Source of the DNA: Deltaproteobacteria bacterium | GTDB lineage: Bacteria > Myxococcota_A > UBA9160 > PR03 | DNA length: 64,000 bases | Direction: 5' to 3' | Assembly (NCBI GenBank): GCA_035063765.1 | Contig: JAPSFT010000013.1 | Span: forward strand, 62,001-126,000 | Part shown: piece by piece, positions 1-64,000 of the stretch | Layout: each line of letters begins with the position of its first letter | Position numbering within the stretch: position 1 is the first letter of the stretch | Program-made: the position numbers and the translations under genes | Notes under the pieces: model-generated | Databases searched by the model: none | The model's input: only the letters and a program-made list of their open reading frames with translations | What the model was told of the DNA's origin: nothing

Positions 1-65
1 GCTTCGGCGCGTTGCTCTTCGGCACGTCCCCTCCTTCGCGAGGCGGGATCATAGCCAGCGCTCCG

Positions 66-1037
66 CTACCGCGCGCCGCCCTCGAGCACCACGAAGCACG
101 CCTGCGGTACCGGCTCCTTGTCGATCAGCGCGAGCTCGCGGAGCTGCTTGCCGAGCTGCGTCCAGCGCTCCAGCGACATCGCCCCCAGTCCGTGCGTGCG
201 CGTGAAGGCGGTCTCGACGAGCGGGGCCTGCGCCGCGGCAGCGAGGCGGAAGGTCTCGGCGTCCATCTCGCGGTTGAGCTGACCCATCTCCGCGTTGGTG
301 GGCCCGGGGTCGTCGAGGTAGCCGCGCCAGCCCTCGCGCAGGGCGGCGACCAAGGCGTCCACCTCGCGGCGGCGCTCCCGCACCCGGTCCCCCCGCGTGA
401 TCACGACCGCGGCGTAGGGGTCGAAGCCCGAATCGGCGATCAGGAACACCGTCGGCTCGACGCCCTCGCGCCGGACCGCGATCGGCTCGGAGGTGACGAA
501 GACCTGCTGGGCGAGCTTCGGATCGGAGAGGAAGGGCGCGATGCTGTAGGTGTAGGGAACGATCCGCCACCGCGAGAGGTCGTAGCGATTCCGGAACCAC
601 TGGACGTAGGAGAGCCCCGGCTCGACGGCGAGCGTTCCGGGCTCGCCGTCGAAGAGCTCGTCGAGCGATCCGAGACCGCGGCTCGCGCGTACCATGATGC
701 CCTGCGGGTTGGTCTGGTAGGTCGCGTACACCGACACGATGTCGGTCCCGCGGTCGCGGGCCATCAGCACCTCGTCGGCCGCGGCGATCCCGTAGGCGAC
801 CTGCCCGGAGGCGACCATCTGCACGACCGGGGCACCGGGCCCCCCGGTGATCTCGACGACGAGGCCGCGCCGCGCGAAGGCGCCCGCGCGGCGCGCCTCG
901 TAGAGGCCGCCGAACTCCGGCTCCGGCTTCCAGTTGAGGGCGATCGAGAGCGCGCCATCCGCCGGCTCGCCGCCCGAGCAGGCGACCGCGCCGGCGAGCA
1001 GGCACGCGGCGAGCAGCCAGGATCCGGGACGCTTCAC
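66..1037 (-). CDS. NMT1/THI5-type ABC transporter substrate-binding lipoprotein
   Basis: This 323-aa protein is the extracytoplasmic solute receptor of the importer encoded just upstream. It has an N-terminal hydrophobic export signal followed by a Cys at about residue 20 that could be lipid-modified, although the lipobox (AVAC) is not ideal. The mature part starts with the typical NMT1 sequence ALNWKPEPEFGGLYEA and carries a ligand-site-like VVQMVASGQVAYGIAAAD. The family binds pyrimidine thiamine precursors, riboflavin, nitrate or sulfonates; nothing here decides which. The start is GTG at 1037, whose GTGA overlaps the permease stop, so the two are translationally coupled. It is the last gene of the plsB-ATPase-permease-receptor run. 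Family assignment is confident; substrate is unknown. Confidence 0.85.
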   Translation of the reverse strand: MKRPGSWLLAACLLAGAVACSGGEPADGALSIALNWKPEPEFGGLYEARRAGAFARRGLVVEITGGPGAPVVQMVASGQVAYGIAAADEVLMARDRGTDIVSVYATYQTNPQGIMVRASRGLGSLDELFDGEPGTLAVEPGLSYVQWFRNRYDLSRWRIVPYTYSIAPFLSDPKLAQQVFVTSEPIAVRREGVEPTVFLIADSGFDPYAAVVITRGDRVRERRREVDALVAALREGWRGYLDDPGPTNAEMGQLNREMDAETFRLAAAAQAPLVETAFTRTHGLGAMSLERWTQLGKQLRELALIDKEPVPQACFVVLEGGAR

Positions 1038-1798
1038 GAGACGACCTCCGAGACGTGCCAGCGCCGCAAGAGGAGATGGGCGAGCCCGTTGACGGCGGCG
1101 AAGAGCGCGAGCCCGAGCAGCGAGGCGTGGAGCACGGCGGCGAACACCAGGTCGGTGCGCTGCTGGCGCATCGCCTCGAGCACCACCACGCCGAGCCCGC
1201 CACCGCCCACGAACTCGCCCACGATCGCGCCGATCACGGCGAGCCCCGCGGCCACGCGCAGGCCGGTCAGCACGTCGGGCAGCGCCCAGGGCAGCTCGAG
1301 CGCGAGCAGCCGCGCGCGCCGCCCGGCGCCGTAGAGCCGGAAGAGGTCGCGCAAGGCGGGGTCGACCGAGCGCAGGCCCGCCAGCGTGTTCGCGATCACC
1401 GGGAAGACCGAGACGATGAAGGCCGCCGCGATCACGGCCCGGCGGCCGTAGCCGAACCAGATCACGAGCAGCGGGGCGATCGCGACGATCGGCACGATCT
1501 GGAAGAAGATCGCGTAGGGGTAGAAGGCGCGCTCCACCCAGCGCGAGGTGGCGAGGGCCACGGCGGCCAGGATGCCCACGGCGGCGCTCGTCGCCAGGCC
1601 CACGAGGACGGCCCCGGTCGTCGCGGCGAGCGCCGGCCACAGGATTCCGCCCTGGCTCCAGGCCGCGCGCGCCACCGCGGAGGGAGCCGGGACGAGCAGC
1701 GGCGACACGCCCGTCGTGCGCACCACCACCTCGGCCACGGCCATCGTCGCGACGAAGGTGGCGAGAGGCGGACCGAAACGCTCCCCGATGCGCCTCAT
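1034..1798 (-). CDS. ABC transporter permease (BPD/SsuC-like)
   Basis: This 254-aa inner-membrane permease has about six hydrophobic segments and the coupling-loop signature near FRLYGAGRRARLLALELPWA, matching the EAA-loop region of nitrate/sulfonate/thiamine-precursor importers. It would form the channel dimer that takes substrate from the NMT1-type receptor downstream and is driven by the upstream ATPase. The ATG at 1798 overlaps the ATPase stop codon (ATGA), and its own stop overlaps the receptor's GTG start, so the three transporter genes are coupled. A much longer open frame upstream is only a GC-rich shadow of the ATPase gene. Confidence 0.88.
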   Translation of the reverse strand: MRRIGERFGPPLATFVATMAVAEVVVRTTGVSPLLVPAPSAVARAAWSQGGILWPALAATTGAVLVGLATSAAVGILAAVALATSRWVERAFYPYAIFFQIVPIVAIAPLLVIWFGYGRRAVIAAAFIVSVFPVIANTLAGLRSVDPALRDLFRLYGAGRRARLLALELPWALPDVLTGLRVAAGLAVIGAIVGEFVGGGGLGVVVLEAMRQQRTDLVFAAVLHASLLGLALFAAVNGLAHLLLRRWHVSEVVS

Positions 1799-2622
1799 CG
1801 CGGGGCGCTCGGCGGCGGATCGGTCCCCTCGCTGCCCCGGCGCAGGGCGTCCTGCAGCACGCCCGTCTCCCGAGCGAAGCGCGGGTCCGCGCGCAGCGCC
1901 GCGGAGCGCTCGGGCGGCAGGTCGATACGGTGCTCGAGCACGACCCGCGCCGGACGCTGCGTCAGGACCACCGCGCGCTCGGCCAGGAAGGCCGCTTCCC
2001 CGATCGAGTGGGTGACGAAGAGCACCGTGGTGCCGGTGGCCGCCCAGAGCGTGCGCAGCTGGTCGTCGAGGTCCTGGCGCGTGATCTCGTCGAGTGCGGC
2101 GAAGGGCTCGTCGAGCAGCAGCAGGCGCGGGCGCGTGACCAGCGCGCGGGCCAGGGACACGCGCATGCGCATGCCCCCCGAGAGCTCGGCCGGCGTCCGG
2201 CCGGCGGCCTCGGCGAGCCCCACCTGCTCGATCGCTGCGCGGGCCGCGGCCCGGCACTCGGCGGCGGGCCGGCCGAGCAGCTCGAGGGGCAGCGCGGCGT
2301 TGCCGAGCACGTCGCGCCAGGGCAGCAGGTGTGCGTCCTGGAACACGAAGGCGAGCTTGGGATGCTCGCTGCCGGGCCGCAGCGCAGGGGGGTGCCCGCC
2401 GACCTGCACCACGCCGGCGTCCTGGCGATCGAGCCCTGCGACGATCCGAAGCAGTGTCGACTTGCCGCAGCCCGACGGTCCGAGCAGCGCGACGAACTCG
2501 CCGGGCGCGGCCTCGAGGTCGACGCCCGCCATGGCCTCGACCGCATCGCCGCTCGCGCTGCGAAAGGTCCGGTGGACGCCGCGAAGCGACACCGCGAGCC
2601 CCGGGCCGTCCTCTCCCTGCAT
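1795..2622 (-). CDS. ABC transporter ATP-binding protein (nitrate/sulfonate/thiamine-precursor type)
   Basis: This 275-aa cytoplasmic ATPase powers the importer. Visible motifs in order are Walker A GPSGCGKST, the Q-loop in FVFQDAHLLPW, the signature LSGGMRMRVSLARAL, Walker B RLLLLDEPFAALD and the switch His in VLFVTHSIGEA. The Q-loop/signature combination and length match SsuB/TauB/ThiZ-type proteins. The start is ATG at 2622, about 44 nt downstream of the plsB stop on the same strand, so it may be co-transcribed with plsB; a functional link with phospholipid synthesis is not evident. Its stop overlaps the permease start. Confidence 0.9.
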   Translation of the reverse strand: MQGEDGPGLAVSLRGVHRTFRSASGDAVEAMAGVDLEAAPGEFVALLGPSGCGKSTLLRIVAGLDRQDAGVVQVGGHPPALRPGSEHPKLAFVFQDAHLLPWRDVLGNAALPLELLGRPAAECRAAARAAIEQVGLAEAAGRTPAELSGGMRMRVSLARALVTRPRLLLLDEPFAALDEITRQDLDDQLRTLWAATGTTVLFVTHSIGEAAFLAERAVVLTQRPARVVLEHRIDLPPERSAALRADPRFARETGVLQDALRRGSEGTDPPPSAPR

Positions 2623-2666
2623 GGGCGCCGGGGTAGCCAGCGCGCGCGGGGCCGTCAAGAAAGCGC

Positions 2667-5081
2667 TCAGGCGACGATGCCCGAGCGGCGCGCGGCGGCC
2701 AGCGCGTCGACCGCGTCGATGCGCCGCACGGCGCCGGCCAGCTCGGCGGCGAAGGCCGCGCGCCGCGCCGCCAGGAGCGGCGCGTCCGGCGCCAGCAGCC
2801 GGCGGTTGTCGGCCAGCTTGAGGGCCGTCTCGAAGTAGCTCTTCGAGACCGACTCCGCGGAGTGGATGCGCCGGCGCAGCACGTACTGCCGGCCGAGCGC
2901 GAGGCAGCGCGAGAGGAACTCGCCTCGCTCGAGCGGCCGCTCCACACCCCACAGCTCGAGCGCGTCGGCCACGATCCGGTACGACTCGAGGAAGGGCCGC
3001 GCCACCCGGTGCGACGACAGCGGCCGGAAGCGGCGCACCAGCGCGAAGATCTCCTCGGGCCCCTCGTCGAGACGGCGCTCCCAGTCGGCGTCGTGGAAGG
3101 CCACCTCGCGGCGCAGGTCGGCCACGAAGCGCTCGCGCTCCGGGAAGAAGAACTCGAACTTGAGCAGGTCGCGCAGCGCCAGCGCCTCGTCGAAGAAGCG
3201 GGCGCGGCGATCGCCCGCGTGCTCCTCGGCCGCGCGCAGGAGCGCGAGCTCCGCGATCGCGCTGGTCACGAAGAAGTGGATCACCGTGTTCCGGTAGTAG
3301 GCGGCGGCCAGGTGCTTGTCCGCGCCGATCCGGTAGACGGCCTCGGGTCCCTCGTCGAAGCGCTCGACGACGCCCGTGCGCACCAGCTCCTCGAGCGCGA
3401 AGCGCACCCCCTCCGGCGTGCGCAGCTCGAGGTCGCCAACGGCCGGCAGCTCGCGCCGCTCCACGTACTCGAGGATCCGCTCGAGCGAGCGCACCGTCTC
3501 GGGGACCGTGAGCGCCTGGTCGCCGACGCCGAGCAGCGCCAGCGTCACCAGCGAGGCCGGGGTGATCGGCGTCGCGTCGTTGATCCGGACGCACACGTCG
3601 AAGGCGATCTTCTGGAGCGCCAGGCTCTCCTCGTCGGGGTTCGGCTCGGCGCCCGGGTCGGGAGGGCCGAGCGCCTTGGCGAGCGAGAGCGGCTCGCCGA
3701 AGCGGATGTGGATGCGGCCCTCGCGCTGGATGCGCCGCACGAGCCGCACGAACCAGCCGAAGCCCTCGCGCTCCTTGGCGGCCCCGCGCTGCTCGGCCAC
3801 GTAGTCGCCGACGTCCTGGATCTGGTCGTAGGCGATCGAGACCGGGATCAGGAACACGTCGTCGCTGCGCGCGCGGCGGTAGGCGTCCACCACGTAGGCG
3901 AGCAGCCCGAAGCGGGGCGGCAGCAGCTTGCCGGAGCGCGAGCGCCCGCCCTCGACGTACCACTCGAGGGAGAAGCGCTTCTCGATCAGGTAGTCGACGT
4001 AGGAGCGCAGGACCAGCTTGTAGACCTCGTCGTCCTTGAAGGAGCGGCGGATGAAGAAGACCCCGGCGCGCCGCACCAGCGGCCCGATCGGGAAGAAGTT
4101 CATGTTGATGCCGCCGGCGGTGTGGTTCGGCGGGAGCCCGTTCTCGTAGAGCATCGCGTGCAGGACGGGGTGGTCGAGGTTGGAGCGGTGGCTCGGGAGG
4201 AACACCACCGGGTGGCGCTGCGAGAGGGCGGCGATCTCCTCGAGCCGGGCGCGGTCGTAGCGCAGCTCGGCGTCGTAGCCGCGCGTGTAGACGAAGCGGA
4301 ATAGCTGGTCGGCGAGGTCGACCATGATCGGGCTCGTGGCCGCGGCGATCTCGCGCAGGTCGCGCGACGCCTCGCGCGCGACCGCGTCCTCGGAGCGCCC
4401 GAGCTGGCGCGCCAGGCGCGCGAGCGCGCCCCGGAAGGCGGGGCGCGCGAGGATGTCCTCGTGGACCAGGCGTGGGACCTTGTAGCGGGCGCCGCGCAGC
4501 CGCCGCTCGCTGCGCTCGAGCGCGAGGTGCGCCTGGCGGATCACGAACTCGCACAGCCCGCTGGTCTCGGCCGCCCCGGCGCCGCCCGCCGCGAGCCAGC
4601 GCTCGCGCAGCTCCGAGAGCGGCGCGGGCTCACCGGCCACGATCCGGCAGCGCTCGCGCGCGCGGGCGAGGATCCAGCGCTGCCGCCACGGTCCCGGGTC
4701 GTGCGGGTCGCCGCTCGTCAGGAGCTGGGGCAGGGTGACCGCGCGATCGCCGTCCGGCCGCTCGGGCGCGAGCCAGATCACGCGCAGCGGCGCGAGCAGC
4801 GGGTCGTCGCCCTCGGAGAGCAGCGCCTCCATGCGCGGATCGGGGCCGCCCGGCGGCCCCCGGCGCCCCCGGCGCCGCCGGCGCGAGGGTGGCAGCGCGA
4901 GCAGGTCCGTCCCCGGCGTGCCGCCGCCGGTGTCGGCCGGCCGATGGCGGTCGATCCAGCCTTCGAGCAGGCGCCGCTCGAGCGGGGTCGCGGCGTCGAG
5001 CAGCAGCACCACGCGGCGCCCCGAGCCGGCGGCGCCCGCCGCGGGCCAGAGCGCTTCCCCTTCGAGAGCGTGGTCGGGCAC
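2667..5081 (-). CDS. plsB: Glycerol-3-phosphate 1-O-acyltransferase (PlsB family)
   Basis: This 804-aa membrane-associated enzyme acylates position 1 of sn-glycerol-3-phosphate, the first step of phospholipid synthesis. All four acyltransferase blocks are present: the HX4D catalytic motif in PSHRSNLDHPVLH, GGINMNFFPIGPL, FFIRRSFKDDEVYK and YVEGGRSRSGKLLPP, followed by IPVSIAYDQIQDVGDY. Length matches E. coli-type PlsB (about 807 aa). Translation starts at GTG 5081; no Shine-Dalgarno sequence precedes it, but a TAGGAT box ends 6 nt upstream, suggesting a leaderless mRNA. The N-terminal 100 residues are low-complexity and less conserved. It heads the minus-strand run that ends with the ABC importer. 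Confidence 0.92.
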   Translation of the reverse strand: MPDHALEGEALWPAAGAAGSGRRVVLLLDAATPLERRLLEGWIDRHRPADTGGGTPGTDLLALPPSRRRRRGRRGPPGGPDPRMEALLSEGDDPLLAPLRVIWLAPERPDGDRAVTLPQLLTSGDPHDPGPWRQRWILARARERCRIVAGEPAPLSELRERWLAAGGAGAAETSGLCEFVIRQAHLALERSERRLRGARYKVPRLVHEDILARPAFRGALARLARQLGRSEDAVAREASRDLREIAAATSPIMVDLADQLFRFVYTRGYDAELRYDRARLEEIAALSQRHPVVFLPSHRSNLDHPVLHAMLYENGLPPNHTAGGINMNFFPIGPLVRRAGVFFIRRSFKDDEVYKLVLRSYVDYLIEKRFSLEWYVEGGRSRSGKLLPPRFGLLAYVVDAYRRARSDDVFLIPVSIAYDQIQDVGDYVAEQRGAAKEREGFGWFVRLVRRIQREGRIHIRFGEPLSLAKALGPPDPGAEPNPDEESLALQKIAFDVCVRINDATPITPASLVTLALLGVGDQALTVPETVRSLERILEYVERRELPAVGDLELRTPEGVRFALEELVRTGVVERFDEGPEAVYRIGADKHLAAAYYRNTVIHFFVTSAIAELALLRAAEEHAGDRRARFFDEALALRDLLKFEFFFPERERFVADLRREVAFHDADWERRLDEGPEEIFALVRRFRPLSSHRVARPFLESYRIVADALELWGVERPLERGEFLSRCLALGRQYVLRRRIHSAESVSKSYFETALKLADNRRLLAPDAPLLAARRAAFAAELAGAVRRIDAVDALAAARRSGIVA

Positions 5082-5093
5082 GCCGCCATCCTA
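5082..5093 (-). promoter_or_regulatory. Putative leaderless -10 box of plsB
   Basis: On the minus strand TAGGAT (5093-5088) is followed by only 6 nt and then the GTG start of plsB. No purine-rich ribosome-binding site fits in between. Transcription would start on or next to the start codon. The opposite strand carries the hydrolase promoter about 30 bp away. Confidence 0.45.
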
Positions 5094-5122
5094 TCGCAAG
5101 GACGACGCCGGCGGCCGGGCGC

Positions 5123-5128
5123 TATCGT
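5123..5128 (+). promoter_or_regulatory. Putative -10 box of the alpha/beta hydrolase gene
   Basis: GC-TATCGT lies 28 nt upstream of the ATG at 5157 and is followed by a GGGAGAGGG ribosome-binding site. It matches the recurrent gcTAnnnT box seen before other genes in this window. No clear -35 was found. Confidence 0.35.
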
Positions 5129-5156
5129 CGGCGCGGGACGACGGGAGAGGGACGCG

Positions 5157-6662
5157 ATGGCCGCCCGCGAAGCGCGACACGAGCAGGAGAACGCCAGCCC
5201 CGCGGAGGCGGCCGCCGGCCGCACGGTGCGCGCGATCGACCGCGAGCGTCCGTTCTGGCGCCAGGAGGCCTGGGTCCTCGTCGCCGCGGGCCTGCTCTGG
5301 CTCGCCTGGGGCGCCGGCGCAGGCACGCTTCCCCTCCTGTGCTCGGCGCCGGCGGGCCTGCTGCTCACGGCGTCGGGCGTCTCGAACCTGCTCTGGCCGG
5401 GCGACCCGCGCGAGCGTCACTTCGGTGCGCTCGGCGCCCTGGCAGGCCTCGTCACGACCCCGCTCGCGATCCTGTGGCTCGGGCTCGGCGGCGCCGCCGT
5501 GCTGGGCGCGCTCTCCTTCGCCTCGGCCTGGGCGGTGGGCCACCTCGGCCTGCGGCTCCTCGAGCCCTGGGAGGACGTCCCGCAGCCTCCGCACACCCTG
5601 CGCACGTCGCTCGAGGTGGCGGTGGACTCCGCCGTGCTGAGCCAGATGACGCTGACCGCGCCCGCACGCGCGCTGCGCGGCAGCAGCGAGCGGGTGGCCG
5701 CCGAGGTGCGCGCGGCGCTCGCCCTCTTCGCGGAGCGCGGCTGGGTGGCCGACCCCGCCTCGTATCACCGCGAGCCTCCGGCGCTCGAGAAGCCCGCGCT
5801 CGAGCGCAGCCGGGCGCGCGGCGTCGCCTTCGAGCACCTCTCGTTCGACAGCGGCTACGAGCCGCACCCGGACGAGCCCGGCCGCGAGCGCTGGCTCTCC
5901 TACGCGCCCTGCCGGACGGCGCACGCCTGGGTGCTGCGCCACGGCGGCGACGGCGGCGGCCGGCCCTGGCTCGTCTGCATCCACGGCTACCAGATGGGCA
6001 CGCCGCTGGTCGACTTCGGTGCCTTCCGCCCGGCCTGGCTGCACGATCGGCTGGGCCTGAACCTGGTGATGCCGGTGCTCCCGGTCCACGGGCCACGTCG
6101 GATCCGGCGCATGTCGGGCGACGGCTTCCTCTCGGGGGAACTCCTCGACACCGTGCACGCGCTCGCGCAGACCGCCTGGGACGTCCGCCGGATCGTGTCG
6201 TGGGTGCGCGCGCAGGGTGCGGCGGCGGTCGGCGTCTACGGCCTCTCGCTCGGCGGCTACAGCACGGCGCTCGTCAGCTCGCTCGAGCCTGGCTTCGCGT
6301 GCGGGATCGCCGGCATCCCGGCCACCGACTTCGCCCGGCTCTCGTGGAAGCACGGTCCCGCCGACTCGCTGCGCCGGGCCGAGGAGGCCGGCATCGGGCT
6401 CGGCGAGACCACCGACCTCAAGAAGGTCGTCTCGCCGCTCGTGCTGCAGCCGAAGCTCGCGCGCGAGCGGCGCTTCGTCTTCGGCGGCAGCGCCGACCAG
6501 CTCGTGCCGCCCGACCACGTGCGCGACCTCTGGCGCCACTGGGAGCGCCCGGCCATCCACTGGTACCCGGGCGCCCACTGCACCTTCGGCCTGCACGCCC
6601 CCGTGCGCCGCTTCGTCGAGGACGCGCTGCGGGAGAGCGGGCTCGTCGCGGCGGCCCGCTAG
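5157..6662 (+). CDS. Alpha/beta hydrolase with N-terminal membrane segments
   Basis: This is a 501-aa protein. Residues about 35-130 contain three hydrophobic segments, then a soluble alpha/beta-hydrolase domain. The oxyanion region is LVCIHGYQMGTPL, the nucleophile elbow is GVYGLSLGGYST, the acid region is FVFGGSADQLVPPDHV and the catalytic His lies in YPGAHCTFG. This layout resembles ABHD18-like serine hydrolases, whose substrates are not well defined. The ATG at 5157 has GGGAGAGGG just upstream. It is divergent from plsB (75 nt apart), which might hint at a lipid-related role, but that is only context. Confidence 0.75.
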   Translation: MAAREARHEQENASPAEAAAGRTVRAIDRERPFWRQEAWVLVAAGLLWLAWGAGAGTLPLLCSAPAGLLLTASGVSNLLWPGDPRERHFGALGALAGLVTTPLAILWLGLGGAAVLGALSFASAWAVGHLGLRLLEPWEDVPQPPHTLRTSLEVAVDSAVLSQMTLTAPARALRGSSERVAAEVRAALALFAERGWVADPASYHREPPALEKPALERSRARGVAFEHLSFDSGYEPHPDEPGRERWLSYAPCRTAHAWVLRHGGDGGGRPWLVCIHGYQMGTPLVDFGAFRPAWLHDRLGLNLVMPVLPVHGPRRIRRMSGDGFLSGELLDTVHALAQTAWDVRRIVSWVRAQGAAAVGVYGLSLGGYSTALVSSLEPGFACGIAGIPATDFARLSWKHGPADSLRRAEEAGIGLGETTDLKKVVSPLVLQPKLARERRFVFGGSADQLVPPDHVRDLWRHWERPAIHWYPGAHCTFGLHAPVRRFVEDALRESGLVAAAR

Positions 6663-6721
6663 CCGTCCTTCGTCGGAGGTTCGCCGTCGAGGTCTCGAGC
6701 CGTCGCTGCCGGCTGGGGACG

Positions 6722-7234
6722 CTAGGCCGGCCGCTGCTCCGCCGCCTCGAGCTCTTCGTCGAGGAGCGGCTCGAGCGCTTCGCGCCCGGCGCCGGCCTCC
6801 TCGTGCCAGGTGTCGGTGTGCTCGAGCAGGTCGAGCTGCGCGTCGTCGGCGGCCGGCGCGGCGGCGCCGTTCGTACGCGGAGGCTCGGAGGCCTCGGCGG
6901 GGAGCGCCGCCTCGGCGAGGCTGCCGGGCAGCAGCGTGCCGGCCTCGGGGCAGAGCGTGCGGGCGCCCTCGGCCAGGTGCTCGTAGACGCTCCGGTACTG
7001 GAGCGTCAGGTCGCGCAGGAGCTTCGAGGTCTGCCCGAAGTGGTCGGAGACCTCGTTCCGGTAGCGGTTCATCTCGTCCTCGGCGAGCTGGAGGCGGTCC
7101 TCCATCTCGCGGGCGCGCTCGACGGCGTCGCGCGAGCGGCGGCGGCCGATCGCGAGGCCGACCAGGAACGCGCCGATCAGGACGATCGCGGCGATCCCGA
7201 GGGCGATCGGATCCGAGAAGAGGGGGGCTTCCAA
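6722..7234 (-). CDS. ZapG/YhcB-like (DUF1043) membrane-anchored coiled-coil protein
   Basis: This is a 170-aa protein with one N-terminal transmembrane helix (residues about 10-30), a basic cytoplasmic flank, a short coiled coil (REMEDRLQLAEDEMNRYRNE) and the DUF1043 signature VSDHFGQTSKLLRDLTLQYR / YEHLAEGARTLCP. In gammaproteobacteria YhcB/ZapG links envelope synthesis with cell division. The acidic C-terminal third is not conserved. The frame requires a TTG start at 7234, preceded by GGGAGA at a good distance and a TAGGAT-like box at 7270-7265. It stands alone, divergent from the acyl-CoA synthetase. Confidence 0.72.
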   Translation of the reverse strand: MEAPLFSDPIALGIAAIVLIGAFLVGLAIGRRRSRDAVERAREMEDRLQLAEDEMNRYRNEVSDHFGQTSKLLRDLTLQYRSVYEHLAEGARTLCPEAGTLLPGSLAEAALPAEASEPPRTNGAAAPAADDAQLDLLEHTDTWHEEAGAGREALEPLLDEELEAAEQRPA

Positions 7235-7340
7235 GGCGTCGTCTCCCGTCGGTGGAACGCGCCGATCCTAGCATCCCGCGCCCGTCGGGGGAGATCCCGA
7301 CGCGGCCCGTCTACCCTCGTGGTCCTCGACGGGAGGGGTC

Positions 7341-9290
7341 ATGGCAAGCCAGGAAGAGCTGCACGCCCGTTCGCTCGCGGATCCGGACGGCTTCTGGGCC
7401 GAGGCGGCGGCGGCGATCGAGTGGTTCCACCCCTTCGAACGGGTGCGCGACGACGCGCGCGCGCCCTTCGTGCGCTGGTTCCCGGGCGGCGTCACCAGCA
7501 CGTGCCACAACGCCCTCGACCGCCACGTGGCGGCCGGCCGTGGCGCGCAGCCCGCTCTGGTCTGGGACAGCGCGATGACCGGCGCCGTGCGGGTGCTCTC
7601 GTACGCGGAGCTGCTCGACGAGACCGCGCGCCTGGCGGGCGCGCTGGCCGGCCTCGGCGTGCACCGCGGCGACCGCGTGCTCGTCTACATGCCGATGGTG
7701 CCCGAGGCGGTGGTGGCGATGCTCGCCTGTGCCCGCCTCGGCGCGGTCCACTCGGTGGTGTTCGGCGGCTTCGCCGCGCGCGAGCTCGCCGCCCGCATCG
7801 ACGACGCGCGCCCGAAGCTCCTGCTGACGGCCTCGTGCGGGCTCGAGCCCTCGCGCACGCTCGCCTACGCGCCGCTCGTCGAGGGCGCGCTCGAGCGCGC
7901 CGCGTCTCCGCCCGCGCGCGTGGTGGTGCTGCAGCGCCCGGAGCTCCGCTGGCCGCTGCGCCCGGGCCGCGACCTCGACTGGCGCGAGCTCGTCGCCGGC
8001 GCGACACCGGCCGGCTGCGTCCCGGTCGCCGCCACCGACCCGCTCTACGTGCTCTACACGAGCGGCACCACGGGCAAGCCGAAGGGCGTCGTGCGCGACC
8101 ACGGGGGCCACGCCGTCGCGCTCGCCTGGAGCCTCCGCCACGTCTACGGCATGCGCCCGGGCGAGACCTTCTGGGCGGCGAGCGACGTCGGCTGGGTGGT
8201 CGGGCACTCCTACATCGTCTACGCGCCGCTCCTGCTCGGCTGCACCACGATCCTCTTCGAAGGCAAGCCCGTGGGCACCCCCGACGCCGGCGCCTTCTGG
8301 CGCGTCGCGGCCCAGCACGGCGTCGACACGCTCTTCGCCGCGCCGACGGCGATCCGCGCGATCAAGCGCGAGGACCCCGAGGGCGCCCGCGTCGACCGCG
8401 TGGCGCTGCCTCGGCTGCGGGCGCTCTTCCTCGCGGGCGAGCGCGCGGACCCCGACACGGTCGAGTGGGCGGGCCGGATCCTCGGCGTGCCGGTGATCGA
8501 CCACTGGTGGCAGACCGAGACGGGCTGGCCGGTCGCCGCGAACTGTCTCGGGCTCGCGCCGCTGCCCGTGAAGCCGGGCTCGCCGACCAAGCCCGTGCCC
8601 GGCTTCGACGTGCGCGTCCTCGACGACGCCGGCGCCGAGCTGCCGCCCGGCGCGGCCGGGCACATCGCGCTGCGCCTCCCGCTCCCGCCCGGATGCCTCC
8701 CGACGCTCTGGAACGACGACGACGGCTTCGTGCGCTCCTACCTCGAGCGCTTCCCGGGCCACTACGCCACCGGCGACGGCGGCTACTTCGACGCCGACGG
8801 CTACCTGTGGGTGATGGGCCGCACCGACGACGTGATCAACGTCGCCGGCCACCGGCTCTCGACCGGCGCGATGGAGGAGGTGCTGGCGCGCCATCCCGAC
8901 GTCGCGGAGTGCGCAGTGATCGGCGTCGCCGACGCGCTGAAGGGCCAGCTTCCGCTCGGGCTCGCGGTCCTGAAGGCGACGGCGCTCGGGCGTCCGCCGG
9001 CCGACGTCGAGCGCGAGCTCGTCGAGGCCGTGCGCCGGGAGATCGGGCCGGTGGCGTCGCTGCGCCAGGTGCTCGTGGTGCCGCGCCTGCCGAAGACGCG
9101 CTCCGGCAAGGTGCTGCGCGGCACCATGCGGCGGATCGCCGACGCCGGGCCCTGGAGCGCGCCCGCGACGATCGACGACCCGGCGGTGCTCGACGAGATC
9201 CGCGCCGCGCTGCACGGCGCCGGCTACGCTCGGGACGACGGCCCGCACGCGGACGCCGGCGGCCCTGCGGGTGATGCAACGCGTTCGTAA
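7341..9290 (+). CDS. Acyl-CoA synthetase, propionate--CoA ligase (PrpE/Acs) type
   Basis: This 649-aa AMP-forming ligase activates a short-chain acid such as propionate to its CoA ester through an acyl-adenylate. Visible motifs are the P-loop LYTSGTTGKPKGVVRDH, DHWWQTETGWP, the hinge GRTDDVINVAGHRLSTG and the C-terminal adenylation lysine in PKTRSGKVLRGTMR. The N-terminal ACAS domain (WFHPFERV...WFPGG) and length fit PrpE better than acetyl-CoA synthetase. The ATG at 7341 follows GGGAGGGG; a TACCCT box lies at 7312-7317. A short hairpin follows the gene. Confidence 0.85.
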   Translation: MASQEELHARSLADPDGFWAEAAAAIEWFHPFERVRDDARAPFVRWFPGGVTSTCHNALDRHVAAGRGAQPALVWDSAMTGAVRVLSYAELLDETARLAGALAGLGVHRGDRVLVYMPMVPEAVVAMLACARLGAVHSVVFGGFAARELAARIDDARPKLLLTASCGLEPSRTLAYAPLVEGALERAASPPARVVVLQRPELRWPLRPGRDLDWRELVAGATPAGCVPVAATDPLYVLYTSGTTGKPKGVVRDHGGHAVALAWSLRHVYGMRPGETFWAASDVGWVVGHSYIVYAPLLLGCTTILFEGKPVGTPDAGAFWRVAAQHGVDTLFAAPTAIRAIKREDPEGARVDRVALPRLRALFLAGERADPDTVEWAGRILGVPVIDHWWQTETGWPVAANCLGLAPLPVKPGSPTKPVPGFDVRVLDDAGAELPPGAAGHIALRLPLPPGCLPTLWNDDDGFVRSYLERFPGHYATGDGGYFDADGYLWVMGRTDDVINVAGHRLSTGAMEEVLARHPDVAECAVIGVADALKGQLPLGLAVLKATALGRPPADVERELVEAVRREIGPVASLRQVLVVPRLPKTRSGKVLRGTMRRIADAGPWSAPATIDDPAVLDEIRAALHGAGYARDDGPHADAGGPAGDATRS

Positions 9291-9337
9291 TCCCGCGCCT
9301 CGTCACGCCGCGAGCATCGGCGAAGCTCGGGTCGTGT

Positions 9338-9360
9338 CGGCTCGCGGGCTGCGCGAGCCG
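9338..9360 (+). terminator. 9-bp GC-rich hairpin after the acyl-CoA synthetase
   Basis: CGGCTCGCG (9338-9346) pairs perfectly with CGCGAGCCG (9352-9360) around a 5-nt loop. It lies between the acyl-CoA synthetase stop and the next start. There is no T-run, so it may be a weak terminator, an attenuating structure or chance in very GC-rich DNA. Confidence 0.3.
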
Positions 9361-9387
9361 TCGTCCCCGTGGCAGGGGAAGAGGATC

Positions 9388-10626
9388 ATGCCTTCCGACG
9401 CGAACCCCTCCGCGCCGCACGCCCCCTGGATCGCAGACCGGCTCGACGTGCGGGTCGCCCAGGGGCGCGTCGAGTCCGCCCAGCTCGCGGGGCTCGTCGA
9501 GGCGCTGGCGGCGCTCCACGCGGCTGCGGGCTGCACGCCCGTTCCCGCGTCCTCGCTCGCCGAGCGGGGCGCGCTCGCGCGCGCGAGCGTGGCGGAGCTG
9601 GCACCCTCGCTCGGCGCCGCGGCCGGGGCGTGCGAGCGGGCGCTGGAGGCCGCGGTCGAGGCCTCGGGCGCCGCGCTCGCCGCGCGCCGGGACGCCCCCC
9701 GCCGGCTCCACGGGCGGCTCGCCTGCGAGGAGATCCACGTCGATCCCGCCGGCCGCGCCGAGCTCGGAGCGCCCGCGAGGAGCGCGGCCGGCGATCCCTG
9801 CGAGGACGTGGCGACCCTCGCCCTCGAGCTCGCCGCGCGCGGCCGCGCCGATCTCGCTCTCCGGCTCGTCGGCGGCTACGCCGGACGGACCGGCGACTTC
9901 TCGCTCTACCGCGTGCTCGACGCGTACCTCGCCCTCGCCGGGCTCCTGGCGAGCCAGCGCGTCCTCGCTGCCGCCGCCGCGGGCGCTGATCCCGCGCGTG
10001 CCGCGGCAGCGCGCCTGCTCGCGGCGCCGGCCGAGCTCGCAGCCCCGGCGCGGGAGCCCTTCGTGGTCGCGGTCGCGGGCGGGATCGCGAGCGGGAAGAG
10101 CACGCTCGCCGCGCGCATCTCGGCCTCGTGCGGAGCCCCGGTCGCCTCCGCGGACGCCGCGCGCGCCGGGGGCCTCGCGGGCCTCGAGCCGGAGGCGCAG
10201 CAGGCGGCGTACGCCGAGATGCGACAGCGTGCCGCCGAGGTCCTGGCGTCGGGGCGCCCCGTCGTCGTCGACGCCTGCTTCGCGCGCCGCGTGCAGCGCG
10301 ACGCGCTGCGCTCGCTGGCCGGCGAGCGCGGTGCCAAGTTCCTCTTCGTGGAGTGCCGTGCCGACGCCGCGCTCACGCGCCGGCGTCTCGAGGAGCGCGC
10401 GCGCGGGCAGGGTCGCCCGGCGAGGGACTGGCTGGCGCTGCGCGAACGGCTGCTTGCGAGCTGGGAGCCGCTCCGGGAGCTGCCGCGCGAGCAGCATCTC
10501 GTCGTGGACACCTCGCGCGATCCGTCGCTCTGCCTGCCGCGGATCGAGCGCGCCCTCGGCCGCGGCGCGCCGGGGCCGCATCGGGTGCGCCATGATTTCC
10601 CCAAAAGGGCGATCCTTCACGCCTAG
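9388..10626 (+). CDS. Degenerate phosphotransferase-like domain fused to an AAA_33 P-loop kinase domain
   Basis: This is a 412-aa two-part protein. The C-terminal part (about 228-405) is a P-loop kinase-like domain with Walker A GGIASGKST (Lys237) and a lid-like RRRLEERARGQGRPARDW. The N-terminal part resembles the rear half of the COG2187 aminoglycoside-phosphotransferase family that is usually fused to such kinases: HGRLACEEIHV, DPCEDVATLALEL and the end YLALAGLLASQ align with the family's HGDLHxxNI, DxAxDxAFLxMDL and YRALVRAK blocks. The expected catalytic Asp is Arg110 and the N-lobe is shortened, so the first domain is probably inactive. The ATG at 9388 follows GGGGAAGAGG. The longer in-frame start at 9271 would overlap the upstream gene. 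Substrate unknown. Confidence 0.7.
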   Translation: MPSDANPSAPHAPWIADRLDVRVAQGRVESAQLAGLVEALAALHAAAGCTPVPASSLAERGALARASVAELAPSLGAAAGACERALEAAVEASGAALAARRDAPRRLHGRLACEEIHVDPAGRAELGAPARSAAGDPCEDVATLALELAARGRADLALRLVGGYAGRTGDFSLYRVLDAYLALAGLLASQRVLAAAAAGADPARAAAARLLAAPAELAAPAREPFVVAVAGGIASGKSTLAARISASCGAPVASADAARAGGLAGLEPEAQQAAYAEMRQRAAEVLASGRPVVVDACFARRVQRDALRSLAGERGAKFLFVECRADAALTRRRLEERARGQGRPARDWLALRERLLASWEPLRELPREQHLVVDTSRDPSLCLPRIERALGRGAPGPHRVRHDFPKRAILHA

Positions 10627-10700
10627 AAGGAATGGGGAGATCAAGACTCTGTCTTGATCTGGACAAAAGACGATCGAACAGGTAGAGTGCCCATTCCTTC
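10626..10700. repeat. Nested inverted repeats around the peroxiredoxin promoter
   Basis: The outer arms GAAGGAATGGG (10626-10636) and CCCATTCCTTC (10690-10700) are perfectly complementary (11 bp). Inside lies the perfect palindrome AGATCAAGAC-TCT-GTCTTGATCT (10638-10660). The AT content is far above that of the neighbourhood. The left outer arm begins in the last base of the upstream gene's stop codon. Confidence 0.75.
10638..10688 (+). promoter_or_regulatory. Promoter and palindromic operator of the peroxiredoxin operon
   Basis: TGGACA (10660-10665), a 17-nt spacer and TAGAGT (10683-10688) form a good sigma70-type promoter, the best in the window. The perfect 10-bp-arm palindrome 10638-10660 touches the upstream edge of the -35, centred about 46 nt before the likely start of transcription, a classic activator position (OxyR-like) but also compatible with a repressor. 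The 5' leader would be about 75 nt. Confidence 0.6.
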
Positions 10701-10769
10701 CACGTCGCTTCCGTGCGCACTGCGCCGGCGCCGGAAGCACGACCCCAACCGGCGCGAGGAGAACCCGGG

Positions 10770-11294
10770 ATGACCCTGGTCGGCAAGCCCACGCCCGATT
10801 GGACCGCCACCGCCTACCTGAAGGGCCAGGAGAAGCAGGTCTCGAGCAAGGACTACAAGGGCAAGTGGCACGTCCTCTACTGGTACCCGCTCGACTTCAC
10901 CTTCATCTGCCCCACCGAGATCAAGGGCTTCCAGTCCCTGCTCGAGGACTTCTCCGACGACAAGATCGCGGTGATCGGCGTCTCCACCGATTCGTTCTTC
11001 AGTCACAAGGCCTGGTTCGCCGACCGCAAGATCTTCCCGCAGGAGATCACGCACCCGGTGATCGCCGACACCAACCACGCGGTGTCGAAGGCGTTCGGCG
11101 TCCTCAAGGACGACCAGGGCATCGCCTATCGCGCGACGGTGATCGTCGACGACAAGGGCATCGTGCGCTCGGTCGTCGTGAACGACCTCTCCGCCGGCCG
11201 CAGCCCCGCCGAGGCGCTGCGCACGGTGCAGGCCCTCCAGAGCGGCGGGCTGTGCGGCGCCGACTGGAAGAAGGGCGACAGCTTCGCGGCATGA
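10770..11294 (+). CDS. ahpC: Peroxiredoxin, AhpC/typical 2-Cys type
   Basis: This 174-aa cytoplasmic peroxidase reduces hydrogen peroxide and organic or nitrogen peroxides. The peroxidatic Cys47 sits in DFTFICPTEI, and the resolving Cys162 in SGGLCGADW near the C-terminus. Catalytic-site Pro40 and Thr44 are also present. It is slightly shorter than E. coli AhpC (187 aa) and lacks a long C-terminal tail. The ATG at 10770 follows GCGAGGAGAA. Its TGA overlaps the ATG of the thioredoxin-like gene, so its reductant may be encoded by the coupled downstream gene rather than AhpF. A promoter with a palindromic operator lies upstream. Confidence 0.93.
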   Translation: MTLVGKPTPDWTATAYLKGQEKQVSSKDYKGKWHVLYWYPLDFTFICPTEIKGFQSLLEDFSDDKIAVIGVSTDSFFSHKAWFADRKIFPQEITHPVIADTNHAVSKAFGVLKDDQGIAYRATVIVDDKGIVRSVVVNDLSAGRSPAEALRTVQALQSGGLCGADWKKGDSFAA

Positions 11295-11641
11295 GCGAGC
11301 GGCTCGAAGCGATCGACGGATCGAGCTGGGAGGCCTTCGTCGCAGCTCCGGTCGCGGTGCTGATGATCGGCAAGAGCGACTGCCCGGCGTGCGCGAGCTG
11401 GACCGAGGAGCTGCAAGGCCTGCTGGCGGGCGACGAGCGCTGGCGCCACGTGCGCTTCGGCAAGGTGCTGCTGGACAAGCCGGGGCTCGTGTCCTTCAAG
11501 CGCGCGAACCCGTGGCTGGCGGAGCTCGACGAGCTGCCCTTCAACGTGATCTACGTGAACGGGGAGATCGTGAAGCGCTTCGCCGGCTCCGGGGTGGAGC
11601 GGCTCGTCGCGCGGCTCGAGCGGGCAGCGCCACCGGGCTGA
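11291..11641 (+). CDS. Thioredoxin-like protein with CPAC active site
   Basis: This is a 116-aa thioredoxin-fold protein with the redox pair Cys31-Cys34 in KSDCPACASW and a cis-Pro equivalent in DELPFNVIYVNGE. The active-site dipeptide PA differs from the GP of standard thioredoxin. It starts at ATG 11291 inside the ahpC stop (ATGA), so the two are made together; the natural inference is that it recycles the peroxiredoxin. No signal peptide is seen, so it acts in the cytoplasm. Confidence 0.85.
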   Translation: MSERLEAIDGSSWEAFVAAPVAVLMIGKSDCPACASWTEELQGLLAGDERWRHVRFGKVLLDKPGLVSFKRANPWLAELDELPFNVIYVNGEIVKRFAGSGVERLVARLERAAPPG

Positions 11642-11662
11642 GCGGGCGGAACGCGCCGGGGA

Positions 11663-11938
11663 CTAGTGGAGGAGCGGCGGCCGTCCGCCGCTCCGCTGCA
11701 GGGCCCCGGCGCGCGCCTCCTGGCACGCCGACGCCTGCTCGGTCGCGAGCAGGGCGGCCACGATCGCCGTGCGAGCACCCTCGCTGCGGGCGCGCTCGGC
11801 GAGCCGTGCTCCCCAGGCGCGGGTGTGCGCTGCCGCGATCCGGGCCTCGCGCGCGGCGGCGCCGGGATCGGAGGACGGCGCGGGCGGCGCGTTGCGGCGC
11901 CGCAGGAGCCCTGCCAGTCGAGCGCGCATCCGGACCAT
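11663..11938 (-). CDS. Small basic protein of unknown function
   Basis: This is a 91-aa reading frame with no recognisable family. It is Ala/Arg-rich, with a helical middle (AAREARIAAAHTRAWGARLAERARSEG) and a single Cys. It is kept mainly because of its start: the ATG at 11938 is preceded, 7 nt upstream, by a GGGAGG ribosome-binding site, which is strong for this window. The opposite strand also has open frames, and the region could be non-coding. It ends 21 nt from the thioredoxin-like gene (convergent). Confidence 0.42.
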   Translation of the reverse strand: MVRMRARLAGLLRRRNAPPAPSSDPGAAAREARIAAAHTRAWGARLAERARSEGARTAIVAALLATEQASACQEARAGALQRSGGRPPLLH

Positions 11939-12068
11939 CGCCGATCCTCCCACCCGCACGGATCGGGCGGATCGGCCCGGGGCTTGAATCCCGGCGCGGC
12001 GGGATCCCGCCGCGCCTCCCCGGCGTGCGACCCCGGTCCTGCCGGCGCGCCGCCCGCTGCGGCGCGCC

Positions 12069-12935
12069 CTACGCAGCGTCGCGCGCCGGCCGCACGCGCT
12101 CGGGATGCCCCGACCAGGTCCAGGCGAAGCTCTCACGGGACACGCCGAGCAGCGCGCCATCGAGGGCGCGCGGGTGCACCCAGAAGTTGTCGGGCTCGCG
12201 ATCGCCGCGCGGGCCCGTGTAGGCACCGGGCTCGCACTCGAGCAGGCGCGCCCGGGCAGCAGCCGCGTTGCGCGCCTCGGCGTAGAACATGTAGAAGCTG
12301 GGGCCCTGGCGCGCGAAGAATCGCCCCATCGGCCGCTTCGCGTCGAAGGGCGTCACCGTCTCGATCCGGTCGAGGCGGCCGGGCCGGAGCATCGTGAGCG
12401 TGCCCTCGTAGCCGAACTCCGGGGAGCGGATCGGCACGAAGCCGCCCGGGTCGAGGTCGAAGACCTTCGCGAGGCGCGCGGCGGCGCGCGCGTGCCCGCG
12501 CATCAGGTGGGTCACCTCGTAGACGCGCGCGAGGAGCCCGGCGGGCGGGCGCGGCTCGTCGCGGGTCAGCACCACGCGCAGCGCCGGCACGCCGATCCAC
12601 TCGCCGCGCAGGTGGATCTGGCCGTTGTCGATCACGTGGTGGATGGCGCGGCCCTCGAGCGAGGCCGCTGCCGCCGCCGGGTCCTCGACCGCGAAGCCCA
12701 CCGCGAACACCGCGCTGCGGACCCGGGCCTGGTGCTGGGCCACCGCGCCGACACCGTCGGCCTCGAGCAGCTCGAGCTCGCTCTCGCCCACCCGCAGCAC
12801 CGTGCGCGTGGCCGCCAGGAAGGCGACCCGGTCCTCCCGTACGACCTCGGCGTCGAAGAGCCGGCGCCAGCGTGCGGCGGCGGCGGCGCGGTCGAGGGCG
12901 ACGAGCTGGACACGATCGACGCGGATCGGCTGCAT
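12069..12935 (-). CDS. VOC (glyoxalase/dioxygenase fold) family protein
   Basis: This is a 288-aa protein that reads as two tandem VOC modules: the first begins VDRVQLVALDRAAAAARW and the second begins ARVYEVTHLMRGHARAAA. The beta-alpha-beta pattern typical of the vicinal-oxygen-chelate fold is visible, but metal ligands cannot be assigned confidently. Members include dioxygenases, isomerases and binding proteins, so the function is open. The ATG at 12935 has no ribosome-binding site; TAGGGT ends 9 nt upstream, consistent with a leaderless transcript. Divergent from the acyl-CoA dehydrogenase. Confidence 0.62.
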   Translation of the reverse strand: MQPIRVDRVQLVALDRAAAAARWRRLFDAEVVREDRVAFLAATRTVLRVGESELELLEADGVGAVAQHQARVRSAVFAVGFAVEDPAAAAASLEGRAIHHVIDNGQIHLRGEWIGVPALRVVLTRDEPRPPAGLLARVYEVTHLMRGHARAAARLAKVFDLDPGGFVPIRSPEFGYEGTLTMLRPGRLDRIETVTPFDAKRPMGRFFARQGPSFYMFYAEARNAAAARARLLECEPGAYTGPRGDREPDNFWVHPRALDGALLGVSRESFAWTWSGHPERVRPARDAA

Positions 12936-12950
12936 GCGCCCGGCACCCTA
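12936..12950 (-). promoter_or_regulatory. Putative leaderless -10 box of the VOC gene
   Basis: TAGGGT on the minus strand (12950-12945) is followed by 9 nt without a Shine-Dalgarno sequence and then ATG. Confidence 0.42.
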
Positions 12951-13005
12951 GCAGATGCCCTCGCGGCTGCGGGCGTCCCGCACGCCGGAGCGGGGGCCGT
13001 TCCGC

Positions 13006-13011
13006 TAGCCT
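13006..13011 (+). promoter_or_regulatory. Putative -10 box of the acyl-CoA dehydrogenase gene
   Basis: GC-TAGCCT lies 32 nt upstream of the ATG at 13044, with AGGAGG in between. It is the same gcTAnnnT form as at the other sites. Confidence 0.35.
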
Positions 13012-13043
13012 GCGTTCCGCGGACCCCGGCAGGAGGACTCCCC

Positions 13044-14192
13044 ATGCGGCGCGAAGTCTTCAGCGAGGAGCACGAGCTCTTCCGCGAGCAGTTCCGGCGC
13101 TTCGCCCAGAAGGAGATCGAGCCGAAGATCGCGGGCTGGAACGCGGCCGGCATGCCCGATCGCGAGACCTGGCGGCGGATGGGCGCCGAGGGCTTCCTCG
13201 GCTGCAACCAGCCCGAGGCCTACGGCGGAGCGGGCGGGGACTTCCTCTACGACGCGATCATCATGGAGGAGCTCGCGTGGCTGCGCGCCCACGCGCTGAT
13301 GTTCTCGCTCCATGCCGACATCTGCGTGCCCTACCTGCGCGACTTCGGGAGCGCCGAGCAGAAGCGGCGCTGGCTGCCGGGCTGCATCACGGGCGAGGTG
13401 CTGATGGCGGTGGCGATGACCGAGCCCGGCACCGGCTCGGACCTCGCGAACGTCCAGACCCGCGCGATTCGCGACGGCGACGCCTACGTGCTCGACGGCT
13501 CGAAGACCTTCATCTCGCACGGGCAGATCGGCGACCTCTTCGTGGTGGTGGCGAAGACCGACCCCGACGCCCAACCGGCGCGCCGCGGGATCTCGCTGCT
13601 GCTCGTCGAGGCCGGCACGCCCGGCTTCACGAAGGGCCGCAAGCTCGACAAGCTGGGCCTCCCGGGCCAGGACACGAGCGAGCTGTTCTTCGAGCGCTGC
13701 CGCGTCCCGGCCTCGAACCTGCTCGGGGAGGAAGGGCAGGGCTTCCGGATGCTGATGCAGGCGCTCCAGCAGGAGCGGCTCAGCATCGCGGTCTCTTCGA
13801 TGGCCTCGTGCCGGCGCGCGCTCGCCGACACCCTCGACTACGTGAAGCAGCGCCAGGCCTTCGGCCAGCCGCTGGCCGCATTCCAGAACACCCAGTTCAA
13901 GCTGGCGGAGCTCGCGACGGAGACGGAGATCGGCACCGCCTTCGTCGACCGCCTGCTGGCCGCGCACGTGCGTGGTGACGACGTCGTCACCGAGGTCAGC
14001 ATGGCCAAGTGGTGGACCACCGACCTCCAGAAGCGGCTCGCCGCCGAGTGCCTCCAGCTCCACGGCGGCTACGGCTTCATGCGCGAGGTCCCGATCTCGC
14101 AGGACTACGCCGACGCCGCCGTGCAGTCGATCTACGCCGGCACCAACGAGATCATGAAGCGCATCATCGCGGGGCGGCTGGGGCTCGGCTGA
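13044..14192 (+). CDS. Acyl-CoA dehydrogenase, long-chain (LCAD) type
   Basis: This 382-aa FAD enzyme catalyses the first oxidation of beta-oxidation, passing electrons to ETF. FAD and substrate motifs are AMTEPGTGSDLANVQT and DGSKTFISHGQIGD. The position that carries the catalytic Glu in short/medium-chain enzymes (YEGT) is Ala here (IYAGTNEIMK), but Glu244 in ALQQERLSIA lies exactly where LCAD and isovaleryl-CoA dehydrogenase keep their base. It should therefore be active with long or branched substrates. The ATG at 13044 follows AGGAGG. No ETF gene is nearby. Confidence 0.9.
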   Translation: MRREVFSEEHELFREQFRRFAQKEIEPKIAGWNAAGMPDRETWRRMGAEGFLGCNQPEAYGGAGGDFLYDAIIMEELAWLRAHALMFSLHADICVPYLRDFGSAEQKRRWLPGCITGEVLMAVAMTEPGTGSDLANVQTRAIRDGDAYVLDGSKTFISHGQIGDLFVVVAKTDPDAQPARRGISLLLVEAGTPGFTKGRKLDKLGLPGQDTSELFFERCRVPASNLLGEEGQGFRMLMQALQQERLSIAVSSMASCRRALADTLDYVKQRQAFGQPLAAFQNTQFKLAELATETEIGTAFVDRLLAAHVRGDDVVTEVSMAKWWTTDLQKRLAAECLQLHGGYGFMREVPISQDYADAAVQSIYAGTNEIMKRIIAGRLGLG

Positions 14193-14198
14193 GCCGGG

Positions 14199-14753
14199 CT
14201 AGTCGCGTTTCTCGGCCGGCATCTCGACCCGCTTGCCCCGCAGCGTCGTCTTGGTGGGCACGTACTCCTCGCCCTCCTCGCCGCGGTTGCTGAGCTCGAT
14301 CGCGAGCGAGCCGTCGCTCTCGAAGCGCGCCGTCCAGTCCGAGACGAGCCGTGGCCCGACCACGCGCGGGATGAAGGCGAAATCGGTGTCGACGCCCGGC
14401 ACGGTCTGGATCACGAGCTGGGTGTGCGCCGTGCCGACGAGCCGCCCGCCCCGGAGCTCACCGTCGCCGTTTCCGATCACGTCGGTGTGGACGGGCCCGC
14501 CGAGGGTCGGGTACTGCGTGTTCAGCTCCGCCGCCGCGATCCACTGGCCGCCCCTGCGCGTCAGGACGACGTGGCCCTCGATGCGTCGGGTGTCGCCGCT
14601 CTTCTGGTCGACCGTGAGGCCGGTCACCCGATAGGTGCCCGACCACGGGTCCTCCACGGGCGGGACGGCCTCCTGCGCGAGGGCCTCCGCGGGCAGGAGC
14701 AGCGCACCGGCGAGCAGCCCGGCACGGCCGAGGGCGATGCAGCGCGGGACCAT
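14199..14753 (-). CDS. Secreted protein of unknown function
   Basis: This is a 184-aa protein with a clear signal peptide (hydrophobic core LGRAGLLAGALLLP, likely cleavage near ALAQ). The mature part is rich in beta-strand-like segments: WSGTYRVTGLTVDQKSGDTR, IEGHVVLTRRGGQW and LRGGRLVGTAHTQLVIQT. This suggests a small beta-barrel or lipocalin-like fold, but no family is recognised. The ATG at 14753 follows GGAAGGAGG, and TAGGCT lies 29 nt upstream. It is convergent with the acyl-CoA dehydrogenase, 6 nt apart. Confidence 0.7.
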   Translation of the reverse strand: MVPRCIALGRAGLLAGALLLPAEALAQEAVPPVEDPWSGTYRVTGLTVDQKSGDTRRIEGHVVLTRRGGQWIAAAELNTQYPTLGGPVHTDVIGNGDGELRGGRLVGTAHTQLVIQTVPGVDTDFAFIPRVVGPRLVSDWTARFESDGSLAIELSNRGEEGEEYVPTKTTLRGKRVEMPAEKRD

Positions 14754-14782
14754 GACGGCCTCCTTCCGGCATCGACCCCCCG

Positions 14783-14788
14783 AGCCTA
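14783..14788 (-). promoter_or_regulatory. Putative -10 box of the secreted protein gene
   Basis: TAGGCT on the minus strand, 29 nt from the ATG at 14753, with GGAGG between box and start. Confidence 0.33.
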
Positions 14789-14834
14789 CCCCCGCGCTGC
14801 CGGGAAGGAAACCGGAAACCCGGAGGGGCCGCTC

Positions 14835-14840
14835 TATGCT
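14835..14840 (+). promoter_or_regulatory. Putative -10 box of the isoprenylcysteine-methyltransferase-like gene
   Basis: CTC-TATGCT lies 27 nt upstream of the ATG at 14868; CGGAGGG precedes the start. Confidence 0.33.
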
Positions 14841-14867
14841 GGAGGTTTCCGCTCGGAGGGCGACGCC

Positions 14868-15347
14868 ATGAGGGAACGACGAGATGCCGCCGCGGTCCGG
14901 ATCTTCCCCCCCGCGGTGCCCTTGCTCGCGATCCTCCTAGGCGTCGCCTTGGACCGGCTCTGGCCCCTCGACCTCGGCTCCGTGCTGCCGGCGCCTGCGT
15001 GCTACTGGATCGGCGGTGGGATCGTGGTGGGGGCGGTCGCCGGCCTGGGCGCCTGGTCGGTGTCGCTCTTCCGCCGCGGCGGACAGAGCGAGAACCCGTG
15101 GAGGCCCACGACCGAGATCGTCGAGCGGGGCCCCTTCCGCCTCACCCGGAACCCCATGTACCTGCAGATGGTCCTGGTCTGCGCCGGCTTCGCGATCCTG
15201 CTCGCGAACGGGTGGATCCTGCTGCTCGTTCCGCTTGTCGCCTGGCTGCTCCAGCGCCTCGCGATCCTCCCGGAGGAGGCCTACCTCGAAGCCAAGTTCG
15301 GCGAGGCCTACCTTGGCTACAAGCGTCGCGTCCGGCGCTGGCTGTGA
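14868..15347 (+). CDS. Isoprenylcysteine carboxyl methyltransferase family membrane protein
   Basis: This is a 159-aa integral membrane protein with four to five hydrophobic segments and the family's C-terminal signature: GPFRLTRNPMYLQM, then RLAILPEEAYLEAKFGEAYL and YKRRVRRWL. The eukaryotic enzymes methylate prenylated cysteines with S-adenosylmethionine; the bacterial homologues are mostly of unknown substrate. The ATG at 14868 follows GGAGGG. It leads a plus-strand series (HAD phosphatase, GFA protein, CSLREA protein, ExbD-like protein), with gaps of about 90-160 nt before the next two. Confidence 0.8.
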   Translation: MRERRDAAAVRIFPPAVPLLAILLGVALDRLWPLDLGSVLPAPACYWIGGGIVVGAVAGLGAWSVSLFRRGGQSENPWRPTTEIVERGPFRLTRNPMYLQMVLVCAGFAILLANGWILLLVPLVAWLLQRLAILPEEAYLEAKFGEAYLGYKRRVRRWL

Positions 15348-15434
15348 GAGGAGCCCCGGAGGTGCCGCTCGCACTCTACGCCCACCCTCCGCTCCCTGTT
15401 CCCGCCCGGCGCGCCCGACCGTGACTGAGGCGCC

Positions 15435-16130
15435 ATGGAGGACTCCGCGGGAGGGATCGCGGTCTCAGCGCCCGCGCCGGTCGCGCTCTTCGACTTCGAT
15501 CACACGCTGATCCGGCACGACTCGTTCGCGGCGTTCGCGCGGCGGCTCCTGCAGCGCGACTGGTGGCGGATCGCCGCTGCGCTCGGGCTCTCGCCGGTGC
15601 TCGCGCCGCTCGTGCCGCTGCGCCGCACGCGCGGCATCCCCGCCCTGACCCTGGTCTGGCTCGCGACGCTCGGTCTCGACGGCGAGCGCCTCACCCGCAA
15701 GCTGCGCCAGCACGTGACGCACCTCGCACGCGACCCCGGGGCGCTCGCGCACCGCGAGGGCCTCGCGCGGCTGCGCGAGCACCAGCGCGCCGGGCACCGC
15801 GTCGTGATCGCGACCGGCGCCCTGGAGGAGCTGGCGCGCGCGATCTGCGAAGCGCTCGGTCTCGAGGACCTCGCGATCGTCGGCTCGAGCTGGCGTCCCT
15901 GGGGCGGCGGCATGACCGCCCGCGAGCACTGCTTCGGCGAGCGCAAGGTGACGATGCTGCGCGCCCGCGGCTTCCCGCCGCCCTGGCGCTGGGTCTACAC
16001 CGACAGCGCGGCGGACCTCCCGCTGCTGCGGCACGCCGGCGAGGGCTTCCTCGTGAAACCCACCCGCTGGACCCTGGCGCAGGCGGCCCGCGAGCTGGAG
16101 CACCCGCCGGGCGTGCTGCGCTGGCGGTGA
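15435..16130 (+). CDS. HAD superfamily (subfamily IB) phosphatase
   Basis: This is a 231-aa phosphohydrolase of the phosphoserine-phosphatase-like IB group. Motif I is LFDFDHTLIRHDS (nucleophile Asp20, acid Asp22), motif II is VVIATGALEE, the lysine of motif III is in FGERKVTMLRA and motif IV is YTDSAADLPLL. The helical cap between residues about 30 and 110 is typical of IB enzymes that act on phosphoserine, lysophosphatidic acid or similar small phosphates. The substrate cannot be read from sequence. The ATG at 15435 lacks a strong ribosome-binding site. Confidence 0.83.
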   Translation: MEDSAGGIAVSAPAPVALFDFDHTLIRHDSFAAFARRLLQRDWWRIAAALGLSPVLAPLVPLRRTRGIPALTLVWLATLGLDGERLTRKLRQHVTHLARDPGALAHREGLARLREHQRAGHRVVIATGALEELARAICEALGLEDLAIVGSSWRPWGGGMTAREHCFGERKVTMLRARGFPPPWRWVYTDSAADLPLLRHAGEGFLVKPTRWTLAQAARELEHPPGVLRWR

Positions 16131-16289
16131 CGCTTCGCCGCGTGCCCGTCGCCAGGCCCGCCGGCGCTCCCCGGGACCCGGGGTTCGAGGCGATCGGGTG
16201 GCTCGGGCGCTTGACGCCATCGCCGGGAACGCGAGAGTCAGGGAGCCGCGACCGCCGGCGCCCGGCTCTCGCGCGACGAGGAGGGATCC

Positions 16290-16697
16290 ATGGCCTTCGA
16301 GGGTGGCTGCTACTGCAAGGCACTGCGCTTCGAGGCTGGCGGCGCACCGCTCTTCAAGGGCCAGTGCCACTGCCGGGAGTGCCAGTACTTCTCGGGCGGA
16401 CACCCGAACGCGGTGATCGGCCTGCCCGCAGCGACCTTCCGGTACACGAAGGGGGTGCCCAAGGCCTTCACCCGCAAGGACCTCCCGAATCCCGTCACGC
16501 GCGAGTTCTGCGGCGAGTGCGGCACCCAGATCCTGGGACGGGCGCCGAGCGTGCCCGGCGCCGTGCTGCTGAAGGTCGGCACGCTCGACGACCCGGGCGT
16601 CTACGGCGCGCCCCAGATGGTCATCTACACGATCGACAAGCAGAGCTTCCACCACGTGCCCGAGGGCGTCGCGACCTTCGAGCGCGCCCCGGGCTGA
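16290..16697 (+). CDS. GFA/CENP-V family zinc protein
   Basis: This is a 135-aa protein with the complete zinc-binding set of the Gfa (glutathione-dependent formaldehyde-activating) family: GGCYCKALRFEA, QCHCRECQYFSG and REFCGECGTQI. Despite the historic name, most members have no proven formaldehyde role. GAGGAGGG sits 7 nt before the ATG at 16290. It is followed by the CSLREA protein gene after 14 nt. Confidence 0.88.
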   Translation: MAFEGGCYCKALRFEAGGAPLFKGQCHCRECQYFSGGHPNAVIGLPAATFRYTKGVPKAFTRKDLPNPVTREFCGECGTQILGRAPSVPGAVLLKVGTLDDPGVYGAPQMVIYTIDKQSFHHVPEGVATFERAPG

Positions 16698-16711
16698 GCG
16701 TGGCGCTCGGG

Positions 16712-18223
16712 ATGTCGGCCTGGCGCCTCGCGCTGTTGGTCGCGGCCTCACTCGCCGTCGTGCCGCTGAGCGACGCAGCGGTGTTCGCCGTCACCAAGAC
16801 GACCGACTCGGCCGACGGCCAGTGCGACGCGGACTGCTCGCTGCGCGAGGCGATCCTGGCGGCCAACCAGCTACAGGACACGAGCAACCGCATCGACCTC
16901 GCGCCCGGCACCTACCGGCTGTCGATCCCGCGCGACCCGGAGCGCTTCGGCAACGGGCTCGGAACGGGCGCCGACGGCAACCTGGTCGTGTCGCGGACGC
17001 TCACGATTGCCGGCGCCGGCCGCGACACCACGGTCATCGACGCGCGCCCCGCGCCGGAGGCCGCCAGCGTCGACCGCGTGCTCGCCGTCGCCCAAAGCGG
17101 CCATCTGACCCTCGGCGATGTCACGATCACGGGCGGCCGGGCCGGCGAGTTCGCACAGGGCGGCGGCATCGTGGTGCTCGGCGGCACGCTCGCGATCCAT
17201 GACTGTCGGGTGAGCGGCAACGTCGCGCTCGGAGGGGGGGGTGGCATCGCGCTCGGCGGCGCCAGCGCCAACCCGCCGGCGATGGCGACGATCACGCGCT
17301 GCGAGATCGCCGGGAACGTCGCCGGCTCCGAGGCGCTGGGCGCCCAGGGCGGCGGGCTCCTCGACATCCAGGCCACGATGACGGTCGTCGAGTCCACGAT
17401 CCGCGACAACGTCGCGCTCTTCTCGACCGGCGGCGGCATCATGAACATCGACAACCAGAGCCGCCCGAACCCGGCGGCCGAGCTCACGGTGGAGCGCTCG
17501 ACGATCGTCGGGAACCTGGCGGGGGATCCGGCGGGCCTCTCGATTTTCGAAGGCGTGGGCGGAGGGATCTACAACGCCGGCGGACTGCTTCGCCTCACGA
17601 ACTCGACGGTCACCGGAAACGAGGCCGTGGCCTCCTTTGCAGAGGGGCTGGGCCAGATCGCCGGCACCGGCCGCGGCGGCGGCGTCGCGCACGCGCTGCT
17701 GGCCGGCGACGACGCGAGCGACGGCACCTTTATCGTCGCCTCGACGATCGCCTACAACACGGCGCCGACCGGGTCGCAGATCTACGGTGAGGCGCAGGTG
17801 AATCCCGCGCAGCTCGCGAACACGCTGATCGCGGGCGGGGCCGGCGCGTCGGCGAACTGCGCGAGCCCGTCCGGCCAGGTCGGGATTGCCAGCGTGGGCG
17901 GCGGCAACCTCAGTGACGACGCGAGCCCCTGCGGCCTCGGCCTGCCGGGCGACCAGTCGGGCGTCGGCGACCCCGGGCTCGCCGACGCGCTCGCCGACAA
18001 CGGCGGTCCCACCGAGACGATCGCCCTGCTCGAGGGAAGCCCGGCGATCGGCGCTGGCTACGTCCCGTCCTGCCCGCAGCGCGACCAGCGCGGCTACACG
18101 CGCCGCTCGCCCTGCGACGTCGGCGCCTTCGAGACCGTGCCCGAGCCGGGCGCCGCGGCGGCATCGCTTGCCGCCGTGGGCACGCTCGAGCTGCTGCGCC
18201 GCCGCGCGGGTCGCGCCGGCTGA
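16712..18223 (+). CDS. CSLREA / choice-of-anchor Q beta-helix protein with PEP-CTERM-like tail
   Basis: This is a 503-aa exported protein. After a signal peptide comes the CSLREA signature (CDADCSLREAILAAN), then a long right-handed beta-helix of repeated strands (RCEIAGNVAG, VESTIRDNV, LTNSTVTGNEA), ending in the anchor-Q block ADNGGPTETIALLEGSPAIG. The C-terminus VPEPGAAAASLAAVG... with a basic end is a PEP-CTERM-type sorting signal, so the protein is probably processed by an exosortase and released or anchored at the surface. The ATG at 16712 is chosen; GTG at 16700 is in frame and possible. Its stop overlaps the next start by one base. Confidence 0.82.
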   Translation: MSAWRLALLVAASLAVVPLSDAAVFAVTKTTDSADGQCDADCSLREAILAANQLQDTSNRIDLAPGTYRLSIPRDPERFGNGLGTGADGNLVVSRTLTIAGAGRDTTVIDARPAPEAASVDRVLAVAQSGHLTLGDVTITGGRAGEFAQGGGIVVLGGTLAIHDCRVSGNVALGGGGGIALGGASANPPAMATITRCEIAGNVAGSEALGAQGGGLLDIQATMTVVESTIRDNVALFSTGGGIMNIDNQSRPNPAAELTVERSTIVGNLAGDPAGLSIFEGVGGGIYNAGGLLRLTNSTVTGNEAVASFAEGLGQIAGTGRGGGVAHALLAGDDASDGTFIVASTIAYNTAPTGSQIYGEAQVNPAQLANTLIAGGAGASANCASPSGQVGIASVGGGNLSDDASPCGLGLPGDQSGVGDPGLADALADNGGPTETIALLEGSPAIGAGYVPSCPQRDQRGYTRRSPCDVGAFETVPEPGAAAASLAAVGTLELLRRRAGRAG

Positions 18224-18564
18224 TGCGCTTCGCGCGCGCGGCCGCGGCGCTGCTCGCCGTGGCGTTGCTCTCGGCGGGCTCGGCCGGCCTCGCGCAGGGC
18301 CGGCCGGTCGCGAAGGTGGCGCTCTCCGAGGCGGGCGCGATCCGCCTCGACGGCCGTCCCGTGAGTCTGCCCGAGCTCCGCGAGGCCTTCCGCACGCTCG
18401 CCGCTGCGAAGGGCGAGGTCTGGTACTACCGGCCGAACCCGGGCGCCGACCCGCCGCCGGGCGCGATGGCCGTCGTCCAGGCGATCGCCGAAGCGCGCCT
18501 GCCGGTGCGCTTCGCGACGAAGCCCGATTTCTCCGCCTTCGACGCACCCGCGCGCGAGCCCTAG
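18223..18564 (+). CDS. Exported ExbD/TolR-like domain protein
   Basis: This is a 113-aa protein with a signal peptide or N-terminal anchor (residues 5-25) followed by a single domain that resembles the periplasmic part of ExbD/TolR: KVALSEAGAIRLDGRPVSLP, ELREAFRTLAAAKGEVWYYR and a closing beta strand LPVRFATKPDFS. The usual ExbD transmembrane Asp and an ExbB partner are missing, so it is not a proton-channel subunit. It is coupled to the CSLREA gene (TGATG). Role unknown. Confidence 0.62.
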   Translation: MRFARAAAALLAVALLSAGSAGLAQGRPVAKVALSEAGAIRLDGRPVSLPELREAFRTLAAAKGEVWYYRPNPGADPPPGAMAVVQAIAEARLPVRFATKPDFSAFDAPAREP

Positions 18565-18571
18565 CGCCGCG

Positions 18572-19243
18572 CTAGCGGAGTCCGTTCCCGTAGTGTGCCA
18601 GCGCCTCGGCGAGCGTGGTGTCGGCGACGCCCGGCTCGTCGAGGACCGCGCGCAGCCAGTCCGGGCGCTCGAGCGAGCAGACCGAGAGCGGGCGCTCGAG
18701 GCCGGAGAGCTGGCTCGCCTGGCGCGCGAAGCTGGTCGCGTAGTCGGGCGGCCGCACGTCGCGGGCCAGGTCGACCAGCGCGAAGGGGTCGGGTGCGCCG
18801 CCGTCGAGGCGCTCGGCGGGCCAGGGGATGCTCGGCGTGGTGGGGCGCGGGCCGCCGCCGGCCAGGCCCGGGCCGTCACACAGGATCGCGCCGCGCACCC
18901 GCTCGGGACGTGCGCCCGCGAGCAGCAGCGCCACGTAGGCGCCGAGGCCGCGGCCGAGCAACGTCGCGGGCCCCAGGTGGGCGAGCGCGGCGTCGGCGTC
19001 GGCCATCAGGATCTCGGCGGTGTAGCCGCCGCCGCGCGGGAGCGTCGAGGCGCCGTGGCCGGTGAAGTCGAGGCCGAGGATCGCGCCGGGCCAGGCTTCG
19101 GCGGCTCCGGCGTGGCGCGCGAGGGTGCGCTCGCCGCGGCCGTGCAGGAGCAGGAGCGGGCGTGCGCCCGCCGCGCGCGGCTCGCGCAACGGGTGCAGCG
19201 CGAGCGTCACCTTGGCGTGTCGAAGCTCGATCGGCGACGTCAC
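18572..19243 (-). CDS. Alpha/beta hydrolase (small)
   Basis: This is a 223-aa protein with the hydrolase N-terminus LLLLHGRGERTLARH, LGLDFTGHGAST and an elbow ATLLGRGLGAYVALLL, in which the nucleophile Ser is replaced by Arg (G-R-G-L-G). The catalytic His is not obvious either. The fold is clear but a standard Ser-hydrolase activity is doubtful. The start is GTG 19243, which overlaps the stop of the preceding alpha/beta hydrolase (GTGA), suggesting a paired function in the MocR-led operon. It is the last gene of that operon. Confidence 0.68.
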   Translation of the reverse strand: MTSPIELRHAKVTLALHPLREPRAAGARPLLLLHGRGERTLARHAGAAEAWPGAILGLDFTGHGASTLPRGGGYTAEILMADADAALAHLGPATLLGRGLGAYVALLLAGARPERVRGAILCDGPGLAGGGPRPTTPSIPWPAERLDGGAPDPFALVDLARDVRPPDYATSFARQASQLSGLERPLSVCSLERPDWLRAVLDEPGVADTTLAEALAHYGNGLR

Positions 19244-20151
19244 GATGCGAGGAAGCGCAGCACCGGCTCCGCGATCTCGCGGGGGCGCTCGATGTGGAGG
19301 AAGTGGCCCGTGTCGGGAACGGTGTGGAAGACGGCGTTCGCGGGGCGGTGCGGCGCCAGGATCTCCTCGGTCGTGTCCCAGCCCATCGGCTCCGACACCG
19401 AGGCGAGGAAGCCGAGCATCGGGACCGCGATCGCGGGCAGGCGCTGGAGCGCCCACTCCGGGCGCCAGGGGCCGAAGCCGCCGAAGCGCATGGTGGGGTC
19501 GAGCTTCCAGCGGAAGCCGTCCGGATCGCGGCGCGCGCCGATCGCCGCCAGGTGGCGCAGCCACTCGATCGACAGGCGCGGGTTCATGCGCCCGCGGCGC
19601 CGCGCCAGCTCGTCGAGCGTGGCGGCCGGCTTGCGCTCCTTGCCGGCCGCCTGCCGCCGGTGGTCGAGCCAGCCGGCGAGCTCCGAGGCGAGCAGCTTCG
19701 AACGCTCGTGCTCCGCGACGTCGGGTGCGCGCTGGCGGGAGGGAAGGCCGTCGATGTTCACGAGCCGCGAGACGCGGTGCGGGCAGGCGTCGGCCAGGTG
19801 CATCAGCACCGAGCCGCCCTTCGAGTGGCCGACGAAGGGGATCGGGTCGCGGCCGATGGTGTCGAGGACCGCGAGCGCATCGCGGGCGTCGGCGTCCCAG
19901 TTGTAGAGCGCCGCGTGCTCGGAGTCGCCGTGGCCGCGCTGGTCCCACGACACCACGCGCCAGCCGCCGTCCGCGAGCAGCGGCGCGAACACCTCGAAGG
20001 TGCGCGCGAAGTCGAAGCCGCCGTGCGCGAGCAGGAGCGGCGGCGCGGCCGCGTCGCCCCACTCCCAGACCGCGATGCGCAGGCCGGCGGCGTCCACGTC
20101 GCGGCGGCGGTCGGGCGCGCGTGCGCCGGGGTAGGGGGGCGTCGTCGGCAA
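19240..20151 (-). CDS. Alpha/beta hydrolase
   Basis: This is a 303-aa serine hydrolase. The oxyanion region LLLAHGGFDFART, VVSWDQRGHGDSEH, the nucleophile elbow FVGHSKGGSVLMHL and the catalytic His in VPDTGHFLHIERP are all in place, matching epoxide-hydrolase/esterase-like members. The substrate is unknown. The frame requires a TTG start at 20151, preceded by GGGAGAGC and by TAGAGT 32 nt upstream. Its stop overlaps the start of the second, possibly inactive hydrolase. Confidence 0.78.
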   Translation of the reverse strand: MPTTPPYPGARAPDRRRDVDAAGLRIAVWEWGDAAAPPLLLAHGGFDFARTFEVFAPLLADGGWRVVSWDQRGHGDSEHAALYNWDADARDALAVLDTIGRDPIPFVGHSKGGSVLMHLADACPHRVSRLVNIDGLPSRQRAPDVAEHERSKLLASELAGWLDHRRQAAGKERKPAATLDELARRRGRMNPRLSIEWLRHLAAIGARRDPDGFRWKLDPTMRFGGFGPWRPEWALQRLPAIAVPMLGFLASVSEPMGWDTTEEILAPHRPANAVFHTVPDTGHFLHIERPREIAEPVLRFLAS

Positions 20152-20206
20152 GCTGGGGCTCTCCCGGGCGCGGCGGGCGGCACTCTAGCGGGCGCCGCGC
20201 CCGCGG

Positions 20207-20773
20207 TCAGCTCCGGCGCCGGCGCTCCTCTGCGATCGCGCACAGTCCGTCGTCCTCGATCCCGAGCGGCAGGTTCATCAGGTTGTAGAAGTTCTCGAGG
20301 GCGTTCAGGAAGGTGATCTCGACGATCTCCCGCTCGCGGAAGTGCTTGCGCAGGGTGGCGAAGGTGGCGTCGTCGACCTGCTTGTGGCGGGTCGCTTCCT
20401 CGGCGTAGGCGAGCGCGGCCCGCTCGCGGTCGGAGAAGAGCGGGCTCGTGCGCCACTCGGGCAGCGCGTGGAACTTCTCGAGCGGGATCCGCTCCTGCAC
20501 CGCCATCGCCTTGGCGATGTCGACGCAGAAGGTGCAGCGGTTCAGCATCGCGACCCACACCTGCACGAGCAGGCGCAGCTCGGGCGCGAGCTCGAGGCCC
20601 TCGCGCTGGAGCCGCAGGAGCTGCCAGGCGAGGTTGTACATGCGGGGCACGCGGTTGTAGATCACCTTTGCCGGGGTCATCACCTTGCCGAGCTGGCGGC
20701 GCATCAGGATCGTGGCGATGCGCGCGAGCAGGGTGGGGGGCTCTTCGATCGGGTCGAGTCGCGGGCGGGTCAC
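20207..20773 (-). CDS. Carboxymuconolactone decarboxylase/AhpD-like family protein
   Basis: This is a 188-aa all-helical protein. The family signature is the redox-like CxxC in MLNRCTFCVDIAKAMA followed by RERAALAYAEEATR and EIVEITFLNALENFYNLMN. In AhpD such a pair supports peroxidase activity; in other members it is structural. The GTG at 20773 overlaps the stop of the upstream membrane protein (GTGA). It sits in the MocR-led operon between a membrane protein and two hydrolases. Confidence 0.8.
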   Translation of the reverse strand: MTRPRLDPIEEPPTLLARIATILMRRQLGKVMTPAKVIYNRVPRMYNLAWQLLRLQREGLELAPELRLLVQVWVAMLNRCTFCVDIAKAMAVQERIPLEKFHALPEWRTSPLFSDRERAALAYAEEATRHKQVDDATFATLRKHFREREIVEITFLNALENFYNLMNLPLGIEDDGLCAIAEERRRRS

Positions 20774-21225
20774 GGGGTCCTCCTCGGTCGGGCGCGGAGC
20801 AGGGCGATGGTGATCACGATGCCGGCGGCCGCGGGCACGTACACGCTGGCGACGTCGTGGCGCCAGTGGCCGGCCGGCAGGTAGCCGCGCCAGGAGTCGA
20901 ACGCGTGCAGCGCGGCGTGGGCGGCCAGGAAGGCGCTCGCGATCGAAACCAGCGGCACGCGCACCGCCGGCCGCAGCGCAGCCCAGCCGAAGGCCAGCGC
21001 CACCACGGCGAGGGCGCAGCCGATGTCGCGCACGAAGTGCTCGTTGAAGGGGCCGGTGGCGGGCACGTCGGCCGGCAGCTCGTGATACCAGTGGAGCGGC
21101 GCGGCCAGCATCCAGAGCGCATTGGCGGCGGTCACGAGCGCGAGCGCGCCGAGGATCCAGGGCCAGGGATCGCGCCGGAGGACGGCCTGCGCAGGCGGAG
21201 CGCCGGGGCGCCGTGCGGGGCTCAT
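20770..21225 (-). CDS. Four-helix integral membrane protein
   Basis: This is a 151-aa protein with about four transmembrane segments (WPWILGALALVTAANALWML, CALAVVALAFGWAAL, PLVSIASAFLAAHAALHAF, VYVPAAAGIVITIALL) separated by short loops with conserved-looking His residues (HWYHELP, NEHFVRDIG, HWRHDVAS). No family is recognised with confidence; DoxX- or DUF4345-like proteins have a similar plan. It is coupled on both sides: ATG 21225 overlaps the MocR stop and its stop overlaps the AhpD-like start. Confidence 0.7.
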   Translation of the reverse strand: MSPARRPGAPPAQAVLRRDPWPWILGALALVTAANALWMLAAPLHWYHELPADVPATGPFNEHFVRDIGCALAVVALAFGWAALRPAVRVPLVSIASAFLAAHAALHAFDSWRGYLPAGHWRHDVASVYVPAAAGIVITIALLRARPRRTP

Positions 21226-22727
21226 CGGGTCCTCCTGCGGGCGGGCGGCGGGAGCTGCGGGCGAAGCGCGGCGGCGAGCTCGCCGACGCCGGCCCGGATC
21301 GCGTCGGGGTCGAGCGCGGCGAAGGAGAGGAGCAGCGCGGGCGCCCCGTCGCCGTCGAACCGGCACGACGCGCCGCTCGCGAACGCGACGCCGCGCGCGC
21401 CGCACGCAGCCGCGAGCGCGGCCACGTCCGTCTCGGGAGGCAGCTCGACCCAGACGCAGGTGCCGCCGGCCGGCTCGCACACGCGCGCCTCCGGAAGCCT
21501 CGCGGCCAGCGCGTCGCGGAGCGCGCGCAGGCGCTCGCCGAGCCGCCGCCGCGCGCGCCGCACGTGCCGCTCGAGGAGCCCGCTCCCGAGCAGCTCGGTC
21601 ACGGCCAGCTGCTCGACGAGCGGCGCCTGGAGCGTGCTCGCGAAGAGCAGGGTCGCGAGCCGGCCGAGGAGCGGCCGGGGCGCCACCAGGTAGCCGAGGC
21701 GCAGGCCGGGGAAGAGCGCCTTCGAGAAGGTGCCCACGTAGAGCACCTGGCCGCCGCGGTCGAGGGTCTTCAGCGCGGGGCGCGCGGGGCCCGCGAGGCG
21801 CAGCTCGCCGTCGAAGTCGTCCTCGACGATCGGGAGCTGGGCGCGGTCGGCGAGGGCGAGGAGCGCCTCGCGCCGCGCATCGGAGAGCGTGACCCCCGTC
21901 GGCATCTGCACGGCGGGCGTCGTCACCACGAGCTTCGGCCGGCGCACGCGCAGCAGCCGCTCGAGTTCGGCGACCCGCAGCCCCTCCCCGTCGACGGAGA
22001 CCCCGAGCAGGTCCGCGCCGGCCGCCCGGAAGGCGAGTGCGGCGCCGAACCAGCCCGGCTGCTCGAGCGCCACGGCGTCGCCCGGCTCGACGAGCGCGCG
22101 CGCGATCAGGTCGAAGGCCTGCTGGGCGCCGCCGGTGACGAGGATCTCGTCGGGGCTGCATGCGATGCCGCGCGCGCCGAGGGCGCTCGCGAGCGCCGCC
22201 CGCAGCGGCGCGTGCCCGAAGGGATCGACCGCGTTCACCTGCTCGGGCAGGCGGCCGAGCGCGCGCTGCCAGGCGCCCTGGAGCGCGGCGATCGGCAGCG
22301 CAGCGGCGTCGGCGCGGCCGGGGCGGAAGTCGAAGCGCGGCGCGCCCGGCGCGAAGCCGCGGGCGAGGTCGGCCGGCGGGCGCAGGCCGCGGGCGCGTGC
22401 GGAGAGCAGGGCGGGCCAGGCGAGGGAGCGGCCGGGATCCGATGCGGGGCGGCCCTGGGCCGCGTCGCGCAGCCGGCGCGCGCGCGGCTCCACGAAGGTG
22501 CCGCGACCGACCTGCGCGTCGAGCAGTCCCGCGGCGGCGAGCGCGTCGAGCGCACGGCTCACGGTGTTGCGCGAGAGCCCGAGCGCCGCGGCGAGCTCGC
22601 GCGAGGCCGGCAGCCGCTCGCCCGGCCGCAGCCTCCCGGCGTCGATCAGCCCGAGCAGGTACTCCGCGAGCTGCCGGTAGACGGGCGCCTCGCTGCGCGG
22701 ATCGGGGCGGAACGGGAGGTCGAGCAC
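21222..22727 (-). CDS. MocR-family regulator (GntR HTH + aminotransferase-like domain)
   Basis: This is a 501-aa transcription regulator. The N-terminal winged helix is GntR type (VYRQLAEYLLGLIDAG, LPASRELAAALGLSRNTVSR), and the C-terminal domain is a fold-type I aminotransferase homologue with the PLP-binding lysine in VGTFSKALFPGLRLGYL and VEDDFDGELR. Such proteins sense PLP or amino-acid adducts. The GTG at 22727 is preferred over an upstream TTG because it places the HTH at the usual distance and leaves the operator-like repeats upstream. TATGCT ends 6 nt before the GTG, suggesting leaderless translation. Its stop overlaps the next gene. Confidence 0.85.
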   Translation of the reverse strand: MLDLPFRPDPRSEAPVYRQLAEYLLGLIDAGRLRPGERLPASRELAAALGLSRNTVSRALDALAAAGLLDAQVGRGTFVEPRARRLRDAAQGRPASDPGRSLAWPALLSARARGLRPPADLARGFAPGAPRFDFRPGRADAAALPIAALQGAWQRALGRLPEQVNAVDPFGHAPLRAALASALGARGIACSPDEILVTGGAQQAFDLIARALVEPGDAVALEQPGWFGAALAFRAAGADLLGVSVDGEGLRVAELERLLRVRRPKLVVTTPAVQMPTGVTLSDARREALLALADRAQLPIVEDDFDGELRLAGPARPALKTLDRGGQVLYVGTFSKALFPGLRLGYLVAPRPLLGRLATLLFASTLQAPLVEQLAVTELLGSGLLERHVRRARRRLGERLRALRDALAARLPEARVCEPAGGTCVWVELPPETDVAALAAACGARGVAFASGASCRFDGDGAPALLLSFAALDPDAIRAGVGELAAALRPQLPPPARRRTR

Positions 22728-22739
22728 GGGGCCAGCATA
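22728..22739 (-). promoter_or_regulatory. Putative leaderless -10 box of the MocR gene
   Basis: TATGCT on the minus strand (22739-22734) is followed by 6 nt and the GTG start at 22727, with no ribosome-binding site between. Confidence 0.45.
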
Positions 22740-22745
22740 TGGGAG

Positions 22746-22794
22746 CCAATCTGGATCGTCAGGGTCCAATGTGGCCCCAATCGAGAGGGCCAAT
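22746..22794 (+). promoter_or_regulatory. Four direct CCAAT-containing repeats, candidate MocR operator
   Basis: CCAAT occurs at 22746-22750, 22766-22770, 22777-22781 and 22790-22794, usually preceded by G-rich bases (gggtCCAAT, gggCCAAT). The cluster fills the space between the divergent MocR and EamA genes. MocR regulators often bind direct repeats in such divergent regions, so autoregulation and control of the exporter are likely. Confidence 0.5.
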
Positions 22795-22835
22795 CCGCGC
22801 GTCGGGCGGCGGGTCTGCTATCCGCCCCCGGGATC

Positions 22836-23765
22836 ATGGAGCTCCATCGCGCCAGCGGCCGGTCCGGCCTCGGCTTCGCCCTCGCGGCGACGACGATGGC
22901 GCTCTGGGGCGTGCTGCCGCTGGTGCTCGAGGCCGTGCTGCGGAGCGTCGACGCGCTCACGCTCATCTGGTTCCGCTTCGTCGTGGCGGCGCTGCTGCTC
23001 GGAGCGTGGCTCGCGGCGCGGGGAGAGCTGCCGCGGCTCGGCGCGCTCGACGCGGGCGGGCGCTGGCTGCTGGCGCTGGCGACGGCCGGGCTCGCCGGCA
23101 ACTACGTCGGCTTCCTGCTCGGACTCGCGCACACGACGCCCGCCAATGCCCAGGTGCTGATCCAGGCCGGACCGCTGCTGCTCGCGCTCGGCGGGGTCGC
23201 CGTCTTCGGCGAGCGCTTCACGCGCCTGCAGGGGCTCGGGCTCGCGGCGATCGTGGCGGGGCTCGCGGGCTTCTTCGCGAGCCAGCTCGCGAGCCTCGGG
23301 CGCGAGCTCGGGCGCTACCTGTCCGGAGTGGCGTGGATCGCCGTGGCCGCGGTGACCTGGGCCGGCTACGGCCTCGCGCAGAAGCAGCTCCTCCGGGCGC
23401 TCTCGTCGCAGGGCGTGATGCTCTGTATCTACGCCGGCTGCGCGCTCCTCTTCTGGCCGTGGGCGAAGCCGGCGGTGCTGCTCGGCGTGTCGGCGGCGGG
23501 CGCCGCGCTGCTCGCGTTCTGCGCGCTCAACACGCTGGTGGCCTACGGTGCGTTCGCGGCTGCGCTCCAACACTGGGAGGCGTCGCGTGTCTCCGCGGTC
23601 CTGGCGCTCACGCCGCTCGCGACGCTCGCCTGCTCGGCTCTCGCCGCGCACTGGCTGCCCGGCCGCGCGGTGCCCGAGTCCCTCTCGCCGGCGAGCTGGG
23701 CGGGCGCGGCGGCGGTGGTCGCGGGCTCGCTCCTGATCTCCCTCGGCGGCCGGCGCCTCCGCTGA
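22836..23765 (+). CDS. EamA/DMT family exporter
   Basis: This is a 309-aa inner-membrane protein with about ten transmembrane segments in two EamA repeats (first: LWGVLPLVLEAVLRSVDALT; second: AAVTWAGYGLAQKQLLRAL). DMT exporters move amino acids, nucleobases and other metabolites. MocR genes are very often divergent from an EamA transporter, and four CCAAT repeats lie between them here. The ATG at 22836 has no good ribosome-binding site; TATCCG lies 11 nt upstream. It is convergent with the sensor kinase gene, 6 nt apart. Confidence 0.85.
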   Translation: MELHRASGRSGLGFALAATTMALWGVLPLVLEAVLRSVDALTLIWFRFVVAALLLGAWLAARGELPRLGALDAGGRWLLALATAGLAGNYVGFLLGLAHTTPANAQVLIQAGPLLLALGGVAVFGERFTRLQGLGLAAIVAGLAGFFASQLASLGRELGRYLSGVAWIAVAAVTWAGYGLAQKQLLRALSSQGVMLCIYAGCALLFWPWAKPAVLLGVSAAGAALLAFCALNTLVAYGAFAAALQHWEASRVSAVLALTPLATLACSALAAHWLPGRAVPESLSPASWAGAAAVVAGSLLISLGGRRLR

Positions 23766-23771
23766 GTCCCT

Positions 23772-25514
23772 TCAGACGGGAGCCGCCGGCAGCAGCACCA
23801 GGAACTCCGAGCCGCGCCCCGGCTCGGAGCGCACCTCGATGCGCCCGCCGTGGCGGCGCACGATCTCGTGCGAGATCGAGAGCCCGAGGCCGGTGCCCTC
23901 GCCCGCCGGCCGGGTCGTGAAGAAGGGGTCGAAGATCCGCTCGAGCAGCTCGGGCGCGATCCCGCAGCCGTCGTCGGCGACCGAGATCACCACCTCCTCG
24001 CCGCGCAGGACGGTGCGGACCCGGATCGTGCCCTCCTCGGCGAGCGCCTGGGCCGCGTTCAGGACCAGGTTCAGGAGCACCTGCTCGAGCTCGCGGCGCA
24101 CGCCCTCGACGCAGGGCACCGGCCCGAGCTCGCGCACGACGGTGGCGCGCCGGCGCAGGTGCGGGTCCGCGACGCGCAGCGCGCGCTCGACCAGCGCGTG
24201 GGGCTCGAGCCGCTCCCGCGCGCCGGCGCCGGCGTGCGAGAAGGCGCGCACGTCGCGCACGATCGCGGCCGTGCGGTCGACGCCTTCGAGCGACTCGTCG
24301 AGCATGTCGAGCCCGTCCTCGAAGACGTCCTCCAGGCGCGGCTTCTCGCGCTCCATCTGCCAGGCCTCGGCAAGCGTCAGCCACTGGTCGCGCAGGGCCC
24401 GCAGGTTGGCGTTGATGTAGGCGAGCGGGTTGTTGATCTCGTGGGCGATCCCCGCTGCCAGGTCGCCCACGGCAGCGAGCCGCGCCGAGGTGAGCAGCCG
24501 CGTGCGCAAGGTCACGACCTCGCGCAGGTCGCGCACCACCAGCACGAGGCCGGCGGCGCTGCCGCGCTTGTCGCGCAGCGGCGAGGTCGAGATCGCGACC
24601 GGGACGCGCTCGCCACCGGCGCGCTCGAGCTCGCACTCGTGCTCGCGCAGGCCGGCCTGGCCGCCGAGCGCGAGGCCCGGCAGGAACCCCGCGATCGGGA
24701 GGCCCAGCAGGGCGTCACCGGGCCGGCCGACGAGCCCGGCGAGGGTCGGGTTGGCGAGCCGCACGCGGCCGTCGGTGGCGACGAGCGCCACGCCCTCGGG
24801 CAGCGCGTCGAGCACGAGGCCGGCGAACGAGCCGGGGGTCACGATCGACCATCCGAAGCGCCGGATCGTGGCGGTGACCAGCACCCCGAGCAGTCCGAAG
24901 GAGACGACACCGAGGCGTGGCACCGGCACGCCGAGCAGCGGCAGCAGGGCGTCGGTGGTCGAGCCGAAGAGGAGCGGCGTGCCGGCCGCCGCCACGAGCC
25001 AGGGGCTCTGGCGGGCCGCAGCGGGGGAGGCGTTCCTGCGCAGCGCCCGCAGTGAGGAGAACAGCCCGGCGCCGGCGCTCGTGATCGCGAGGACGAACCA
25101 GAGCCCGAAGGCAGGGCCCACCTCGAGCGCCCAGCCCCAGGGCACCGGTGTCACGCCGCGCAGGAGCCACGGCGTGGTCCAGCCGATGCCGAGCGCCGCG
25201 AGCGAGCCCGCCCACGCGACCGGCAGCACGCCGCGCACCCAGGCCGGCGCACGCCCGTGGGCGAGGAAGAGCTGGAGCGCGAGCGGCCCGACGAAGACCC
25301 AGCCCGGCACCGACAGGCGCGCCAGCGCGAGCGCGGTCTCGGGGTCCGGCGCGAGCGTCCAGAGCGCTTCGCAAAGGCCCCACCACGCGGCGCCCAGGAG
25401 CAGCGCGCCCGTGCAGCGATGGGTCGCGGCGTCGGGCTCGCGCAGCAGGACCAGGATCCCGCAGATCATGCAGGCGAGGCCCGACGCCAGGGGCACCAGG
25501 AACCAGGGATTCAC
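23772..25514 (-). CDS. Membrane-bound PAS sensor histidine kinase
   Basis: This is a 580-aa sensor kinase. Residues about 1-225 form a seven-helix membrane sensor (7TM type), then a PAS domain (LDALPEGVALVATDGRVRLA...), a HisKA domain with the phospho-acceptor His in AAGIAHEINNPLAYI, and an ATPase domain with N box NLVLNAAQAL, G1 ADDGCGIAPE, F box FFTTRPAGEG and G2 GTGLGLSISHE. The GTG at 25514 follows AGGAGC. No intact response regulator is adjacent; instead, the fossil of a REC-GGDEF-EAL gene lies 333 nt away on the other strand, so the kinase may have lost its partner. The 25515-25847 gap shows no other gene. Confidence 0.88.
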   Translation of the reverse strand: MNPWFLVPLASGLACMICGILVLLREPDAATHRCTGALLLGAAWWGLCEALWTLAPDPETALALARLSVPGWVFVGPLALQLFLAHGRAPAWVRGVLPVAWAGSLAALGIGWTTPWLLRGVTPVPWGWALEVGPAFGLWFVLAITSAGAGLFSSLRALRRNASPAAARQSPWLVAAAGTPLLFGSTTDALLPLLGVPVPRLGVVSFGLLGVLVTATIRRFGWSIVTPGSFAGLVLDALPEGVALVATDGRVRLANPTLAGLVGRPGDALLGLPIAGFLPGLALGGQAGLREHECELERAGGERVPVAISTSPLRDKRGSAAGLVLVVRDLREVVTLRTRLLTSARLAAVGDLAAGIAHEINNPLAYINANLRALRDQWLTLAEAWQMEREKPRLEDVFEDGLDMLDESLEGVDRTAAIVRDVRAFSHAGAGARERLEPHALVERALRVADPHLRRRATVVRELGPVPCVEGVRRELEQVLLNLVLNAAQALAEEGTIRVRTVLRGEEVVISVADDGCGIAPELLERIFDPFFTTRPAGEGTGLGLSISHEIVRRHGGRIEVRSEPGRGSEFLVLLPAAPV

Positions 25515-25847
25515 GATCGCAGCTGCTCCTGGGGGCGAATCGACCCAACGGGCAGCTCGCTTGATGAGCCTCCGAGGGGCCGCCACGCGACGGACAGCCG
25601 GGAATCCGGACGGGATCGCACGCTGGGCCGTGTTCACGGACCTGATCGGCGTGCGCTGGGACCACGAGCTGGACGGGCGCACCCGGGCCAAGACCAGCCG
25701 GAGCGAGAGCTTCTGCACGCCGGTTGCGCATCCGTGGAGGGCGGCCGCCGCCTCGAGACGCCGCTGGCTCCGCCCGAAGAGGGTTCGCCGGTGGCCGGTC
25801 CGGGAAGTGCCCGCCGGTGGGACGGCAGCCAGGCAGGAGTGGAGCGG

Positions 25848-26190
25848 ATGCGGCCCCCGGGCAGCCGCAAGCAGCCGCTGGTGCTGGTCGTCGACGACGA
25901 CCGCACGATGCGACCTCTCGGGCGCGATCTCGCGTCTGGTCGGCGCCGAGTTCACGATCCTGCTCTCCGACATCTCCGACGCGCAGGACTTGGCCAGGGT
26001 CGCCGTGATCGCCGAGGGGGTCGAGCACGAGCTCCAGCGCGACGCGCTGCGCGGCTTCGGCTGCGACGAGATGCAGGGCTTCCTGCTCGCCCCGGCGCTG
26101 CCCGCCGCGGAGGTCGAGCGCTTCTTCCAGGACCCGCGCGGCTCCGGCTCGGACACCCGGCGAGACCTTCCCCGTGCACTGCGCTCTTGA
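25848..26190 (+). pseudogene. Fossil of a REC-GGDEF-EAL response regulator
   Basis: Three short pieces of a c-di-GMP response regulator follow each other in order. The first 22 codons from ATG 25848 encode a receiver-domain start (QPLVLVVDDDRTMR). A shift to another frame then gives the end of a GGDEF domain (ISRLVGAEFTILLSDISDAQ, with the active GGDEF changed to VGAEF). This runs without a gap into the end of an EAL domain (VIAEGVEHELQRDALRGFGC, then DEMQGFLLAPALPAAEVERF), ending at TGA 26190. Most of all three domains, several hundred codons, is deleted, so it cannot be functional. It is divergent from the sensor kinase, which it presumably once served. Confidence 0.75.
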
Positions 26191-26248
26191 CGATGCCGCG
26201 CCACGGGCTATCCGGTCTCTGCGAATCCACTGCGAAACGTGGATGCGC

Positions 26249-26304
26249 GTCTTGTTCGGGCTTTCTCGTTCGGACTTTCTCGTTCGGACTTTCTCGTTCG
26301 GCTT
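26249..26304 (+). repeat. 14-bp tandem repeats (TCTCGTTCGGACTT)
   Basis: Two perfect 14-bp units (26264-26277 and 26278-26291) are flanked by a partial unit after them (26292-26304, missing one base) and a diverged unit before them (26249-26263). They lie 20-75 nt before the start chosen for the LuxR-type regulator. A unit length not divisible by three argues against a coding role. They could be an operator array or slippage DNA. Confidence 0.6.
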
Positions 26305-26324
26305 CCTCACCGACCCCCGCCGCG

Positions 26325-27374
26325 ATGGCCTCCGTCCCTGCCGTGAGCTCCTGCGCCCGCGTCAGCCGCAGCGATTTCCTGGCCCTGGAAGGCGCCCTGC
26401 GCGAGCTCTTCGCGCCCGGCCTCGACCCGGCCGGCTTCGTCGGCCGCGGGTTCGCGGCGATCGCACGGCTCGTGCCCGGGGAGCTCTTCACCTATTCGCG
26501 CGCGCAGCCCGGCCGCTCGGGACCCTGCGAGATCGTGTTCTCGACGCCGGAGCGCCCGGCCGCGGAGCCCCTCCACGCCTTCGCCCGGCTCCGCTCCGGC
26601 TATCCGCTCTGGGACTATCGCCTGGAGGAGCAGGGCGGGCGCCCGATCTTCCGGCGCGACTACTTCACGAAGGCCGCGTTCCGGGATTCCGCCATGTTCT
26701 GCGAGGCCTACCGGCCGATGGGCCTCGACAACCATGGGGCGGTTCCGGTGGCGTCCGCCGGTGCGAGCGCCCTGTTCTTCAGCATCGAGCGCGCCGCGGG
26801 CAGCGATTTCACGGAGCGCGACCGCGCGCTCCTCGCCCTGCTCCAGCCGCACCTGTCCGCCGCGCGCGCGCTGGCGCGGGCGCGGGCGGCCTGCGGTGAG
26901 CCGCAGATCGAGCTCTTCGCGGACCTCGGCCTGAGCGCACGCGAGACCGAGGTCTTCTTCTGGCTGGTGGAGGGCAAGCGCAACCGCGAGATCGCCCTGA
27001 TCCTGGGCCTTGGCCTGCAGACCGTGAAGGATCACGTGGCGTCCGTCTTCGCCAAGCTCGGCCTGGAGAGCCGCCTCGCGGCGATGCGCTACGGGTTGGA
27101 GGCCACCCGCCGCGCCCGGAGCGACGAGCTCATGCTCGCGCCCGCCCTGCACCGCTTCCGCACCCAACGGGGCGGCGCGCCGGACCGGCGCCGGCCCCGT
27201 ACCCGCGGAGCCGAGCTGCGCGATCCGGACCGGTGCGCGGCGTCCGCCTCCCGCGCGGCCTCCCGGCGCGGCGCGCTCAGGCCCGCGCGCGCCGCCGGCG
27301 TCGCCAGCCCACCAGGGCCAGCCCCGCCAGCCCCGCCAGCGACGCTCCCGTGGACGGCTCGGGGACGGCCGTGA
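26325..27374 (+). CDS. LuxR-type (GerE HTH) transcriptional regulator
   Basis: This is a 349-aa regulator. Residues about 10-185 form a sensor-like domain of unknown ligand, and residues about 200-265 form the GerE helix-turn-helix: LSARETEVFFWLVEGKRNRE, ILGLGLQTVKDHVASVFAKL. After the HTH a 90-residue Arg/Ala/Pro-rich tail continues and runs 98 nt into the 3' end of the convergent PEP-CTERM gene; family members normally stop soon after the HTH, so the stop has probably been lost by mutation. The start is uncertain: ATG 26325 fits homologue length; ATG 26193, in frame, would translate the 14-bp repeats. Confidence 0.75.
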   Translation: MASVPAVSSCARVSRSDFLALEGALRELFAPGLDPAGFVGRGFAAIARLVPGELFTYSRAQPGRSGPCEIVFSTPERPAAEPLHAFARLRSGYPLWDYRLEEQGGRPIFRRDYFTKAAFRDSAMFCEAYRPMGLDNHGAVPVASAGASALFFSIERAAGSDFTERDRALLALLQPHLSAARALARARAACGEPQIELFADLGLSARETEVFFWLVEGKRNREIALILGLGLQTVKDHVASVFAKLGLESRLAAMRYGLEATRRARSDELMLAPALHRFRTQRGGAPDRRRPRTRGAELRDPDRCAASASRAASRRGALRPARAAGVASPPGPAPPAPPATLPWTARGRP

Positions 27375-27960
27375 CCTCGAGGTTCGTCAGGTAGACCGGT
27401 CCGGTGATGCCGCGGCCGTTCCAGTTGAAGACGGCGATCCCGTCCGCGTCGGGATGGGCAGCCAGCACCTCGCTCAGGTCGAAGCTCATCGTGGTCCAGG
27501 CACCCTGGGTCGGATAGGGGGACGTGTAGGGGGCCCCCACACCCTGGATGCCGTACACCCAGGTGGCGACGGACTGATCGAGCCGGCTGGAGGGAGTGGT
27601 GATGCCCAGGAGGAACGAGGTGTCGTCGCCCGCGCTCTGCTGGTTGTAGAGGTCGAAGGAGAGCGTGATCTCCTGACCGGCATGGGCCGCGAAGTCGATC
27701 GAGGAGGAGAGCGTGACGTTCCCGCCGCTGGCCTGCACGGTCAGGGCCAGCGCCTGCGCGCTGCCGGATGCGTCCGGGAGCGCATGGTCGGCGAGAGCGA
27801 TCACGTCGTTGCCGGGGATGCTGACCCAGCCCGCAGGCAGGCTTCCCGGCGCGACGCCGCTGAAGTCCTCGGAGAAGAGGACGGTCTGCGCGGACGCGGG
27901 GCCGGCGAGCAGCGCCGCGCCCAGGATGCCGATCGAGGTCCAGCGGAAGGGAAGGTTCAT
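27277..27960 (-). CDS. PEP-CTERM sorting domain protein
   Basis: This is a 227-aa exported protein with a signal peptide (IGILGAALLAGPASAQ), a beta-sandwich-like middle (LFSEDFSGVAPGSLPAGWVS, ITLSFDLYNQQSAGDDTSF) similar to choice-of-anchor domains, and a textbook PEP-CTERM end: VPEPSTGASLAGLAGLALVG followed by an arginine cluster. The exosortase that would process it is not in the window. The ATG at 27960 has no clear ribosome-binding site. Its last 98 nt overlap the tail of the convergent LuxR-type gene. The 27961-28197 gap holds only the ALDH promoter. Confidence 0.85.
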   Translation of the reverse strand: MNLPFRWTSIGILGAALLAGPASAQTVLFSEDFSGVAPGSLPAGWVSIPGNDVIALADHALPDASGSAQALALTVQASGGNVTLSSSIDFAAHAGQEITLSFDLYNQQSAGDDTSFLLGITTPSSRLDQSVATWVYGIQGVGAPYTSPYPTQGAWTTMSFDLSEVLAAHPDADGIAVFNWNGRGITGPVYLTNLEVTAVPEPSTGASLAGLAGLALVGWRRRRRARA

Positions 27961-28157
27961 GACGTTGGAGCCGTCCCATGTTGGAAGGGGAAGCGACGGG
28001 GGGCGGCACGCAGTGGAGCCGGTTTTCCTCGAGTGCGGTACCCGACTTCGGTAGGGTGTGGCGTTCCGGCGCAGCGAGCGTCCGGCGAGCGCGCGCGAGA
28101 CGGCCGGGCCGCTCGTCGCGCGCCTCCAGCGGAGAGCGAAGACCCCGCTCGTGCCGC

Positions 28158-28163
28158 TATGCT
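28158..28163 (+). promoter_or_regulatory. Putative -10 box of the aldehyde dehydrogenase gene
   Basis: GC-TATGCT lies 34 nt upstream of the GTG at 28198; GAAGGAG precedes the start. No -35 is evident. Confidence 0.35.
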
Positions 28164-28197
28164 CCTCCCGCCCGCCCCGAACCCCGAAGGAGCCGTC

Positions 28198-29628
28198 GTG
28201 AAGGAACACCTCCAGTTCTACATCGGCGGCCGCTGGGTGGACCCCAGCGAGCCGCGCAGCCTGGACGTCGTGAATCCCGCCACCGAGGAGGTGGTCGGGC
28301 GCATCGCGATGGGCGGCGCGAAGGACGTCGACCTCGCCGTCGCCGCGGCGCGCGAGGCCTTCGAGAGCTGGTCGCGCACCACGAAGGAGGAGCGGCTCGC
28401 GCTGCTCCAGCGCATCGCCGCCGAGTACCAGAAGCGCTACGAGGAGCTCGCCCAGACGATCAGCCTCGAGATGGGCGCCCCGATCTGGCTGGCGCGCGCC
28501 GCGCAGGCCGCCACCGGCATCATGCACCTCAACACCATGATCGAGGTGCTGAAGGACTACCCCTTCGAGGAGCTGCGCGGCACGACCCTGATCCGGCGCG
28601 AGCCGGTCGGCGTGTGCGGGCTCATCACGCCCTGGAACTGGCCGGTGAACCAGATCCTGTGCAAGGTCGCCCCGGCGCTCGCCGCGGGCTGCACGATGGT
28701 GCTGAAGCCCACCGAGATCGCGCCGCTCAACGCGATCCTGATCGCCGAGATCCTGCACGCGGCCGGCACGCCCGCTGGCGTCTTCAACCTCGTGAACGGC
28801 GACGGCCCGACCGTCGGCCAGGCGATGTCCTCCCACCCCGGGATCGACATGATGTCCTTCACCGGCTCGACGCGCGCCGGGATCCAGGTCGCCAAGGCGG
28901 CGGCCGACACCGTGAAGCGCGTCGCCCAGGAGCTCGGCGGCAAGTCCGCGAACATCGTCCTCGACGACGCCGACTTCGCGAAGGCGGTGGGCGGGGGCGT
29001 CACCGGCTGCTTCTTGAACTCCGGGCAGTCGTGCAACGCGCCGACCCGCATGCTGGTGCCTGCTGCGCGCCAGGCCGAGGCGGTGGCGATCGCCAAGGCC
29101 GTCGCCGCGGGCGTGAAGGTCGGCGATCCGCAGGCCGACGGCATCACGCTCGGCCCGGTCGTCAGCGAGGCGCAGTGGAACAAGATCCAGGGCCTGATCC
29201 AGAAGGGGATCGACGAGGGCGCGACGCTGGTTGCCGGCGGCACGGGCCGGCCCGAGGGCCTCGCCCGCGGCTACTTCGTGAAGCCCACGGTCTTCGCCGA
29301 CGTGCGCAACGACATGACGATCGCCCGCGAAGAGATCTTCGGCCCGGTGCTCTCGATCCTGCCCTATGGCGACGAGGAGGAGGCGATCCGCATCGCCAAC
29401 GACACGCCCTACGGCCTGTCGGGCTACGTCACCTCCGGCGACCCGGCCCGCGCGCGCCGCGTCGCCGCGCGCCTGCGCACGGGCAACGTGCACCTGAACG
29501 GCGCGGGCGCCGACTTCCAGGCGCCCTTCGGCGGCTACAAGCAGTCCGGCAACGGCCGCGAGTGGGGCGTCTTCGGCTTCGAGGACTTTCTCGAGGTGAA
29601 GGCCGTGATGGGAGTCGAGGCGCTCTAG
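28198..29628 (+). CDS. Aldehyde dehydrogenase family protein
   Basis: This is a 476-aa NAD(P)-dependent oxidoreductase that turns aldehydes into acids. Motifs seen are the cofactor-contact ITPWNWPVNQILCK, MVLKPTEIAPL, SFTGSTRAGIQ, the general base Glu in QELGGKSANI, the catalytic Cys in FLNSGQSCNAPTR and EIFGPVLSILPY. It is most like the broad DhaS/AldA group without a clear substrate. GTG 28198 is chosen because GAAGGAG lies 6 nt upstream and the N-terminus then matches the family. Single gene with its own promoter. Confidence 0.9.
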   Translation: MKEHLQFYIGGRWVDPSEPRSLDVVNPATEEVVGRIAMGGAKDVDLAVAAAREAFESWSRTTKEERLALLQRIAAEYQKRYEELAQTISLEMGAPIWLARAAQAATGIMHLNTMIEVLKDYPFEELRGTTLIRREPVGVCGLITPWNWPVNQILCKVAPALAAGCTMVLKPTEIAPLNAILIAEILHAAGTPAGVFNLVNGDGPTVGQAMSSHPGIDMMSFTGSTRAGIQVAKAAADTVKRVAQELGGKSANIVLDDADFAKAVGGGVTGCFLNSGQSCNAPTRMLVPAARQAEAVAIAKAVAAGVKVGDPQADGITLGPVVSEAQWNKIQGLIQKGIDEGATLVAGGTGRPEGLARGYFVKPTVFADVRNDMTIAREEIFGPVLSILPYGDEEEAIRIANDTPYGLSGYVTSGDPARARRVAARLRTGNVHLNGAGADFQAPFGGYKQSGNGREWGVFGFEDFLEVKAVMGVEAL

Positions 29629-29712
29629 AGCCGAACTCCTCCGGTGCGACGCGCGCGGCGTCCGGCGAGCCCGCCGGGCGCCGCGTTCGCGTCGGGCGCC
29701 CCGCGCCCGTGC

Positions 29713-32340
29713 TCACTCCGCGCTCGGGAAGGGATCGACGATCTCGGCCGTGCCGGCGAGCGCGGTCAGCAGGAAGTGGAGCCGCTGTGCGCGCGCCTCG
29801 GCGCTCGACTGCGGGCAGTAGTGCCCTTCGAGCGGGACCCGGTCCTGGCAGCTCGGGCCGGGCGTGATCGCGGGGTCGATCTGGAAGTACCCCGCGGTGA
29901 TCCCCGGCGCGACGTTGCCGGCGAGCGGCGCCGCCACCTGCTCGAGCCCCGGCACCGTGGCCTGCACCGGCCCCACGTGCGGGATCCCGAGCTCGCGCGC
30001 CATCGCGCGCGAGGCGTTGTTGGGCACCAGCGTGTCGCCGATCCCCTCGGTCCAGATCGTGCTCGGCGGCGTCACGTCGGCGGAGCCCGCGAAGGGCAGC
30101 AGCGGCTCGCGGTACAGATGACGCAGATAGGTGTGTCCGTCCTGGGGGTCGAAGCCGGCCTGGAAGAGCGACAGCCCCACCCAGAGGTCGAGCGGGGCGA
30201 GCTGCGGCAGGAAGACCGTGATCTGGGCCAGGATCTGGTCGGCGGACTGGTGGATCAGGGTCTCGCCGAGCCGCGCGCCGCCGACGGTGGCCTCGGCGGC
30301 CAGGATCTCGGGCGCGAAGGGCAGGAAGCGCTGCGCGTTGTTCGCGCCCTCGCTGATGCCCTTGTAGAGGATCGTCGAGGGATCGATCTCGGGCTGGCCG
30401 TCGGGCCCGAGCGCCGGAGCTCCGCCCGGGCCGCGGTGGATCAGGTCGAGCGCGCCGAGGCCCTGGATCGCACGCAGGAAGTGGATCTGGTCGGCGCCGG
30501 TCTGGAGCCAGTACTGGGGCATCTTCCGGGTGATCAGCAGGTTCGCGAAGATCGCGAGCACCTGGGCCGTGATCCGCTCGTCGCTGGTGCCCGACGGGCT
30601 GAGCTCGCGGTTGAGCGTGTCCTGGAAGCCGAGCAGGGCGAAGCCGGCATCGTCGAGCTGCTCGTTGTTCGCGCCGAGCAGCTCGGTCGGCGAGCCGGGG
30701 TTGCCGTGCTGATACATCACGGGAACCACGGGGCCGTCGAGCGCCGCGAAGGGGAGCGTCATCACGAAGGGAGCCTCCGCGAAGCCGCTCGCGATCGGCT
30801 CGCCGGTCGCCGGGTCGTGCACGAACTGCACCGACCCGTCGCGATAGGCCGGCAGGCGCACCCGGCCGCGCACCTCGAGCGCGCGGTCCGGGATCAGCCG
30901 GATGCAGAAGCTGCCCGGCGTCGGACAGGGATCCGTCGCGACGTCCGGGATCACGATCGGGGAGGGCGGCCCGGCCAGCGCCTGCTCCTTCACGTGGGCG
31001 AGATCCGACACGGAAGGATGGGTGCGGACCGAGATCGAGAGCGCGAGCGCGACGTCCTCGCCGGGGATCGGCACGTCGGCGAGCCCGGCCACGACGTCGA
31101 GCGCGTCGCTCACCACCGCCCGCACGCGGGTCACCGCCAGGGGCTCGCCGTCGTGCGGGCCCGCCAGCACGCCGGCGAAGAGCGCCGACGGCTCGAAGGA
31201 GCGCCCCGGCTCGCCGGCCGCGAAGGCGCGGCGCGTGAACACCAGCGCGTAGCGGCCCTGCGCCCGCAGATCGACGGCCGGGAACAGGATCGCGGCGTTG
31301 TCGAGGCCGCCGCCCGGGCGCGGATCGCTGCGGACGAGCAGCCGGTACGGGACACGCCCTCCGTAGTCGGGGCTCGCCGGGTCCACGTCGACGAGCGCGA
31401 TCGGGGCGAAGGGATCCTGCGAGGCGGGCAGGTCGGCGGGCACGAAGGAGGCGTCGAGCGGGTGCGAGAGCCCGATCACGATCGGGGTCTGGCGGCTCCA
31501 GCCGTCGGCCTGGCCGACCAGTCCCGCGAGCGCGGTGAAGGCGGCGAGCTGCCCCGGGTCCGTGAAGGGCGGGATCGGAAGGGCGACGCGCCTCCCGCTC
31601 GGCTGCGAGGCGTCGGGCTCGACCCAGAAGTCGTCGGGGAAGGGCGCGAGCGCGAGTGGATCCGCCCGGTCGTAGAGCACGCTCGCCGCGGTCCCGGAAG
31701 CCGCCGGGGCGACCGGGAAGAGGGCCTCGGCGACGCCGCCGCCCTGGGCGCGCCAGGTCGCGCGGCACGTGCTGCCCGGCGGCAGCGACGGGGTGGGATT
31801 CAGGATCAGCGAGCCGTCGGCGAGCGCGTGGGCGCTGCGCGCGACGCGCTGGCCGTCGCACTCGAGCGCGAAGCCGAAGCCGGTGAGGGCCGAGGGCTCG
31901 GCGGCTGCGGCAAGCCGGAAGCGGAGCCACGCGCCGCTCGGCACCGCGCCGGGGCCAGGCTCGATCGCGAGCACCTCCGGCGCGGCGGTCGGGGCGTCGA
32001 ACACCAGACTGGTGGTGAGGCTGCCGATCATCGGGAACGGCAGTGGCCAGCGGACCGAGAGCCGGTGCGAGCCGGGCGCCGGGACCGGGATCGACCCGAC
32101 GAGGCCGGGGCCGCCGGCCGTGAAGGAGCCGGTCACGTCGGCGCCGTCGAGCGCCAGCCGGACGTCGGCGGGGTCCAGGTACGACCACAGGGCGACCTCG
32201 ACCGGCATGACGCCGGAAGGGGCCGGCAGGAGGAGATGGATCGGGGGACCGCAGCTCCCGGCGCCCAGCAGCGGCACCGCGAGCGCGAGTGCGAGGAGGC
32301 GGACGCGGGAGACCGGGGCAGGGCGGCGGGAGGGGGGCAA
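29713..32340 (-). CDS. Large secreted lipase/esterase-like alpha/beta hydrolase
   Basis: This is an 875-aa exported protein. A signal peptide ends in a possible lipobox (GAGSC, Cys30). The N-terminal half contains beta-sandwich-like segments and the phrase ALAPFPDDFWVEPD, which recalls the N-terminal domain of bacterial virulence-factor lipases. The catalytic half has an oxyanion site in PVMYQHGNPGSPTELL, a nucleophile elbow YKGISEGANNAQRFLP, an acid in WTEGIGDTLVPNN and a likely catalytic His in PLEGHYCP. This suggests a lipase, phospholipase or polyester hydrolase at the cell surface. The start is TTG 32340, supported by a TAGAAT box 30 nt upstream; the ribosome-binding site is weak. Confidence 0.68.
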   Translation of the reverse strand: MPPSRRPAPVSRVRLLALALAVPLLGAGSCGPPIHLLLPAPSGVMPVEVALWSYLDPADVRLALDGADVTGSFTAGGPGLVGSIPVPAPGSHRLSVRWPLPFPMIGSLTTSLVFDAPTAAPEVLAIEPGPGAVPSGAWLRFRLAAAAEPSALTGFGFALECDGQRVARSAHALADGSLILNPTPSLPPGSTCRATWRAQGGGVAEALFPVAPAASGTAASVLYDRADPLALAPFPDDFWVEPDASQPSGRRVALPIPPFTDPGQLAAFTALAGLVGQADGWSRQTPIVIGLSHPLDASFVPADLPASQDPFAPIALVDVDPASPDYGGRVPYRLLVRSDPRPGGGLDNAAILFPAVDLRAQGRYALVFTRRAFAAGEPGRSFEPSALFAGVLAGPHDGEPLAVTRVRAVVSDALDVVAGLADVPIPGEDVALALSISVRTHPSVSDLAHVKEQALAGPPSPIVIPDVATDPCPTPGSFCIRLIPDRALEVRGRVRLPAYRDGSVQFVHDPATGEPIASGFAEAPFVMTLPFAALDGPVVPVMYQHGNPGSPTELLGANNEQLDDAGFALLGFQDTLNRELSPSGTSDERITAQVLAIFANLLITRKMPQYWLQTGADQIHFLRAIQGLGALDLIHRGPGGAPALGPDGQPEIDPSTILYKGISEGANNAQRFLPFAPEILAAEATVGGARLGETLIHQSADQILAQITVFLPQLAPLDLWVGLSLFQAGFDPQDGHTYLRHLYREPLLPFAGSADVTPPSTIWTEGIGDTLVPNNASRAMARELGIPHVGPVQATVPGLEQVAAPLAGNVAPGITAGYFQIDPAITPGPSCQDRVPLEGHYCPQSSAEARAQRLHFLLTALAGTAEIVDPFPSAE

Positions 32341-32370
32341 CGGCAGGCTCCGGGCTCGGGAGAGCGGCCG

Positions 32371-32376
32371 ATTCTA
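32371..32376 (-). promoter_or_regulatory. Putative -10 box of the large secreted hydrolase gene
   Basis: TAGAAT on the minus strand ends 30 nt before the TTG start at 32340. Confidence 0.35.
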
Positions 32377-32509
32377 CCATGGAGCCGGCCCGACCCGGGG
32401 TTCCCCTCCCGCGGCGGGGTGCGGCCGGGGCCGCCACGCGTCGTGGTAGGTTCGGGCGCGGCCACGGCTTGGCGTCGATCCCTCGGGCGCACGGGAAGGG
32501 AGGTCGGCG

Positions 32510-33010
32510 TTGGCGTACACCTCGAGCGTTCGCGTGCTCGGTCTCCCGCTCTTTGAGTACCAGGGGGGCTCGCTGGTCGAGGGCTCCTATCGGCGCGGGG
32601 TCGCCCGTGCGTGGGTGGCGGTCGGCGACGTCGCGTTCGGCGCCTTGTTCGCGGCCGGCGGCGTTGCGGTCGGAGGCGTTGCAATCGGCGGCCTGTCGCT
32701 GGGCCTCGTCGGCATCGGGGGTCTCGCGCTCGGTGGGCTTGCGCTCGGGGGCGGCGCGGCGGGCGTCTGGTCCGTCGCCGGGGCAGCGTTCGGGCTGCAC
32801 GCGGCGCTGGGCGGGCTCGCGGTCGCTGGCGCCTACGCAGTGGGTGGGCTGGCGGTGGCGCGCCACGCCAATGATGCCGTGGCCGCGGAGTTCTTCCTCC
32901 GGAATCCCTTCATCCAGCTCGCGAGGAGCGCGTTGAGCTGGTCGTGGGTGCTCGTGGCGGTTCCCGCGCTCGTCGCCCTGGCGTCCCGGTGGCGGGCGCC
33001 GCGCGGATGA
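32510..33010 (+). CDS. Glycine-rich repeat membrane protein
   Basis: This is a 166-aa protein whose middle (residues about 35-125) is a run of short hydrophobic glycine repeats: VAVGGVAIGGLSLGLVGIGG, LALGGLALGG, LGGLAVAGAYAVGGLAV. Similar GGxAxGG proteins occur in several phyla, often with a zinc ribbon or in membrane-associated contexts, but none has a firm function. A C-terminal hydrophobic helix (WSWVLVAVPALVALAS) follows. The TTG at 32510 has GGGAGG 5 nt upstream, which decides the start. TAGGTT lies at 32447-32452. Confidence 0.65.
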   Translation: MAYTSSVRVLGLPLFEYQGGSLVEGSYRRGVARAWVAVGDVAFGALFAAGGVAVGGVAIGGLSLGLVGIGGLALGGLALGGGAAGVWSVAGAAFGLHAALGGLAVAGAYAVGGLAVARHANDAVAAEFFLRNPFIQLARSALSWSWVLVAVPALVALASRWRAPRG

Positions 33011-33275
33011 GGCGGGCCGGAGCGCCCGGAGCGGGCCGGCACGACGGGGCTCCTGCCCGAGCGCGCCCGTGAGCCCACCCCGGCCACGCTTCCCCGGCGC
33101 GCACCTCGCGACCCGGCGGCCGCTGGCTGATCGCAGCCACGCGCGGCAGACTCCCTCCATCCGCCGGCGCGTCCGGCCCTTGCCGCCCGGCGAAGCCAGC
33201 GCCCCCGCTGCCGCGTCCCGCGCGCCCCCTCCGCTCCGCCCGCTACGCGAAACCCGAGGGCCCGGAGGACTCCGC

Positions 33276-33746
33276 ATGTCGATCGCCCCCCGCCTGCGCT
33301 GGTACCTCGATGCGCAAGGCGTCCGCTACGAGCTGATCCCGCATCCCCACTCGGCGAGCAGCGCGGAGACGGCGCGCGCGGCCGCGCTGCCGCTCGAGAC
33401 GCTCGCGAAGCCGGTGCTGCTCGAGGACGAGCAGGGCTACGTGATGGCGCTGGTGCCCGCCTCGTGCCGGGTGGACCTGCGCAGCCTGTCGGAGCAGCTC
33501 CACCGCGAGCTCACGCTCGCAGGCGAGCGGGAGATGGCCCCGCTGTTCCACGACTGCGAGCAGGGCGCGCTGCCGGCGCTCGGGTCACCCTACCGGATCC
33601 CGACCGTGTACGACGACGCGCTCGCCGAGCTGCGCGAGGTCTGCTTCGAGGCCGGCGACCACGAGGACGTGGTGCGCATGGCAGGCGCCGAGTTCGTGCG
33701 CCTGCTGGCGGGCGCGAAGCACGGGCGCTTCAGCGTTCCGCTCTAG
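33276..33746 (+). CDS. YbaK/ProX-like aminoacyl-tRNA deacylase domain protein
   Basis: This is a 156-aa stand-alone editing domain of the YbaK/INS superfamily, which hydrolyses mischarged tRNAs such as Cys-tRNA(Pro) or Ala-tRNA(Pro). The N-terminal helix and strand VRYELIPHPHSASSAETARA, the conserved lysine in LAKPVLLEDEQGYVMALVPA and the late GSPYRIPTVYDDAL are recognisable. Specificity cannot be assigned. GGAGG lies 6 nt before the ATG at 33276. The preceding 265 nt (33011-33275) show no gene or repeat. Confidence 0.78.
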   Translation: MSIAPRLRWYLDAQGVRYELIPHPHSASSAETARAAALPLETLAKPVLLEDEQGYVMALVPASCRVDLRSLSEQLHRELTLAGEREMAPLFHDCEQGALPALGSPYRIPTVYDDALAELREVCFEAGDHEDVVRMAGAEFVRLLAGAKHGRFSVPL

Positions 33747-33798
33747 CGGACGGTCTCGTGCCCGCGCCGGACCTCGCCAGGACGGCGTGCGCCGCGCG

Positions 33799-35046
33799 CT
33801 AGAGCCAGCTCCCCACCAGCGGCTCGAGCAGCCGGATCACCGCGAACGAGACCGCACCGACCGCGAGCGCGATCCAGAGCCCCGCCGCGAGCGGGCGCAG
33901 GCCGAGGCTGCGCAGGCGTGCCAGGTGGGTACCGAGCCCGACCGACGCCATCGCGACCGTCAGGCACGCGCTCGACAGCCAGGCGGCGGCGTCGAGGCCC
34001 GCGTGCCAGGTCTCGGGAGCGAGCAGGCCGAACGGGCGTTCGCCGAGGTCGCCGAGCGTGCGCAGCGCGGTCAGCCCGACGAAGACGAACACGAAGCCGG
34101 GCAGCGCCTGGTGCCAGTCGAGCCGCCGGCCCGGCCCGTGCGCGGCGCTGCGCTGGTGGAGCAGGGCGACGCCCGGGATCACCACGAGCATGCACAGGTT
34201 GCGGACCAGCTTGGTGACGGTGGCCGTGTCGAGCGCCGCCCGCTCGCCGTACTGCTGGAGGTAGAGCAGGCCGGCGCCGGCCACCTGCGCGGTGTCGTGG
34301 ATCGCGGTGCCGAGGAAGAGGCCCGCACGGGCGGCATCGCCCCCGAAGAGCGCGTGCGAGAGGAACGGGTAGGCGAGCAGCGCCAGCAGGCCGAAGACGG
34401 TGATGCAGCCGACCGCGTAGCTGGTCTCGTCGTCGTCGGCGCCGATCACCGGCGCGGTCGCGACGATCGCGGTGTTGCCGCAGATCGCGGTGCCGACCGC
34501 GATCAGCGTCGCGAGCCGGGGCGGCAGCGCGAGACGCCGGCCGACGAACGCGGCGAACGCCAGGGCGGCGGCGATGCAGGCCGCGACCACCGGCAGCGCG
34601 ACGAGCCCGATCGCGCCCGCGGCACCGAGGCTGAGCTGGACGCCGAGCAGCGCGACGCCGACGCGCAGCACGCGCTTGAGCCCGAGCCGCACGCCGGCTT
34701 CGTAGACGCCCGGCAGGCCGATCGTGTTGCGGATCCCGAGGCCGAGCAGGATCGCGACCAGGATCGGGCTCACCGGGCTGCGCTCGAAGCCGAGCAACGA
34801 GGTGCCGACGCCGCGTGCGCCCGCGAACGCCGCGGCCGCGATCAGCGCGGTCAGCGCCAGCCCGGGCAGGGTCGCGCCGGCCAGCGCGAAGAGCTCGTTG
34901 GCGCGCCGTCCCGCGCTCGAGCGTGCCACCCGCTCGGCCGGGGTCTCGGCCGGATCGGTCCAGTCCGGCAGACCCTCGTAGCTGTCGATCCAGCGCGCCA
35001 GCGCCGGATTCTCGTAGGGGTTGGTCGGTGAGGGCGACGTCGTCAT
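33799..35046 (-). CDS. YeiH-type putative sulfate exporter family membrane protein
   Basis: This is a 415-aa integral membrane protein of the UPF0324/YeiH family, with about ten helices. Signature stretches are PILVAILLGLGIRNTIGLP, GLKRVLRVGVALLGVQLS, VGTAICGNTAIVATAPVIGA and FLGTAIHDTAQVAGAGLLY. The hydrophilic N-terminus with GLPDWTDPAE resembles the longer family members. Transport substrate is not proven for most members. The ATG at 35046 lacks a ribosome-binding site but has TACCCT ending 6 nt upstream, suggesting leaderless translation from its own promoter even though the hemerythrin gene lies only about 30 nt upstream. Confidence 0.85.
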   Translation of the reverse strand: MTTSPSPTNPYENPALARWIDSYEGLPDWTDPAETPAERVARSSAGRRANELFALAGATLPGLALTALIAAAAFAGARGVGTSLLGFERSPVSPILVAILLGLGIRNTIGLPGVYEAGVRLGLKRVLRVGVALLGVQLSLGAAGAIGLVALPVVAACIAAALAFAAFVGRRLALPPRLATLIAVGTAICGNTAIVATAPVIGADDDETSYAVGCITVFGLLALLAYPFLSHALFGGDAARAGLFLGTAIHDTAQVAGAGLLYLQQYGERAALDTATVTKLVRNLCMLVVIPGVALLHQRSAAHGPGRRLDWHQALPGFVFVFVGLTALRTLGDLGERPFGLLAPETWHAGLDAAAWLSSACLTVAMASVGLGTHLARLRSLGLRPLAAGLWIALAVGAVSFAVIRLLEPLVGSWL

Positions 35047-35058
35047 GCGCGGAGGGTA
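35047..35058 (-). promoter_or_regulatory. Putative leaderless -10 box of the YeiH-type gene
   Basis: TACCCT on the minus strand (35058-35053) is followed by 6 nt and the ATG at 35046, without a Shine-Dalgarno sequence. Confidence 0.45.
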
Positions 35059-35077
35059 CCCCGCGCGGGCGGTGCGC

Positions 35078-35539
35078 TCAGAGCACGATCTTCGCGACCA
35101 GGGCCTCGAGGGTGCCGGCGCTGCTCGCGGCCCGGTCGGTCGCCGGGTAGAGGATCCTCTCCTCCTTGCCGTTGTGGGCGTAGAGGAGGGCGGTGAGGGA
35201 GGCCAGCGGCGTCGTGTAGCCCCCCTCGCTGCCCTGCTCGAGGCGGGAGGCGATCTCCCCGAGGAGCTTGCGGATGTCGACGTGCTCGGCGCACATCACC
35301 CGGGTCGGGCCCGCGGTGACGCCGGTCAGCTCCTCGAAGGCCGGGAAGAGGATCTCCTCCTCGGCCACGATGTGCCGTTCGAGACCCTCACGGAAGGCGG
35401 TGAAGAGCGGCGTGGCGCGCGCGGGCTCGCCGGCCGCCAGCGCGCGCTTCGCGTCGGCGAGCAGGGCGTCCAGGCGGCGATGATCGCGGCCGAACAGGTC
35501 CGTCACGGTCTCGGGGGCGGCAGCGTCGGCTTCGGTCAT
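35078..35539 (-). CDS. Hemerythrin-like di-iron protein
   Basis: This is a 153-aa four-helix protein. The iron ligands expected for hemerythrin-like domains are all visible: His20 (GRDHRRLD), His56 and Glu60 (RHIVAEEE), His86 (CAEHVDIRK), His122 and Glu126 (YAHNGKEERILYP). Such proteins bind oxygen or nitric oxide or repair iron centres (YtfE/DnrN type). The neighbourhood of an NsrR-like regulator with a matching operator favours a nitric-oxide role. GGAGAGAG precedes the ATG at 35539. It lies between the cupin and YeiH genes on the same strand. Confidence 0.88.
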   Translation of the reverse strand: MTEADAAAPETVTDLFGRDHRRLDALLADAKRALAAGEPARATPLFTAFREGLERHIVAEEEILFPAFEELTGVTAGPTRVMCAEHVDIRKLLGEIASRLEQGSEGGYTTPLASLTALLYAHNGKEERILYPATDRAASSAGTLEALVAKIVL

Positions 35540-35567
35540 GATCGTCTCTCTCCGGTTCGGGCGCGGG

Positions 35568-35957
35568 TCAGGAGCCGTGGGGGTGGGGGCGCTCGCGGCC
35601 GCCGATCGTGATCAGGAACGTGGCGTCCTCGAGCGCCTCGAGGGAGTGGACCACGTCGGGCGAGAACGCGGCCAGCGCGCCGGGCCCGATCTCGGTGCGG
35701 GCGGGCTCACGGCTCGCCGCGAAGACGACGCGCCCCGAGAGCACGACCACGCTCGCCGCCGACGGCGCCCGATGGTCGCGCATCGCAGCCCCCTTGCGCA
35801 GGGCGGCCAGCACCAGCGTGGCGTGTCCGTCGCGGGCGAGCGTCACGGCCGAGACGCCCGAGCGCTGGTACTCCTCGCGCTCGCGCAGCTCGGTGGCGAG
35901 CTGCGGCAGCGGAAAGAACGCCAGCACGCCGGCGTCGAGCTCGATGGGCCGGCTCAC
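35568..35957 (-). CDS. Cupin-domain protein
   Basis: This is a 129-aa single-domain beta-barrel protein. Cupin strands are visible in VTLARDGHATLVLAALRKGA, SVVVLSGRVVFAA and the PGALAAFSPDVVHSLEALED segment, which holds the second-motif His. The first motif is incomplete (MRDHRAPSA), so metal binding is uncertain. The C-terminus is His-rich (PHPHGS). GTG 35957 is the only reasonable start. It is divergent from the Rrf2/NsrR-like gene and shares the intergenic operator with it; hemerythrin and YeiH follow downstream. Confidence 0.75.
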   Translation of the reverse strand: MSRPIELDAGVLAFFPLPQLATELREREEYQRSGVSAVTLARDGHATLVLAALRKGAAMRDHRAPSAASVVVLSGRVVFAASREPARTEIGPGALAAFSPDVVHSLEALEDATFLITIGGRERPHPHGS

Positions 35958-36029
35958 GGGGGATTCCCGGCGGGCCTACGCGCAGCCCCCCTCTCCGCGG
36001 CTCGGGTCACGACGCGATCCTCGCTCGAA

Positions 36030-36052
36030 AAGATGTGGCGATGATATATCTT
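36030..36052 (+). promoter_or_regulatory. NsrR-type 23-bp operator overlapping the -10
   Basis: The site is two 11-bp half sites around one central base: AAGATGTGGCG-A-TGATATATCTT. The left half and the reverse complement of the right half (AAGATATATCA) share AAGAT and agree in part with the E. coli NsrR half-site AAGATGCATTT. TATCTT (36047-36052) is a plausible -10 for the downstream rrf2/nsrR-like gene, so binding would block its own promoter and probably the divergent cupin-hemerythrin genes. Confidence 0.6.
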
Positions 36053-36084
36053 CGAGGCGGTCCGGCAAGTCAGGAAGTCCGCGC

Positions 36085-36519
36085 GTGCAGATGACCCGCT
36101 ACAGCGACTATTCGTTCCGCGTCCTGATCTACCTCGCGCTGGCACCGGGGCGCCTGGTGACGATCGCGGAGATCGCGCGGAGCTATCGGATCTCGAAGGC
36201 GCATCTCACCAAGGTCGTCCACCAGCTCGGGCGGAGTGGCTACGTCGAGACCGTCCGGGGCCGGGGCGGAGGGCTGCGGCTGGCGCGGCGGCCCGAGGAG
36301 ATCGGGGTCGGCGAGGTGGTGCGCGTGACCGAAGGCAGCCTGGCCCTCGTCGAGTGCTTCGAACCGGGCGGCGACTGCCCGATCATGTCCGCGTGCGGAC
36401 TGCAGCCGGTGCTGGACGAGGCGCTCGCCGCGTTCCTGGGCGTGCTCGACGGCTACACGCTGGAGGACCTGGTCGCGCGGCGGCGCGCGCCGCTCGCGCG
36501 GCTGCTGGAGGCTTCCTGA
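36085..36519 (+). CDS. Rrf2-family [Fe-S] regulator, NsrR-like
   Basis: This is a 144-aa winged-helix regulator. The N-terminus MQMTRYSDYSFRVLIYLA is typical of NsrR, including Asp8, a known cluster ligand in Streptomyces NsrR. The HTH is IAEIARSYRISKAHLTKVVH, and three Cys (91, 98, 104) lie in ECFEPGGDCPIMSACGL, the usual cluster-binding arrangement. It probably senses nitric oxide through an iron-sulfur cluster. GTG 36085 is preferred to ATG 36091 because it gives the family N-terminus and sits behind AGGAAG. An operator-like palindrome is centred 44 nt upstream of the start. Confidence 0.85.
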   Translation: MQMTRYSDYSFRVLIYLALAPGRLVTIAEIARSYRISKAHLTKVVHQLGRSGYVETVRGRGGGLRLARRPEEIGVGEVVRVTEGSLALVECFEPGGDCPIMSACGLQPVLDEALAAFLGVLDGYTLEDLVARRRAPLARLLEAS

Positions 36520-36522
36520 GCG

Positions 36523-36936
36523 ATGGCCACGCTGCTCGTGCTCGCCGAGTTCCGCTGCTCCGAGGCGGGCGACGTCGAGATGCGACGGCACCTCGGGCGT
36601 ACGCTCGCGGAGGTGCGCGCGGTGCCGGGCTGCCTCCAGGCCGGCGTCTGGGAGCGGCCGGCCGAGCGGCGCTACCTGTTCACGACCTTCTGGAGCGACG
36701 CCGAAGCCGTCGGCCGCTGGGTGGAGAACGAGTTCCATCGCGACATCCTGATGCCGGGCTTCCGCCGCTGGTGCACCGAGGGATCGTTCAGCGAGCTCGC
36801 GCTGGCCACCGATCACGACCGCGTGCGCAAGTGCGCCGCGTGCGGGCGCTGGACCCCCGCCCGGCCCGGCTGGTCGGAGCAGGGGCCCACGACCTGCCGG
36901 CAGTGCGGCGCGGCGCTGGCCCCCTCGTCGCCCTAG
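36523..36936 (+). CDS. Antibiotic-biosynthesis-monooxygenase-like (ABM) domain with zinc ribbon
   Basis: This is a 137-aa protein in two parts. Residues 1-95 look like a ferredoxin-like ABM domain (LLVLAEFRCSEAGDVEMRRH, VPGCLQAGVWERP, YLFTTFWSDAEAVGRW). Residues 100-137 form a CxxC...CxxC zinc ribbon (RKCAACGRWTP, TTCRQCGAAL). The fusion is unusual for this small-domain family. It starts 3 nt after the NsrR-like stop, so the two are co-transcribed and possibly under nitric-oxide control. Confidence 0.7.
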   Translation: MATLLVLAEFRCSEAGDVEMRRHLGRTLAEVRAVPGCLQAGVWERPAERRYLFTTFWSDAEAVGRWVENEFHRDILMPGFRRWCTEGSFSELALATDHDRVRKCAACGRWTPARPGWSEQGPTTCRQCGAALAPSSP

Positions 36937-36946
36937 GAGGAGAGCC

Positions 36947-37432
36947 ATGGACGTCCGGATCCGACGCGCCTACGACCCGCCCGGGCGCGGTGACGGCCAG
37001 CGCGTGCTGGTGGACCGCATCTGGCCGCGCGGGGTCACCAAGGCTGCGCTCGCGCTCGACGAGTGGCAGCGCGAGATCGCGCCCTCGAACCGCCTGCGCC
37101 AGTGGTTCGGCCACGACCCGGCCCGCTGGGAGCGCTTCGAGGAGCGCTACTTCGCCGAGCTCGACGGCAAGCCGGAGCTGGTGGACGCACTGCTGGCGCG
37201 CGCCCGCAAGCGCCGCCTCACGCTGGTCTACAGCGCGAAGGACACGGAGCACAACCAGGCCGTCGCGCTGCGCGCGTACCTCGAGAGGAGGGCGGGCCGC
37301 GGCGGGGCTAGTCCGGCTTCCCGCCGCCCACCTCGTACACCCGCACGGGATGGTGCACGCCCTTCACCTGGATCGCGCCGCGCGCGAGGCAGGGGATCTC
37401 GGACTCGACGAGCGCCCAGGTCGAGTGGCTGA
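36947..37432 (+). CDS. DUF488 family protein with read-through C-terminus
   Basis: This is a 161-aa protein. Residues 1-115 are a clean DUF488 domain: RIRRAYDPPGRGDGQRVLVD, RIWPRGVTKAALALDEWQRE, WFGHDPARWERFEERYF and LVYSAKDTEHNQAVALRAYL. The family usually ends here; this gene continues 46 residues of Arg/Pro/Ser-rich sequence and overlaps the 3' end of the convergent adenylate cyclase by 125 nt, so its original stop seems lost. Third gene of the NsrR-like operon, 10 nt after the ABM gene, with AGGAGAG before the ATG. Confidence 0.8.
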   Translation: MDVRIRRAYDPPGRGDGQRVLVDRIWPRGVTKAALALDEWQREIAPSNRLRQWFGHDPARWERFEERYFAELDGKPELVDALLARARKRRLTLVYSAKDTEHNQAVALRAYLERRAGRGGASPASRRPPRTPARDGARPSPGSRRARGRGSRTRRAPRSSG

Positions 37433-38591
37433 TCAGCACCTTTCCGGGCTCGCAGGCTGCCTGCAGGCGCGCGGCGAGGTTCACCTGCCGGCCGATCGCG
37501 GTGTAGTCCATGCGTCCCTGCGAGCCGAAGTTCCCGACGCTCGCCACGCCCGTGTTGACGCCGATCCGGATCTGGAACGGCTCCTCGATCCCCTCGCGTA
37601 GCCAGCGCGCCCGGAGCGCGCCCATGCGCTCCTGCATCGCGAGCGCCATGCGCACGGCGGCGAGCGCCTGCTCGCGATCCCCGAGCCGGGTGGGCGCGCC
37701 GAACAGCACCACGATCGCGTCGCCCACGAACTTGTCGACCGTGCCGCCGTGGTCGTCCGCGATCGCGGCCATCTCGGAGAGGTACTCGTTCAGGACACGG
37801 GCGAACTCCTCGGCCTCGACGCGGTCGGCGAGCGCGGAGAAGTCGACCACGTCGGAGAAACAGACGGTGAGCTTGCGGCGGTCGAGACGCTCGACGGTGT
37901 CGTCGCCGGCCAGGATGCGGCTCGCCACCTGGGCGGGCACGTAGCGGCTGATCAGGCGGTTGGCGCGGTCGAGCGCGTCGGCCTGTTCGCGAAGCGCCGC
38001 CTCCTGCAAGGCGATGCGGCGGCGGTAGCGGTCGATCCAGCCCGCGCCGAGGCTCGAGCCGAGGACGCCGCCGCCGAGCGAGAGCAGGCCCTGGTCCCAG
38101 GCCGCCGGGTAGCGGCCGCCGGCCGCGAGCACCAGCGCGTAGGCGGCGAGCGCCGCGAGGCCGAGCGCGGTCTGGAAGCCGGCACCCCAGGGAATCAGGA
38201 TCGCGGCGCCGAGCACGACCAGCAGGAAGGTCGCGATCGGGAGCGTGCCCGGCCGCGCCTGCCAGTCGTGGAGCGCGCTCGCCACGCACCACGCCATCAG
38301 CGTCGCGAGCGCGATCCAGGCGCTGGCCGGATGGCGCGGGTGCCGGCCCATCGCGAGCCAGCCGCCGGCGAAGGCGCCGAGCATCAGCACCAGCGTCGCG
38401 GCGAGCCACGGCTGCGCCGCGGGGTGCGAGCGCCACTCGCCGAGCGCGAACGCGACGTAGCCGGCCACCAGCAGCGAGAAGCCGAAGCGCCAGGTACGCG
38501 CCGTGAGCCGCCCCGTGTCCTCGTACCACGACGCCGGCAGCGCGCGTTCGGGGACAGTCCCGGCGATTCGGCGATTCTCCACCGTGGTCAT
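37308..38591 (-). CDS. Membrane adenylate/guanylate cyclase (class III)
   Basis: This is a 427-aa protein with about five to six N-terminal transmembrane helices (residues 30-190), a short coiled region and a class III cyclase domain: LTVCFSDVVDFSALADRVEA (metal-binding Asp), DHGGTVDKFVGDAIVVLFGA (second metal Asp), IGVNTGVASVGNFGSQGRMD and YTAIGRQVNLAARLQ. It should make cAMP from ATP. The ATG at 38591 overlaps the DapL stop (TGATG). Residues 5-17 are encoded by one arm of a 37-bp palindrome, so the extreme N-terminus is probably acquired sequence. Confidence 0.85.
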   Translation of the reverse strand: MTTVENRRIAGTVPERALPASWYEDTGRLTARTWRFGFSLLVAGYVAFALGEWRSHPAAQPWLAATLVLMLGAFAGGWLAMGRHPRHPASAWIALATLMAWCVASALHDWQARPGTLPIATFLLVVLGAAILIPWGAGFQTALGLAALAAYALVLAAGGRYPAAWDQGLLSLGGGVLGSSLGAGWIDRYRRRIALQEAALREQADALDRANRLISRYVPAQVASRILAGDDTVERLDRRKLTVCFSDVVDFSALADRVEAEEFARVLNEYLSEMAAIADDHGGTVDKFVGDAIVVLFGAPTRLGDREQALAAVRMALAMQERMGALRARWLREGIEEPFQIRIGVNTGVASVGNFGSQGRMDYTAIGRQVNLAARLQAACEPGKVLISHSTWALVESEIPCLARGAIQVKGVHHPVRVYEVGGGKPD

Positions 38592-38641
38592 CACACCTCG
38601 CCGGGAATCGCCGAATCGCCGGGACTGTCCCCGAACGCGCG
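38541..38641. repeat. REP-like perfect palindrome with 37-bp arms across the DapL/cyclase junction
   Basis: Arms 38541-38577 and 38605-38641 are exact reverse complements, separated by a 27-nt loop. Each arm contains the core GGGGACAGTCCC-like sequence next to GGCGATTCGGCGATTC. The loop holds the DapL stop codon and the cyclase start codon; the arms are translated as the last residues of DapL and the first of the cyclase. It resembles REP-type elements mobilised by RAYT transposases. No other copy lies in this window. Confidence 0.8.
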
Positions 38642-39859
38642 GCGGATGCGGGCGATGGCTTCGTCGACGCGGGCGCGGTCGTTGAAGGCGGAGAGGCGCA
38701 GGTAGCCCTCGCCGGAGGGGCCGAAGCCGGCGCCGGGCGTGCCCACCACGTGGGCGCGGGCGAGCAGCTCGTCGAAGAACCCCCACGAGGTCCTCCCGGC
38801 CGGCACGCGCATCCAGACGTAGGGCGCGTGCTCGCCGCCGAAGACGCGGAAGCCGGCTCCCCCGAGCCCCTCGCGCAGCCGGCGCGCGTTCTCCATGTAG
38901 TAGGCCACCTGCTCGGCGGTCTGCTTGCGGCCCTCGGGTGCGTGCACCGCTTCGGCGGCGCGCTGCACGGGATAGGGCACCCCGTTGAACTTCGTGCTCT
39001 GGCGCCGTGCCCACAGCTCGCGCAGCGGGACGCGCGTGCCCTCCGCCGTCGTGCCGGTGCACTCGTGCGGCACGACGGTGTAGGCGCAGCGCAGCCCGGT
39101 GAAGCCCGCGCGCTTGCTGTAGCTGCGCATCTCGATCGCGCAGGCGCGCGCGCCCTCGATCTCGTAGATCGAGCGCGGCAGCCGCGGGTCCTGGATGTAG
39201 GCGTCGTAGGCGGCGTCGAAGACCAGCACCGCGTCGTGGGCGCGCGCCCAGGCCACCCAGCGCGCGAGCTGCTCGCGGCCCGCCACCGCGCCGGTCGGGT
39301 TGTTGGGCGAGCACAGGTAGGCGACGTCGGCCGGCTCGGCCGGCGGGTCCGGCACGAAGCCGTTGGCCTCGGTCGCCGCCAGGTAGCGGATGCCGCCGTA
39401 GTAGCCGCGCTCGTCGGCCGGGCCGGTACGGCCGGCCATCACGTTGCTGTCGACGTAGACGGGGTACACCGGATCGGTCACGAGCAGGCGGCAGTCCTGG
39501 CCGAAGAGCTCCTGGAGGTTCGCGCTGTCCTGCTTGGAGCCGTCGGAGACGAAGAGCTCGTCGCGCGCGAGGGTCACCCCGCGCGGCGCGTAGTCGCCCT
39601 CGCGGATCGCGTCGAGCAGGAAGTCGTAGCCCTGGTCGGGCGCGTAGCCGTGCACGCCGGCGGCCGTGCCCATCTCCTCGATCGCCCGCCGCGCGGCCTC
39701 GACGACGGCCGGCACCAGGGGCAGCGTCACGTCGCCGATCCCGAGCCGGATGATGCCCGCCTCGGGGTGCGCGTCGGTGAAGGCCTTCACGCGCCGGCCG
39801 ATCTCGGGGAACAGGTAGCCGGCAGCGAGCTTGCGGTAGTGCTCGTTGATGCGTGCCAT
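38591..39859 (-). CDS. dapL: LL-diaminopimelate aminotransferase
   Basis: This is a 422-aa PLP enzyme that converts tetrahydrodipicolinate directly to LL-diaminopimelate for lysine and peptidoglycan. The DapL N-terminus [20 protein letters not shown], the GIGDVTLPL block, [10 protein letters not shown], the PLP lysine in [18 protein letters not shown] and the APYVWMRVP arginine-pocket region are all present. The last dozen residues ([13 protein letters not shown]) come from the palindromic element, beyond the conserved fold. ATG 39859 lacks a ribosome-binding site; TAGAGT (which includes the upstream stop codon) lies 8 nt before it. Confidence 0.92.
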
Positions 39860-39873
39860 GGCGGGAGACTCTA
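39860..39873 (-). promoter_or_regulatory. Putative leaderless -10 box of dapL
   Basis: TAGAGT on the minus strand (39873-39868) overlaps the stop codon of the alkyl-DHAP synthase gene and is followed by 8 nt and the dapL ATG with no ribosome-binding site. An internal promoter is plausible; the TAG is shared with a stop codon, so chance is a real alternative. Confidence 0.35.
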
Positions 39874-41508
39874 GCGGGGCGAAGCTGGCTGCGGAGGCAG
39901 CAGGACCCCGGGATTCAGCACGCCCGCCGGGTCGAGCGCCCGCTTGGCGGCCGCGAGCGCGCGGGCGAAGCCGTCGGGACGCTCGCGGTCGTACCAGGGC
40001 CGGTGATCGCGGCCCACCGCGTGGTGATGGGTGATCGTGCCGCCCTGCCGGGAGATGGCGTCACCGGCCGCGGTCTTGATCGCGTCCCACTGCTCGAGCT
40101 CGCTGCCGCGCCGGCCCGGTGCCAGCACGGTGTAGTAGGGCGCCGGGCCGTCCGGGTAGGCGTGCGTGAAGCGGCAGGCGATCGTGCCGCCGCCGCAGAC
40201 CTCGTCGAGCGCGCGCCCGACAGCCTCGCGCACCCCCGCGTCGAAGGCCGCGAAGCGGTCCCACGGGATCGCGGTCTCGAAGGTCTCCGAGACGACCGAG
40301 GCGCGCGCCAGCAGGTCGCGCAGGTAGGGCGCGTTCAGGAAGGCGCTGCGCCAGGCGCCGGCGGCACCCTCGCGCGCGCCCGCGGCCCCGCTTGCGGCGA
40401 AGCGCGGCTCGCCTTCGGGCAGGACGCCACCGGCGTCGCGCACGAGCTCCACCGCGCGCGCCATCCAGGCCTCGAGCGGGTGGTCGGCCGACTCGAAGGC
40501 GACGAGCAGGACCGCGACCGTGCCGTCGCCGGCGCCCGAGGTCGCCGCCTCGCGCGGGTCGAGGAGCCGGCAGTTCGCGGGATGGAGGCCCGCCTGCGCG
40601 AGCGCGCGCACCGCGCCGGCGCCGCGCGCGAAGCCGTCCTCGCCCGGGAAGCGCGCCGCCGCCGAGGCGCGGAAGCGCGGGCGGTCCTGGAGCCGCATCC
40701 AGGCCTCGGTGACGACGCCGAGCGCCCCTTCCGAGCCGATGAAGAGCCGGTTCGGGTCGGGCCCCGCCCCCGAGCCCGGCAGCCGCCGGCTCGCCACGAC
40801 GCCGTCCGGCGTCACCACGCGCAGCGACTCCACGAACTCGTCGACGTGGGTGTAGAGGGTCGCGTAGTGGCCGCCCGAGCGGGTCGCGATCCAGCCCCCG
40901 AGCGACGAGAACTCGAAGGACTGGGGGTAGTGGCGGAGGGTCAGCCCGTGGGGCCGGAGCTGGTCCTCGAGCGCGGGGCCGAGCACGCCGCCCTGGATCC
41001 GGGCCGCACGCGAGACGCGGTCGATCTCGAGGACGCGGTCGAGGCGCCCGAGGTCGAGCGAGAGCGTCGCCGTGTACCCGGGCCCGACGGCGGGCTCGAC
41101 GCCGCCCACCACCGAGGAGCCGCCGCCGTAGGGGATCACGGCAACCCGCGCTCCACTCGCCCAGTCGAGCAGCGCCGCGACGTCGCTCTCGTCGCGCGGG
41201 AAGGCGACCAGGTCGGGCGCCGGCGCGAAGTCGCGGCGCAGCGCGCGCACGATGTCCCGGTAGCTCTTGCCGTAGGTGTGGGCGAGCCGGTCGTAGGGCG
41301 CGTCGGAGACGAGCGCGGCGAGCGGCCCCGGCGCCCTCACGCGCGGCGCACGCAGCGCGATCTCCTCGACGCGCGGCGGCGCGAGCAGCTCGCCCGCGCC
41401 GAAGCGCTCGGCGAGCGAGCGCGCGATGCCGCGCTCCTGGTCGGGCGTGGGGCCGCCGTCCTCGTAGCCCCAGCCCCAGAACTTGCGGCGGCGCGCGGGG
41501 GAGGTCAC
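39871..41508 (-). CDS. Alkyldihydroxyacetonephosphate synthase-like FAD oxidase
   Basis: This is a 545-aa FAD enzyme of the AGPS type, which exchanges the acyl group of acyl-DHAP for an alkyl chain and so makes ether lipids. The N-terminus [11 protein letters not shown] is typical; the FAD PP-loop is [34 protein letters not shown] and the C-terminal histidine cluster [15 protein letters not shown] match AGPS active-site regions. Ether lipids are known in myxobacteria. GTG 41508 overlaps the stop of the preceding LLM-family gene (GTGA). Confidence 0.86.
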
Positions 41509-42392
41509 CAGCCTCCCTTCGCCGGCGCGAGCAGCTCCAGCACCGCGCGGTGCGGCTCCGGCTTCCCGTCGGGGTGCAGGGGCTGGATGCACACGTGGTC
41601 CGCGCCGGCCTCGAAGTGCTCCTGCACGCGCCGGCGGAGCGCGTCCTCGTCGCCCCAGGCCACGATCGCGTCGACCAGCCGGTCGCTGCCGCCCCCGGCG
41701 AAGTCGGCGTCGCCGAAGCCCAGCCACTTCAGGTTGTTCTGGTAGTTGGGCAGACCCGCGTAGATCGCCATGTTGGCGCGCGCCACGGCGCGCGCCTTCG
41801 CCGGGTCCGTGCACAGGAGCACCTTCTGCTCGGGGGCGAGGATCCTGTCCTTGCCGAGGATCGCGCGCGCGCGGGCGGTGTGCTCGGGCGTCACGAAGTA
41901 GGGATGTGCGCCCTGGGCCCGCTCGGCCGCGAGCGCCAGCATCTTCGGGCGCAGCGCCGCCAGCAGGATCGGCACCGGTGCCGGCGGGGGGACGGCGCGG
42001 TAGAGCGCCTGGTCCATCGCGTCGAGGTAGCCGCGCATCGTGGTGACCGGCTTGCCGTACGCGTGGCCGCGCACCTTCGTCACCAGGTGCGCGTGGCTCA
42101 CCCCGATGCCGAGCACGAAGCGGCCGCCGCTCAGCTCGCCGGTGGTCTGGGCCAGCGCCTTCATCGTCATCGCGTCGCGCGCGTAGAGGTTGGCGATCCC
42201 GGTCGCGAAGACGAGCTGCTTCGCGTGCGCCGCCATCCAGGTGATCGTGACGAAGGGGTCGCGCCCGACCGCCTCGGGCAGCCACAGGGCCGTGTAGCCC
42301 CAGGTCTCGAGGTCGCGCGCGAAGGCGGCGGCCTGCGGGGCCGGCAGCATGTCGACCCAGGTCCAGACCCCCACGCGTCCCAGCACGCTCAT
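41505..42392 (-). CDS. LLM-class (luciferase-like) F420-dependent oxidoreductase
   Basis: This is a 295-aa TIM-barrel protein of the bacterial luciferase-like superfamily. Visible are the N-terminus RVGVWTWVDMLPAPQAAAFA, ETWGYTALWLPEAVGRDPF, FATGIANLYARDAMTMKALA and LGIGVSHAHLVTKVRGHAYG, which match the TIGR03620-type F420 subgroup. Coenzyme F420 use is inferred from the subfamily, not shown. The ATG at 42392 follows GGGGAGGAGAG; TACCCT lies 30 nt upstream. First gene of a run with alkyl-DHAP synthase, DapL and adenylate cyclase. Confidence 0.82.
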   Translation of the reverse strand: MSVLGRVGVWTWVDMLPAPQAAAFARDLETWGYTALWLPEAVGRDPFVTITWMAAHAKQLVFATGIANLYARDAMTMKALAQTTGELSGGRFVLGIGVSHAHLVTKVRGHAYGKPVTTMRGYLDAMDQALYRAVPPPAPVPILLAALRPKMLALAAERAQGAHPYFVTPEHTARARAILGKDRILAPEQKVLLCTDPAKARAVARANMAIYAGLPNYQNNLKWLGFGDADFAGGGSDRLVDAIVAWGDEDALRRRVQEHFEAGADHVCIQPLHPDGKPEPHRAVLELLAPAKGGW

Positions 42393-42422
42393 CGCGCTCT
42401 CCTCCCCGGGCGGCGCCGGCCC

Positions 42423-42428
42423 AGGGTA
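42423..42428 (-). promoter_or_regulatory. Putative -10 box of the LLM-family operon
   Basis: TACCCT on the minus strand, 30 nt from the ATG at 42392. The whole divergent gap 42393-42733 contains no gene; on the plus strand TATCCT at 42501-42506 could start a long leader toward the SUMF1-like gene. Confidence 0.35.
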
Positions 42429-42733
42429 TCGTCGGCGAGGAGGGCCGGCGATCCACCTCCCGGTGCGGCGGATCGCGTCGCCGCAGCGGCGGCCGGGCGG
42501 TATCCTGCGCCGGCGTGAAGGCGACCCTCCCGATCGAAGCGCGGCTGGCCACGCGGCGGACGCGGGAGGCCGCGCGCCAGGGGCGGACCGCTGTCGGAGC
42601 GGGTCGAGAGGGCGTGATCGCCTGCACGACGCCCCCATCGGGCCCCGATGCGCGAGCACGCCGTCCGCGCCTTCCATCCCATCCCCGGCATCGCGGTCCT
42701 CGATCCCGGCACGGACCCGCAAGGAGCATCCTG

Positions 42734-43765
42734 ATGTCGCTGCGAACGTCCTGGCTCCCCCTTGCGCTCCTGGGGTTCGCTGCTCCCGCGCCGGCGGTCA
42801 CGATCGACTGGGTCGCAGTAGGCAACCCAGGCAACGCGCCCGACGCCGCCGTGAACTGCGACGGCGCGGCGGACTGCGGCTCGGTCCCCTACACGTTCGT
42901 GATCTCCCGGACCGAGGTGACGAACGCCCAGTACGCCGAGTTCCTGAACGCGGTGGCGGCCTCCGACCCGAACGGGCTCTACGACCCGGCGATGGGCAGC
43001 AGCGGCCGCGGCGGCATCACGCGCAGCGGGAGCGACGGCAGCTACAGCTACGCGATCCGCCCGGGGGCCGGCAACAAGCCGGTCGTCTTCGTCTCCTTCC
43101 CCGACGCCATGCGCTTCGCCAACTGGCTCGACAACGGCCAGCCGTCCGGCGCGCAGGGCCCCGCCACGACCGAGGACGGCTCGTACGCGATCACGCCCGG
43201 GGGCCTCGCGGCCAACTCGATCACGCGCAAGCCCGGGACCGGCGTCGTCGTGCCGAACGAGAACGAGTGGTACAAGGCGGCCTACCACAGCCCGGGCGGG
43301 GTCTACTTCGACTTCCCGACGGGCTCCGACGCGGCGCCGTCCTCCGACCCGCCGCCGGGTGGTGCGGGCTCGGCGAACTTCTTCGACCTCACGGGCGGCT
43401 ATGCCGTCACCGGCTCGACACAGTTCGTGGATTCGTTCGACTACCTGACCGACGCCGGCGCCTACGCGAGCGCGAGCAGCCCGTACGGGACCTTCGACCA
43501 GGGGGGCAACGCGGTCGAGTGGACCGAGACGATCGTGGATGGGGGTGGCTTCCGGCGCGCGCGCGGCGGGAGCTGGGGCTTCCCCGTGACGAACCTGGCC
43601 GCCTCGGCAGGAACCCTCGCCGAGGCGCCCGACAGCGCGGACGACGAGCTCGGCTTCCGCGTCGCGGTCTCGGTGCCCGAGCCGGGGAGCACGAGTGCCG
43701 CGCTCGCCGCGCTCCTCGCGCTCGGCGCGGGCGCCGCCGCACGCAGGCGGCGCCGAGCGCCGTAG
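42734..43765 (+). CDS. SUMF1/FGE-fold protein with PEP-CTERM tail
   Basis: This is a 343-aa exported protein. After a signal peptide comes a formylglycine-generating-enzyme fold domain: FVISRTEVTNAQYAEFLNAV, PVVFVSFPDAMRFANWLDNG, VVVPNENEWYKAAYHS, GNAVEWTETIVDGG and ARGGSWGFP. The catalytic cysteines of true FGE in the last segment are absent (GSWGFPVTNLAASAG), so it should not make formylglycine. The C-terminus VPEPGSTSAALAALLALGAG plus arginines is PEP-CTERM type. AAGGAG lies 7 nt before the ATG at 42734; a longer in-frame start at 42515 is unlikely. Confidence 0.85.
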   Translation: MSLRTSWLPLALLGFAAPAPAVTIDWVAVGNPGNAPDAAVNCDGAADCGSVPYTFVISRTEVTNAQYAEFLNAVAASDPNGLYDPAMGSSGRGGITRSGSDGSYSYAIRPGAGNKPVVFVSFPDAMRFANWLDNGQPSGAQGPATTEDGSYAITPGGLAANSITRKPGTGVVVPNENEWYKAAYHSPGGVYFDFPTGSDAAPSSDPPPGGAGSANFFDLTGGYAVTGSTQFVDSFDYLTDAGAYASASSPYGTFDQGGNAVEWTETIVDGGGFRRARGGSWGFPVTNLAASAGTLAEAPDSADDELGFRVAVSVPEPGSTSAALAALLALGAGAAARRRRRAP

Positions 43766-43866
43766 AGGCGGCCGCCGCGACGAGCCTGCGTGGTCTTGCG
43801 TGGGATGGCCTGGGAGCGATCCACGCGCGGGAGGCGACCGGTGCGGCGCCCGTCCGGCGCGGCCGT

Positions 43867-43883
43867 TAGCTTCTGCGCCCGCC
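43867..43883 (+). promoter_or_regulatory. Putative short-leader -10 box of the ADP-forming synthetase gene
   Basis: TAGCTT (43867-43872) lies 11 nt before the ATG at 43884; the spacer contains no Shine-Dalgarno sequence, so the leader would be only a few nucleotides. Confidence 0.35.
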
Positions 43884-46199
43884 ATGGCCGACGCCCGCGA
43901 CCTCGCTCGCCGCACGCTCTCCGAGCACGATTCGAAGGAGCTGCTCGCGGCCTTCGGCCTCCCCTTCGCCCGCGAGCGCCTGGTCCCCGATCCCGCTGCG
44001 GCGGTGCCGGCCGCCCAGGCGCTCGGCCTCCCGGTCGTCGTGAAGCTGTGCGGCGACGGGATCGCGCACAAGACCGAGCGCGACCTCGTGCGCCTCGACC
44101 TCGTGTCCGCCGGCGCCGTCGAGCGCGCCGCCGGCGAGCTGTGGGCGAAGCGGCGCGCCGGGGACGGCGAGGTGGCGCTGCTGGTCGCCGAGATGGTGCG
44201 CGGGCGGCGCGAGCTGATCGCGGGGCTGGTGCGCGACCCGCAGTTCGGGCCCTGCGTGGTGCTCGGCCTCGGCGGGATCCTGACCGAGGCGCTGCGCGAC
44301 GTGGTGTTCGCGCTGGCGCCGCTCACCCACGCCGAGGCGCGGCGCATGGCCTGCGGCCTGCGCGCGAGCCACCTCCTGACGAAGCCTTTCCGCGGCGAGC
44401 CGGCCGCCGATCTCGACGCGCTCGCCGAGGTGCTGGTGGGCCTCGGGCGGCTCGCCGCCGAACGGCCGGACGTCGCGTCGGTGGACGTGAACCCCCTGAT
44501 CGTGCGCGCGGACGGCAAGCCCATCGCCGTCGACGCGCTCGTCGAGCTCCACGCCGCCCCGGCTTCCGAAGCTCGGCCAGCGCGCCGGGCCGCTGGCCTC
44601 GAGGACCGGCGGCGCGGCGCCCCCGAGCCGCTCTCCGACGCCGATCTCCTGGAGCGCTTCCGCCCGCTCTTCCACCCGCGCGGGATCGTCGTGGCGGGCG
44701 CCTCGACGCATCCGGGCAAGTTCGGCTTCGTGACGCTCCACAACCTGCGCGCCTTCGGCTACCGCGGCGAGCTCTTCCCGGTGAACCGCGAAGGCGCGGA
44801 GATCCTGGGCGAGCCCTCGCTGCGCGACGTCGCCGAGGTGCCGGCCGGGCGCGCCGACCTCGTCTTCGTGTGCACCCCCGCGGCGGCCAACGTGGCGCTC
44901 CTGCGCGCGTGCGCGAAGGTGGGCGTGCGGGCGGCCTTCGTGGCGAGCGGCGGCTACCGCGAGACGGGCGCGGAGGGACGCGCGCTCGAGGACGAGCTGG
45001 TCGCGACCGCCGACGAGCTCGGAATCGTGCTGGCCGGCCCGAACGGGCAGGGCGTCGTCTCGACGCCGGTCTCGATGTGCGCGCAGATCGTGGCGCCCTA
45101 TCCGCCGCCCGGCGGGATCTCGGTGGTGAGCCAGAGCGGCAACCTGCTCTCCGCCTTCCTCGACTACGCGGTGCAGACCGGGGTCGGCGTCGCGAAGGCG
45201 ATCTCGGCCGGCAACTCGGCCCAGACCGGGCTCGCCGACTACCTCGAGTACTTCGCGGCGGACCCCGAGACGAAGGTGGTGCTGGCCTACCTCGAGGGCG
45301 TCGGCGACGGGCGCCGCCTCGCCGACGCCGTGCGCCGGCTCGGCGCGCGCAAGCCGCTGGTGGTGCTGAAGGGCGGCGCCGCCGCCGAGGGCCAGCGGGC
45401 CGCGCTCTCGCACACCGGCTCGCTCGCGAGCGACGACCGCGTCTTCGACGGCCTGTGCCGCCAGCTCGGGGTCCTGCGCGCGCCGACCGTCGAGGAGGGC
45501 TTCGAGTGGGCGGCGACGCTCGCGACGCAGCCGGTCCCGCGCGGCCGGCGCACGGTCGTGTTCACGACCGTCGGCGGCTGGGGCGTGCTCACGGCCGATG
45601 CCTGCGCCGCGGCCGGGCTCGAGCTCGTGGCGCTCCCCGACGACCTGCGGCGGGCCATCGACGGCATGGTCCCGGCGCGCTGGAGCCGCAGCAACCCGAT
45701 CGACCTCGCGGGCGGCGAGACGCGCGACACGGTGCCGCAGGTGCTCGACCTCCTGTGCGCACACCCGGAGGTGGACGCCGTGATCCACCTCGGCCTCGGG
45801 ATCCAGGCCGCCACGGCGAACCTGTTCCGCCAGGGCCCCTTCTGGCCCGAACACGGGCTCGCGCGGATCGCCGAGTACCACGAGCGCCAGGAGCGGCGCT
45901 TCGCCGAGGCCGCGCGCGACGCGAGCGAGCGGCACGGCAAGCCCGTCCTCTCCGCCACCGAGCTCGTCCACTGCGACCGCGCCTACGGCAACGCCGGCCC
46001 GCTCGCGGTGCGCGAGAGCGGCCGTGTCTGCTACCCGAGCGCCCACCGCGCGGTCGCGGCGCTGCGCGCGCTCGTGGCCTGGGGCGAGCACCGGGAGCGC
46101 GCGGCGCGGGAGGCCGGGGCGGAGGAGGGCCCCGGCAGCGCGCCGCTCGGCCGGGAGCCGCGGACCCGCGCGGGGAGCCCCGAAGAGCGGGGGGCCTGA
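43884..46199 (+). CDS. ADP-forming acyl-CoA synthetase (acetate--CoA ligase type), beta-alpha fusion
   Basis: This 771-aa enzyme interconverts an acyl-CoA plus ADP and phosphate with acid, CoA and ATP. The ATP-grasp (beta) part comes first (LLAAFGLPFARERLVPDP, LPVVVKLCGDGIAHKT, FGPCVVLGLGGILTEALRDV); the CoA-binding and ligase (alpha) part follows (GIVVAGASTHPGKFGF, GPNGQGVVSTPV, SVVSQSGNLLSAFLDYA). The phosphorylated His is in AALSHTGSLASDD. The C-terminal 30 residues are low-complexity. No ribosome-binding site is seen before ATG 43884. It is followed by a MITE-like element. Confidence 0.88.
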   Translation: MADARDLARRTLSEHDSKELLAAFGLPFARERLVPDPAAAVPAAQALGLPVVVKLCGDGIAHKTERDLVRLDLVSAGAVERAAGELWAKRRAGDGEVALLVAEMVRGRRELIAGLVRDPQFGPCVVLGLGGILTEALRDVVFALAPLTHAEARRMACGLRASHLLTKPFRGEPAADLDALAEVLVGLGRLAAERPDVASVDVNPLIVRADGKPIAVDALVELHAAPASEARPARRAAGLEDRRRGAPEPLSDADLLERFRPLFHPRGIVVAGASTHPGKFGFVTLHNLRAFGYRGELFPVNREGAEILGEPSLRDVAEVPAGRADLVFVCTPAAANVALLRACAKVGVRAAFVASGGYRETGAEGRALEDELVATADELGIVLAGPNGQGVVSTPVSMCAQIVAPYPPPGGISVVSQSGNLLSAFLDYAVQTGVGVAKAISAGNSAQTGLADYLEYFAADPETKVVLAYLEGVGDGRRLADAVRRLGARKPLVVLKGGAAAEGQRAALSHTGSLASDDRVFDGLCRQLGVLRAPTVEEGFEWAATLATQPVPRGRRTVVFTTVGGWGVLTADACAAAGLELVALPDDLRRAIDGMVPARWSRSNPIDLAGGETRDTVPQVLDLLCAHPEVDAVIHLGLGIQAATANLFRQGPFWPEHGLARIAEYHERQERRFAEAARDASERHGKPVLSATELVHCDRAYGNAGPLAVRESGRVCYPSAHRAVAALRALVAWGEHRERAAREAGAEEGPGSAPLGREPRTRAGSPEERGA

Positions 46200-46285
46200 G
46201 GGCCTCCGCTCCGCTCCGCGAGCTGCGCCCGATCGCCGGGCTCCCCGGCCGCCGCCGGCTTCCGGCAAGCGGCGCGCAGGGCTCG

Positions 46286-46444
46286 GAGCCTGTGAAGGAA
46301 TCGGCGACCGAGCAGCGCGCCGTCGCCGGTAGGCCAGATGCAAGGCGCGACGACGAGTCCAATCGAGATCGGACGAGGAGGAGCAACGCAGCAGAGGGCC
46401 TGCCGCCGCAGGCGATGCGACCGAGCCGATTTCCTCACAGGCTC
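46286..46444. mobile_element. MITE-like structured element with 20-bp imperfect terminal inverted repeats
   Basis: The ends 46286-46305 (GAGCCTGTGAAGGAATCGGC) and 46425-46444 (GCCGATTTCCTCACAGGCTC) match in 18 of 20 positions as inverted repeats. Inside are two hairpins: CGGCGAC/GTCGCCG (46302-46308 with 46322-46328) and GCCTGC/GCAGGC (46398-46403 with 46408-46413). The 159-bp unit carries no gene, fills the space between two convergent genes and ends exactly at the stop codon of the second. No clear target duplication was found. Confidence 0.62.
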
Positions 46445-47578
46445 TCAGTCCTCGCCGGAGCCCTCGGCCCAGGCGTCGAGCCGCTCCATCGTGTCGGCGT
46501 ACTCCTGCGCCATCTCCTCGATCACGCGGCGGGCGGGACGGATGTGCTTCATCGATCCGACGACCTGGCCCACGAAGTAGTTGATGAGCTGCTCGGCGCC
46601 GGGCGACTTGTGCGCGCTGCGGGCGATGCGCAGCTGCGCCTCGCGCACGAGCCGGGGCTGGAGCGGCATGGGCAGCGGCGGCGTCGGGTTCGCGGGATCG
46701 TCCCAGGCCTCGGTCCAGGCGGTGCGGAGCTGGCGCGCGGGCTTGCCGGTGACGGAGCGCGAGCGCACGGTGTCGCGCGAGGAGGCGCGCAGGAACTTCT
46801 CCTTCACCACCGGGTGCGTCTCGGCCTCCTCGGTGGTGAGCCAGACCGAGCCGGTCCACACGCCCTGCGCGCCGAGCGCGAGGGCCGCAGTCAGCTGGCG
46901 CCCGTTGGCGATCCCGCCCGCGGCGAGCACCGGCACCGGCGCGACCGCGTCGACGACCTCGGGCACCAGCACCAGGGTGGAGATCTCGCCGGTGTGCCCG
47001 CCGGCCTCGTAGCCCTGCGCGACCACGAGGTCGACGCCGGCCTCGACGTGGCGCATCGCGTGCTCCACGGTGCCGGCCAGCGCGGCCACCTTCACGCCCT
47101 TGGCGCGCGCCTGCTCGATCATGTCCGCGGGCGGCGGGCCGAGGGCGCTCGCGATCAGGCGGATCCGGTGGCGGAAGCACAGGTCGAGCACGTCGCGCTG
47201 CCGCTCGAAGCCGACGCCGAGCTCGCCTCCCACCGGCGTGCCCGGCGGGAGCGGCGGCACGCCGTGCTTCTCGAGCAGCCCGTCGAGGAAGCGGCGGTGC
47301 GCCTCGGGGATCCGCGCGTCGAGCTGCGCGACGTCGAAGCCGCCCTCCTGGCTGCCGACGAACTTCACCGGCAGGAGCAGGTCGACGCCGTAGGGCCGGT
47401 CGCCCACCTGCTTCTCGATCCACTCGAGCTCGATCGCGAGCTCCTCGAGCGAGCGCCCGGCCACGCCGAGCACGCCGAGGCCCCCGGCGTTGCTGACCGC
47501 GGCCACCACGTCGCGGCAGTGGGTGAAGGCGAAGATGGGAAACTCGAGGCCGAGCTCCGCAGCGAGCTTCGTGCGCAT
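46445..47578 (-). CDS. Nitronate monooxygenase / 2-nitropropane dioxygenase family protein
   Basis: This is a 377-aa FMN enzyme with a TIM-barrel fold. Family blocks are LGLEFPIFAFTHCRDVVAAV, AGGLGVLGVAGRSLEEL, the active-site His region VAQGYEAGGHTGEISTL, VPVLAAGGIANGRQL and ALGAQGVWTGSVWL. The group covers nitronate oxidation and related enone reductions, so the substrate is uncertain. GGAGGAG precedes the ATG at 47578. Its stop abuts the MITE-like element. The crotonase gene lies 22 nt upstream on the same strand, suggesting joint use in an acyl-CoA pathway. Confidence 0.83.
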   Translation of the reverse strand: MRTKLAAELGLEFPIFAFTHCRDVVAAVSNAGGLGVLGVAGRSLEELAIELEWIEKQVGDRPYGVDLLLPVKFVGSQEGGFDVAQLDARIPEAHRRFLDGLLEKHGVPPLPPGTPVGGELGVGFERQRDVLDLCFRHRIRLIASALGPPPADMIEQARAKGVKVAALAGTVEHAMRHVEAGVDLVVAQGYEAGGHTGEISTLVLVPEVVDAVAPVPVLAAGGIANGRQLTAALALGAQGVWTGSVWLTTEEAETHPVVKEKFLRASSRDTVRSRSVTGKPARQLRTAWTEAWDDPANPTPPLPMPLQPRLVREAQLRIARSAHKSPGAEQLINYFVGQVVGSMKHIRPARRVIEEMAQEYADTMERLDAWAEGSGED

Positions 47579-47600
47579 CGGCGTCTTGCTCCTCCAGGGC

Positions 47601-48380
47601 TCAGCGCCCGCGGAAGGTGGGCTGGCGCTTCTCGAGGAAGGCGCGCACGCCCTCCTGGGTGTCCTCGCTCACGAGGTTCACGCTCTGCGCGGCCGCCTCG
47701 GCGTCGAGCGCCTCCGAGAGCCCGAGCGCGAAGGCATTCGAGAGCAGCTTCTTGGAGAGCTGGAGCGCGAGCGGCGCGCTGCTCGCCAGCCGCTCGGCCC
47801 AGTCCGCGACGAAGGCGTCGAGCAGGGCGTCGGGAACCACCCGGTTCACGAGGCCGATGCGCTCCGCCTCGCGCGCGGAGAGGATGTCGGCGAAGAACGC
47901 GAGCTCCTTGGCCTTGTGCATGCCGACCAGGCGCGGCAGGAGCCAGCTCCCGCCGAAGTCGAGCGAGAGGCCGCGGCGCGCGAAGATCTCGGAGAAGCGT
48001 GCGCTCTCGCCCGCGACCACGAGGTCGCAGCCGAGCGCCAGGTTCATGCCGGCGCCCACCGCGTCGCCGTTCACCTTGGCGATGCTGGGCTTGCCGAGCT
48101 CGTGGAGCGCGATCGCGGCGGCGTTCACCGGGACCATGGCGTGGAGCGGGTGGGCCGGCTGCCCGGGAGCGGCCACGCCGCCCAGGTCCGCTCCCGCGCA
48201 GAACGAGTTGCCCGCGCCGGTGATCACCAGCACCCGATCGCTCGCGGTGTGCGCCACCTCCTGGAGCAGCCGCCGCAGCTCGTCCCACATCCCCCGCCCG
48301 AAGGCGTTCTTCCTTTGGGGCCGGTTCAGCGTGATCGTGACCACGCCGCTCGCGCTTCGCTCGAGCAGGATGTCGCTCAA
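47601..48380 (-). CDS. Enoyl-CoA hydratase/isomerase (PaaG-like crotonase)
   Basis: This is a 259-aa crotonase-fold protein. The CoA oxyanion sites are NSFCAGADLGG and NGDAVGAGMNLALGCDL. The hydratase Glu of the second site is Asn (GAGMNLAL), while the Asp of the isomerase-type site is kept (SLDFGGSWLLPRLVG). This pattern matches PaaG-like isomerases rather than true hydratases. The frame needs a TTG start at 48380; TATTAC lies 34 nt upstream. It is followed by the nitronate monooxygenase gene. Confidence 0.85.
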   Translation of the reverse strand: MSDILLERSASGVVTITLNRPQRKNAFGRGMWDELRRLLQEVAHTASDRVLVITGAGNSFCAGADLGGVAAPGQPAHPLHAMVPVNAAAIALHELGKPSIAKVNGDAVGAGMNLALGCDLVVAGESARFSEIFARRGLSLDFGGSWLLPRLVGMHKAKELAFFADILSAREAERIGLVNRVVPDALLDAFVADWAERLASSAPLALQLSKKLLSNAFALGLSEALDAEAAAQSVNLVSEDTQEGVRAFLEKRQPTFRGR

Positions 48381-48512
48381 CGGGGGGCTCGCTCGCCGGG
48401 AGGCGCCGGCACTGGTAATACGGATCGCCTCACGTTACCCCGGATGCCGAGCCTTCGTCAATCGCTCCCGCCGTCGCGGACGCCCCCGCGCGCCCGGCGT
48501 CCCGCCGCGGGC

Positions 48513-49601
48513 TCAGCGCACCGCTGGCGCGCCGAGCAGCGGCTGGAGCTGCGGCACCTGCGAGGCCGCCGACCAGCCCGCCATGCCCGCCGTCCACACG
48601 AGCGTGTCGGCGCGCAGTGCGCCCGCCTCCGCGAAGCGCGCGAGCTGCTCGATCGTGAAGGGCCCCGTCGCCTGCCCCGCTTGCACCAGGTGCCAGGCCG
48701 GCGGCGGGGGCGGGGGCGGGGGCGCCTGGGGCAGGACGCCCGGGACCAGGCCCGGCATCATGCGGCCGGCCACCGCCATGCCCATGCCGGCGCCCAGGCC
48801 CGCACCCGCCAGGCCGCCGGCCGGGTTCGCGGCCGCGGCCGGCATCGAGGCGCCGATCTGGTAGGCCTGGTAGGCGGCCAGGTCCTCGAGCACGCGCATC
48901 GAGCTGCGCGAGTCGAGCGCCTTCTCCACCTCCTCGGGCACCGAGACGTTCACGATCCAGAGCTGCGGGATGTCGAGCCCGTACTCGTCGTCGACCCGCT
49001 CGAGCACCATCGTGCGCAGCTTCTCGGAGAGCTCGCGGTAGTTCGCGGCCAGGTCCACGACCGAGAGGTCGGCGTTGGCCACGAGGTCCGCGAAGGCGTT
49101 GGTGACGATCGAACGCAGCAGGACGGCGATCTCCTCGGCTTCCACGATCGCGTCGGTGCCCACCAGCTCCTCGAGGAGCCGCTTCGGGTCCGACGCGCGC
49201 AGCGTGTAGGTGCCGAAGGCGCGCACCCGGATCGGCCCGAAGTCGGGGTCGCGGATCGGGACGGGGTTGGGGGTTCCCCACTTGCAGTCCGCGATCTGGC
49301 GGGTGCTGACGAAGTAGACCTCGGCCTTGAACGGCGAATCGAAGCCGTACTTCCAGCCGGCCAGCGTGGAGAGGACCGGCAGGTTCTTCGTCTCGAGCCG
49401 GAACTGCCCGGGGCCGAACACGTCGGCCACCTTGCCCTGGTGCACGAACACGGCCTGCTGGCCGGGGCGTACGATCAGCTGGGCGCCGTACTTGATCTGG
49501 TTGTGGTAGCGCGGGAAGCGCCACACGAGCGTGTGGCGGCTGTCGTCCACCCACTCGACGATGTCGATCAGCTCCGCCCGCAGCTTCTCGAAGAGTCCCA
49601 T
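48513..49601 (-). CDS. SPFH-domain protein with C-terminal GYF_2 domain
   Basis: This is a 362-aa cytoplasmic or membrane-peripheral protein. The first 260 residues are a virion-core/YdjI-like SPFH domain (LRAELIDIVEWVDDSRHTLV, IKYGAQLIVRPGQQAVFVHQ, VFGPGQFRLETKNLPVLSTL). A Gly/Ala/Met-rich and poly-Pro linker leads to a GYF_2 domain (WHLVQAGQATGPFTIEQLAR, LVWTAGMAGWSAA). Such proteins form large assemblies and are usually paired with zinc-ribbon proteins, as here. GGAAGGAGA precedes the ATG at 49601. Confidence 0.87.
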   Translation of the reverse strand: MGLFEKLRAELIDIVEWVDDSRHTLVWRFPRYHNQIKYGAQLIVRPGQQAVFVHQGKVADVFGPGQFRLETKNLPVLSTLAGWKYGFDSPFKAEVYFVSTRQIADCKWGTPNPVPIRDPDFGPIRVRAFGTYTLRASDPKRLLEELVGTDAIVEAEEIAVLLRSIVTNAFADLVANADLSVVDLAANYRELSEKLRTMVLERVDDEYGLDIPQLWIVNVSVPEEVEKALDSRSSMRVLEDLAAYQAYQIGASMPAAAANPAGGLAGAGLGAGMGMAVAGRMMPGLVPGVLPQAPPPPPPPPAWHLVQAGQATGPFTIEQLARFAEAGALRADTLVWTAGMAGWSAASQVPQLQPLLGAPAVR

Positions 49602-49636
49602 GTCGTCTCCTTCCCCGCGCGCGGTGCGCCCGCGCG

Positions 49637-50536
49637 CTACTTGAAGAGCTTGCCCAGCACGCCGAGCAGCAGCTCCACGCTGCCGCCGGCGGTCGAGACC
49701 TGCCCGGTCCAGACGCCGCGCTGCTCGGCCTTCTGGCGCTCGCGCTCGAGCTCGTTCTCCACCGCCACCAGCGCGCGCGCCTGCTCGTAGCTCATCGTGC
49801 CGTGGCTCGAGAGGCCGGCGCCGGTGCCCGCCTCGCGCAGCCCCCCGCCGGCGATGAAGCTCGCGATCTGCTCGAGCTCGTCCTTGTCGAGCCAGGTGCC
49901 GTGCGCGCCACACCAGTCGACGATCACGCCCGAGCGCTTGCCGAAGTTCTTGCGCTGCATGCGATGGCCGCAGCGCGGGCACGAGCGGTAGGCGAAGTGC
50001 ACCGCCACCCGGCGCGGCCGGGCGGCCGGCGCGGCGCCGGTCGCGGCGCGCTCGCGGGCGGCGTCGACGGCGCGCGCGATCAGCGCGTCGAGGCGCTCGC
50101 CGGGCACCCAGAGGCCGTTGCACTTGCTGCACTCGCGCACCCAGACGCCGCCCACCCCGCGCACCGCCATCGGCTCCTGGCCTTCGCAGGTGGGGCAGTG
50201 GGGTGGGTCCTCCTGCTCCTCGGGCAGCGGCTCGGGCAGGAAGGCGACGCCGCAGCCGGTGCAGAAGCGCGCCGTCTCGGTGTTGCGCGCGTAGCACTCC
50301 GGGCAGATCAGCGAGAGCGAGCGCGCGTCGCGGACGACCGCGGCCTGGCAGTACTCGCAGGTCTCGGCGCCGTCGGCCAGGATCGCGCCGCAGGCGCCGC
50401 AGCGCTGGATGCGCGCGTCCTGCCCCGGCAGCGCCTCGTTGCGGACCGCCTGCCCGCAGCGGCACGCGAGCACCGGCTCCTCGACGGCGCTGACGTCGTA
50501 CTGGGCGTGGCAGCTCTTGCAGGCGACGAGGCGCAC
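49637..50536 (-). CDS. Multi-zinc-ribbon protein, partner of the SPFH protein
   Basis: This is a 299-aa protein with at least five CxxC pairs: ACKSCHAQYD, QRCGACGAIL, ICPECYARN, RFCTGCGVAFL, HCPTCEGQE, RECSKCNGLWVPG and SCPRCGHRMQRKN, plus DWCGAHGTWLDKDELEQIAS, the signature of the TFIIB-type zinc-ribbon family found next to SPFH proteins. The N-terminus resembles transcription-factor zinc ribbons but no DNA-binding domain follows. GTG 50536 sits behind GGGAG. The SPFH gene starts 35 nt downstream, so they are probably made together. Confidence 0.8.
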   Translation of the reverse strand: MRLVACKSCHAQYDVSAVEEPVLACRCGQAVRNEALPGQDARIQRCGACGAILADGAETCEYCQAAVVRDARSLSLICPECYARNTETARFCTGCGVAFLPEPLPEEQEDPPHCPTCEGQEPMAVRGVGGVWVRECSKCNGLWVPGERLDALIARAVDAARERAATGAAPAARPRRVAVHFAYRSCPRCGHRMQRKNFGKRSGVIVDWCGAHGTWLDKDELEQIASFIAGGGLREAGTGAGLSSHGTMSYEQARALVAVENELERERQKAEQRGVWTGQVSTAGGSVELLLGVLGKLFK

Positions 50537-50600
50537 GGATCTCCCGGCCGCGGGGGGCTCGGGGGGAGGATCGGCACGCCGAGGGCGCTGCTTGACCGGC

Positions 50601-51707
50601 TCACGGCTCGTCGGCGAGCAGGCGCGCCGCTTCCGGCCGCCAGCCGACCCACAGCGCGGCGCCGGGCGCGAGGGGCGGCGCGGGCTGCGACGCCGGCAGG
50701 TGGGCGACCAGCTCTCCACCGGCAGGGTCGCGCAGCGTGCAGCGCCGCACCGGCCCCTGGAAGACCACGCCCGTGCAGGTGACGGCCAGGCCCGGCAAGC
50801 CCGGCGCGGGCGCGTGCGCGGCCAGCTCGAGGCGCTCGGGCCGGAGCATCAGCAGCGCCCCGTTGCCCGCTTCGAAGGGGCGGCCGCCCGTCGCCGCCTC
50901 GCAGCGGCCGGCGCCCGGGAGCACGATCGTCGCGCGCTCGCTCCCCGGCTTCTCGACCGTCACCCGGATCAGGTTGGCCCCGCCGAGGAAGCCGGCGACG
51001 AAGGCGGAGGCCGGCGCCTCGTAGAGCTCCTCCGGGGTCCCGACCTGCTCGAGCCGTCCCGCGCGCATCACCGCGAGGCGGTCGGACAGCGCGAGCGCCT
51101 CCTCCTGGTCGTGCGTCACGAGCACGAAGGCGATTCCGAGCGCGCGCTGGATGCGCGCCAGCTCCGCCTGCATCTGCCGGCGCAGCTCGCGGTCGAGCGC
51201 CGAGAGCGGCTCGTCGAGCAGCAGGGCGCTCGGGTCGTTCACGAGCGCGCGGGCGAGCGCGACCCGCTGGCGCTGGCCGCCCGAGAGCTGGCTCGGCCGG
51301 CGGCTCGCGAGGTCGCCGAGACGCACCACCTCCAGCATCTCGCGCACCCGGCGCTCCCGCTCGGCGCGGGGCACCGAGCGGACCCGCAGCCCGAAGGCCA
51401 CGTTGTCGGAGACCGAGAGGTGCGGGAAGAGCGCGTAGCTCTGGAAGACCGTGTTCACGTGGCGGCGCTGGGGCGGGACGCCGGCCACGTCCTCGCCGTC
51501 GAGGCGCAGGACGCCGCTGCTCGGCTCCTCGAAGCCGGCGATCAGGCGCAGGAGCGTGGTCTTGCCGCAGCCCGAGGGACCGAGCAGGGAGAAGAGCTCG
51601 CCGCGCCGGATCCGGAGGCTCGCATCGCGCACGGCGACGACGTCGCCGAAATGCTTGCCGACCCGTTCGAGCTCGATGACGGCGGGCGGAGCGGGGCGAG
51701 CGCTCAC
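50601..51707 (-). CDS. potA: Polyamine ABC transporter ATP-binding protein PotA
   Basis: This is a 368-aa ATPase of the spermidine/putrescine importer. Walker A GPSGCGKTT, Q-loop TVFQSYALFPHL, signature LSGGQRQRVALARAL, Walker B ALLLDEPLSALD and switch His VTHDQEEA are followed by a C-terminal TOBE-type regulatory domain (LMLRPERLELAA, VTCTGVVFQGPVRR). It lies on the opposite strand to the permease genes, an unusual split; E. coli has potABCD in one operon. Start GTG 51707 without a strong ribosome-binding site. Confidence 0.88.
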   Translation of the reverse strand: MSARPAPPAVIELERVGKHFGDVVAVRDASLRIRRGELFSLLGPSGCGKTTLLRLIAGFEEPSSGVLRLDGEDVAGVPPQRRHVNTVFQSYALFPHLSVSDNVAFGLRVRSVPRAERERRVREMLEVVRLGDLASRRPSQLSGGQRQRVALARALVNDPSALLLDEPLSALDRELRRQMQAELARIQRALGIAFVLVTHDQEEALALSDRLAVMRAGRLEQVGTPEELYEAPASAFVAGFLGGANLIRVTVEKPGSERATIVLPGAGRCEAATGGRPFEAGNGALLMLRPERLELAAHAPAPGLPGLAVTCTGVVFQGPVRRCTLRDPAGGELVAHLPASQPAPPLAPGAALWVGWRPEAARLLADEP

Positions 51708-51912
51708 GCGGGCCCTTCCCGGGCGGCGGCGCCCCTCGCGGCCGGCGGCGGCGCCGCGGGCGCGTCCGGGTCGACGCTCCTGTCCCGGCTCGCGTACACC
51801 CGTCGCGGGGTCCGGGCCAGGCACAGGCGGACGTGGGTACCGAGGCTCATGCTTCCTCGCCGGGAGGGGTGCCGATGGGCGGCGAGGACCGGGGCGCCGA
51901 GGAGGACGCTGG

Positions 51913-52218
51913 GTGGAGCCGCGACTCGACCAGAACCAGGCCATCCGGGTGGCGGAGAGCGGGCCTCCGCCGCCCGCGCGCAGTCTAGCCGGGCCGCTCT
52001 GCGCGGACATCGCGATCGTCGGCGGCGGCCTCACGGGCGTGTCGGCCGCCAGGCACCTGGTGGCCCTGCGCCATCCGGAGCGGGGGGGCGTCCTGCTCGA
52101 AGCGCGCACGCTCGGCCACGGGGCGAAGCCGAGCGAGGTCCCTCGGGCCGCTTCCGCCCCATCTGCTCGAGGGTGCAGCGCAGCAGCGCAAACCGGCGGT
52201 TGCTCGCGCCGGCCGTGA
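51913..52218 (+). pseudogene. N-terminal fragment of an FAD-dependent (PuuB/DAO-like) oxidoreductase
   Basis: From GTG 51913 (GAGGAG upstream) a 101-codon frame encodes the start of a glycine/D-amino-acid-oxidase-type enzyme: a leader typical of PuuB-like proteins and the FAD Rossmann motif ADIAIVGGGLTGVSAARHLV ending in VLLEARTLGHGA. The sequence then loses similarity, where ASGRNGG would be expected, and stops. About 300 residues of the enzyme are missing. PuuB oxidises gamma-glutamylputrescine, so its remnant between polyamine transporter genes fits a decayed catabolic function. The remaining gap 51708-51912 has nothing recognisable. Confidence 0.65.
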
Positions 52219-52261
52219 CGACGAGCGGCAGCGGGCCCGCGCGAGCGCTACGGGTGCCGCC

Positions 52262-53131
52262 GTGGAGCCCGCGCTGCGCGCCGACGACCTCGCTCCGGGC
52301 GACCGGGAGGTGGCGATGCGCGACTGGCGCGACGTGCAGGTGCGACGCGTGCGCGATCCCGCCGACGCGGACTTCGAGGCTGCCTACGAACGGCTCTGGC
52401 GCGAGTTCGGCGCGCGCGGCGAGATGGAGCGGGTCCGGGTCGTCCGCGAGCGGCTCGCCTGGGATCCCGCGCGCCCGCTCCCGGGCGCTGCGCTCGCCTA
52501 CGAGCTGCTGGTCCTGCGGCGCGGCGGCGAGCTCGCGGCCGTGCGCGACCACACGGCGGTGGTGAGGCTCGACGCCGCCGGGCGCCCGCGTCCGGTCCCG
52601 GTGGTCGTGCACCTCTCACACGCCTTCGTCGAGCCGGCGCACCGGGGCAGCGGGCTCGCCGCCTGGCTGCGCGCGCTCCCGCTCGAGGCCGCCCGGCGCT
52701 GCGCGCGGGCGGCCGGCTGCGCGCCGGACGCGCCGATCGTGCTCGCGGCCGAGATGGAGCTGGCCGGGGCCGCGCCGGCGGAGGTCCCGGCGGATCCACG
52801 CGCGCGCGCGCTGCGCCTGCGCTCGTACGAGCGCGCCGGCTTCCGCAAGGTCGACCCCGCGGCGGCGCCCTACGCGCAGCCGGACTTCCGTGCGCCCGAG
52901 CGGCTGGCCGGCCAGACGCCGCGTGCCGTCCCGCTCGGGCTGGTCGTGCGCCGGGTCGGGCGCGAGACGGAGAGCCGGATGCCCGCCGCCGAGCTGGCCG
53001 CGGTGGTCGAGGCGATCTACGCGGTGTATGGCGTGCACGTTCCACCCCGCGCGCTCGAGCCGCTGCGCGCCGCGGCGGCCGCGTGGACGGCTCGCCCGGG
53101 ACGGTTCCGGCTGCTACCACCCACCGCGTGA
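52262..53131 (+). CDS. GNAT-like N-acetyltransferase domain protein
   Basis: This is a 289-aa protein with the acetyl-CoA-binding signature of GNAT enzymes, HAFVEPAHRGSGLAAWLRAL, preceded by beta strands (ALAYELLVLRRGGELAAVRD). The rest of the protein is not similar to a known subgroup. Placed between PotA and PotC-PotD it may acetylate a polyamine, but that is inference from context. The GTG at 52262 has little support; its TGA overlaps the GTG of the next fragment (GTGA). Confidence 0.65.
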   Translation: MEPALRADDLAPGDREVAMRDWRDVQVRRVRDPADADFEAAYERLWREFGARGEMERVRVVRERLAWDPARPLPGAALAYELLVLRRGGELAAVRDHTAVVRLDAAGRPRPVPVVVHLSHAFVEPAHRGSGLAAWLRALPLEAARRCARAAGCAPDAPIVLAAEMELAGAAPAEVPADPRARALRLRSYERAGFRKVDPAAAPYAQPDFRAPERLAGQTPRAVPLGLVVRRVGRETESRMPAAELAAVVEAIYAVYGVHVPPRALEPLRAAAAAWTARPGRFRLLPPTA

Positions 53132-53256
53132 TCACCGCCTATCACCACCCGGGCTTCGCCGCGGAGATCGGCCAGCACGTGATGCCGATGCGCAAGTTCC
53201 AGCGGGTGGCCGGCGCGCTGGCGGGAGAGGGGCGACGGGGAGGGGGTGGGCGATGA
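53128..53256 (+). pseudogene. N-terminal fragment of an HDAC-like (acetylpolyamine amidohydrolase family) gene
   Basis: This 42-aa frame begins ITAYHHPGFAAEIGQHVMPM RKFQ, which matches the first residues of class IV-like histone-deacetylase-family proteins (YHPxF...HxFPMxKY). None of the catalytic His/Asp sites, which lie further on, are present. The frame is coupled to both neighbours by overlapping start/stop codons (GTGA with the GNAT gene, ATGA with potC-potD). It is probably what remains of a deacetylase gene after deletion of its main part, possibly kept for coupling. Confidence 0.5.
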
Positions 53257-55079
53257 AGCGGGTCCACCGGCTGCTCGCGCTCTGGGCCGGCGTCGTGCTC
53301 CTGTTCCTCTACCTGCCGATCGCCGTCCTCGTGCTCTTCTCCTTCAACCAGTCGAAGCTCAACGTCGTCTGGACGGGGTTCACGCTCGAGTGGTACGCGA
53401 GGCTCTGGAGCGACACGGTGCTGGTGCGCGCGCTCGAGAACAGCCTGATCGTCGCCGTCGCGTCCACGGGGATCTCGCTCGTGCTGGGCACCGCCGGCGG
53501 CTGGCTGCTCCACCGCTACCGCTACCGGGGCCGCGCGGCGCTCGAGACCGCGGCCTTCCTGCCGATGATCGTCCCGGAGGTGATCCTCGGTGTCAGCCTG
53601 CTGCTCCTCTTCGTCGCGGCCGGCGTCGAGCTCGGCTACACGACGATCGTCGTCTCCCACGTCACCTTCTGCTTCCCGTTCGTGATGGCGGCGGTCCGGG
53701 CGCGCCTCGCCGGGCTCGACCCCGCCCTCGAGGAGGCGGCGCTCGACCTCGGCGCGACGCCGGCGCAGGCCTTCACGAAGGTGATCGTGCCCTACCTCAC
53801 GCCGGCGCTGGTGGCGGGAGGGCTGATGGCGTTCACGCTCTCGCTCGACGAGCTGATCGTCACCTGGTTCACCGCCAGCGCCGGCACCCGCACGCTGCCG
53901 CTCGAGATCTTCGGGCGGATCAAGAAGGGCCTCGATCCCTCCCTCCACGCCATCTCCACGCTCTTCCTCGTGGTCACCGTGCTCGCGCTCGGAATCGCGG
54001 AGGGCCTGCGCCGCCGCAGCTCGACGCCGGGGCTCCGGGCCGCGCCCCGCTCGAGCGCCTTGGTCCTGGCGCTGCTGCTCGCGACGGGTCTCGCATCCCC
54101 ATCGGCCGGGGCCGAGGAGCTGAACCTCTTCACGTGGTCGGAGTACGTGCCGCAGGCCGTGCTCGACGGCTTCACCAGGGAGACCGGCATCGAGGTGAAC
54201 CAGGAGAGCTACGCGTCCAACGAGGAGATGCTGGCGAAGCTCCTGTCCGGAGCCGCCCGCTACGACCTGATCCAGCCCTCGGAGTACGTCGTCGAGGCGC
54301 TGGTGGAGGAAGGGCTGCTCGCGCCGCTCGACCACGCGAAGCTTCCCCACCTGGGGAACATCGGGAGGGAGTCCTGGGGCTGGCCGCACGACCCGGCGCT
54401 GGCCTACAGCGTGCCGTACATGCAGGGCACGGTCGGCATCGTCGTCGACACGGAGAAGGTGAAGGAGCCGGTACGGGGCTACGGCGACGTCTTCCAGGAC
54501 CGCCACGCGGGGCGCATCGTGATCCTCGACGACGCGCTCGAGATCGTGACCTGGGCGCTCGCCACGCGGGGTCTCGGGCCCGACGCCGTCACCCGGGACA
54601 ACCTCGAGCGCGTGCGACCCGTGCTCGCGCAGTGGCTCCCGCTCGTCCGGGTCTACGACTCGGACAGCCCGAAGACGGCGCTCCTCAACGGCGACGCCGA
54701 CCTCGGCGTCGTGTGGTCGGGCGAGGCCGCGATCCTGCTCCGCGAGCAGCCGGGCCGCTTCGCCTACGTGCTGCCCCGGGAGGGCAGCCACCTGTTCATC
54801 GACAGCCTCGCGATCCCGAAGGGGGCGCGGAACGTGGAAGCCGCCCACCGCTTCATCGACTACGTGCTGCGGCCCGAGGTGAGCCGGAAGATCTCCGCGG
54901 AGTTCCCCTACACCAACCCGAACGTCGAGGCGCGCAAGCTGCTGACGCCCGCGGAGCGCGCCAACCCGGCCAGCTACCCGCCCGGTGTCCCGAAGCTCGC
55001 GACCCTCCGCGACATCGGCCCGCTCGCGGCGGAGGTCGACAAGCTCTTCACCGACCTCAAGGCCCAGAGCGGCCGATAG
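53253..55079 (+). CDS. PotC-PotD fusion: polyamine permease joined to substrate-binding protein
   Basis: This is a 608-aa fusion. Residues 1-265 are a PotC permease (six helices; coupling loop EEAALDLGATPAQAFTKVIV). A short basic linker and a hydrophobic segment (ALVLALLLATGLASPS) lead, from about residue 288, to a complete PotD receptor (LNLFTWSEYVPQAVLDGFTR, IEVNQESYASNEEMLAKLLS, YDLIQPSEYVV, VWSGEAAILL). The hydrophobic segment would carry the receptor across the membrane and tether it beside the channel. ATG 53253 overlaps the HDAC-like fragment's stop; GGGGAGGGGG lies upstream. Confidence 0.9.
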   Translation: MKRVHRLLALWAGVVLLFLYLPIAVLVLFSFNQSKLNVVWTGFTLEWYARLWSDTVLVRALENSLIVAVASTGISLVLGTAGGWLLHRYRYRGRAALETAAFLPMIVPEVILGVSLLLLFVAAGVELGYTTIVVSHVTFCFPFVMAAVRARLAGLDPALEEAALDLGATPAQAFTKVIVPYLTPALVAGGLMAFTLSLDELIVTWFTASAGTRTLPLEIFGRIKKGLDPSLHAISTLFLVVTVLALGIAEGLRRRSSTPGLRAAPRSSALVLALLLATGLASPSAGAEELNLFTWSEYVPQAVLDGFTRETGIEVNQESYASNEEMLAKLLSGAARYDLIQPSEYVVEALVEEGLLAPLDHAKLPHLGNIGRESWGWPHDPALAYSVPYMQGTVGIVVDTEKVKEPVRGYGDVFQDRHAGRIVILDDALEIVTWALATRGLGPDAVTRDNLERVRPVLAQWLPLVRVYDSDSPKTALLNGDADLGVVWSGEAAILLREQPGRFAYVLPREGSHLFIDSLAIPKGARNVEAAHRFIDYVLRPEVSRKISAEFPYTNPNVEARKLLTPAERANPASYPPGVPKLATLRDIGPLAAEVDKLFTDLKAQSGR

Positions 55080-55097
55080 CCGGGGAGCGGGGCAGCG

Positions 55098-55988
55098 ATG
55101 CGACAGGAGGCGACCCGCTTCGCGCCGGACCCGGCCGCCGCGCGCCGGGCACCCGGCCGGATCGGCTGGCTGCTGCTCGCGCCGCTGATCGCGTGGGTGC
55201 TCGCCTTCGTGGTGGCGCCCGCCGTGATCATGCTCGTGTACAGCTTCGCGCACCGGGGCACACTCGGCGGCGTCGTGCCGGGCTTCACGCTCGAGCACTA
55301 CGCCGGCGTGCTCGACCCCGTCTACCTCCGCATCGTGGCGCGTTCGATCGGATACGCGCTGCTCACCACCGTTCTGTGCCTGGCCGCGGGGTACCCGGTC
55401 GCGTACTGGATCGCGCGCGCGGGCGAGCGCTGGCGCAACCTGCTCCTGATGGCGGTCCTGGTGCCGTTCTGGACCAGCTTCCTGATCCGCACCTACGCCT
55501 GGGTGACGATCCTGAAGAGCCAGGGGCTCCTGAACTCGCTCGCGCTCGGGCTCGGACTGGTCGGCGAGCCGCTGGCGCTCCTCTACACGCCGGGCGCCGT
55601 CGTCGTGGGCCTCGTCTACACCTTCCTGCCGTTCATGATCCTGCCGATCTACGCGAGCGTGGAGAAGCTCGACGGCACGCTGGTCGAGGCCGCCCTCGAT
55701 CTCGGCGCCGGCCCGCTGCGGGCGTTCGCGCGGGTGATCCTCCCGCTCACCGCGCCCGGCGTCGCGGCCGGCGTGCTGCTCGTCTTCGTGCCCGCGCTCG
55801 GCATCTACGCCGTCAACGACATCCTCGGCGGCGGGCGGGTCGACATGATCGGCAACGTCATCGAGAACCAGTTCAAGGGCAACGCGCGCAACTGGCCCTT
55901 CGGCGCCGCGCTCGGGACGACGCTGCTGGTGGGCTTCGGGCTGCTCCACTGGCTCGTGAGCCGCCGCCAGCGGCCGGCGCTCGGCTGA
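55098..55988 (+). CDS. potB: Polyamine ABC transporter permease PotB
   Basis: This is a 296-aa inner-membrane permease with six helices (WLLLAPLIAWVLAFVVAPAV is the first) and the coupling loop VEAALDLGAGPLRAFARVIL. Features such as FWTSFLIRTYAWVTILKSQG and GGGRVDMIGNVIENQF are typical of PotB. It pairs with the PotC half of the upstream fusion; PotA from the opposite strand would supply energy. GGGGAGCGGGGC precedes the ATG at 55098. Convergent with speA, 16 nt apart. Confidence 0.9.
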   Translation: MRQEATRFAPDPAAARRAPGRIGWLLLAPLIAWVLAFVVAPAVIMLVYSFAHRGTLGGVVPGFTLEHYAGVLDPVYLRIVARSIGYALLTTVLCLAAGYPVAYWIARAGERWRNLLLMAVLVPFWTSFLIRTYAWVTILKSQGLLNSLALGLGLVGEPLALLYTPGAVVVGLVYTFLPFMILPIYASVEKLDGTLVEAALDLGAGPLRAFARVILPLTAPGVAAGVLLVFVPALGIYAVNDILGGGRVDMIGNVIENQFKGNARNWPFGAALGTTLLVGFGLLHWLVSRRQRPALG

Positions 55989-56004
55989 CCCGGCCCGCCC
56001 GCGC

Positions 56005-57903
<1,899 letters not shown>

Positions 57904-58016
57904 CGCGGTGGACTCCCGTCTGTCGGCAGCGGCGAGACGCTGTGCGCTCTTGATAGCGTTTTCGCACCCCGGCGAAAGAGGACGCCGCGCCCTCGCCCGT
58001 CCGGCGCGCGCGACCG

Positions 58017-59291
58017 CTAGAGCGGCTCCTCCCGCTCGTCTCCGCCGCCGAGCTCGCGCACCCGCACGACGCCGCGTGCCGCTTCGTCGGGCCCGACGAA
58101 GAGCGCGCGGCGCGCGCCGGCCCGGCCGGCGTCGTCGAGGACGCGCTTGGGCCGGGCGTCGCCGAGCACGAGCTCGACGGCCCGGCCGGCGCCGCGCAGC
58201 CGCGCCGCCAGCCGGATCGCGGCGGGCCGCTGCGCCTCGCCGAGCGCGCAGACGACGTCGTCGACGCCGCGCGGCAGCTCCGGGACGAGGCCCCGGTCGG
58301 CCAGCAGCTCGGCCACCACGACGTCGCCGAAGCCGAAGCCGACGGCGGGGATCGCCGGGCCGCCGAGCGTCTCGAGCAGGCGGTCGTAGCGGCCGCCGCC
58401 GCAGACGGCGCGCAGCTTGCGCCCGGCGTCGAAGGCCTCGAAGACGATCCCCGTGTAATAGGCGAGGCCGCGCACCACCGAGGCGTCGAAGTCGACCCGG
58501 TCGGCGACGCCGTAGGCGTCCAGCAGCTCGAAGAGCCGGTGCAGCTCCGCGACGGCGGGCGAGCCGGCCGGCGCCGCGGCGGCGGCGTCGTCGAGCCCCG
58601 TCACCCCGAGCAGCGCCACGACGTCGCGCGCCTCGGCCGGCGCGAGGCCCACCGGCCCGGCCGGGTCCACGAGCTGCGCGACGACGGCCTCGGCGCCGAT
58701 CTTCGAGAGCTTGTCGATCACCACGCAGAGCGGCTCGAAGACGGCCGGGCGGGCGCGCAGGATCCCGGCGCGCAGGGTCTCCTCGAGCAGCGCCCGGCTG
58801 TTGAGCTGGACCCGGACCTGGCCCGCGCCGAGGCCGATCCGGTCGAGCAGCGCGAAGATCGCCGCGAGCAGCTCCGCCTCGGCGGTCACCCCGGGCTCCC
58901 CCCAGACGTCCATGTTCCACTGGAAGTGCTCGCGCTTGCGGCCCCGGGTCATGCGTTCGTAGCGCCAGTTCTGGGTCACCGTGAACCAGCGCAGGGGCAG
59001 GCGCAGGCCCCCGGCGCGGGCCATCACCATGCGCGCGATCGAGGGCGTCATCTCGGGCCGCAGCGCGAGCCGGCGGCCGTGCAGCTCGAAGTGGTAGAGC
59101 TGCTCGACGATCTCCTCGCCGGCCTTGCGGGTGAAGAGCTCCTCGTGCTCGACGACCGGCGCGTCGACCTCCTCGAAGGCGAAGCGGCGCGCCACCTCGC
59201 GGAAGTGGGCGAACAGCCAGGCGCGCAGGCGCAGGTCCTCGGGGTAGAAGTCGCGCGTGCCGCGCGGCGCCTGGAGCGTGGGCCCGGCCAT
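58017..59291 (-). CDS. hisS: Histidyl-tRNA synthetase
   Basis: This 424-aa class II synthetase charges tRNA(His). Motif 1 is in APRGTRDFYPEDLRLRAWLF, motif 2 in FTVTQNWRYERMTRGRKREH, the histidine-A motif is RGLAYYTGIVFEAFD (Ala where many enzymes have Asp) and motif 3 is in PAVGFGFGDVVVAELL. The C-terminal anticodon-binding domain follows (LRGAGRAVELVLGDARPKRV). ATG 59291 has no ribosome-binding site; TAACGA lies 8 nt upstream. It is separated from speA by 113 nt without features. Essential gene, so the leaderless start is notable. Confidence 0.92.
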   Translation of the reverse strand: MAGPTLQAPRGTRDFYPEDLRLRAWLFAHFREVARRFAFEEVDAPVVEHEELFTRKAGEEIVEQLYHFELHGRRLALRPEMTPSIARMVMARAGGLRLPLRWFTVTQNWRYERMTRGRKREHFQWNMDVWGEPGVTAEAELLAAIFALLDRIGLGAGQVRVQLNSRALLEETLRAGILRARPAVFEPLCVVIDKLSKIGAEAVVAQLVDPAGPVGLAPAEARDVVALLGVTGLDDAAAAAPAGSPAVAELHRLFELLDAYGVADRVDFDASVVRGLAYYTGIVFEAFDAGRKLRAVCGGGRYDRLLETLGGPAIPAVGFGFGDVVVAELLADRGLVPELPRGVDDVVCALGEAQRPAAIRLAARLRGAGRAVELVLGDARPKRVLDDAGRAGARRALFVGPDEAARGVVRVRELGGGDEREEPL

Positions 59292-59305
59292 GGCGGGGAT
59301 CGTTA
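59292..59305 (-). promoter_or_regulatory. Putative leaderless -10 box of hisS
   Basis: TAACGA on the minus strand (59305-59300) is followed by 8 nt (tccccgcc) and the hisS ATG. Confidence 0.42.
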
Positions 59306-59395
59306 CCGCTCCGCTCCGGGGCACGCTACAACGCAGGGCTCGCTCGGGCCTGGCGCTCTCGACCATCGAGCCGGGTCTTCCACGGGAGGGGTCCC

Positions 59396-60679
59396 ATGCA
59401 TCGGGGTTTCGCGCTCCTCGCAGCCTTCGCGCTCCTCGCGCCCGCCTGTGGCGGCGAGGGGGAGCGGGCGCCCGCCCCGGCGCAGCCCGCAGCCGGAGCG
59501 CCGGCGGGCCGGGCGCCGGCCGCGCCCGAGAGCGCGACGCCCGCGGATCTGCCGAAGGGCCTCCTGCTCGCGCTCTCGCCCTTCGAGGTGACGCCGCAGG
59601 GCCAGGTGCTGCCGAAGCCGACCGCCGCGCGGCTCGAGATCCTGACCCGCGAGGGCGGCGCCTGGCGCGTGCGCGCGATCACCGACCCGGAGAGCAACGT
59701 CTTCCACAAGGCGATCGCCTTCGACGGCGGGATCCTGACCCTCGGCGGCAGCGCGGCGGCGATCAAGCTCTGGCGCCCCGACCTGTCCCGGACCGGCTTC
59801 GTGGCCGAGACGGTCTGGTCCCAGGACTTCGGCGGCAAGTTCAGCCGCATGCGCGACGCGGAGGTTGCCGATCTCGACGGCGACGGCTCGCCGGACCTGG
59901 CCGTCGCGACCCACGACCAGGGCGTGGTCGCGATCGTCCGGCGCAAGTCGGGGGGTGGCTGGAGCGTCGAGGAGATCGACCGCGAGAAGGACACCTTCGT
60001 GCACGAGATCGAGGTCGGCGACCTCGACGGCGACGGTGTCCTCGAGGTCTACGCGACCCCGAGCGAGCCGAACCGCCTCGACGGCACGCCCCAGCACGGC
60101 AAGGTGACCCGCTACGTGCCGGCCCGGGGCGAGGGGCGCGTCGAGGTGGCGGACCTCGGCGACCGCCACGCGAAGGAGATCCTGGTCGGCGACGTCGACG
60201 GCGACGGGCGCGACGAGCTCTACGTGGCCGTCGAGGCGGTGTCGGGCGGGAAGGTCGAGATCCGCCGCTTCGACGCCGGGACCGATCCCGCGGCCGGCGC
60301 CGTGATCGCCGAGCTCGACGACACCCAGACGCGCTTCCTGACCGCCGGCGACGTGGACGGCGACGGCCGGCGCGAGATGGTGGCGGCCGGCATGAAGAGC
60401 GGGCTGTGGCTGCTGCGGCCCGGCCCCGCGCCGGCCACCGCCGCCTGGGCGAAGAGCCAGATCGACGCGCGCTCGGGCGGCTTCGAGCACGCCACGGTCC
60501 TCGCCGACCTCGACGGCGACGGGCGCGACGAGCTCTACGCCGCGAGCGACGACCACGGCGAGCTGCGCCGCTACGTCTGGCGCGACGGCGGCTGGGCGCG
60601 CGAGGTCATCCACACCCGCAAGCCCAAGGGCTCCGCCTTCACCTGGAACATCACCCCCGTCCCGCGCGAGGTCCGCTGA
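59396..60679 (+). CDS. FG-GAP/VCBS-repeat lipoprotein
   Basis: This is a 427-aa exported lipoprotein: hydrophobic signal and lipobox LLAPAC (Cys18), a Pro/Ala-rich linker to about residue 50, then a beta-propeller of repeats with calcium-binding cores: ADLDGDGSPDLAVAT, GDLDGDGVLEVYATP, GDVDGDGRDELYVAV, GDVDGDGRREMVAAG and ADLDGDGRDELYAAS. Such propellers mediate surface interactions. GGGAGGGG precedes the ATG at 59396. Stands alone between hisS and the nucleoside phosphorylase. Confidence 0.83.
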   Translation: MHRGFALLAAFALLAPACGGEGERAPAPAQPAAGAPAGRAPAAPESATPADLPKGLLLALSPFEVTPQGQVLPKPTAARLEILTREGGAWRVRAITDPESNVFHKAIAFDGGILTLGGSAAAIKLWRPDLSRTGFVAETVWSQDFGGKFSRMRDAEVADLDGDGSPDLAVATHDQGVVAIVRRKSGGGWSVEEIDREKDTFVHEIEVGDLDGDGVLEVYATPSEPNRLDGTPQHGKVTRYVPARGEGRVEVADLGDRHAKEILVGDVDGDGRDELYVAVEAVSGGKVEIRRFDAGTDPAAGAVIAELDDTQTRFLTAGDVDGDGRREMVAAGMKSGLWLLRPGPAPATAAWAKSQIDARSGGFEHATVLADLDGDGRDELYAASDDHGELRRYVWRDGGWAREVIHTRKPKGSAFTWNITPVPREVR

Positions 60680-60715
60680 CGCAACGGGCAGGGGCGGCCC
60701 TCGTCGAGCCGTCGC

Positions 60716-61513
60716 TCAGCTCGCCTCCTCCGCCGCGAGCTGCGCGACCGCCGCGTGGGCGACCGCGATCGCCGCCGCCATGTTGCGGTCGAGGTCGATG
60801 GGCTCGCCGGGGCGCCAGGGCGTGCGGTCCGAGACCACGCAGAGCGCGCCCGCGCGCAGGCCGAAGAGGCCCGCGAGCGTGAGCAGCGTCCCCGCCTCCA
60901 TCTCGCAGTTGAGCACGCCCGCCGCCTGCATGGCGCGCAGGCGCGCCTCGTGCGCGGGCGTCCAGTAGCCGCCGAAGTGCGCCGAGGCGAGCGCGCCGCC
61001 GGGCGCGAGCCGCGCGTTGCGCGCGAAGAAGGCGTCGAGCGACCAGGTCACCCCCGCCCGCCAGCGCGCCCCGGCGGCGCGCGCCGCCGCGACCAGCGCG
61101 CCCACCACGCGCCAGTCCGCCACGGCGGGGTACTCGGGCACGACGTAGCTGCGCGTGGTCCCGTCGTCGCGGACGGCCCCGGTCGTGATCACGAGCTCGC
61201 CGGGGGCCAGGTCCTCGGCGAGCCCGCCGCTGTTGCCGATCCGGATCAGGGTGCGCGCCCCCGCCCGCGCCAGCTCCTCGACCACGATCGCGGCTCCGGG
61301 CGCGCCCACCCCGGTCGAGGCCGCGGCGATCGGGATCCCGCGCCAGACGCCGCTCACGACCCGGAACTCGCGGACCTCACAGAGCGTCCGGAGCTCGCGC
61401 CAGTCCGCTGCGATCCGCTCGACCCGGGCGGGATCCCCGCACAGGAAGGCGAAGGCCGGGGCGCCTCCCGCGTGCAGACCCAGGATGGGAGTGGGAGGGG
61501 CCGCTTCGGGCAT
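60716..61513 (-). CDS. Nucleoside phosphorylase (purine/uridine phosphorylase family)
   Basis: This 265-aa enzyme cleaves a nucleoside with phosphate in salvage. Phosphate-site FLCGDPARVERIA, VVSGVWRGIPIAAASTGVGA, TLIRIGNSGGLAEDLAPGEL and the ribose/base-site LNCEMEAGTLLTLAGLFG plus SDRTPWRPGE are in the order of the Udp/DeoD family; base specificity is not clear. ATG 61513 lacks a ribosome-binding site; TACTCC lies 6 nt upstream. Confidence 0.83.
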   Translation of the reverse strand: MPEAAPPTPILGLHAGGAPAFAFLCGDPARVERIAADWRELRTLCEVREFRVVSGVWRGIPIAAASTGVGAPGAAIVVEELARAGARTLIRIGNSGGLAEDLAPGELVITTGAVRDDGTTRSYVVPEYPAVADWRVVGALVAAARAAGARWRAGVTWSLDAFFARNARLAPGGALASAHFGGYWTPAHEARLRAMQAAGVLNCEMEAGTLLTLAGLFGLRAGALCVVSDRTPWRPGEPIDLDRNMAAAIAVAHAAVAQLAAEEAS

Positions 61514-61525
61514 CTGGCCGGAGTA
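61514..61525 (-). promoter_or_regulatory. Putative leaderless -10-like box of the nucleoside phosphorylase gene
   Basis: TACTCC on the minus strand (61525-61520) ends 6 nt before ATG 61513. It lacks the last T of TAnnnT, so support is weaker than for the other sites. Confidence 0.3.
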
Positions 61526-61549
61526 GGGCAGGGGCAAGCCCCCTGCAAC

Positions 61550-61573
61550 GGGCACGCAGCTCCCCGCGTGCCC
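61550..61573. repeat. 8-bp perfect hairpin in the phosphorylase/topoisomerase gap
   Basis: GGGCACGC (61550-61557) pairs with GCGTGCCC (61566-61573) around an 8-nt loop; a smaller hairpin, CAGGGG/CCCCTG (61529-61534 with 61540-61545), lies just before it. They sit between divergent genes, so they could shape the topoisomerase leader. Function unknown; the rest of 61574-61727 shows nothing clear. Confidence 0.35.
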
Positions 61574-61727
61574 CCGCGGGAGCACTCCAGGTTTCCAGGA
61601 GTCCTGCCGAGCAGGCGCGGGTCGACAGCCCGGAGGCCCCGGGCTAAGGATGCCCGGACCCCGGAGCCAGGCCCGAGGCTCCCCATCCTCTGCTCCAGCC
61701 GCCCAGATCCGCTCCCCGGAGGGAAGA

Positions 61728-64000
61728 GTGGCCAAGTCCCTCATCATCACCGAGAAGCCGAGCGTCGCGCGCGACATCGCCGCCGCCCTGGGCGGCTTCG
61801 ACGAGCAGGACGGCTACTTCGAGAGCGCGCGCTGGGTGCTGACCTGGGCCGTCGGCCACCTCTTCGAGCTGCTCGAGCCCGAGGAGATCGACGAGACCTA
61901 CAAGCGCTGGACGCTCGACAACCTCCCGATCATCCCCGCCGAGTTCCGGACCAAGCCGAAGGCCGGCCAGACCGCCCGGGTGCGGCTCATCAAGCGGCTG
62001 CTCGAGCGCGACGACGTCGAGGGCGTCGTGAACGCCTGCGACGCCGGTCGCGAGGGCGAGCTGATCTTCCGCGAGATCGTCGAGCACTTCGCGAGCCGCA
62101 AGCCGATCCGCCGCCTGTGGCTCCAGTCGATGACCGAGGACGCGATCCGCGACGGCTTCGCGCGCCTGCGCCCGGGCGAGGAGCTCGCGGGCCTGGCCGC
62201 CGCCGCCGCCGCGCGCACGCGCACGGACTGGCTGATCGGGATGAACGCCACGCGCGCGCTCACCAAGCGCCTCAAGGGCCGGCGCGAGAAGGGTGCCTGG
62301 TCGGCGGGCCGGGTGCAGACGCCCACCCTGGCGCTGCTCGTCGTGCGCGAGCTCGAGGTCCTCGCCCACGTGCCGCGCCCCTACTGGCGCATCGCGGGCA
62401 GCTTCGACGACGCGGGCAACGCCTACCAGGGCCAGTGGTTCGACCCCGCGCTCGGCGAGGGCGACGGCGAGGCCCGCGACGACCGGATCTTCGACGAGGC
62501 CCGCGCCCGCGAGATCGCCGCGGCCGTCGAGGGCCGGGCCGGGACCGCCGAGGAGACGCGCAAGCCCTCGCGCGAGTCGGCGCCGCCGCTCTTCGACCTG
62601 ACGAGCCTCCAGCGCGAGGCGATCCGCAAGTTCGGCTGGACCGCGCGGCGCACGCTGTCGGCGGCCCAGCGCTGCTACGAGCAGCACAAGCTCCTCACCT
62701 ACCCCCGCACCGACTCGCGCTGCCTGCCGAACGACTACCGGGCGGTGGTGCCGAACGTCCTGCGCGCCTTCGCCGAGGCCGGCCGGCGCGGCGACGCCGC
62801 GCTCGGCGAGATGCGCGGGCCCGTGCGCGAGTACGGGGCCGCCGCCGCACGCCTGCTCGAGCGCGGCCTCGAGAACGAGGCGCGCACCTTCGACGACGCC
62901 AAGGTCTCCGACCACTTCGCGATCGTGCCGACCGGGAAGCTCCCGGGTGCCGGCCTCTCGGGCGACGACAAGCGCCTCTTCGACCTGGTCGTGCGGCGCT
63001 TCCTCGCGACCTTCCATCCTGCGGCCGTCTGGGAGCGGGTCGAGCGCACGACCACGGTGAACGGCCAGCGCTTCCGCAGCCGCGCCCGCACGCTCATGGA
63101 GCCGGGCTGGCGCGCGGTGCTCGAGGGCGGCGCGACCGAGGACGCCGGCGACGACGTGGCGGCGCTGCCGCCGCTGGTCGAGGCGGCCGTGCGCACGACC
63201 GCGGTCGAGACGGTCGCCGAGCAGACCCGGCCGCCCGCGCGCATCACCGAGGCGCGCCTGCTCTCCCTCATGGAGAACGCCGGCAAGGAGCTCGAGGACG
63301 AGGAGCTGGCCGCCGCCATGCACGAGCGCGGGCTCGGGACGCCCGCCACGCGCGCGGAGATCATCGAGAACCTGATCGCCAAGGGCTACGTGGTCCGGAT
63401 CGGGCGCGTGCTGCGGCCCACCGCCAAGGGCATCCGCCTGATCGACATCCTGAAGCGCGTGCACATCGACGGTCTCGCCTCCGCCGAGCTGACGGGCGAG
63501 ATGGAGTACCACCTGAACCAGGTGGAGCACGGCCAGCGCGACGCGGCCGACTTCATGCAGGAGATGGAGGCCTACACCCGCGAGATCGTCGCGCACGCGA
63601 AGGGCTTCGAGTACGAGGACCTCTACCGGCACGACCCGCCGCTCGGCGATTGCCCGCGCTGCGGGCGCCCGGTCGTCGAGCGCCCCTGGTTCTACCGCTG
63701 CGAGGAGGAGCCTGCGCGCGAGGAGGACTGTCCCTTCCGGGTCTGGAAGGACACCTCGGGGCGCTACCTCGACCGCACCACCGTTGCCGCGTTGCTCCGC
63801 GACGGCAGGACCGGAGCCGTCGAGGGCTTCACGGCCCGCAACGGCCGGACCTACCAGGCCGCGCTCGAGATCGACCGCGCGGAGTGGGTGGTGCGGGTGC
63901 GGCCGGTGGCCTGGGAGGACGGCTCGGTCAGCGCGGAGCCCGAGTACGAGGTGAACCCCGAGCCGCTCGCGGGCTGCCCCTTCGAGGAGGAGTGCGCGGT
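61728..64000 (+). CDS. Type IA DNA topoisomerase (TopB/topoisomerase III-like), 3' end outside the window
   Basis: At least 757 residues are present; the frame is still open at base 64000. The Toprim domain has SLIITEKPSVARDIAAALGG and NACDAGREGELIFREI, the core has GAWSAGRVQTPTLALLV, and the catalytic Tyr lies in KLLTYPRTDSRCLP. A later block is GLGTPATRAEIIENLIAKGY. After residue 640 comes a cysteine zinc site (LGDCPRCGRPV, FYRCEEE, EEDCPFRVW) and a topoisomerase-III-type C-terminal repeat. The enzyme relaxes or decatenates DNA by single-strand passage. GTG 61728 follows GGAGGGAAG. Confidence 0.92.
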   Translation, partial: MAKSLIITEKPSVARDIAAALGGFDEQDGYFESARWVLTWAVGHLFELLEPEEIDETYKRWTLDNLPIIPAEFRTKPKAGQTARVRLIKRLLERDDVEGVVNACDAGREGELIFREIVEHFASRKPIRRLWLQSMTEDAIRDGFARLRPGEELAGLAAAAAARTRTDWLIGMNATRALTKRLKGRREKGAWSAGRVQTPTLALLVVRELEVLAHVPRPYWRIAGSFDDAGNAYQGQWFDPALGEGDGEARDDRIFDEARAREIAAAVEGRAGTAEETRKPSRESAPPLFDLTSLQREAIRKFGWTARRTLSAAQRCYEQHKLLTYPRTDSRCLPNDYRAVVPNVLRAFAEAGRRGDAALGEMRGPVREYGAAAARLLERGLENEARTFDDAKVSDHFAIVPTGKLPGAGLSGDDKRLFDLVVRRFLATFHPAAVWERVERTTTVNGQRFRSRARTLMEPGWRAVLEGGATEDAGDDVAALPPLVEAAVRTTAVETVAEQTRPPARITEARLLSLMENAGKELEDEELAAAMHERGLGTPATRAEIIENLIAKGYVVRIGRVLRPTAKGIRLIDILKRVHIDGLASAELTGEMEYHLNQVEHGQRDAADFMQEMEAYTREIVAHAKGFEYEDLYRHDPPLGDCPRCGRPVVERPWFYRCEEEPAREEDCPFRVWKDTSGRYLDRTTVAALLRDGRTGAVEGFTARNGRTYQAALEIDRAEWVVRVRPVAWEDGSVSAEPEYEVNPEPLAGCPFEEECA

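Follow-up and report, generated by a model that had tools for sequence, protein, structure and literature searches.

The palindrome at positions 10638–10660 of the window, the whole stretch of 64,000 nucleotides that was analysed, very probably serves as a conserved operator for the peroxiredoxin operon behind it, and is most likely a putative peroxide switch of an ordinary kind that had not been described before. The initial annotation had taken it for the regulatory site of this operon, a reading borne out by dyads of the same pattern at all four peroxiredoxin promoters of the family, and had thought a peroxide-responsive switch likely; a peroxide-responsive regulator is indeed the best, still putative, candidate. 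The coordinates it had given for the palindrome, for an outer inverted repeat and for the promoter TGGACA-N17-TAGAGT proved exact, and the arms of both repeats are 100% complementary. The elements of the region are listed below by position in the window, which belongs to genome G000; G001 is from the same genus, G003 and G004 from a sister genus.

10626–10636, unstranded: left arm GAAGGAATGGG of the outer inverted repeat, starting on the final base of the stop codon upstream
10638–10660, unstranded: inner palindrome AGATCAAGAC-TCT-GTCTTGATCT, the proposed operator, conserved at the orthologous promoters of G001, G003 and G004 and present as a single genome copy
10656–10664, plus strand: GATCTGGAC, an instance of the (G/A)ATCTGGAC common to all four family promoters
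10660–10665, plus strand: predicted -35 hexamer TGGACA, by consensus match only
10683–10688, plus strand: predicted -10 hexamer TAGAGT at a spacer of 17, by consensus match only
10690–10700, unstranded: right arm CCCATTCCTTC of the outer inverted repeat, with no counterpart of comparable length and placement in the relatives and a window count close to that of shuffles
10770–11294, plus strand: 2-Cys peroxiredoxin of the AhpC/TSA family, 174 aa (Pfam PF00578, 2.6e-36; the nearest solved structures are typical 2-Cys peroxiredoxins)
11291–11641, plus strand: thioredoxin-like protein with a CPAC motif, 116 aa, joined to the peroxiredoxin stop by an ATGA overlap

The region of the repeats has a GC content of 48%, compared with 74.5% across the window. 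When the 143-nt intergenic region is shuffled with its dinucleotides kept, the P of obtaining a perfect palindrome with 10-bp arms is 0.0035, and that of an 11-bp inverted repeat without mismatch is 0.003. The whole window holds 16 perfect palindromes of the inner size (shuffles: mean 6.3, range 2–11) and 15 perfect 11-bp inverted repeats (shuffles: 7–13). Because the window counts of each class are sizeable, both repeats are unexceptional by length alone; length proves little and conservation therefore decides between them.

Orthologs of the peroxiredoxin occur in four of the six genomes of the family, namely G000 itself, G001 (88% identity), G004 (84%) and G003 (82%), while G002 (87% complete) and G005 (67% complete) contain distant homologs only. 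The promoter dyads of G000, G001, G004 and G003 read GATCAAGAC-TCT-GTCTTGATC, GATCGAGAC-CCG-GTCCCGATC, AATCTGGAC-GAT-GTCCAGATT and GATCTGGAC-TCC-GTCCAGGTC, respectively, that of G004 lying inside a perfect dyad with 14-bp arms. Their consensus ATCNNGAC-N3-GTCNNGAT, drawn from these four sites themselves, is matched at the four promoters with 0, 0, 0 and 1 mismatch, and the upstream regions of 28 more distant ahpC genes show 3–6 mismatches to it. A dyad with the core GAC-N3-GTC stands at the promoter of each of the four family orthologs and at none of the 28 distant copies. Since the consensus was derived from the sites on which it is tested, the G000 site was also used alone; it recovers those of G001 (P < 0.0005), G003 (P 0.0035) and G004 (P 0.042). 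The middle NN letters of the arms vary but mostly remain complementary, so that the two arms changed together. Searches with exact and degenerate motifs in the family, order and class gave no ahpC site outside the family among the matches listed. A chance palindrome without function would be little surprising by length, with 16 of this size in the window, but is very improbable in view of a core, spacing and promoter position kept in four genomes amid diverged flanks and absent from the 28 distant copies.

A pattern search of the whole G000 genome (4.4 Mb) with up to three mismatches returned the inner palindrome as the only copy, with no second intergenic one. A mobile repeat, which would have many unrelated copies, is rejected on the strength of this single copy, and the palindrome is present upstream of ahpC in the close relatives, where the initial annotation had advised looking for it. 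All other matches of the GATC form in G000 with at most one mismatch lie inside open reading frames. The ATCTGGAC form has a single match in this genome, with two mismatches and located 5' of a TetR gene; it was judged too weak.

The outer repeat was seen in G000 only: the dyads of the relatives lack a flanking counterpart of like length and placement. It is probably incidental, a product of chance with no necessary part in the mechanism, and its arms, previously proposed as a second site or a cruciform, lack conservation and require no functional explanation. The nested repeats might act as structure, either as a cruciform or as an RNA hairpin (attenuator or terminator) in transcripts that read through from the gene upstream. 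Compared with shuffles, the RNA of 10620–10769 does fold better (z -2.69), in a structure that pairs both repeats, and the arms of the inner palindrome co-vary. However, the outer repeat lacks conservation, the predicted transcription start is downstream of the inner dyad, no T tract follows the repeats on the plus strand (the sole terminator-like site is weak and on the opposite strand), and no Rfam match appeared up to E = 1, all of which makes a structural role most improbable. An intrinsic terminator or RNA element was rejected for want of a plus-strand stem-loop with a T run and of an Rfam match to E = 1. Conservation of the letters ATC and GAC implies recognition of the sequence. The upstream gene (9271–10626) encodes a C-terminal AAA_33 kinase domain; since the upstream genes of G001 and G003 end similarly, the palindrome stands immediately or shortly 3' of this gene.

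The motif TGGACA-N17-TAGAGT (10660–10688) is the sole promoter-like match within 3 kb (shuffle mean 0.0), and transcription is predicted to start near 10695. The first T of TGGACA is the final base of the inner palindrome. In the genus of G000, ATCTGGAC provides the -35 element and overlaps the GATC of the palindrome's right arm; the dyad of the sister genus has it as its left arm. Assuming -35 elements of the form TGGAC(A/G/T), spacers of 16–17 and start sites placed by prediction, the dyad is centred at about -46/-45 in G000/G001, where it abuts the -35 element, and at about -29/-28 in G004/G003. Because the dyad of the sister genus spans the -35 element and the spacer, a repressor fits better than an activator, and we regard a repressor site as the probable reading. 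The site might instead be bound by an activator, for example OxyR or a different protein of the LysR or CRP type, activation being the role preferred by the initial annotation; the centre near -46 in G000/G001, with the -35 element adjacent, is indeed a usual activator position. In G003/G004, though, the dyad covers ground where only MerR-type activators bind, an OxyR ortholog is present in G003 only, and a T-N11-A LysR core is lacking, the positions +6/-6 from the centre having A and T, in the opposite order to T...A. Activation is thus improbable and less likely than repression.

The two arrangements share the half-site and differ in the side on which the dyad is completed, upstream of ATCTGGAC in one genus (centre about -46) and downstream in the sister genus (about -28). 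Tentatively, and with considerable doubt, this may be read as an operator with a single target, in which the half-site ATCTGGAC also serves as the -35 element and which shifted by about 17 bp around this fixed half-site, its arms changing in step. If true, the shifted operator would be a clear case of an operator and regulator specificity co-evolving and would possibly mark a PerR branch with a new DNA specificity. Such a displacement relative to the -35 element would offer a small natural example of operator movement in bacteria.

The earlier description of the operon as an ahpC-thioredoxin pair holds for the peroxiredoxin by its PF00578 domain, although this protein scores below the NCBIfam AhpC cut-off; the thioredoxin assignment goes back to the CPAC motif and the size of the protein, with no family model behind it. 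The 116-aa CPAC protein gave no sequence match in Pfam, NCBIfam or PDB. A comparable CxxC gene stands 3' of the peroxiredoxin in relatives (L024, L054 and L140); G001 shows this order. Perhaps the CPAC protein is a dedicated reductant from an undescribed family. The neighbours of the operon look metabolic, and no regulator was recognised near it among the ORFs inspected by eye in the window, G001, G003 and G004.

The survey of regulators comprised OxyR, Fur and Rrf2 proteins. Among the four genomes with the motif, an ortholog-level match to OxyR was found in G003 only, below the curated cut-off. An OxyR site was rejected, given that the ortholog was found in just one of the four genomes with the site. 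Every one of the four encodes two members of the Fur family, one of them a Fur-type protein. In G000 the second protein (G000:C8:161715-162149) aligns best with PerR of B. subtilis (2fe3) and retains all five sensor-metal ligands (His, Asp, His, His, Asp); the orthologs aligned from G001, G003 and G069 keep these as well. The residues correspond to H37, D85, H91, H93 and D104 of B. subtilis PerR, from which numbering and roles are taken; in the other Fur protein, D85 is replaced by Glu. In G004, an ortholog of the PerR-like protein was identified at 68%. Among the 80 genomes of the order, PerR-like orthologs of at least 61% occur in G000, G001, G003, G004 and G069 only. G069 possesses this ortholog and lacks the orthologous peroxiredoxin; the 15 of its 23 motif matches that were examined all lie in long reading frames. 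The co-occurrence of the PerR-like gene and the motif, seen in a sample of only four genomes with the motif, is suggestive and could be due to simple common descent. The PerR-like gene is unlinked to ahpC, and no copy of the motif was present at this gene or at the other Fur and Rrf2 genes. PerR regulons usually comprise several members; the pattern search of G000 returned no other target of the motif.

In the proposed mechanism, a dimeric Fur-family repressor of the PerR/FurA type would control the peroxiredoxin/thioredoxin-like operon via the inner palindrome. Loaded with metal, it would sit on ATCNNGAC-N3-GTCNNGAT, at the edge of the -35 element in the genus of G000 or, in the sister genus, on the -35 element together with the spacer, and would thereby exclude RNA polymerase. 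Peroxide would then oxidise the metal site, the protein would leave the DNA and the peroxidase would be made. We give this whole mechanism, with the PerR-like protein as the leading candidate regulator, an even chance. The site with its conservation and two positions, the PerR-like protein (four genomes), its ligands (three genomes) and the likeness to published boxes were computed; that the PerR-like protein binds this site, represses the operon and responds to peroxide as its signal is what we infer from sequence.

Alternatively, the palindrome could be the binding site of a repressor that belongs to a different family (TetR, MarR, ArsR, Rrf2 or similar) and has the peroxiredoxin operon as its main target. 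Long perfect dyads such as the 14-bp arms of G004 suit TetR- or MarR-type dimers, and the single genome target and the low absolute score relative to PerR sites agree with such a protein. Yet no regulator was recognised beside the operon in G000, G001, G003 or G004, the Rrf2 genes carry different upstream dyads, and the resemblance to PerR/FurA boxes exceeds that of permuted controls; we consider this alternative rather unlikely. An Rrf2/IscR site was rejected, as the dyads upstream of Rrf2 genes differ (GAC-N7-GTC at the SUF regulator versus GAC-N3-GTC at ahpC). Independently of ahpC, each of the four family genomes has a GGAC-N7-GTCC dyad with the spacing of IscR type-1 sites upstream of its SUF-type Rrf2 gene (L110, L111, L112 and L113). 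A long A+T-rich dyad GATAAAAAGA...TCTTTTTATC, likely autoregulatory, lies 5' of an Rrf2-family gene in both genomes of the G000 genus (L120 and L116; G000:C9 and G001:C63). The window itself encodes an NsrR-like Rrf2-family regulator (about 36050–36477, plus strand) with AAGATGTGGCGATGATATATCTT immediately 5', which resembles an NsrR site.

The favoured PerR-like candidate can be compared with published operators. The 19-bp core of the site is symmetrical about one base, odd-centred like the boxes of the Fur family, and is located at the -35 element in all four genomes. In the Deltaproteobacteria studied previously, OxyR is missing and the predicted PerR operators vary by branch; the predicted site at ahpC of D. 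vulgaris is cACAGGAATGATTCCTGTT at -116 (PMC545781). With a symmetrised matrix from seven published (predicted) Desulfovibrio PerR sites (PMC545781), positions 10640–10658 rank first among all 19-mers of the 64-kb window (shuffle P 0.002) and the runner-up falls within the same A+T-rich promoter. Over the four orthologous sites, just 1.8% of column-permuted matrices equalled the real one, but the score of 12.4 is far under that of the known Desulfovibrio sites (27–33). In mycobacteria, boxes of the forms TCTGGAAT-N-ATTCCAGA and TCTTGACT-N-ATTCCAGA are described, and the FurA-box-like repeat IR2 of M. smegmatis ahpC reads TCTGGAAT-C-ATTCCAGA; deletion of IR2 derepresses ahpC, the binding of FurA to it being itself inferred in that study (PMC4218801). 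FurA of M. avium ssp. paratuberculosis is a repressor of ahpCD whose effect is lifted by peroxide (PMC4319475). The sites of G003 and G004 share 12 of 16 letters with IR2 (P 0.000 and 0.005 from 1000 shuffles) and 12 of 16 with the furA box (P 0.002 and 0.011), scores rarely equalled by permuted half-sites, and those of G000 and G001 reach 9–10 of 16 with IR2 and the FurA box, which is not significant alone. As a separate observation, a distant ahpC (L056, 71% identity) carries TTTGGATTCATTCCAAA 36–20 nt before its start, with 13 of 16 letters in common with IR2 (P 0.0005 before allowing for 28 promoters). The palindrome and the PerR-like protein would make up an operator-regulator pair, open to experiment, in the peroxide defence of an uncultured deltaproteobacterial lineage with OxyR found in one of four genomes, and they link the published deltaproteobacterial PerR sites to the actinobacterial FurA box at ahpC.

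Among the known systems, the OxyR sites of Proteobacteria at ahpC serve the same kind of target gene, but differ from the present case in dyad geometry, in the repressor-like position seen in the sister genus and in the ortholog being found in one of the four genomes. PerR of B. subtilis is the protein with which the candidate regulator aligns best and shares its five ligands, whereas its box (consensus TTATAATNATTATAA, quoted in PMC545781) is quite unlike the inner palindrome. The earlier remark that the palindrome is not an obvious OxyR or PerR consensus hence stands for the B. subtilis box; it falls short for the deltaproteobacterial PerR and mycobacterial FurA sites, which the palindrome matches in geometry and in some letters. 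IR2 of M. smegmatis is likewise an odd-centred dyad in an ahpC promoter, and TCTGGA-N5-TCCAGA occurs exactly in the G004 site; IR2 lies downstream of the transcription start, in contrast to a position at or upstream of -35 here, and the mycobacterial FurA box comes from a phylum other than that of the G000 lineage. The Desulfovibrio PerR sites have an A+T-rich centre in place of GAC-N3-GTC, but share with the inner palindrome the form of a 19-bp odd-centred dyad upstream of ahpC, centred here 121 nt before the ATG.
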